DNA from: a virus
IMG/VR virus record: IMGVR_UViG_3300025547_000038
Coordinates: 1-22,978 of that record
DNA: 22,978 nt
Direction: 5' to 3' (one strand)
In this document: positions 1-22,978 of the stretch, one piece after another
How the letters are laid out: the number at the start of each line of letters is the position of its first letter
How positions within the stretch are numbered: the first letter of the stretch is position 1
Made by a program: the position numbers and the translations under genes
The notes under the pieces: generated by a model
Database searches by the model: none
What the model was told of the DNA's origin: nothing
Seen by the model: only the letters and a program-made list of their open reading frames with translations

Positions 1-559
1 CTACTATCCTTGTATCTAAACTGTTCTCTAGTGCCCAGTCTACCCAGTCATCTGTTGATACATCTAACTGTAGATGCACTAACCTAGACTGCATTGCTGT
101 ACCTATACGGTTCACAATAGCTCTATCCGTAGCTAGGTTACCAGCAGCTACCATATGTACGTCAGGATGTAGTTTATGCTGACCTACTTCCTTATCTAAT
201 ACCAGCCTATATGCTGCTACTTGTACGCTAGGGGGTGCACTATTGATTTCATCTAGGTTGATAAGCCACCCCTCCTTACCATCAGGTATTTCATCTATTC
301 CCTTGATTGGGAAATGTGTTGGAGGTAGGAACTCCATCTTCTTGCCTGTAGTAACAGGGAGTCCTACTAAATCGAGCGGATCTGACTGTGCTAATCTAAT
401 GTCGATGTACTCTAGGCTCAGCTCTTCGGCTACTTGCCGCATTATTGAGCTTTTGCCAACTCCTGGGCTGCCAGCTAACATAGGCACTAGTCCTACAGTG
501 ATACAGTCCTTGATAGCCTTAGTGGCTACCTCAGGGTTTACTGGTAATGTGTTACTCAT
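1..559 (-). CDS. MoxR-like AAA+ ATPase (partial, C-terminus beyond window)
   Basis: An open frame of 186 codons runs leftward from ATG at 557-559 and leaves the window without a stop, so only the N-terminal part is seen. Visible AAA+ motifs are a Walker A (GSPGVGKS, residues 30-37), a Walker B (LINLDEIN, 99-106, with D103 and E104), a sensor-1-like asparagine in AAGNLATD (N141) and arginines at about 151 and 159 suited to an arginine finger. This is the pattern of the MoxR/AAA_5 group, ring ATPases that remodel proteins and often work with a VWA-domain partner. No partner is inside the window; it would be expected further left. The start is supported by a GGAGG ribosome site that lies inside the end of the preceding 30-codon gene, so the two are probably translationally coupled. 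The substrate in the phage is unknown. Confidence 0.85.
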   Translation of the reverse strand, partial: MSNTLPVNPEVATKAIKDCITVGLVPMLAGSPGVGKSSIMRQVAEELSLEYIDIRLAQSDPLDLVGLPVTTGKKMEFLPPTHFPIKGIDEIPDGKEGWLINLDEINSAPPSVQVAAYRLVLDKEVGQHKLHPDVHMVAAGNLATDRAIVNRIGTAMQSRLVHLQLDVSTDDWVDWALENSLDTRIV

Positions 560-562
560 CTT

Positions 563-655
563 TTACCCCTCCAAATCATCTAAGTAATTTTCGTAATGCT
601 CTAAGTCTTCTAGAGCCTGTTCGTAAAACTCATCTTCATTCTCATACTCATCCAT
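563..655 (-). CDS. Acidic 30-residue microprotein
   Basis: A 30-codon frame from ATG at 653-655 to TAA at 563-565, preceded by a strong ribosome site (AAGGAG five to six bases before the ATG). Fourteen of its 30 residues are Asp or Glu and five are Tyr or Phe, so it is an extremely acidic peptide (start MDEYENEDEF, end DDLEG). It sits three bases upstream of the AAA+ ATPase gene and its last codons contain that gene's ribosome site. It may be a real small protein (an acidic DNA mimic or ATPase adaptor are guesses) or mainly a translated leader that couples expression to the ATPase. No family is recognised. Confidence 0.6.
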   Translation of the reverse strand: MDEYENEDEFYEQALEDLEHYENYLDDLEG

Positions 656-757
656 AATATACTCCTTAGGTTGATTACATACCCCAAAGCGGATATGTAA
701 ATATTAATATTGTGGTAAGGGTAATAACTATTACTCCTGTCCTTATGCAGATACTAT
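656..757. other. Short intergenic gap in leftward operon
   Basis: About 100 AT-rich bases between the 85-residue gene and the acidic microprotein. It holds the microprotein's ribosome site. An AGGAGT further upstream (minus strand, near 745-750) has no usable start codon behind it. No convincing terminator or promoter was seen. Confidence 0.4.
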
Positions 758-1015
758 CTACATGCCGTTTATACCCTCTTTGTAAAATGTTTCCATGTAG
801 TAAGTGCGTTTCTTCTTCCATAGTTTAAGTGATTTGGCGTGTAGATCTACTATCTCTTCTAAGTTAAGCAACAAATCCACTTCTCTTTTAGGTAATTTAT
901 ACAGCGTGGGTTTACTTCTTATTTGTTTAAACTGCGGATCCTTATTGGATATCATAATCGTCTCTATTCTTCCTGCTGTTGTTTTCTCATATAAAAACCA
1001 TATTTCATCAAACAT
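758..1015 (-). CDS. Hypothetical 85-residue protein
   Basis: An 85-residue frame starting at ATG 1013-1015 with a good ribosome site (AAGGAGT nine bases upstream). The protein is rich in Lys, Leu and aromatic residues, with a basic stretch near the C-terminus (LWKKKRTYY, about residues 65-73) and a Leu-rich probable helix at about 42-65. No signal peptide, membrane segment or known motif is visible. It lies in the replication operon between the TSCPD/zinc-ribbon gene and the acidic microprotein, so a small accessory role in replication or nucleotide metabolism is possible but not shown. Confidence 0.65.
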   Translation of the reverse strand: MFDEIWFLYEKTTAGRIETIMISNKDPQFKQIRSKPTLYKLPKREVDLLLNLEEIVDLHAKSLKLWKKKRTYYMETFYKEGINGM

Positions 1016-1046
1016 AGATATGTAACTCCTTTATTTAAGAGAGGCG

Positions 1047-1643
1047 TTAACCACACTCCCCTTCGTACTGACACCCCTCGGTATCCATACATTTAGTACA
1101 TCCACCTATCTTAGTTAGCGTAGGTCTTTTGCATTTAGGGCATTCGAGTCCTGTAATCCATTCTGGTTTAATATGTAACTCTTCTTCGGGTTCAGAGGAG
1201 GTGACTTTATTGTGCAATGAGATAAGTGTTCTTCCGATATGTTGCACGACCCCATTCTGGTAACTCCCTTTCTTCTTACCTGCTACTTTTGCAAAGTATC
1301 CATCATTAGCGTGTATCTTAGCTAACTCATTACCAATAAATTCTAGGTTGAGTTTAGGATCATCTGATCTAAGCATGGCACTAGCTAATCTGGATATAGC
1401 TTTTACATAGTGTACGTTATCAGTATGACTGGAATCAATGAACACTTCAAAAGGTACGTTAGTGTCTAAACAGTTCAGCGTTAGATAGCAGTTGAACTGA
1501 TCTGTTGGAGACCCACCGACCTGTATTTTGGCAGTCTGCCCGTTTAGTATTGCAGGTCGCTTCTTTCGCTCAGGCGGAGGTAGGTCAGGTGTGGGTTCGT
1601 TTACTGAAACGTTAATTATTTTTTTATCAATTACTGTAGTCAT
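1047..1643 (-). CDS. TSCPD-like domain protein with C-terminal zinc ribbon
   Basis: This 198-residue protein resembles the C-terminal part of class II (NrdJ-type) ribonucleotide reductases, where a TSCPD domain is followed by a Cys-rich tail. Visible signs are a Pro-rich N-terminus (about 18-30), the strand ILNGQTAKIQVG (32-43), the segment VPFEVFID (63-70) that matches the PFEVFI signature of the domain, a helix KAISRLASAMLR (81-92), and a tail with C168, C171, C182, C185, C191 and C197 (CPKC, GCTKC, GC, EC). The eponymous Cys-Pro-Asp residues are not seen at the corresponding place (about GVVQHIGRTL, 131-140). No reductase catalytic subunit is in the window, so it is an orphan domain here. 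Its ATG follows the stop of the nuclease gene directly (TAAATG), suggesting coupled translation. Function is inferred only: dNTP supply or nucleotide binding. Confidence 0.7.
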   Translation of the reverse strand: MTTVIDKKIINVSVNEPTPDLPPPERKKRPAILNGQTAKIQVGGSPTDQFNCYLTLNCLDTNVPFEVFIDSSHTDNVHYVKAISRLASAMLRSDDPKLNLEFIGNELAKIHANDGYFAKVAGKKKGSYQNGVVQHIGRTLISLHNKVTSSEPEEELHIKPEWITGLECPKCKRPTLTKIGGCTKCMDTEGCQYEGECG

Positions 1644-2393
1644 TTATTTAATATATGCGAAATCGCATTCTCCTGATTTTTTATATGAGCACCATTTACA
1701 ACTATTCCAATTAGGAGTTGCGTGGAATGATACACAATCGGTTAATTTATTAGCTCTCTCATCCCATTTGGGTAAGAACGCCATCGCTTGTTCTCGGGTG
1801 TAGTTTTGCTCAGTAGTTTCTCCTTTATCTAAATACCACAACCGAGAACTTACGTATTCAAGTTTAGGGAATCGAAGGAAAGTGAGGATGGCATATAGCA
1901 TTACTTGTGAGCCGTGCTTAACCTCATTCCCTCGTTTCTGACCTGTTTTATGGTCGATAATTACAGCTGAAGTTTCAGACTCATGTATCAGTACATCGAG
2001 TTTAGCCCGTAGCCATATTTCGTCCATCTGCCAATCACCGGATGTCCAATCTCTGTCATAAGCCCATTCACCCTCGCACTCAACCTTATTGTCTTCGTAG
2101 AGTTTTCGGAGGTCTTTAAACTCACGTTCAAAACGGCTGAGTTCTTTCGGTAAATCATTAATTCTTCCATCTACATATTGCTCCGCTTTATCGTGAATTT
2201 CTGAACCTCTTTGTGCCGCTGGCCCACTGGGGTCTGGTAATTTCTTAACCTTCTGTAGGAATATGTGGTATGGACATTCTTCGAACTTTTGTAAACCGGA
2301 GAATGACCAAGTTTTTATAGGGGGTGTTAGCTTCGTTTGAGGCTCGAACCCATCAACTTTTAGATGGGCGGGGAATTTTGTATTAAATGCCAT
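1644..2393 (-). CDS. PD-(D/E)XK exonuclease, Cas4/RecB-like with Fe-S cysteines
   Basis: A 249-residue nuclease of the PDDEXK_1/Cas4/AddB-like group. Motifs in order: SFSGLQKFEECPY (30-42) with C40, RGSEIH with the conserved His (about 62-67), LRAKLDVLI giving the first metal-binding Asp, IIDHKTG giving the D-x-K core, then the Q-xx-LYA helix. Three cysteines at the C-terminus (C232, C235, C243) together with C40 fit the four-cysteine iron-sulphur site seen in Cas4 and AddB. Such phage enzymes act as DNA exonucleases in replication, recombination or host DNA degradation. Its ATG overlaps the stop of the polymerase gene by one base (TAATG), so it is co-translated with replication proteins; there is no cas1 or CRISPR array here, so a CRISPR role is unlikely. 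Confidence 0.85.
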   Translation of the reverse strand: MAFNTKFPAHLKVDGFEPQTKLTPPIKTWSFSGLQKFEECPYHIFLQKVKKLPDPSGPAAQRGSEIHDKAEQYVDGRINDLPKELSRFEREFKDLRKLYEDNKVECEGEWAYDRDWTSGDWQMDEIWLRAKLDVLIHESETSAVIIDHKTGQKRGNEVKHGSQVMLYAILTFLRFPKLEYVSSRLWYLDKGETTEQNYTREQAMAFLPKWDERANKLTDCVSFHATPNWNSCKWCSYKKSGECDFAYIK

Positions 2394-4258
2394 TATTTAG
2401 CGTCTCCATAGTTATCAGCAATATCACCTTCAGCATCTAACGGTAAGTCAGGTGCCCAAGATGGGGGTGTTCTCATTATCTCTATCATTTGGTTGAGGCG
2501 TTCTTCAGCTAATTCTTCAGGTACTAATGCTAATACCTCATCGTGTACAGTACCCACTACAATAGTATCTGGTAGTTTAGATATATCTAGCATCTGGTAC
2601 ATGACAACGTTCCTCGCTAGGTGCTGAACACAATTCTCCGCCATTTTTCCAGAATATATACGATACCTAGTCTTACTGTTACCGTAAGTTACTTCAGGGT
2701 AATCGTATGAGTTATCAGGGTAGATAGTGGTGAGGTCGGGGTACCATAGTGACAATCCACCAGGGGTTACTAGTTGGTTGGGTCTTACAGACAGAATACC
2801 CTTACAGTTTAACAGCGGCTCTTCCTCTGTCACAGTCTGCATAAGCTCAATCGCTGTCCCCATCGTACCCCAGAAGTTTACTATCGCCCCGTTAGATTCT
2901 CTCCAACCATAGACAATATCTTTCGCTTGTGTGTCCGATAGATCCATCTTCGGGCCCATTGCTCCTGACTTCAGCATATCTCTGAACTTCTTCCAACCCG
3001 CGCCATAACCTAGCCCTAATGTTGCTGTCTTCCCTACGAACCGCTCCTGCTTAGTGATAGTGTCTATATCTTTTTTATATATACCAGAGGCAGCTACTTT
3101 ATATACGTCAGTTCCTTTAGTGAAGGCACTAACTATATTATCCTGACCCGCTACCCACGCTAATACACGAGCCTCTATCTGAGCAGAGTCAGCAACTATT
3201 AATTTATATCCAGTTGGTGCTGTTAAGCAATGCCTGAGCTCTCTGGACTTACCGCGGGATGGTAAGTTCTGCATGTTGATCTTCTGGCTAGCTGAGTACC
3301 TACCAGTACGCGCTCCATAGTATTTAAGCGGTACAGGCATAAGGTTAGTTACTGGGTCAGCAGTATCTAAGAACCGTTGTGCTCTAGTTTCGTTTAACCG
3401 CGACTTCACTGCTTGCCGTGCGTCCCATAGTGGTTGTAGGTCAGGGTTATCGTACTGCAGTTGCTGGTATTCAATGTCATTCTTCGCTAGGGCATATGTT
3501 AACTTCTCGGTAATAGGTGATATCTTAGTTGGTACCTCTATCCCTAACGACTCTAAGTATGCAGCGTACTTATTGTTACTGGCTAACTGAGCACGAGTAA
3601 TAGGAGCGTTATCTAACAACTTATTACGATATAATATCTCCGCTGTCAGTGCTCGCTTTGTCCGTGGCCTATCTAGTACCAGATGCGGCTCGTTATACAT
3701 ACGTAAGGTTAAGTCCATCAGCTCTAACTCTTTGGACGGTATATGCGGTAACAACTGGTTGTAACACACCATTGTTATATTTACATCGTTTATACAGTAC
3801 TTTTTAAGTTCGTGTGCCTGTGCTGTTGTGAGTGTGTCTAAGTTCTTAGTGTTAAACAGTTCGGTGGTTTTTCTATGCGCTGGGTTTACTCTTCTGATCA
3901 GTGCCGCTAACGAGTGCGATACTGAGTTCCCTGGCCATAGGAAGGCGGAGAATAACTGAGTGTCTCTATATTCACGTGGCGGTATACAGTGATAGTACAA
4001 TGACAATATAGCCGCGTCGAACATCGTGTTATGGCATACTAAAATAATGTCATTATCAGGGACGAATAGTTTATCTAAGTATTGCTGGATATTATCTGTA
4101 TGGATATAGGTGGTGGTGGATGAGATGTGAATGCCCATGCCGAAGACTTTAAACCGTGGGTCGTTGATATACTCTGGGTATGTCATCTTCGTTAGCGTAT
4201 GATGAGTGCTATAAGTAGTCTCAAAATCTATTGTGATGGTTGTGGATGAGGATATCAT
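2393..4258 (-). CDS. polA: Family A DNA polymerase with proofreading exonuclease
   Basis: A 621-residue replicative DNA polymerase. The N-terminal 3'-5' exonuclease is intact: ExoI D11/E13 (IDFET), ExoII N77/D81 (HNTMFD) and ExoIII Y154/D158 (YCIND). The polymerase domain has motif A at D357 (VADSAQIEAR), motif B in the O-helix (R406-K410, then L414 and YG 418-419), Q545 in ENCVQHLA, and motif C H572-D573-E574. No 5'-3' exonuclease domain is present, as usual for phage enzymes. The O-helix residue equivalent to E. coli Phe762 is Leu (L414), a variant reported to be common in marine phage polymerases and linked to slower, more accurate synthesis. The gene overlaps the primase-helicase stop by four bases (ATGA) and the nuclease start by one base. 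Confidence 0.95.
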   Translation of the reverse strand: MISSSTTITIDFETTYSTHHTLTKMTYPEYINDPRFKVFGMGIHISSTTTYIHTDNIQQYLDKLFVPDNDIILVCHNTMFDAAILSLYYHCIPPREYRDTQLFSAFLWPGNSVSHSLAALIRRVNPAHRKTTELFNTKNLDTLTTAQAHELKKYCINDVNITMVCYNQLLPHIPSKELELMDLTLRMYNEPHLVLDRPRTKRALTAEILYRNKLLDNAPITRAQLASNNKYAAYLESLGIEVPTKISPITEKLTYALAKNDIEYQQLQYDNPDLQPLWDARQAVKSRLNETRAQRFLDTADPVTNLMPVPLKYYGARTGRYSASQKINMQNLPSRGKSRELRHCLTAPTGYKLIVADSAQIEARVLAWVAGQDNIVSAFTKGTDVYKVAASGIYKKDIDTITKQERFVGKTATLGLGYGAGWKKFRDMLKSGAMGPKMDLSDTQAKDIVYGWRESNGAIVNFWGTMGTAIELMQTVTEEEPLLNCKGILSVRPNQLVTPGGLSLWYPDLTTIYPDNSYDYPEVTYGNSKTRYRIYSGKMAENCVQHLARNVVMYQMLDISKLPDTIVVGTVHDEVLALVPEELAEERLNQMIEIMRTPPSWAPDLPLDAEGDIADNYGDAK

Positions 4259-6915
4259 ACGGCTATGGCAATTAAGTCCTTGTTAGGTTGGATGGTGGCG
4301 TGCTCAGAAGTTATATCAATAAGCGATGCTATATCTAACGGGGTTATGTTCCAATTTATACGACCCTCAATAAACCTACCTCTCTGTGCGTTTCTGGTGG
4401 TCTGTATATAGTTCAAGTTGTTTTTGTTTAATATCGTATGGAACCCTTTACTGGATATAACATTCTGATCTGCTGTTATTGCAGTGTACAGAATATGTAG
4501 GTCTTTAGTGGATACCGAATGCCCTACAGTTTGGTTTAATGATGACTCTGCTCTTGGTTGTTTAGGCGGCTGATCAGGGGTGGTGCCGGTTATTAAGTTT
4601 AGTACCGATATGCCATTGTTTAAGGCTCTTACCTTATTATGTAATCTTGTAGGATCTAATTGGTGGAGTTCGATCTCCTCAACTGTCGGCATGGAATCCA
4701 CAAACCATCTGAAATCCCCATCCCTAACAGCTGCACAGAACCTAGCTGGGAACGGTCTGGTAGCGTCTATCATCAACTCTTTGGCATAATTGCTTAGTGC
4801 TGTCTGGGCTGCGAACTCATCAAATTGATATGCTTTAGTGAACGATACAAAGTTAGGTAGTTCTTTAGCGATAGCTTCCTCATATGTTGTTTTAGGTGGG
4901 AGTGAGAACAGCTCTGGCATTGTGTTGGCTATTTTTTTAAGTGAGTGCTTCTGCCACGGACATATATTAAAACGGGACTCCTCACCAGTACCTAAATTAA
5001 ACGCGTCCGTGTGGTTAGTACACATGATAAAGTTCGAATAGGACTTAATCGTTTTCTTGTTCTGCCTCATTGCTCGGACGGATATCTCAGGCTCAGTTAT
5101 TAAGTTCTTCATACCCTCCATAGCGGCAGTGTGCTGTTTCGACTCTGACTTCACCTCATCTAACCCCATCACAATCAGATGCTCCAACTCAGCGTTAAAT
5201 TCATCTGTTATTTGGTTAAATCTTAGCAATTGGGCGTGTTTACCAGAGAATATAGGTGCAAATATCTGACTAACTAATGTTGATTTGCCTGACTGAGTTG
5301 TGCCCTGTAATAACCACGCCCGTTTCGTTTTCTTACGGGTCTGTATAATATATGATATCCAATTCAATAAGTGCTCGAATTCTATTGATGACTCTTCTCT
5401 TGGTGGTGTTCCAACGCCATTCTTTAACGCAAAATATATAGTTGGGCAGAGCTTAGCTAATGTTTTGACAGTGTCAGTGGGATTGGTATAACCTATGGAG
5501 GTGGAGGTGGATGCTGGGAGGGTTAGAGCTGGAGTGTTAAGTACCGCGTTAGGGCGGAAACTGTTAATTTCATGTGTTTTAAAGTTAACAATATGTGAAT
5601 CAGTTGGGTTGAATACAGGGTTCCAGTTTGGCATCTCTTTGGAATCTGGTAGTGCCCTATTATTATCTGCTAATGCCATTTCTAACCGCTCTGTTGACGA
5701 GTGCTGATACATTACCACAGAGTTAGTGGAGGTGTTATATTCACAGGATTGTATTGAATCTGATCGTTTTGAATAAAACCCGAATACTATCATATTGTTA
5801 TCGTCCGGCTGATACATAGGGCCTAATTTCGTTATATCATCAGTGACACCGTTATCAGAGTTTAATATATCTGTTTCTGTCTCTTGTATCTCCTGTTCAA
5901 TTAACTCTTTAAGCGTTCTTAAAAACGGTGCGTCTACATCGCTCATGAAGAACGCATCATCTGTTTTAAAGCAACGAACTAACTCAGGGTTGGATTTATA
6001 CGCCCAGTATGAGTTCGAGTCACCGTTATTTAAATTCATACGGATATACGTATCATCTATATCTACTAATGTTAATGCCCCTTCACTGGGATGTGATAGT
6101 ACCTTTACATCGTTGAGGGCATTATAAGTAGTGGCGAATAGTTTTGGGTGGTTTTTTAAACCTGTATCAGTGCGTAATTGTTTAATTACCGCCTCTTTCT
6201 CCTGATTTATTGACTCAACACCGGGGAGATCTGGTGGTAATGACACCGTTGGTCTGGATCGTATCGATAGCGTTATAGGTCTTTGAGGTGTGGTGGCGGG
6301 CATATTGTTAGGTGGGGCTATATAAACTATCCTTGAGTTCTCTGCTAAAGTGGGATCTATTACATAATGAAGGTTTCTGCCAGTGCCTGACAGTGTTAAT
6401 TGTTGCTTAAACGGCTGATTAAAGTTTAATTGGGTGAGGAAATACTTCTTTACATTGGGTGCCATCGGCTTATCTAGGAGGAAAAACAGGTGACCTGATA
6501 GTATATACGGGTCTTCGGTTACATAAGCTGAAGCTGAATATTGCCATATAAATGACACATTATGGAAATAAGATGGTAGTGTTTCTATAAACGCTTGGGG
6601 TAAATTCTCTACATCGTGGTGGTTGGATAGTGTATATTTGTCTACATCTATGACTAATAATTCATTGGGGGATACCGATTGAGTCTTTTTAGCTCGGGAC
6701 TCATTCTCTAACTTTCGCTTAAATTGGCCAATTAAAATGACATTCTGTTGGGCGGCTACCTCTTGTAATAATGGGTGAAGCTCTTCTATCGAGGTATATT
6801 CTACCTCTTGGGATGATACTCGGAATGGCACATTGGGGGTTTTCGATAATTTCTTTGTTTTTTGGTCATAACTCTTTGTAAGTGGTAATACAGTGTCTAT
6901 AACAGTTAGGATCAT
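4255..6915 (-). CDS. AEP primase / SF3 helicase fusion protein
   Basis: A bifunctional replication protein of 886 residues from the chosen start, or 914 from an upstream ATG at 6997-6999 (numbering here uses the long form). The N-terminal half has archaeo-eukaryotic primase motifs: hhhDhD (LLVIDVD, D118 and D120), S-x-H (SGH, 168-170) and the third acidic residue in VIDP (D215). The C-terminal half has a superfamily 3/D5-like helicase: Walker A GTTQSGKST (566-574), Walker B MGLDE (D614, E615), sensor-like FIMCTN (N662) and an arginine in EESRF (R676). It would prime DNA and unwind the fork for the polymerase encoded next. The ATG at 6915 is preferred because AGAGG lies nine bases upstream; the ATG at 6999 lacks a ribosome site and sits in a hairpin loop (6986-7013). 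The function is clear, the exact start less so. Confidence 0.85.
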   Translation of the reverse strand: MILTVIDTVLPLTKSYDQKTKKLSKTPNVPFRVSSQEVEYTSIEELHPLLQEVAAQQNVILIGQFKRKLENESRAKKTQSVSPNELLVIDVDKYTLSNHHDVENLPQAFIETLPSYFHNVSFIWQYSASAYVTEDPYILSGHLFFLLDKPMAPNVKKYFLTQLNFNQPFKQQLTLSGTGRNLHYVIDPTLAENSRIVYIAPPNNMPATTPQRPITLSIRSRPTVSLPPDLPGVESINQEKEAVIKQLRTDTGLKNHPKLFATTYNALNDVKVLSHPSEGALTLVDIDDTYIRMNLNNGDSNSYWAYKSNPELVRCFKTDDAFFMSDVDAPFLRTLKELIEQEIQETETDILNSDNGVTDDITKLGPMYQPDDNNMIVFGFYSKRSDSIQSCEYNTSTNSVVMYQHSSTERLEMALADNNRALPDSKEMPNWNPVFNPTDSHIVNFKTHEINSFRPNAVLNTPALTLPASTSTSIGYTNPTDTVKTLAKLCPTIYFALKNGVGTPPREESSIEFEHLLNWISYIIQTRKKTKRAWLLQGTTQSGKSTLVSQIFAPIFSGKHAQLLRFNQITDEFNAELEHLIVMGLDEVKSESKQHTAAMEGMKNLITEPEISVRAMRQNKKTIKSYSNFIMCTNHTDAFNLGTGEESRFNICPWQKHSLKKIANTMPELFSLPPKTTYEEAIAKELPNFVSFTKAYQFDEFAAQTALSNYAKELMIDATRPFPARFCAAVRDGDFRWFVDSMPTVEEIELHQLDPTRLHNKVRALNNGISVLNLITGTTPDQPPKQPRAESSLNQTVGHSVSTKDLHILYTAITADQNVISSKGFHTILNKNNLNYIQTTRNAQRGRFIEGRINWNITPLDIASLIDITSEHATIQPNKDLIAIAV

Positions 6916-6985
6916 GGATAGTGGCCTCTGGACAGTGAAAATAGGTATTTTAACATAATGAAAATGGGATGTCAAAACTATCGGT

Positions 6986-7013
6986 AACACCGCATCCATT
7001 TATTTGCGGTGTT
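6986..7013 (-). promoter_or_regulatory. Leader hairpin enclosing an upstream ATG
   Basis: Perfect 9-bp arms (AACACCGCA at 6986-6994 and TGCGGTGTT at 7005-7013) enclose a 10-base loop that contains the alternative ATG (6997-6999) of the primase-helicase frame. In the leftward transcript this would be a stable stem in the leader. It could block initiation at that ATG or serve as a leader control element. No T-run follows on the minus strand, so it is not a classical terminator. Confidence 0.5.
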
Positions 7014-7240
7014 GGGGCTAAGTTATTGCTTTACCGAGGTTTAATCTAGTTATTAACAATACCCTTACAGAAATGAGGTTAACCGCAAGTGGTTGAATTA
7101 ACAACAGTAAGTATGAAGCAAGGTGCTTAAACAGCAAAAAAAGATAGTTTAGTTAAATTTCGTCTAAAATTTTTTAATTACATTTAATATATATATACGG
7201 GATGCGACTTAAAAAAAGGATGTGAGAGTGGGATTTTTAG

Positions 7241-7260
7241 TTGATATTGCTTATTATCAA
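7241..7260. repeat. Inverted repeat TTGATA-N8-TATCAA
   Basis: Perfect 6-bp arms with an 8-base centre. The half-site TTGATA and its complement TATCAA also occur in the 21-bp repeats at 10536-10645 (core TTGATAATCAA), so the same DNA-binding protein could act at both places. This link is inference from a short match in AT-rich DNA. Confidence 0.35.
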
Positions 7261-7341
7261 TGCTTTAGGACTACAAAAAGCCTAAAAAGGGCGAAACCGT
7301 CCGGTGTTGCTCTGAGATTTGCGGTGTTTATTGTTAGAAAT

Positions 7342-7379
7342 GGTCATTTTTATAAGTGACCAGCTTATTTTGCTGTCAA
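7342..7379 (-). promoter_or_regulatory. Putative leftward promoter with overlapping dyad
   Basis: On the minus strand a perfect TTGACA (plus-strand 7374-7379) is followed after 19 bases by TATAAA (7349-7354), a plausible though long-spaced sigma70 promoter facing the replication operon. The inverted repeat GGTCATTTTTATAAGTGACC (7342-7361, 7 of 8 arm pairs) covers the -10 box and would be well placed as an operator. Transcription would begin near 7342, leaving a leader of several hundred bases before the primase-helicase start at 6915. Confidence 0.4.
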
Positions 7380-7424
7380 ATGTCATTTTTTAGGTTGTCA
7401 ATTGGCGGCATGAGGCTAATTTTA

Positions 7425-7441
7425 CGTCTTAGCCTAAGACG
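7425..7441. promoter_or_regulatory. Palindromic operator-like site
   Basis: The sequence CGTCTTAGCCTAAGACG has perfect 8-bp arms around one central base. It lies upstream of the putative leftward promoter. A perfect dyad of this size without a T-run suggests binding by a dimeric regulator rather than a terminator. No regulator gene is recognised in the window. Confidence 0.4.
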
Positions 7442-7550
7442 GATTTCTAAAGTTAAGCGCTTTTTATACTTTTTTACTGTTGTTAAGCGCGGTTGCTACT
7501 TTTCTATCGTTAACTGTACAGAGAACAAGTAGATTTACCACTTTATAAAA

Positions 7551-7598
7551 GCTAAAAGTGCTTAACTATTACTTAGAGGCAATAGTTAAGCACTTAGC
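7551..7598 (-). terminator. Hairpin terminator after the 7687-8451 gene
   Basis: Arms 7551-7570 and 7581-7598 pair over 18 bases with a two-base bulge, around a 10-base loop. On the minus strand the stem is followed by TTTTAT, so it can act as an intrinsic terminator for leftward transcription arriving from the genes at 7687-8979. The arms each contain GTTAAGCAC (one inverted), a variant of the GTTAAGCGC motif found at 7452 and 7482, so a protein-binding role is also possible. Confidence 0.55.
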
Positions 7599-7686
7599 GG
7601 ACCCCATGGAGGCTAATAAAAAAATAGTCAGTCTAGCTACCAGTATTTCACTGATAGCTAATCTAACTATTAATTGCCTTAGCCAC

Positions 7687-8451
7687 TTAGGCGGCTCTTC
7701 TCTCTACCGATTCACCACTCGTATGCTCGGTAAGATCTACTGAAGTATATCCTCCGTTCAACTCAGTCGCTTTATCTACGCCTATAGTCATCTCCTTCCA
7801 ATGCTTAACAAACGGTGCGAGTTCTTGTACATCTCGCTCGTAGTTATTTTCGAAGAATGAGAACATTGTTGCCTGCTCATAAGTCGGGTCTACTCCAAAC
7901 TTTGGTGGTTGTACCCAATCTATCGCTTGTTCGATCATTGTGAATATCACACCGTCGACTCCACCTTCATTCTCGAAAGCGTTGTCATGTCGATTAGGTA
8001 TTGGCTCTATACCATCCATCAGGCTTTCTATAACTTCAATACCTTTTACTAGAGCAGCTAAAATCTTCGGCTTATCTGTTTTATCTAGATCAGCTTCAGC
8101 TCGTTCGATGACTAAATCAGGAATATGCACCGTCGATATATGCATCTTATTAATTTTATCGAATTCCCGTCCGAATGGTGCGACAGTTTGCCCAATCCAA
8201 TAATAATGCTGAATCTCTCTTCGGATCTCTTCGATTTTATCCACTCGACTATCGACATCCATACCATACTTCTGTAGACGCTCAACTCTCTCCTTCTGTT
8301 TAACATAGGCCTGTGCCTTCATAAACATTTTAAACACTGCGTTATTCACAATGTTTCGGGTTAATACATCAAATCCAGGTACATTGCTTAACTCATTCAA
8401 ATCGTACCCAGTTACATATTTCACATCTTTCTTTTTTGTTACTTTAGTCAT
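7687..8451 (-). CDS. Hypothetical 254-residue protein
   Basis: A 254-residue frame starting at ATG 8449-8451 with a strong ribosome site (AAAGGAG six bases upstream). The N-terminus is Lys-rich, residues about 35-90 are highly charged and probably helical, and the middle contains GIEVIESLMDGIEPIPNRHD. There is no transmembrane segment, signal peptide or catalytic motif that can be recognised. It is the last gene of a three-gene leftward set (8979 to 7687) and is followed by a hairpin terminator at 7551-7598. Its position between replication genes and the accessory cassettes suggests an early gene, but the function is unknown. Confidence 0.75.
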   Translation of the reverse strand: MTKVTKKKDVKYVTGYDLNELSNVPGFDVLTRNIVNNAVFKMFMKAQAYVKQKERVERLQKYGMDVDSRVDKIEEIRREIQHYYWIGQTVAPFGREFDKINKMHISTVHIPDLVIERAEADLDKTDKPKILAALVKGIEVIESLMDGIEPIPNRHDNAFENEGGVDGVIFTMIEQAIDWVQPPKFGVDPTYEQATMFSFFENNYERDVQELAPFVKHWKEMTIGVDKATELNGGYTSVDLTEHTSGESVERRAA

Positions 8452-8462
8452 AATTGACTCCT

Positions 8463-8663
8463 TTAATAATTAATATATAATGGTTTAGTGACTTCGTCAC
8501 TGTTAGTGTTATGAGATACTGTTGATCTCGGTTCTTTGTTTCCCTCTAACGCTATCAAGATCTTTAGCGGATCTTGATACAAGAAACAACTCATTGTCGT
8601 TCCCCTAACCAGCTGTAATCTCCGTGCTTCCCGCTGTTGCTTTCTCTTAAATGCTCTATTCAT
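8463..8663 (-). CDS. Hypothetical basic 66-residue protein
   Basis: A 66-residue protein with a very basic N-terminus (MNRAFKRKQQREARRLQLVR). The frame stays open further upstream to 8756, but that extension overlaps the neighbouring gene and lacks a ribosome site, whereas GGAG lies six bases before the ATG at 8661-8663. An ATG three bases earlier (8664-8666) is also possible. Directly upstream, a nine-codon frame (8663-8692) ends with a stop that overlaps these ATGs. The basic N-terminus could bind nucleic acid. No family is recognised, and codon context gives only moderate support. Confidence 0.5.
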   Translation of the reverse strand: MNRAFKRKQQREARRLQLVRGTTMSCFLYQDPLKILIALEGNKEPRSTVSHNTNSDEVTKPLYINY

Positions 8664-8692
8664 CATATTCTCCATTTTATCTTCGTACTCAT
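8663..8692 (-). CDS. Possible nine-codon leader peptide
   Basis: A nine-codon frame (MSTKIKWRI) starts at ATG 8690-8692, nine bases after a GGAG site, and its TGA overlaps the candidate starts of the basic 66-residue gene (ATGATG). This geometry would allow translational coupling by re-initiation. It may also be chance, because so short a frame carries no statistical weight by itself. Confidence 0.25.
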   Translation of the reverse strand: MSTKIKWRI

Positions 8693-8706
8693 GTTGTGTA
8701 TCTCCA

Positions 8707-8979
8707 TTATTTATACAAGTCGTTATCCACCAAGTGTGTCTTGTTATAAAGTTCAATCACCTTATAAATAAACTCAGGTTGGTGGTGTCCGTGGTCAACA
8801 ATCATTGTTATCAAATCTAAGAAGGATTCCTTAGAGTAACCATATCTATCAACATAGTTACTAATCATGTTATCAACATCAACTACATAATCAACAACTA
8901 CCTCATCATCAAGATTAAAATCTTCTTCTAATCCAGTAATAATATCTTTAACCTTATTCAAACTTATAGACTTCTTCAT
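8707..8979 (-). CDS. Hypothetical acidic 90-residue protein
   Basis: A 90-residue frame from ATG 8977-8979 with a good ribosome site (AGGAGT six bases upstream). It begins with a short basic segment (MKKSISLNKVK) and then is strongly acidic (EEDFNLDDEVVVDYVVDVD, about residues 18-36), with a likely helical C-terminal half. There is no recognised domain. It is the first gene of the leftward set 8979-7687 and lies downstream of the direct-repeat element at 9022-9038 that resembles the leaders of the two cassettes at 9420-10347, so it may share their regulation. Confidence 0.65.
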   Translation of the reverse strand: MKKSISLNKVKDIITGLEEDFNLDDEVVVDYVVDVDNMISNYVDRYGYSKESFLDLITMIVDHGHHQPEFIYKVIELYNKTHLVDNDLYK

Positions 8980-9021
8980 AATATAACTCCTGTTGCGTTA
9001 AATAAAAATGAGTGAGTTTAT

Positions 9022-9038
9022 GTCAACGAAATGTCAAC
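9022..9038 (-). promoter_or_regulatory. Direct-repeat leader element, copy 1 (GTCAAC type)
   Basis: On the plus strand GTCAAC-GAAAT-GTCAAC, two identical hexamers one helical turn (11 bp) apart, 43 bases upstream of the ATG at 8979. The same layout with GCCGAC hexamers occurs before both cassette genes (9771-9787 and 10365-10381), and all three are preceded on the transcribed strand by CTTTTTGTT. On the minus strand the hexamers read as TTGACA, a -35 consensus, but no good -10 follows. A common activator or repressor site is the simplest reading. Confidence 0.5.
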
Positions 9039-9251
9039 ACTCATACAACAAAAAGCAAAAGCCGAAAATCCACAAACCACATAGGAGAGCCGGAGAAGGG
9101 CGTTGACAAAAAAGGAAGGCTAGGGTAGGGGGGAGGTGCTGCGCAGAGCGTGACGGAGAGGTTAGGGGCACTGGATGGGCAGGGCTGACTACTGTCACTG
9201 CCTATAAACACTTGTCTTATGTCTATTTTTAGTTGTCAATGGTGGTATGCA

Positions 9252-9314
9252 GCCCATGCCATTTCCATTGATAGCGCCCATGCCATTTCCATTGATAGCG
9301 CCCATGCCATTTCC
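9252..9314. repeat. 24-bp tandem repeat, 2.6 copies
   Basis: Two exact 24-base units (9252-9275 and 9276-9299) followed by a 15-base partial copy (9300-9314). The unit begins GCCCATGCCATTTCC. It interrupts what would otherwise be continuous similarity between the terminator-proximal regions of the two cassettes (AATGGTGGTA at 9238-9247 and 9833-9842), so it looks like an expansion within one copy. Confidence 0.85.
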
Positions 9315-9358
9315 CCCCCAACTCTTGCTTTTAGGCTTTGGCAGTTGTTTGAGAGCTT

Positions 9359-9423
9359 TTGGCAGTTGTTTGAAAAAAAATAACACTAACGGCTTTATCG
9401 TTAGTGTTATTTTCCTCGGTTAG
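9359..9423. repeat. Cassette downstream flank, copy A
   Basis: A 65-base segment nearly identical to 9847-9910 (one single-base insertion). It runs from TTGGCAGTTGTTTGA through the terminator up to and including the stop codon of the cassette 1 gene. The identity ends exactly where the coding sequence begins. Confidence 0.9.
9377..9413 (-). terminator. Strong intrinsic terminator of cassette 1
   Basis: A perfect 15-bp stem (AAAATAACACTAACG at 9377-9391 with its complement at 9399-9413) around a 7-base loop. On the minus strand it ends in a run of eight T. It lies just after the stop of the gene at 9420-9752 and is identical to the terminator at 9865-9901. Confidence 0.9.
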
Positions 9424-9752
9424 AACGGGTTAGCGACAGGTACTTGCTGGTCATCCCACTCATATATCATCGCGTAATTCAAATGCTTCTTATCCCTGCG
9501 ATTCAAATATACAAATGCGGTTATGCCTCTACCGAAAACTCTGTAGTTAGCATTACCGCGTCCGACATCGGTCGATCTTTCGGCATCGTACCACTCACCG
9601 CCGATTAGTATTTTGGGGCTAGTATGATCGAGTTTAATCCCATCATTTCTAAGTGCTAAACCGATAACCTCACCGTCGATTTTTACACCGCCGGTTAGGG
9701 CACCTTTACTAGTTTCTAGAACCATTTTTACACCATTGTTATCATTACTCAT
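9420..9752 (-). CDS. Cassette 1 cargo: hypothetical 110-residue protein
   Basis: A 110-residue protein starting at ATG 9750-9752, chosen because GGAG lies eight bases upstream and because the matching leader of cassette 2 uses the equivalent ATG; an in-frame upstream start at 9800 would translate the conserved leader. The N-terminus (MSNDNNGVKMV) is followed by alternating short strands (GGVKIDGEVIGLALR, KILIGGEWYD, ITAFVYLNRR), suggesting a small beta-rich, soluble fold. There is no signal peptide, membrane segment or known motif. It is a single-gene transcription unit with its own leader and terminator, the layout of phage moron genes, so an accessory role (for example countering host defence or changing host physiology) is possible but unproven. 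Confidence 0.75.
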   Translation of the reverse strand: MSNDNNGVKMVLETSKGALTGGVKIDGEVIGLALRNDGIKLDHTSPKILIGGEWYDAERSTDVGRGNANYRVFGRGITAFVYLNRRDKKHLNYAMIYEWDDQQVPVANPF

Positions 9753-9757
9753 GTTAC

Positions 9758-9805
9758 ATCTCCAGTTTGAGCCGACGAAATGCCGACTATCGCTTAACAA
9801 AAAGG
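9758..9805. repeat. Cassette upstream leader, copy A
   Basis: A 48-base segment matching 10352-10399 at 47 positions. It carries the ribosome site, the direct-repeat element (9771-9787) and the CTTTTTGTTAAGCG segment. The similarity stops at the start codon side and at about 9806, so it is a compact leader/promoter module. Confidence 0.9.
9771..9787 (-). promoter_or_regulatory. Direct-repeat leader element, copy 2 (GCCGAC type)
   Basis: Plus strand GCCGAC-GAAAT-GCCGAC, 18 bases upstream of the cassette 1 ATG. It has the same architecture as the element at 9022-9038, with two transitions in each hexamer. It has no sigma70 -35 character, so the shared feature is more likely a regulator site or an RNA leader element than a promoter box. 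Confidence 0.5.
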
Positions 9806-9816
9806 CTTTTATCTGT

Positions 9817-9842
9817 TACCACCAGCGCTGTTAATGGTGGTA
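9817..9842. other. Inverted repeat between the cassettes
   Basis: Perfect 8-bp arms TACCACCA (9817-9824) and TGGTGGTA (9835-9842) around 10 bases. It sits between the cassette 1 leader and the cassette 2 terminator. One arm, AATGGTGGTA, also occurs at 9238-9247, so it may mark the outer edge of the repeated module. Confidence 0.4.
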
Positions 9843-9846
9843 GCAG

Positions 9847-9910
9847 TTGGCAGTTGTTTGAAAAAAAATAACACTAACGGCTTTATCGTTAGTGTTATTT
9901 TCCCGGTTAG
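9847..9910. repeat. Cassette downstream flank, copy B
   Basis: The partner of 9359-9423. It spans TTGGCAGTTGTTTGA, the terminator and the stop codon of the cassette 2 gene. Confidence 0.9.
9865..9901 (-). terminator. Strong intrinsic terminator of cassette 2
   Basis: Same 15-bp stem, 7-base loop and eight-T run as at 9377-9413, placed directly after the stop of the gene at 9907-10347. It would keep cassette 2 transcription from entering cassette 1, so each cassette is an independent unit. Confidence 0.9.
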
Positions 9911-10347
9911 ATGCGCCGGCGTTTTAACCCTGACCGGTTTCGCATTTTACGGTCTCTTCGGGCACTATGGGGGGTCGAGATTCCTTGAGCGTATATCTCT
10001 TCTTGCTCTAATCGGGCGTTCTGCTTAAATCGTGCTATTCTTATAGCCTCGATAAGAGCGTCTTCTGCTCTAGCCTCTTCTCTGGCTTCACGCACCGCGA
10101 GTACTTCAGGGCGGACGCGCTCCACCCACTCTGCCTCTTCTCGCCCGTGCTCCCAGGCGTAGTACGCGTTGTGTTCCGCCATTTCGGCCTCTGCCGCACT
10201 GTTTATGGCCTCGACTATCCACGCGCCCAACGAGATCATAGCTGTTGGGAGGACGAGACTATAATCCTCCAACCAAACATCTTCAGCACCACAACCGCAG
10301 CCACATGAACTCTCAACCCTAAACTTTTTAGCTATTAATGTAATCAT
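9907..10347 (-). CDS. Cassette 2 cargo: hypothetical 146-residue protein
   Basis: A 146-residue protein from ATG 10345-10347, with GGAG seven bases upstream in the conserved leader; an in-frame ATG 12 bases earlier would fall inside the ribosome site. Near the N-terminus is a Cys cluster (SSCGCGCGAEDVW, about residues 13-25), followed by a hydrophobic stretch (about 32-52) and a long Glu/Arg/Ala-rich segment (about 52-120) likely to be a helix or coiled coil, and a very basic end (GLKRRRI). It has no similarity by eye to the cassette 1 protein, although both share leader and terminator. The coding sequence is visibly more GC-rich than its neighbours, which fits separate acquisition. The function is unknown. 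Confidence 0.7.
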   Translation of the reverse strand: MITLIAKKFRVESSCGCGCGAEDVWLEDYSLVLPTAMISLGAWIVEAINSAAEAEMAEHNAYYAWEHGREEAEWVERVRPEVLAVREAREEARAEDALIEAIRIARFKQNARLEQEEIYAQGISTPHSARRDRKMRNRSGLKRRRI

Positions 10348-10351
10348 TTGT

Positions 10352-10399
10352 ATCTCCAATTTGAGCCGACGAAATGCCGACTATCGCTTAACAAAAAGG
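10352..10399. repeat. Cassette upstream leader, copy B
   Basis: The partner of 9758-9805, with one mismatch in 48 bases. It includes the direct-repeat element at 10365-10381 and the ribosome site of the cassette 2 gene. Confidence 0.9.
10365..10381 (-). promoter_or_regulatory. Direct-repeat leader element, copy 3 (GCCGAC type)
   Basis: Plus strand GCCGAC-GAAAT-GCCGAC, identical to copy 2 and 17 bases upstream of the cassette 2 ATG. Confidence 0.5.
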
Positions 10400-10456
10400 T
10401 TGTTCGTTCAATGGGTCCCCTATTGGGCTGATGGAATCCGAATCGGGAGTCAAGAT

Positions 10457-10486
10457 TTGAAATCCGGATTGGCCCCCTCGTATAAT
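10457..10486 (+). promoter_or_regulatory. Sigma70-type promoter for the rightward virion genes
   Basis: TTGAAA at 10457-10462 (five of six to consensus), an 18-base spacer, and a perfect TATAAT at 10481-10486. Transcription would begin near 10493 and read through the phased repeat array into the small terminase gene at 10685, giving a leader of about 190 bases. An AGGAGGT at 10508-10514 in this leader has no start codon at a usable distance. Confidence 0.65.
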
Positions 10487-10535
10487 CGCGGTGGGGGAAG
10501 GGTAGACAGGAGGTTATAAACCGTAAAAAATAGCT

Positions 10536-10645
10536 AAATTTTTGATAATCAATAAAAATTTTTTGATAATCAATAAAAATTTTTTGATAATCAGTAAAAA
10601 ATTTTTGGCAAGCAATAAAAAATTTTTTGGCAAGTAATAAAAAAA
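10536..10645. repeat. Phased 21-bp AT-rich repeat array (five units)
   Basis: Five degenerate units, with TTG anchors at 10542, 10563, 10584, 10605 and 10627, giving spacings of 21, 21, 21 and 22 bases. The first two units carry the near-palindrome TTGATAATCAA, the third TTGATAATCAG and the last two TTGGCAAGCAA or TTGGCAAGTAA. They are separated by runs such as AAAAATTTTTT. A 21-base period is two helical turns, so the A/T tracts are in phase and the DNA should be intrinsically curved. The array lies between the promoter at 10457 and the first virion gene, as expected for a regulator-binding or origin iteron array. Confidence 0.85.
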
Positions 10646-10670
10646 TAAAAAAATAAAAAATAATTTTTAT

Positions 10671-10678
10671 GGTATATT
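10671..10678 (+). promoter_or_regulatory. Possible -10 box just before the small terminase gene
   Basis: TATATT at 10673-10678 preceded by TGG forms an extended -10-like site only seven bases before the ATG at 10685. Transcription from it would give a leaderless or nearly leaderless message, which would fit the absence of a ribosome site there. There is no clear -35 in the surrounding A/T-rich DNA, so it may be chance. Confidence 0.3.
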
Positions 10679-10684
10679 AGCACT

Positions 10685-11113
10685 ATGGAATCCATGAACG
10701 CAGATCAATATTTACATAATTTACCAAAACTTGACCGGCAGCAACAAGCGTTTGTACATAGTTACGCTAATTTACATAACGTTGGCGCTGCGGCTAACGC
10801 TGCGGGGATAACACGCGCAACGGCGTTACGGTGGATGAAGACAGATGCTGTAGCGGGTAACTTAGATTTCTATGAGAACGAGGCGTTAATAGAACATAAG
10901 GTGTCGAGAGATAAGTTAACGGCGATGCTGTTCGAGGCGCATCGTAAGTCGGCAACTTCAACTGAAGAGGTAGCCGCTATCCGTGAGCTAGGTAAGATGC
11001 ACGGTGTGTACGAACCCGAGAAGACAGTGACAGTATCAGCTAACTATACTAAAATAGAGCAGATGGAAGAACTGTCGGATGATGAGTTAATAGCTATTAT
11101 TAATGGAGCGTAG
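10685..11113 (+). CDS. terS: Terminase small subunit
   Basis: A 142-residue protein directly before the large terminase. The N-terminal half contains a helix-turn-helix-like region (LDRQQQAFVHSYANLHNVGAAANAAGI, then TRATALRWMK, about 16-52) expected to bind the packaging site, and the C-terminal part is acidic (EQMEELSDDELIAIING). Small terminases of this kind recognise phage DNA and regulate the motor ATPase. There is no ribosome site before the ATG at 10685; a second in-frame ATG at 10694 is little better, so initiation may be leaderless or depend on the long leader. Assignment rests on position, size and the HTH pattern. Confidence 0.75.
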   Translation: MESMNADQYLHNLPKLDRQQQAFVHSYANLHNVGAAANAAGITRATALRWMKTDAVAGNLDFYENEALIEHKVSRDKLTAMLFEAHRKSATSTEEVAAIRELGKMHGVYEPEKTVTVSANYTKIEQMEELSDDELIAIINGA

Positions 11114-11145
11114 GCGAGCCAATGTTATGCCAGATTTGAAGTAAT

Positions 11146-12762
11146 ATGTCCCTGTGTCAAACTACAGACTGCGGTAAGCAGACAGACAACGACCCGGCAG
11201 TATGCGATAGATGCCTCAGTAAAGATCGGGTCAAATCGATACAAGAGCAGGAGTTAGCGAGGAGAGCATTAGCACGTAGGAGGTTGCTACCGTTTGTACA
11301 GCGGATGCAGACCGACTATGATGCAGGGTGGTTCCACAAAGATCTCTGCCATAAGCTTGAACAGTTCGCACAAGATGTAATTGACAAGAAATCACCACGA
11401 CTAATGATTATGGCTCCCCCGCGCCATGGAAAGAGCAGACTAGCATCGGTTATGTTCCCTGCTTGGTTCTTAGGTAACCATCCAGCGATGGAGATTATTA
11501 TGTCTTCGTACTCAGCTGACTTAGCTATGGATATGTCTAAAGATGTACGAACTATCCTTAGGGAGCAGAGTTATAAGACCGTATTCAAAGAGAGTAAGTT
11601 GGATCCAGATTCCCAGTCGGTAGCGAAGTGGAAGACAACAGAGAGCGGAGCGTTCACCGCAGCGGGTGTTGGTGGACCGCTTACTGGTCGTGGTGCTCAC
11701 GTTATGATCGTGGACGATCCGATTAAGAACTTTGAGGATGCGAATAGTACAACTAACCGTGAGATGGCGTGGAACTGGTGGAACACTACAGCTTATACTC
11801 GTTTAGCTCCGGGAGCAGGGTGTTTGCTTATTATGACCCGCTGGCATCACGATGATCTGTTCGGGAGACTGTTAGAGCAGGAGGCAGAGGCTAAGAAGTT
11901 AGGGATACCTACTCAGAAATGGGATGTTGTTATGTATCCTGCTATCGCTACGGAGGACGAGAAGTACCGTAAGTCGGGTGAAGCGTTACATCCAGAAAGG
12001 TACCCGTTAGATCAGTTGAACATGATTAAGAATGCTCCGGGTAATGAGCGGAACTGGGCCTCGTTGTATCAGCAGACCCCTACGTTAGATGAGGGTGCCT
12101 ATTTTAAAAAGGAGTTCTTTAAGTACTGGCAGACATCGTCAGATAGTGAGTCTCCAGATAAAGTTAAACCGGATAATCTGAATGTGTACGCAACTTGGGA
12201 TTTAGCGTTGGGGCAGAAAGAGACTAACGATTATACAGCGAGCGTTGTGTTTGGGCTGGATCAGAATGAAAATATTTATGTATTAGATATAGTTCGTGAG
12301 CGTATGGACGCTATGGAGATCGTGGAGAAAATCATCGATCAGTACGAGCAGTGGAAACCGATAGCTACGGGTATAGAGCGCACGCATATGCAGATGGCGC
12401 TAGGACCGTTTCTCAATAAACGTATCCGCGAACGGAAAGCGTACTCGTTATATATCCACGAGCAGTTACCGGGACGACGGGATAAAGAGTTAAGGGCGCG
12501 ATCCATTCAGGGACGTATTCAGCAGGGGAAAGTGTTCTTCCCAAGACACGCGCCATGGCTACATACGCTCACGACTGAGATGTTGCAGTTCCCAGCTGGT
12601 ACTCACGATGACCTATGTGACTGTTTAGCATATGCGGGTCTTTTACTCGAAGAACTCAGTGCCCCAGAAAAAAGGATTGACAAACCAGTAGTTTCGTGGA
12701 AAGATAAGCTTAATAGATATTCAAGTTCATTTGGTGGACGTAAATCAGCGATGACTGCATAG
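11146..12762 (+). CDS. terL: Terminase large subunit (packaging ATPase/nuclease)
   Basis: A 538-residue DNA packaging motor. The ATPase domain shows a Walker A (APPRHGKS, 90-97), a Walker B (VMIVDD, 186-191) and the coupling motif LIMTRWH (228-234). The C-terminal RuvC-like nuclease has D352 (ATWDLALG), E411 (TGIERTH) and D488/D489 (THDDLCD) as likely metal ligands. Unusually, the first 25 residues carry C4, C9, C20 and C23 in a spacing that could form a small zinc finger before the motor domain. It works with the small subunit and the portal to fill and cut the genome. The ribosome site is weak (GAAG near the ATG); 32 bases separate it from the small subunit gene. Confidence 0.95.
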   Translation: MSLCQTTDCGKQTDNDPAVCDRCLSKDRVKSIQEQELARRALARRRLLPFVQRMQTDYDAGWFHKDLCHKLEQFAQDVIDKKSPRLMIMAPPRHGKSRLASVMFPAWFLGNHPAMEIIMSSYSADLAMDMSKDVRTILREQSYKTVFKESKLDPDSQSVAKWKTTESGAFTAAGVGGPLTGRGAHVMIVDDPIKNFEDANSTTNREMAWNWWNTTAYTRLAPGAGCLLIMTRWHHDDLFGRLLEQEAEAKKLGIPTQKWDVVMYPAIATEDEKYRKSGEALHPERYPLDQLNMIKNAPGNERNWASLYQQTPTLDEGAYFKKEFFKYWQTSSDSESPDKVKPDNLNVYATWDLALGQKETNDYTASVVFGLDQNENIYVLDIVRERMDAMEIVEKIIDQYEQWKPIATGIERTHMQMALGPFLNKRIRERKAYSLYIHEQLPGRRDKELRARSIQGRIQQGKVFFPRHAPWLHTLTTEMLQFPAGTHDDLCDCLAYAGLLLEELSAPEKRIDKPVVSWKDKLNRYSSSFGGRKSAMTA

Positions 12763-12772
12763 GAGATATAGA

Positions 12773-13501
12773 ATGGCGTTTTTAGCAATGATAAGAGATG
12801 AACCCTACGTGTTCGACAATAGAGAACAGTTTAAAGTTTTTGCACGTTCTTCAGGGATGCACCCAACAGCAATAAACCGGGTTCAGTTACAAGAGATGCC
12901 GCGCGGGGAGGCGGATGCGATAGTTGGGGACTTTGAGGCTAGTAAATACCCGTCGTCTTTAGGGGTTACACCACCTAATGCGTGGGAGACACCCCCTCCT
13001 CCACAGCAGCAGGAGGATTTAACATTTTTCGATGCTGTTACCGGTAATAGACCGTTAGATTATGTACGAAACCCTAATGAGTTTAATTTAAAAGACGAGG
13101 TAGCACTAGCTGAACAACAACGTGTTCAAGCAGAAAATGCTGACCGTCTATCTAAAAAATACTGGCCTAAGTTTAACGGAGAGTCGTACCCGAACTATTC
13201 AGCGGCTCAGGCTGCCCGAACTAGGGCACAGGATCAGTTATCAGCCGATGCAGAACAGGAAATTATAGATCGAGAGGTGCGTGGAGGCGGGTTAGGTACA
13301 ATGCCGCAAAATATTGCACCGGCACCTCCTGCACCGATAGCACCAGCACAGAATACTCGCCCACCTGTAGTAGAGATGGGGCAACCAGCTGATCCGACTA
13401 TTGCCCGTGATAGTAGCGGGCAGTATATACGTACAGGTAGCGGCGGGTTCCTAAGGACTACAGATTATGACAACCCTGTTAAGGAAGCTTGGGAATTCTA
13501 A
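12773..13501 (+). CDS. Hypothetical virion-module protein between terminase and portal
   Basis: A 242-residue protein with a clear ribosome site (AGGAG seven to eight bases before the ATG). Residues about 1-55 look globular; Pro/Gln-rich linkers follow (ETPPPPQQQ, about 72-80; PAPPAPIAPAQ, about 184-194), with a charged, probably helical region at about 105-170 and a Gly/Ser-rich end (IRTGSGGFLRTTDY). It could be a minor structural or ejected protein, judging by place and low-complexity linkers, but no family is recognised. Its stop lies two bases before the portal ATG, so both are co-translated. Confidence 0.7.
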   Translation: MAFLAMIRDEPYVFDNREQFKVFARSSGMHPTAINRVQLQEMPRGEADAIVGDFEASKYPSSLGVTPPNAWETPPPPQQQEDLTFFDAVTGNRPLDYVRNPNEFNLKDEVALAEQQRVQAENADRLSKKYWPKFNGESYPNYSAAQAARTRAQDQLSADAEQEIIDREVRGGGLGTMPQNIAPAPPAPIAPAQNTRPPVVEMGQPADPTIARDSSGQYIRTGSGGFLRTTDYDNPVKEAWEF

Positions 13502-13503
13502 GT

Positions 13504-15582
13504 ATGAAAGATGAACGTAAGATAGCACAATATAACTATCAGCGATATACGCGAGCGCGTGATGCTGGGCACTTAGATTATGTGGATATCGCACGGAAGT
13601 GTGACGCGTTCTATACGGGTGAACAATGGGAAAAGAAAGATATAGATAAACTTAACGCGCAGGGAAAACCAGCGTTAACGATTAATACTATCCTTACCAC
13701 AGTTAATACTGTATTAGGGGAACAGGCACGTTCTAGAGGTGAGATTAGTTTTAAGCCTAGGAGAGGTGCTACGCAGGAAACAGCTGACACCCTCACTAAG
13801 TTAGCGATGCAGATCGGAGATAACAATAAACTTGATTGGGTTGAGTCGTCTATATTTGCTGATGGACTTATCCAAGATCGCGGGTACTACGATATACGTA
13901 TAGACTTCGATGATCATATTGAGGGAGAGATTAAGATTAAATCTCTTGATCCATTAGATGTAGTACTTGATCCAGATGCTAAGGAATACGATCCAGCTAC
14001 TTGGAACGAAGTGTTTACTACTAGATGGCTTAGCCTCGATGAAGTAGAGATGACGTATGGTAAGAAAGCGGCTAAAGATCTTAGGAACGTTGTAGCATCA
14101 CGTTCGGAGTTTGGGGAAGATACTATTGTATTTGAAGACCGGAACTTTGGGCAGCCAAATGATTTTGATACCTACGTAGATGAAGAGGCTAATCGTTCTA
14201 TCCGTATGGTACGTATTATTGAGCGCCAGCACCGTAAGATCCATATGGCGTGGCATTTCATTAACCCTGAGACCGGTGATACACGCCAGGTCCCAGAGGG
14301 TAAGGATATGAAGCGTATAAAGTACTTCGCCGAGGTGAACGGGTTAATGCTGAAGAAAAAACCTATTCGGCAGATACGATGGACAGTAAGTGCTGATAAC
14401 GTAGTACTACACGATGACTGGTCACCGTATGAGAGTTTTACTGTTATACCGTTCTTCCCGTACTTTAGACGTGGTAAGCCATTTGGTATGGTTCGTAACC
14501 TTATATCGCCACAAGAACAGTTAAATAAAGTATCGAGCCAAGAGTTACACGTAGTTAATAGTGCTGCGAACTCCGGTTGGGTTGTTGAGCGCGGATCGTT
14601 AGCTAATATGACTGTTGGTGAGTTAGAGACCCGTGGGGCTGAGACTGGACTTGTAATCGAAGTTAATAAGGGTTCACAAGAGCCTACTAAGATACAAGCT
14701 AACCAAATCCCATCAGGGCTTGATCGCATATCAGCAAAAGCGGCAAACAATATTAAAGAGATTTCCGGTATATCTGACGCTATGTTGGGGCAGAGTCCGG
14801 CAGAGGTTTCAGGTGTAGCACTTGAGGCGAAGACTCAGCGTGGATCGGTTCAGATCCAAACACTGATTGATAACTTGGCCCGTACTAGACACTTCCTTGC
14901 TGAGAATATGTTACAGCTTATACAACGGTTCTATAATGAGCACCGCGTGATACAGATTACCCGTGGTAATATGGCACACCCTGAACAACAGGGGGAAGCG
15001 ATTAGTATTAATGCCCCAGATCCGGCTACAGGTGAGATTATTAATAATCTTACTATAGGCGAGTACGATGTGGTTATTAGTAATCAGCCTGCACGCGATA
15101 CATTTGATGAGTCACAGTTCGCAGAGGCGTTGAACCTCCGTACTGTAGGTGTTATGATCCCTGATGATGCTATTATTGAGTACTCACATCTGTCACAGAA
15201 ATCGAATCTGGCTGAACGTATACGTAAGATGAATGGTCAGGGTACACCTACTGAAGAAGAGCGTGCGGTACAGGAGCAGGCTGAGGCGATGGAAGCTAGA
15301 TTGCTTGAGCTCGAGATGGCAGAGACAGAAGGTAAGATTGCTCAGATTAATGCACAGGCAGCGCTAACAAATGCTAAAGTACGCGATATCGAAACCGATG
15401 GCGATGACCTAGAGCTTGAAATTCATAAACTTGAACAGACATTAATGAACGCCCGTGAGGAGAGAGCTAATAAACTAAAACTAGCTAAACTTCATACGGA
15501 CGCTAATATACAGAAAGCATCTACTGATGCTGGAACGAGATTAACCCTGGCCGCAGTTAATGGTAGCAGTAAGAGCGGCTAA
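13504..15582 (+). CDS. Portal protein (P22-like)
   Basis: A 692-residue portal, the dodecameric ring through which DNA enters and leaves the head. The N-terminal pattern (YTRARDAGHLDYVDIARKCD, then FYTGEQW, ALTINTILTTVNTVLGEQ) and the size fit the P22-type portal family, as does the long helical C-terminus (about 590-690, LLELEMAETEGKIAQINAQA onwards, a probable coiled coil or barrel). ATG 13504 is preferred to the in-frame TTG at 13489 because it follows the previous stop by two bases and avoids overlap. Residues such as SGVALEAKTQRG (near 440) match the conserved clip/stem part of this family by memory. It is followed by a scaffold gene. Confidence 0.9.
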   Translation: MKDERKIAQYNYQRYTRARDAGHLDYVDIARKCDAFYTGEQWEKKDIDKLNAQGKPALTINTILTTVNTVLGEQARSRGEISFKPRRGATQETADTLTKLAMQIGDNNKLDWVESSIFADGLIQDRGYYDIRIDFDDHIEGEIKIKSLDPLDVVLDPDAKEYDPATWNEVFTTRWLSLDEVEMTYGKKAAKDLRNVVASRSEFGEDTIVFEDRNFGQPNDFDTYVDEEANRSIRMVRIIERQHRKIHMAWHFINPETGDTRQVPEGKDMKRIKYFAEVNGLMLKKKPIRQIRWTVSADNVVLHDDWSPYESFTVIPFFPYFRRGKPFGMVRNLISPQEQLNKVSSQELHVVNSAANSGWVVERGSLANMTVGELETRGAETGLVIEVNKGSQEPTKIQANQIPSGLDRISAKAANNIKEISGISDAMLGQSPAEVSGVALEAKTQRGSVQIQTLIDNLARTRHFLAENMLQLIQRFYNEHRVIQITRGNMAHPEQQGEAISINAPDPATGEIINNLTIGEYDVVISNQPARDTFDESQFAEALNLRTVGVMIPDDAIIEYSHLSQKSNLAERIRKMNGQGTPTEEERAVQEQAEAMEARLLELEMAETEGKIAQINAQAALTNAKVRDIETDGDDLELEIHKLEQTLMNAREERANKLKLAKLHTDANIQKASTDAGTRLTLAAVNGSSKSG

Positions 15583-15609
15583 AATTTACATCACCTATAG
15601 GAGTTTATA

Positions 15610-16485
<876 letters not shown>

Positions 16486-16500
16486 GTGAAATAGTACTTG

Positions 16501-16531
16501 ACACTACTATTCTTTAATGTAATAGTAGTGT
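16501..16531 (+). terminator. Hairpin between scaffold and capsid genes
   Basis: Perfect 11-bp arms (ACACTACTATT at 16501-16511, AATAGTAGTGT at 16521-16531) with a 9-base loop. The following sequence TATTAAAC is a poor T-run, so termination would be partial. The same stretch also reads as TTGACA (16498-16503), 17 bases, and an extended -10 TGTAATAGT (16518-16526), so it may be a promoter or both. Either way it separates capsid expression from the upstream genes. Confidence 0.5.
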
Positions 16532-16573
16532 TATTAAACACCTCGCAAGCACGGAGAGTCGAGCCTCTTTAGA

Positions 16574-16602
16574 TTAACTACCAAAGTAGTTCTTGTTATA
16601 CT
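16574..16602 (+). promoter_or_regulatory. Promoter for the major capsid gene
   Basis: TTAACT at 16574-16579, a 17-base spacer, and TATACT at 16597-16602 preceded by TGT make an extended -10 sigma70 promoter. Transcription would begin near 16609, giving an 85-base leader to the capsid ATG. The leader has two AGGAG sites; only the one at about 16682-16686 is placed for the capsid ATG. Confidence 0.55.
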
Positions 16603-16694
16603 GGGCAAGTAAAATATATTTTGGGCGTAAAATTTACAGTTAATAGGAGCCGCCATCCTTAGTTTTTTATTTTAACTTTATAGGAGAAAGCAAA

Positions 16695-17795
16695 ATGGCT
16701 TTTACTAACTTTGCCGCACTAACTTCTGAACAGAAGAAAGTATGGTCACGTGACTTATGGAAATATGCACGTAATAACTCTTTCATTAATAAATTTGCAG
16801 GATCAGGCTCTAATGCTATGGTTCAGCGTATTAGTGAGCTTACTAAAACTGAGCGTGGAGACCAAGCGGTCATCACACTTTTAACTGATCTTGAAGGCGA
16901 CGGTACTGTAGGTGATAATACACTTGAAGGTAACGAAGAGCAGATCAAGGCATACGATAAAGTAATTCGCATTGACCAAATCCGTCACGCGAATCGTACT
17001 ACAGGTCGTATGGCTGATCAGAAAACTATCGTTAACTTCCGTGAGAACTCACGTGATGCATTAGCATATTGGTTGTCAGATCGTATGGATCAGATGGCAT
17101 TCTTGACTATGTCAGGCGTTGGTTTTAATTATACTACTAGTGGCGTAGCACGTTCAGGGTCTAGTCTTGCTAGTCTTGAGTTCGCTTCAGATGTAAGCGC
17201 ACCTACAGCTAATCGTCACTTCCAGTGGGATGCGACTAATGGACTTTCAACTGGCGATGTTACTGCAGTAGGCGCAGCTGATACTCCTAGTTATGCTATG
17301 CTTGTCGAGATGAAAGCTAAGGCTAAAGATAAGTTTATCCGCGGTATTCGTGCAGGCGGCGGCGAGGAAGTTTTCCACGTCTTTATGTCTCCACAGGGTA
17401 TGGCTAAACTTAAACTTGATTCAGACTACCTAGCTAACGTTCGTAACGCTGGTGTTCGTGGATCTAAGAATGAGCTCTTTGCTGGTTCAACTTCTGTGCT
17501 AGTAGACGGTATGTGGATTCATGAATATAGCCACGTACTAACTCCAGCAGCATCAGCTGATACTGGTGAAGGTGCTTGGGGCGTTAAGGGTCAACGAGTT
17601 CTTATGTGTGGAGCTCAGGCTCTCGCTATGGCTGACCTTGGCAAACCTTCTTGGGACGAGAAAGATTTCGACTATAATAATCAGAAAGGTATTAGTACCT
17701 CTAAGATTATGGGTATGTTGAAACCTAAGTTCCATTCAATCATCGATTCTGGCGTTGAAGACTTCGGTCTAATCGCAGTCGATACTGCTATTTAA
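16695..17795 (+). CDS. Major capsid protein (N4-gp56 family)
   Basis: A 366-residue protein that follows the pattern of the N4-gp56/DUF4043 major capsid family: WSRDLWKYARNNSFINKF near the N-terminus, the segment ITLLTDLEGDGTVGDNTLEG, then IRIDQIRHANRTTGRMADQK and LSDRMDQMAFLTMSG. This is an HK97-type fold in known members. The gene has a strong ribosome site (AGGAGA before the ATG) and apparently its own promoter. No delta-domain or maturation protease is present, so assembly should use the separate scaffold upstream. Codon choice looks tuned to frequent codons compared with the neighbouring genes, as expected for the most abundant virion protein. Confidence 0.95.
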   Translation: MAFTNFAALTSEQKKVWSRDLWKYARNNSFINKFAGSGSNAMVQRISELTKTERGDQAVITLLTDLEGDGTVGDNTLEGNEEQIKAYDKVIRIDQIRHANRTTGRMADQKTIVNFRENSRDALAYWLSDRMDQMAFLTMSGVGFNYTTSGVARSGSSLASLEFASDVSAPTANRHFQWDATNGLSTGDVTAVGAADTPSYAMLVEMKAKAKDKFIRGIRAGGGEEVFHVFMSPQGMAKLKLDSDYLANVRNAGVRGSKNELFAGSTSVLVDGMWIHEYSHVLTPAASADTGEGAWGVKGQRVLMCGAQALAMADLGKPSWDEKDFDYNNQKGISTSKIMGMLKPKFHSIIDSGVEDFGLIAVDTAI

Positions 17796-17807
17796 TGGAG
17801 AACTATC

Positions 17808-18188
17808 ATGGCAATTACTAAAGATGCTGGTCGTCAGACTACACTTACTGCAGATGTGGATTTCACGTTTGCTTCGCTAACTAATGGTTCTGCTGAAGCT
17901 GCTATTGACCTACCTAATGGTGCGGTTGTAACAGGAGGTTTTGTCGTAGTTGACACTGCTTTCTCTACAGGCGCTACACTAGATGTAGGTGATGGTGGTG
18001 ACGACGACCGTTATACTTCAACTGCTGTTGCAGTAACTACTGGGCGCACAGCTCTTACCTTAACAGGGTATGAGTATACTGCGGCTGATACTATTGATAT
18101 TACTATGAACTCTACGGCTACTGCTGGTGCAGCACGCCTAGTAGTTGAGTATTATGTTGATGGTAGATCTAGTGAGGTACAGGCGTAA
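17808..18188 (+). CDS. Putative capsid decoration/stabilisation protein
   Basis: A 126-residue Thr/Ala/Gly-rich, acidic protein immediately after the major capsid gene, sharing its transcript (12-base gap, GGAG before the ATG). The sequence alternates hydrophobic and Thr/Asp residues (VDFTFASLT, VVTGGFVVVDTAFSTGATLDVG, DTIDITMN), consistent with a small all-beta fold, and the C-terminal VVEYYVDGRS fits a closing strand. Location, size and the terminator after it point to a protein made in amounts similar to the capsid, such as a decoration or head-stabilising protein. No specific family was recognised, so the role is inference. Confidence 0.65.
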   Translation: MAITKDAGRQTTLTADVDFTFASLTNGSAEAAIDLPNGAVVTGGFVVVDTAFSTGATLDVGDGGDDDRYTSTAVAVTTGRTALTLTGYEYTAADTIDITMNSTATAGAARLVVEYYVDGRSSEVQA

Positions 18189-18257
18189 AACCCTAATGGC
18201 CCTCCCTATTGGTTTAGCGGGGGCCACCAAGTTTCCTCATTGGTGATGTGGAAAACC

Positions 18258-18296
18258 GACAACACTGGTCTTTTCTGGTGTTGTCCCTATTTTTTT
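18258..18296 (+). terminator. Intrinsic terminator after the capsid-decoration pair
   Basis: An 8-bp perfect stem (GACAACAC at 18258-18265, GTGTTGTC at 18278-18285), extendable by three pairs with two wobbles to a six-base loop, is followed by CCCTA and seven T (18290-18296). It would end or reduce transcription before the adaptor and tail genes. A second weaker hairpin lies just upstream (about 18196-18226). Confidence 0.7.
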
Positions 18297-18309
18297 AAGG
18301 TGTGGCATA

Positions 18310-18663
18310 ATGGCATTATTATTTTCAAGATTAGGTATTAGATTTACCAACGGTGTAGAAAGAGGATATATACCCTCTAGGCGACCTATTGATATTGACG
18401 ATAGTCTTGTTGATGCGGCACTTGCAGCAGGAGCGGAGCTCATAGGAGCCCGTCCTGAACCTACCCCTGTACAAATTACAGCGGTAGTAGATGAACCCAT
18501 TGATGGGGCTAGCGCGGAGCTTATAGCAGCGCTTAAAGATATGATGGATAAGGAGAGTAACCCGCTGACAGCTAGGGGCTTGCCTAGGCTTGATACATTA
18601 AAAGAGTATTATGGTAAGGATATAACTACTGCGCAGCGTGATGCGGCTTGGGAAGCTATGTAA
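18310..18663 (+). CDS. Small virion-module protein of unknown function
   Basis: A 117-residue protein after the terminator. The N-terminus (MALLFSRLGIRFTNGVERGYIP) is basic, the middle is an Ala-rich acidic helix, and the C-terminus (LPRLDTLKEYYGKDITTAQRDAAWEAM) resembles a motif (a Pro/Leu helix, Gly, then T-x-x-x-RD-x-x-W) remembered from the ends of small structural proteins in Mu-like and other phages. It may act at the head-tail junction. Its stop overlaps the next ATG by one base (TAATG). Only place and this short motif support a structural role. Confidence 0.65.
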   Translation: MALLFSRLGIRFTNGVERGYIPSRRPIDIDDSLVDAALAAGAELIGARPEPTPVQITAVVDEPIDGASAELIAALKDMMDKESNPLTARGLPRLDTLKEYYGKDITTAQRDAAWEAM

Positions 18664-19283
18664 TGGCCTTAGCTAGCGCAGTTATCAGTCGTGTACGAGA
18701 CCTGCTTAATGATACAGGTAGCGTTAAGCATTGGACAGATAATGAGATGCTACGATGGCTCAGTGATGCACAGCGTGATATAGTGTCTCAGATCCCTACT
18801 GCTAATACAACTATAGCTTCGTTTACTCCGGTAGCCAGTAGTAGCGAGCAGAGTTTATCAGGAATAAGTAACTTCCATAGGCTTCTTAAAGTTATGCGTA
18901 ATACGCATGATACAGATAATAGGGTCACGCTATTAAGTACAGAGGACGAACTCGGGATTATTAGTACAAGTTGGCATACAGCAGCGGTTAATTCTAAAGC
19001 AACAGCTGAAAGATATGTGTATGATTTAGTATCCCCAGATGTTTTCTATGTATACCCAAATGTAAATACGACAACTAGGCTTGAGCTAAAATATTCGACT
19101 TTACCTATTGAGGTATCTGCTACTGGCGATACTTTAGAGCTCCCAGATGAGTTCTTACCACTTATGACAGATTATATGGTGTATAGAGCGTTTGCAAAGG
19201 ATACAGATTTTGGCAGTACAACTAATGCTAAAGTTTATTTAGATAATTATAATGCGGGAATAGCCGCCAGAGGTGCATCGTAA
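18663..19283 (+). CDS. Head-tail adaptor-like protein (DUF6682-like)
   Basis: A 206-residue protein from ATG 18663; an in-frame TTG at 18648 would overlap the previous gene, while the ATG gives the compact TAATG junction used repeatedly in this genome. The N-terminal helix-turn pattern VISRVRDLLNDTGSVKHWTDNEMLRWLSDAQRDI (about 6-39) is typical of phage adaptor proteins annotated as DUF6682 and of connector proteins that dock below the portal. The rest is mixed, with FYVYPNVNTTTRLELKYS as probable strands. The next gene begins immediately after its stop (TAAATG). Assigned by pattern and position. Confidence 0.7.
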   Translation: MALASAVISRVRDLLNDTGSVKHWTDNEMLRWLSDAQRDIVSQIPTANTTIASFTPVASSSEQSLSGISNFHRLLKVMRNTHDTDNRVTLLSTEDELGIISTSWHTAAVNSKATAERYVYDLVSPDVFYVYPNVNTTTRLELKYSTLPIEVSATGDTLELPDEFLPLMTDYMVYRAFAKDTDFGSTTNAKVYLDNYNAGIAARGAS

Positions 19284-19895
19284 ATGGCACAGGTAGCATT
19301 TGAAACTTTAGCCGATGAACTACGAATAGATATTCCAGAGGTAGTTGATGCTCTAGCTATCCGTGAAGTTCGCAATATAGCGATAGATTTCTGTGAGCGG
19401 ACTCGTTGCTGGAAGTTCGAGCAGGATACTATAATAACCACGACTAATAGTGAATATGATATGGAGCCTCCATCAGGGGCGGTCGTATCTGAGATTATCA
19501 GAGTTGAGTACGGTGGCACTATCCTCGTGGGAAAACCTTATGAGAAGCTGATTAATTATACATCTGGGGCTACCCAGTATTATGGGATGATTAACCCTAA
19601 GGTAATAAGACTTTCACCTACTCCGGTAGCGGGTAAGGCACTAGATATGCTGGTAGTGCTTAAACCGTCTACGACTGCTAAACGGATTGAAGATTATATA
19701 TTTAATGAGTATTCTGATGCTTTCAGGCATGGGGCACTTATGAGGCTATTTGCTATGGCTAATAAGCCGTGGACTGATGGGTCTTTAGCGGGATATCATA
19801 GGGATGAGTACCGTGATCTTATAGACGTAATTACAACTAAAAGTGAGACAGGCGGCGTTAGGACAATGCACACAGTTCAATACGGGGGCATCTAA
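19284..19895 (+). CDS. Second adaptor or tail-completion protein
   Basis: A 203-residue protein with an N-terminal helical part (VVDALAIREVRNIAIDFCERTRCWKFEQD, about 20-48), a beta-rich middle (SEIIRVEYGGTILVGKPYEKL) and a C-terminal helical part (FNEYSDAFRHGALMRLFAM). The layout recalls tail tubular/adaptor proteins that sit between portal and tail nozzle. It is translated directly after the preceding adaptor and overlaps the next gene by one base. No exact family could be named. Confidence 0.6.
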   Translation: MAQVAFETLADELRIDIPEVVDALAIREVRNIAIDFCERTRCWKFEQDTIITTTNSEYDMEPPSGAVVSEIIRVEYGGTILVGKPYEKLINYTSGATQYYGMINPKVIRLSPTPVAGKALDMLVVLKPSTTAKRIEDYIFNEYSDAFRHGALMRLFAMANKPWTDGSLAGYHRDEYRDLIDVITTKSETGGVRTMHTVQYGGI

Positions 19896-21592
19896 TGGCC
19901 TCGGTATCATTTAAATTATTTAAAGGTATATCCCCAAAGTTAGATCCTAAAGAGTTGCAGGGCGGGTATGCACAGATAGCCTCAAATATAGACCTTACCT
20001 CAGGTAAAATAAACCCGTTAAAATCCCCGTTAGCATCAGGGAGTAGCACATTTTCAGCTGTTGCTAAAAGTTTATATGGGTTTCCTAATGGGGCTGGTAC
20101 TTTATGGTTTGAGGATAACGACGAGCATAGCGTAGTACAAGGGGCAGTACCAGGGACTACTGAGAACAGAACTTACCTTAGTGGTGGGGCAGTTCCAGAG
20201 ATGACATATGCCTCACTAAATACTGGAGTAGCACCGTTCCCTAATACTACACGCCGTCTTGGGGTTCCACCTCCGGTTAGCGCACCAGGTATTGGTACGC
20301 CAAGTACAAAGGATGAGCATACTGATCCAGCTGATTCAGATAAAATTACTACTGCATATGTGTGTACTTACGTTACGGACCAGTATGAAGAAGGTCCTCC
20401 TAGTGTGCCATCTGGACTTATTGATATATATTATGTAGATCAAGAAGTGACCGTTACAGTTCCTAGTACGCCAAGCATTACAACTCCTACGGGCGCACCC
20501 ACACCTAACATAACGAAGGTGCGTATATACCGTGTAGCTACAGGTACGACTGGAGCAGCATATCAGTATGTGACGGAGACTACTCCGGGCAGCGTTATAA
20601 CAGACGGTACGCTTACAGAGAATCTAGCCGCGTCTATTACTAGCACTAACTGGCTTCCACCACCTCCATTCAACACAGTAGCGGTTTCATCAACTACATA
20701 CCAGTATGACTGGGCCTACCCTACAGGTGCGCTCAAAGGTCTTACTATGATGGCTAACGGCATTATGGCAGGGTATACAGGTAAAGAGATTTGTTTTAGT
20801 GAAGCCTACTACCCACATGCTTGGCCTGAAGAGTATCGGATCACTATAGACTATGACATAGTGGGATTAGCTGCAGTTGGACAGACACTTGTGGTATCCA
20901 CTAAGGGCAACCCTTACCTAGTTACTGGTGTATCACCTAACTCACTTACGCAAACTAAGCTAGAGGTTAATCAGGCTTGTGTGTCTAGTCGTAGTATGGT
21001 GGACATGGGTGAGAGTGTTCTATATGCAGCACCAGATGGTATTGTTCAAGTTAAGAGTTTTGGAGCTAAGTTAGTTACAGGAGATATTATAGATCGTGAC
21101 TACTGGCAGAGTCTTACACCTAGCGGAATCCACGCCTATTACTGGGAAGATAAGTATGTAGGTTTCCACAGTACTGGCGGGTTTATATATGACCCGAGCA
21201 GCAATGACTTTACTACGTTTACTCATACGGCTACGGCGGGGCACAATATATTAGAAGAGGATTCACTGTATATATCGCAGGGTACGAGTATTACTAAGTG
21301 GGCACAAGGTACCGCGGGTACGTTTACATGGAAATCTGCTGAGTTAATGTTAGATAAACCTTTAGCCTTTTCAGCAGTACAGGTTATAGGTCATCATACA
21401 GTTGCTGAACCTGTAGTACTTACACTGACTTTAGATGGGGTTGAGCAGACAGCAGTGTCTATTACAAGTAATAGTCCAGTTAGGTTGCCTAGCTACCCAA
21501 GAGTCTATAAGTATGAGATACAAGTATCAGGTACTACCACAGTTGATTCTATAACTTTAGGTAATACGATAAAGGATCTAGGTTCCCTATAA
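19895..21592 (+). CDS. Large tail nozzle/stabilisation-type protein
   Basis: A 565-residue beta-rich protein. The N-terminus (FKGISPKLDPKELQGGYAQIASNIDLTSGKINPLKSP) matches the start of phage tail hub/nozzle proteins that plug the packaged DNA, such as P22 gp10-like stabilisation proteins and similar podovirus nozzles. Further on come a fibronectin-like stretch (about 150-230) and repeated strand segments (VGLAAVGQTLVVSTKGNPYLVTG, VLYAAPDGIVQVKSFG) suggestive of a beta-propeller. It follows the adaptors and precedes the fibre/tip protein, which supports a role as the distal tail tube or nozzle. It overlaps both neighbours by one base. Confidence 0.7.
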   Translation: MASVSFKLFKGISPKLDPKELQGGYAQIASNIDLTSGKINPLKSPLASGSSTFSAVAKSLYGFPNGAGTLWFEDNDEHSVVQGAVPGTTENRTYLSGGAVPEMTYASLNTGVAPFPNTTRRLGVPPPVSAPGIGTPSTKDEHTDPADSDKITTAYVCTYVTDQYEEGPPSVPSGLIDIYYVDQEVTVTVPSTPSITTPTGAPTPNITKVRIYRVATGTTGAAYQYVTETTPGSVITDGTLTENLAASITSTNWLPPPPFNTVAVSSTTYQYDWAYPTGALKGLTMMANGIMAGYTGKEICFSEAYYPHAWPEEYRITIDYDIVGLAAVGQTLVVSTKGNPYLVTGVSPNSLTQTKLEVNQACVSSRSMVDMGESVLYAAPDGIVQVKSFGAKLVTGDIIDRDYWQSLTPSGIHAYYWEDKYVGFHSTGGFIYDPSSNDFTTFTHTATAGHNILEEDSLYISQGTSITKWAQGTAGTFTWKSAELMLDKPLAFSAVQVIGHHTVAEPVVLTLTLDGVEQTAVSITSNSPVRLPSYPRVYKYEIQVSGTTTVDSITLGNTIKDLGSL

Positions 21593-22978
21593 TGTCAGAG
21601 ACTAAGATACCAGCTATCCCAGAACCACCACAGGGAGCTTTGTATGGGTTCCTATCAGCCGTAAAGAATGCAGTTGAAGTAAGGCTAGGGTTAAGAGGAG
21701 ATAAGCTTGACAGAGCTGTAACGCTTAGAGAGCTGTTTAGTTCTGGGGTTATTACAGGTATTAGTGGTGGTATTAGTGCTCCAGTATCTAGTGGGTCAGC
21801 TTGGGGGTATACTTTAGCAGTTCCTCCAGTTGACCTAACACCCCCTCCAGCACCGACTTCATTAACTACTGGAGCTACATGGAGCCAGATATTCCTTGAG
21901 TGGGATTGGGGTACATACTCTAACCACGATGTTACTGAGATATGGAGAAGACAGGTAGGCACTGATCCAGCAGTTAATTACGGTACATGCTCTTTTGATG
22001 GAGAAGCTTATTCAGACGGATGCCAGATGGTAGCTTCTCCATCGGGTAAGGTATGGCAGGATAATGTTGGAGATATCGTTAATGCTACAGGTGATGGGCA
22101 GGAGTATTACTACTGGGTTAGGTTAAAATCAACTGCTGGAATTACAGGAGACCCCTACCCATCTGCAGCAGCAGGTATTTTAGGTACACTTACAAAAGAT
22201 CCAGCTCATGCACTAGCTTTACTTACAGAGTCTATAACGTCATCAGAGTTATCGACTAACCTAATCTCTAATATTACAACAACGATGTATACTACGAGTA
22301 CGAGTGGGGTTAAACCTACCACTAAGCCAGATGGCTCCTCTCTGGTGGTAGGTGATCTCGTAGTTGATGCAGCTAATAATTTTATAATATACCGTTATGC
22401 TGGATTAGATGGCAGCACTCCACCTGTACCTATATGGGTATCTATTAGGGATAGCGGTATAGCTCAGGCACTTGGTCTGGCAGGAGATGCACAATCTACA
22501 GCAGATGGTAGTATTCAAGGGTTTTTTCAGGATGCTATACCTAGTACCGCACAGTCGTCTTTTGGGGATATATGGATAGATACTGATAATTCAGCTGTAT
22601 TAGATAGTAGTGCTATATTTAGGTATGAAAACCAAGATGGCGGAGCATTAGTAGATGCTACCGGAGACACCTCTTGTAATAGCGGAACATCAGCATGTGT
22701 TCTATCTTGGCAAGGTGCGAGTAGTAGTGCTATCGGCGGGGTGTATCTAAAAGCGTACCAAGCAGAAACAGACGCGGGTGTAGCACAAGCTACAGCAGAT
22801 GGCATTATTCAAGGGTTTTTTCAGGATGCTGAACCTAGTATAGCTCAATCCTCTTTTGGGGATATATGGATAGATACTGATAATTCAGCTGTATTAGATA
22901 GTAGTGCTATATTTAGGTATGAAAACCAAGATGGCGGAGCATTAGTAGATGCTACCGGAGACACCTCTTGTAATAGCG
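21592..22978 (+). CDS. Tail fibre/tip protein with tandem 98-residue domains (partial)
   Basis: A frame of 462 codons, open to the right edge, starting at ATG 21592 that overlaps the previous stop (TAATG). The N-terminal part (about 1-75) may anchor to the tail; residues about 80-200 look like a fibronectin type III-like domain (LTPPPAPTSLTTGATWSQIFLEWDW, then EYYYWVRLKSTAG). The C-terminal part has the ADGxIQGFFQD...SFGDIWIDTD signature known from host-specificity tail proteins (gpJ-like), repeated with a period of 98 residues. Each repeat has a Cys pair (SCNSGTSAC). The second repeat is cut by the window end. The likely role is receptor binding. Confidence 0.8.
   Translation, partial: MSETKIPAIPEPPQGALYGFLSAVKNAVEVRLGLRGDKLDRAVTLRELFSSGVITGISGGISAPVSSGSAWGYTLAVPPVDLTPPPAPTSLTTGATWSQIFLEWDWGTYSNHDVTEIWRRQVGTDPAVNYGTCSFDGEAYSDGCQMVASPSGKVWQDNVGDIVNATGDGQEYYYWVRLKSTAGITGDPYPSAAAGILGTLTKDPAHALALLTESITSSELSTNLISNITTTMYTTSTSGVKPTTKPDGSSLVVGDLVVDAANNFIIYRYAGLDGSTPPVPIWVSIRDSGIAQALGLAGDAQSTADGSIQGFFQDAIPSTAQSSFGDIWIDTDNSAVLDSSAIFRYENQDGGALVDATGDTSCNSGTSACVLSWQGASSSAIGGVYLKAYQAETDAGVAQATADGIIQGFFQDAEPSIAQSSFGDIWIDTDNSAVLDSSAIFRYENQDGGALVDATGDTSCNS
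22501..22978 (+). repeat. 294-bp tandem repeat in the tail fibre gene
   Basis: The unit beginning GCAGATGG at 22501 starts again at 22795. The segment 22558-22684 (127 bases) is identical to 22852-22978, the right edge, while the 57 bases before it differ at several positions. The period is 294 bases, 98 codons. Near-identity at the DNA level implies recent duplication or gene conversion; more copies may lie beyond the window. Confidence 0.95.

Follow-up and report, generated by a model that had tools for sequence, protein, structure and literature searches.

A probable accessory-gene cassette site, resembling the PeSLs of T4-type phages, beside the control region of a KPP25-like podovirus

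The first two genes of the leftward arm of a KPP25-like podovirus (c2, then c1) encode unrelated proteins and lie between near-identical flanks in the order L-c2-T-L-c1-T (leader, gene, terminator-like end flank). With a probability of roughly 0.6, the region is an accessory cassette site beside the phage control region that resembles the PeSLs (promoter-early stem-loops) of T4-type phages, promoter-plus-stem-loop motifs described as mediating gene shuffling (Arbiol 2010; Comeau 2014; both as cited in PMC4503421). Near-identical flanks around unrelated cargo require copying or recombination at gene boundaries, because after a gene duplication the non-coding flanks would have diverged before the genes. 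On the best reading, such a cassette region is new in the KPP25-like lineage and the cassette principle is already known: the first-pass annotation regarded a standardized flank for different cargo as a more organized system than phage morons, and the promoter-terminator modules of T4-type phages cited in PMC4503421 are already of this kind.

The window, the whole stretch of DNA analyzed (22,978 bases), is a fragment from an uncultured podovirus that is probably marine and whose relatives include Pseudomonas phage KPP25/phiR18 and Aeromonas phage phiA008. The major capsid protein (MCP) and the primase-helicase are 55% and 27% identical to those of KPP25/phiR18, and TerL has its best match in phiA008 (44%). 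Two arms diverge from a control region at approximately 10405-10684, the leftward arm carrying the replication genes and the rightward arm the structural genes; the small terminase gene starts at 10685. The features of the region are, from right to left:

10405 to 10684, no strand: divergent control region, gene-free, between the leftward and the structural arm
10352 to 10399, minus strand: leader L2, upstream of c2, with the pattern GTCGGC-ATTTC-GTCGGC, ending at the ribosome site, 47/48 identical to L1
9907 to 10347, minus strand: c2, 146 aa, orphan, predicted long coiled coil, 52% G+C
9847 to 9911, minus strand: end flank T2, after c2, a stem-loop (about 18 pairs) with a T run behind it, resembling an intrinsic terminator
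9806 to 9846, minus strand: spacer between T2 and L1, not repeated elsewhere and outside both repeat families
9758 to 9805, minus strand: leader L1, upstream of c1, 48 nt
9420 to 9752, minus strand: c1, 110 aa, orphan, low-confidence all-beta model
9359 to 9424, minus strand: end flank T1, after c1, a terminator-like stem-loop
9338 to 9352, minus strand: third copy of the flank tail, TTGGCAGTTGTTTGA on the plus strand, 21 nt from the copy at 9359
9015 to 9055, minus strand: diverged third leader, GTTGAC-ATTTC-GTTGAC, upstream of the left-arm operon whose first gene is at 8707-8979

The two leaders were recovered both by a repeat search (direct repeats 9758-9810/10352-10404, 94%) and by self-BLAST (9758-9805 versus 10352-10399, 48 nt, 97.9%, E 2e-17), as were the two end flanks (9354-9415/9842-9903, 97%; 9359-9424 versus 9847-9911, 66 columns, 98.5%, one gap, E 8e-27), which are 65-66 nt long and identical save for one inserted base, with 64-65 matches in 66 columns. 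The repeats are thus as first described, and so are their limits at the coding boundaries: the leader match stops at the ribosome site (GGAGAT, a few nt ahead of each ATG) and the end-flank match starts at the stop codon (CTAACCG). The predicted fold of T2 has a minimum free energy of -19.3 kcal/mol (z -5.0; z -6.1 on a 60-nt piece) and that of T1 of -20.7 kcal/mol (z -6.9). The end flank has no match in Rfam and, as judged by folding, makes a convincing intrinsic terminator; the third tail at 9338-9352 is a possible remnant of a further flank. The view that each gene forms a self-contained transcription unit is supported on the side of the terminator and not on that of the promoter, since a simple consensus scan made with the host not identified gave no sigma70-like site at or close to the leaders on the leftward strand.

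The description of the cargo as unrelated is confirmed. The c1 and c2 proteins give no BLASTP alignment at E<=100, and the structures predicted from a shallow or no alignment are all-beta at low confidence for c1 (pLDDT 48) and an all-alpha coiled coil with a long helix for c2 (core pLDDT >90). The two genes are not copies of one another, and the diverged copies of one ancestor that had been named as the opposing case are not seen in these models. No family was found for c1 in Pfam, PHROGs, NCBIfam or PADLOC, and no homologs of c1 or c2 in phage records or viral contigs beyond two other strains of the phage. A match of c2 to JetD was rejected as marginal and coiled-coil-like only (E 0.002, below any useful level). 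The G+C content is 52% in c2, 43% in c1 and 42-45% in the arms.

To see where else the flanks occur, 2.9 million viral contigs were searched for exact matches to a 22-nt part of the leader, a 27-nt part of the terminator, and the terminator stem with the loop left free. Matches were found only in IMGVR 3300025592_000085 and 3300025614_000422, and both contigs are strains of the window phage that carry the c2/c1 pair in unchanged order. Both flank copies, with their single differences, are unchanged in these strains, which were assembled from other metagenomes, and the repeated flanks are therefore not an assembly error; because the single differences are the same in all three strains, the flank duplication predates the strains and the copies are not being homogenized. 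The test for other cargo between the window flanks, proposed in the first-pass annotation, is negative in this set, in which a single fixed pair is known from three strains and no other cargo lies between the flanks in any of the 2.9 million viral contigs. The leader also has no match in bacterial and archaeal genomes.

Across the three strains, no gene was seen to be gained, lost or replaced through breakpoints within the modules. The c1 alleles differ among strains by the replacement of one central block with a diverged allele carrying a 21-nt indel (compared with L006:8300-8608), in genomes that are otherwise 99.7% identical. This shows recombination at the locus, inside c1 rather than in the flanks, and is the one trace of it between the strains. 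A second variable locus is the gene between the terminase and the portal, which encodes 242 aa in the window (12773-13501) and 458 aa in strain L009 (L009:2298-3674); the variants share their ends only, and this strain is otherwise >99% identical. The end of the contig of the same strain (L009:1-168, window 10412-10579) lies 8 bases away from where the repeated leader L2 region ends, which would be expected had the assembly broken at a repeated flank or at variable cargo.

A total of about 155 loci were taken from viral contigs by protein alignments of the major capsid protein and the large terminase, and 58 distinct KPP25-like phages with at least 1.8 kb upstream of the terminase were kept (window and phiR18 included). 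Within each phage, all same-strand gene pairs were compared over 70 nt in four places: ahead of the ribosome site, behind the stop codon and at each of the two coding edges. Common leaders were found in 11 out of 2667 left-arm gene pairs and in 0 out of 2335 right-arm pairs, and common end flanks in 6 out of 2409 left-arm and 0 out of 1977 right-arm pairs, counts that are indicative, the gene calls being simple and our own and the phages not independent. Shuffled sequences gave 0 common leaders or end flanks. Coding-edge matches were restricted to true paralogs in one relative (L099), and one of the 11 leader matches comes from these paralogs too. Overall, 11 of the 58 phages carry a leader or an end flank common to unrelated neighboring genes, all within the leftward arm and none within the structural arm, a distribution that fits the accessory-gene hotspot proposed for this location.

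The whole terminator-plus-leader module is repeated between unrelated small genes in four relatives (L162, L170, L028, and L103). L130 has a repeated intergenic module without a hairpin, and the common flank of L130 and that of L054 lack a clear stem-loop. A module common to different phages was not found among the set, each flank being private to its phage; only 231 out of the 453 left-arm genes have homologs in other phages of this set. The module of L103 is present in three copies, one of which runs over the last codons and the stop of a gene for an AlkB-like 2OG-Fe(II) oxygenase (Pfam PF13532, E 2e-16). The AlkB-like gene of L167 is 87% identical in DNA to that of L103 from the start codon on and has a different end and unrelated flanks. 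For another L103 cargo, 105 nt are 95% identical to part of an L114 gene that has different flanks. These comparisons show that, in the relatives, regulatory modules are copied within a genome to the boundaries of genes, and that a given cargo is not bound to one flank. The proposed exchange of cargo via the flanks accordingly gains from the relatives, in which cargo/flank combinations differ, and not from the three strains of the window phage, in which no swap was seen. Exchange between phages through the flanks lacks any documented case in the set, where modules are never common to two phages, and this stands against the cassette reading, as do the single fixed pair, the lack of a match in the promoter scan, the recombination trace inside c1 and the leader copy before the core left operon.

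Several other repeats were observed. An array of AT-rich 21-bp tandem repeats (AATTTTTTGATAATCAATAAA) at 10536-10640, upstream of the small terminase gene, varies among strains; a perfect 24-bp tandem repeat (GCCCATGCCATTTCCATTGATAGC) lies at 9252-9299, between c1 and the left operon; and the last, cut-off structural ORF (window 22480-22978) contains a repeat at least 205 nt long (93%), with 294 nt apart. Upstream of the first leftward gene, 32 out of 53 related phages have the 10-mers TGGAACCTTG and GGAACCTTGT, a candidate family-wide control site; the window has GGGGACCCATTG at the matching position (approximately 10412-10425). The control region of phiR18 contains other repeats without shared gene flanks, and the pieces of the phiA008 control region that were searched contain no repeats. 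Clusters of TGACACAG/TTGACACAG-type direct repeats are present in leftward intergenic DNA at L054:2440-2760, L066:1590-1860 and L157:4200-4620, some with inverted copies around AT-rich DNA, resembling origin-like iterons or operators.

The diverged third leader matches at 29 out of 41 ungapped positions (score 17 versus <=15.5 in 40 shuffled windows), and its half-boxes are GTTGAC, not GTCGGC, with the same 11 bp spacing around the same ATTTC. Because this copy precedes the left-arm operon, the leader is not cassette-specific, a diverged form being used by the core left-arm operon too, which suggests a regulator site or an RNA hairpin common to the three leftward units. The same copy favors the possibility, which we consider real but doubtful, that the flanks are plain repeated early control sites kept alike by function or by gene conversion, with no role in exchange, and that ordinary illegitimate recombination brought in the cargo. 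Phages commonly have repeated early control sites, for example the SAS/ESAS of the cluster K mycobacteriophages (PMC3203893), and the privacy of the flanks to each phage and the fixed c1/c2 pair in the known strains agree with this possibility. However, function needs no identity of the loop, of the 14-nt tail past the terminator or of the whole 48-nt leader, and identity beyond the functional need therefore points to recent block copying. In addition, the persistence of the same single differences in all three strains speaks against homogenizing conversion, and the L103 module has taken the place of a gene end.

That the leader acts mainly as an RNA element is improbable. On this account a hairpin of GUCGGC/GUCGGC (GUUGAC/GUUGAC in the third copy) upstream of the ribosome site would affect translation or mRNA stability, and a stem of 6-7 bp with an AUUUC loop can indeed be folded in all three leader copies, and several relatives have hairpins at the like place. 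However, the z-scores in the window are weak (-0.5 to -1.4), the leftward leaders are no more structured than the rightward ones across the family (mean z -0.97 versus -0.95), and an 11-bp direct repeat bound by a protein would explain the same sequence. Inspection of L097, L098, L060, and L066 had at first suggested a 5'-UTR hairpin conserved across the family, but a systematic test gave no excess over rightward genes, and the hairpin stays a weak rival.

Tandem duplication of a single gene and its flanks, with fast divergence of one coding copy afterwards, has a precedent at a like place in L099 (two copies of a two-gene unit), but is effectively refuted by the absence of protein similarity between c1 and c2 with their all-beta and all-alpha models, by the fact that coding DNA cannot lose all similarity beside non-coding DNA that is still 97-98% identical, and by the similar coding edges that the real paralogs of L099 retain. 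The duplicated unit of L099 (L099:790-3119, diverged paralogs) occupies the place where the window has c1/c2.

Under the cassette reading, small early genes of no known function would be carried as leader-gene-terminator units. The repeated T-L module would supply each gene with its own transcription stop and its own translation leader, and a regulated start for each gene probably lies in or just upstream of L, so that c1 and c2 may be transcribed separately. The homology of the T-L modules would at the same time offer a route for gene addition or loss: a single crossover between a resident L-c2-T and incoming or circular T-L-c1 DNA would yield L-c2-T-L-c1-T, making recombination in the flanks the presumed route of acquisition.

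Morons are accessory genes with their own promoter and terminator. The window genes resemble them in being small and extra with a terminator of their own, and one (c2, though not c1 at 43%) has an atypical G+C content; they differ in that two tandem units have the same flanks and that the scan found no promoter belonging to them. The likeness to the PeSLs, as cited in PMC4503421, lies in short intergenic repeats that carry a stem-loop terminator and separate small unrelated early genes, the stem-loop terminator being present in both copies of the window module, and in a plastic, orphan-rich region, c1 and c2 having no homologs outside the strain group. The window differs in belonging to a relative of the KPP25-like podoviruses and not to a T4-type myovirus, in a leader without a recognized sigma70-like early promoter (simple consensus, host not identified), and in having two units only and no swap between strains. 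The window is not classed as a PeSL because no promoter was found, no flank swap was seen and the phage is not T4-type. In the haloarchaeal virus HGTV-1, many ORFs of one genome arm are preceded by a conserved motif that contains an inverted repeat and has been likened to PeSLs, but that virus is archaeal and the motif has a TATA-like element and many copies (PMC3950731). The SAS/ESAS repeats lie directly upstream of the starts of unrelated genes with a consensus that varies by subcluster; they resemble the leader half of the window module and not the terminator half, having no repeated terminator flank after the gene (PMC3203893). They are also conserved with the same gene families across phages, whereas the window leader occurs only in its own strains.

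It is tentatively suggested, as a speculative extension, that lineage-private terminator-plus-leader modules in KPP25-like phages copy themselves to early-arm gene boundaries independently of the cargo, even over the 3' end of a gene as in L103, and continually make acquired genes into standard transcription units. The window leader would then bind a phage-specific regulator at its paired GTCGGC/GTTGAC boxes, 11 bp apart, and so place both accessory genes and the left operon under one control. The cassette reading would carry the idea of promoter-terminator cassettes beyond T4-type phages to environmental podoviruses, a widespread group, and the comparison, controlled across the family, shows that flank sharing is limited to the early arm, with a module of its own in each lineage. 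A common flank around unrelated cargo would also provide a sequence handle for accessory genes in uncultured phages, and the genes found in this way may include functions in host takeover or counter-defence.
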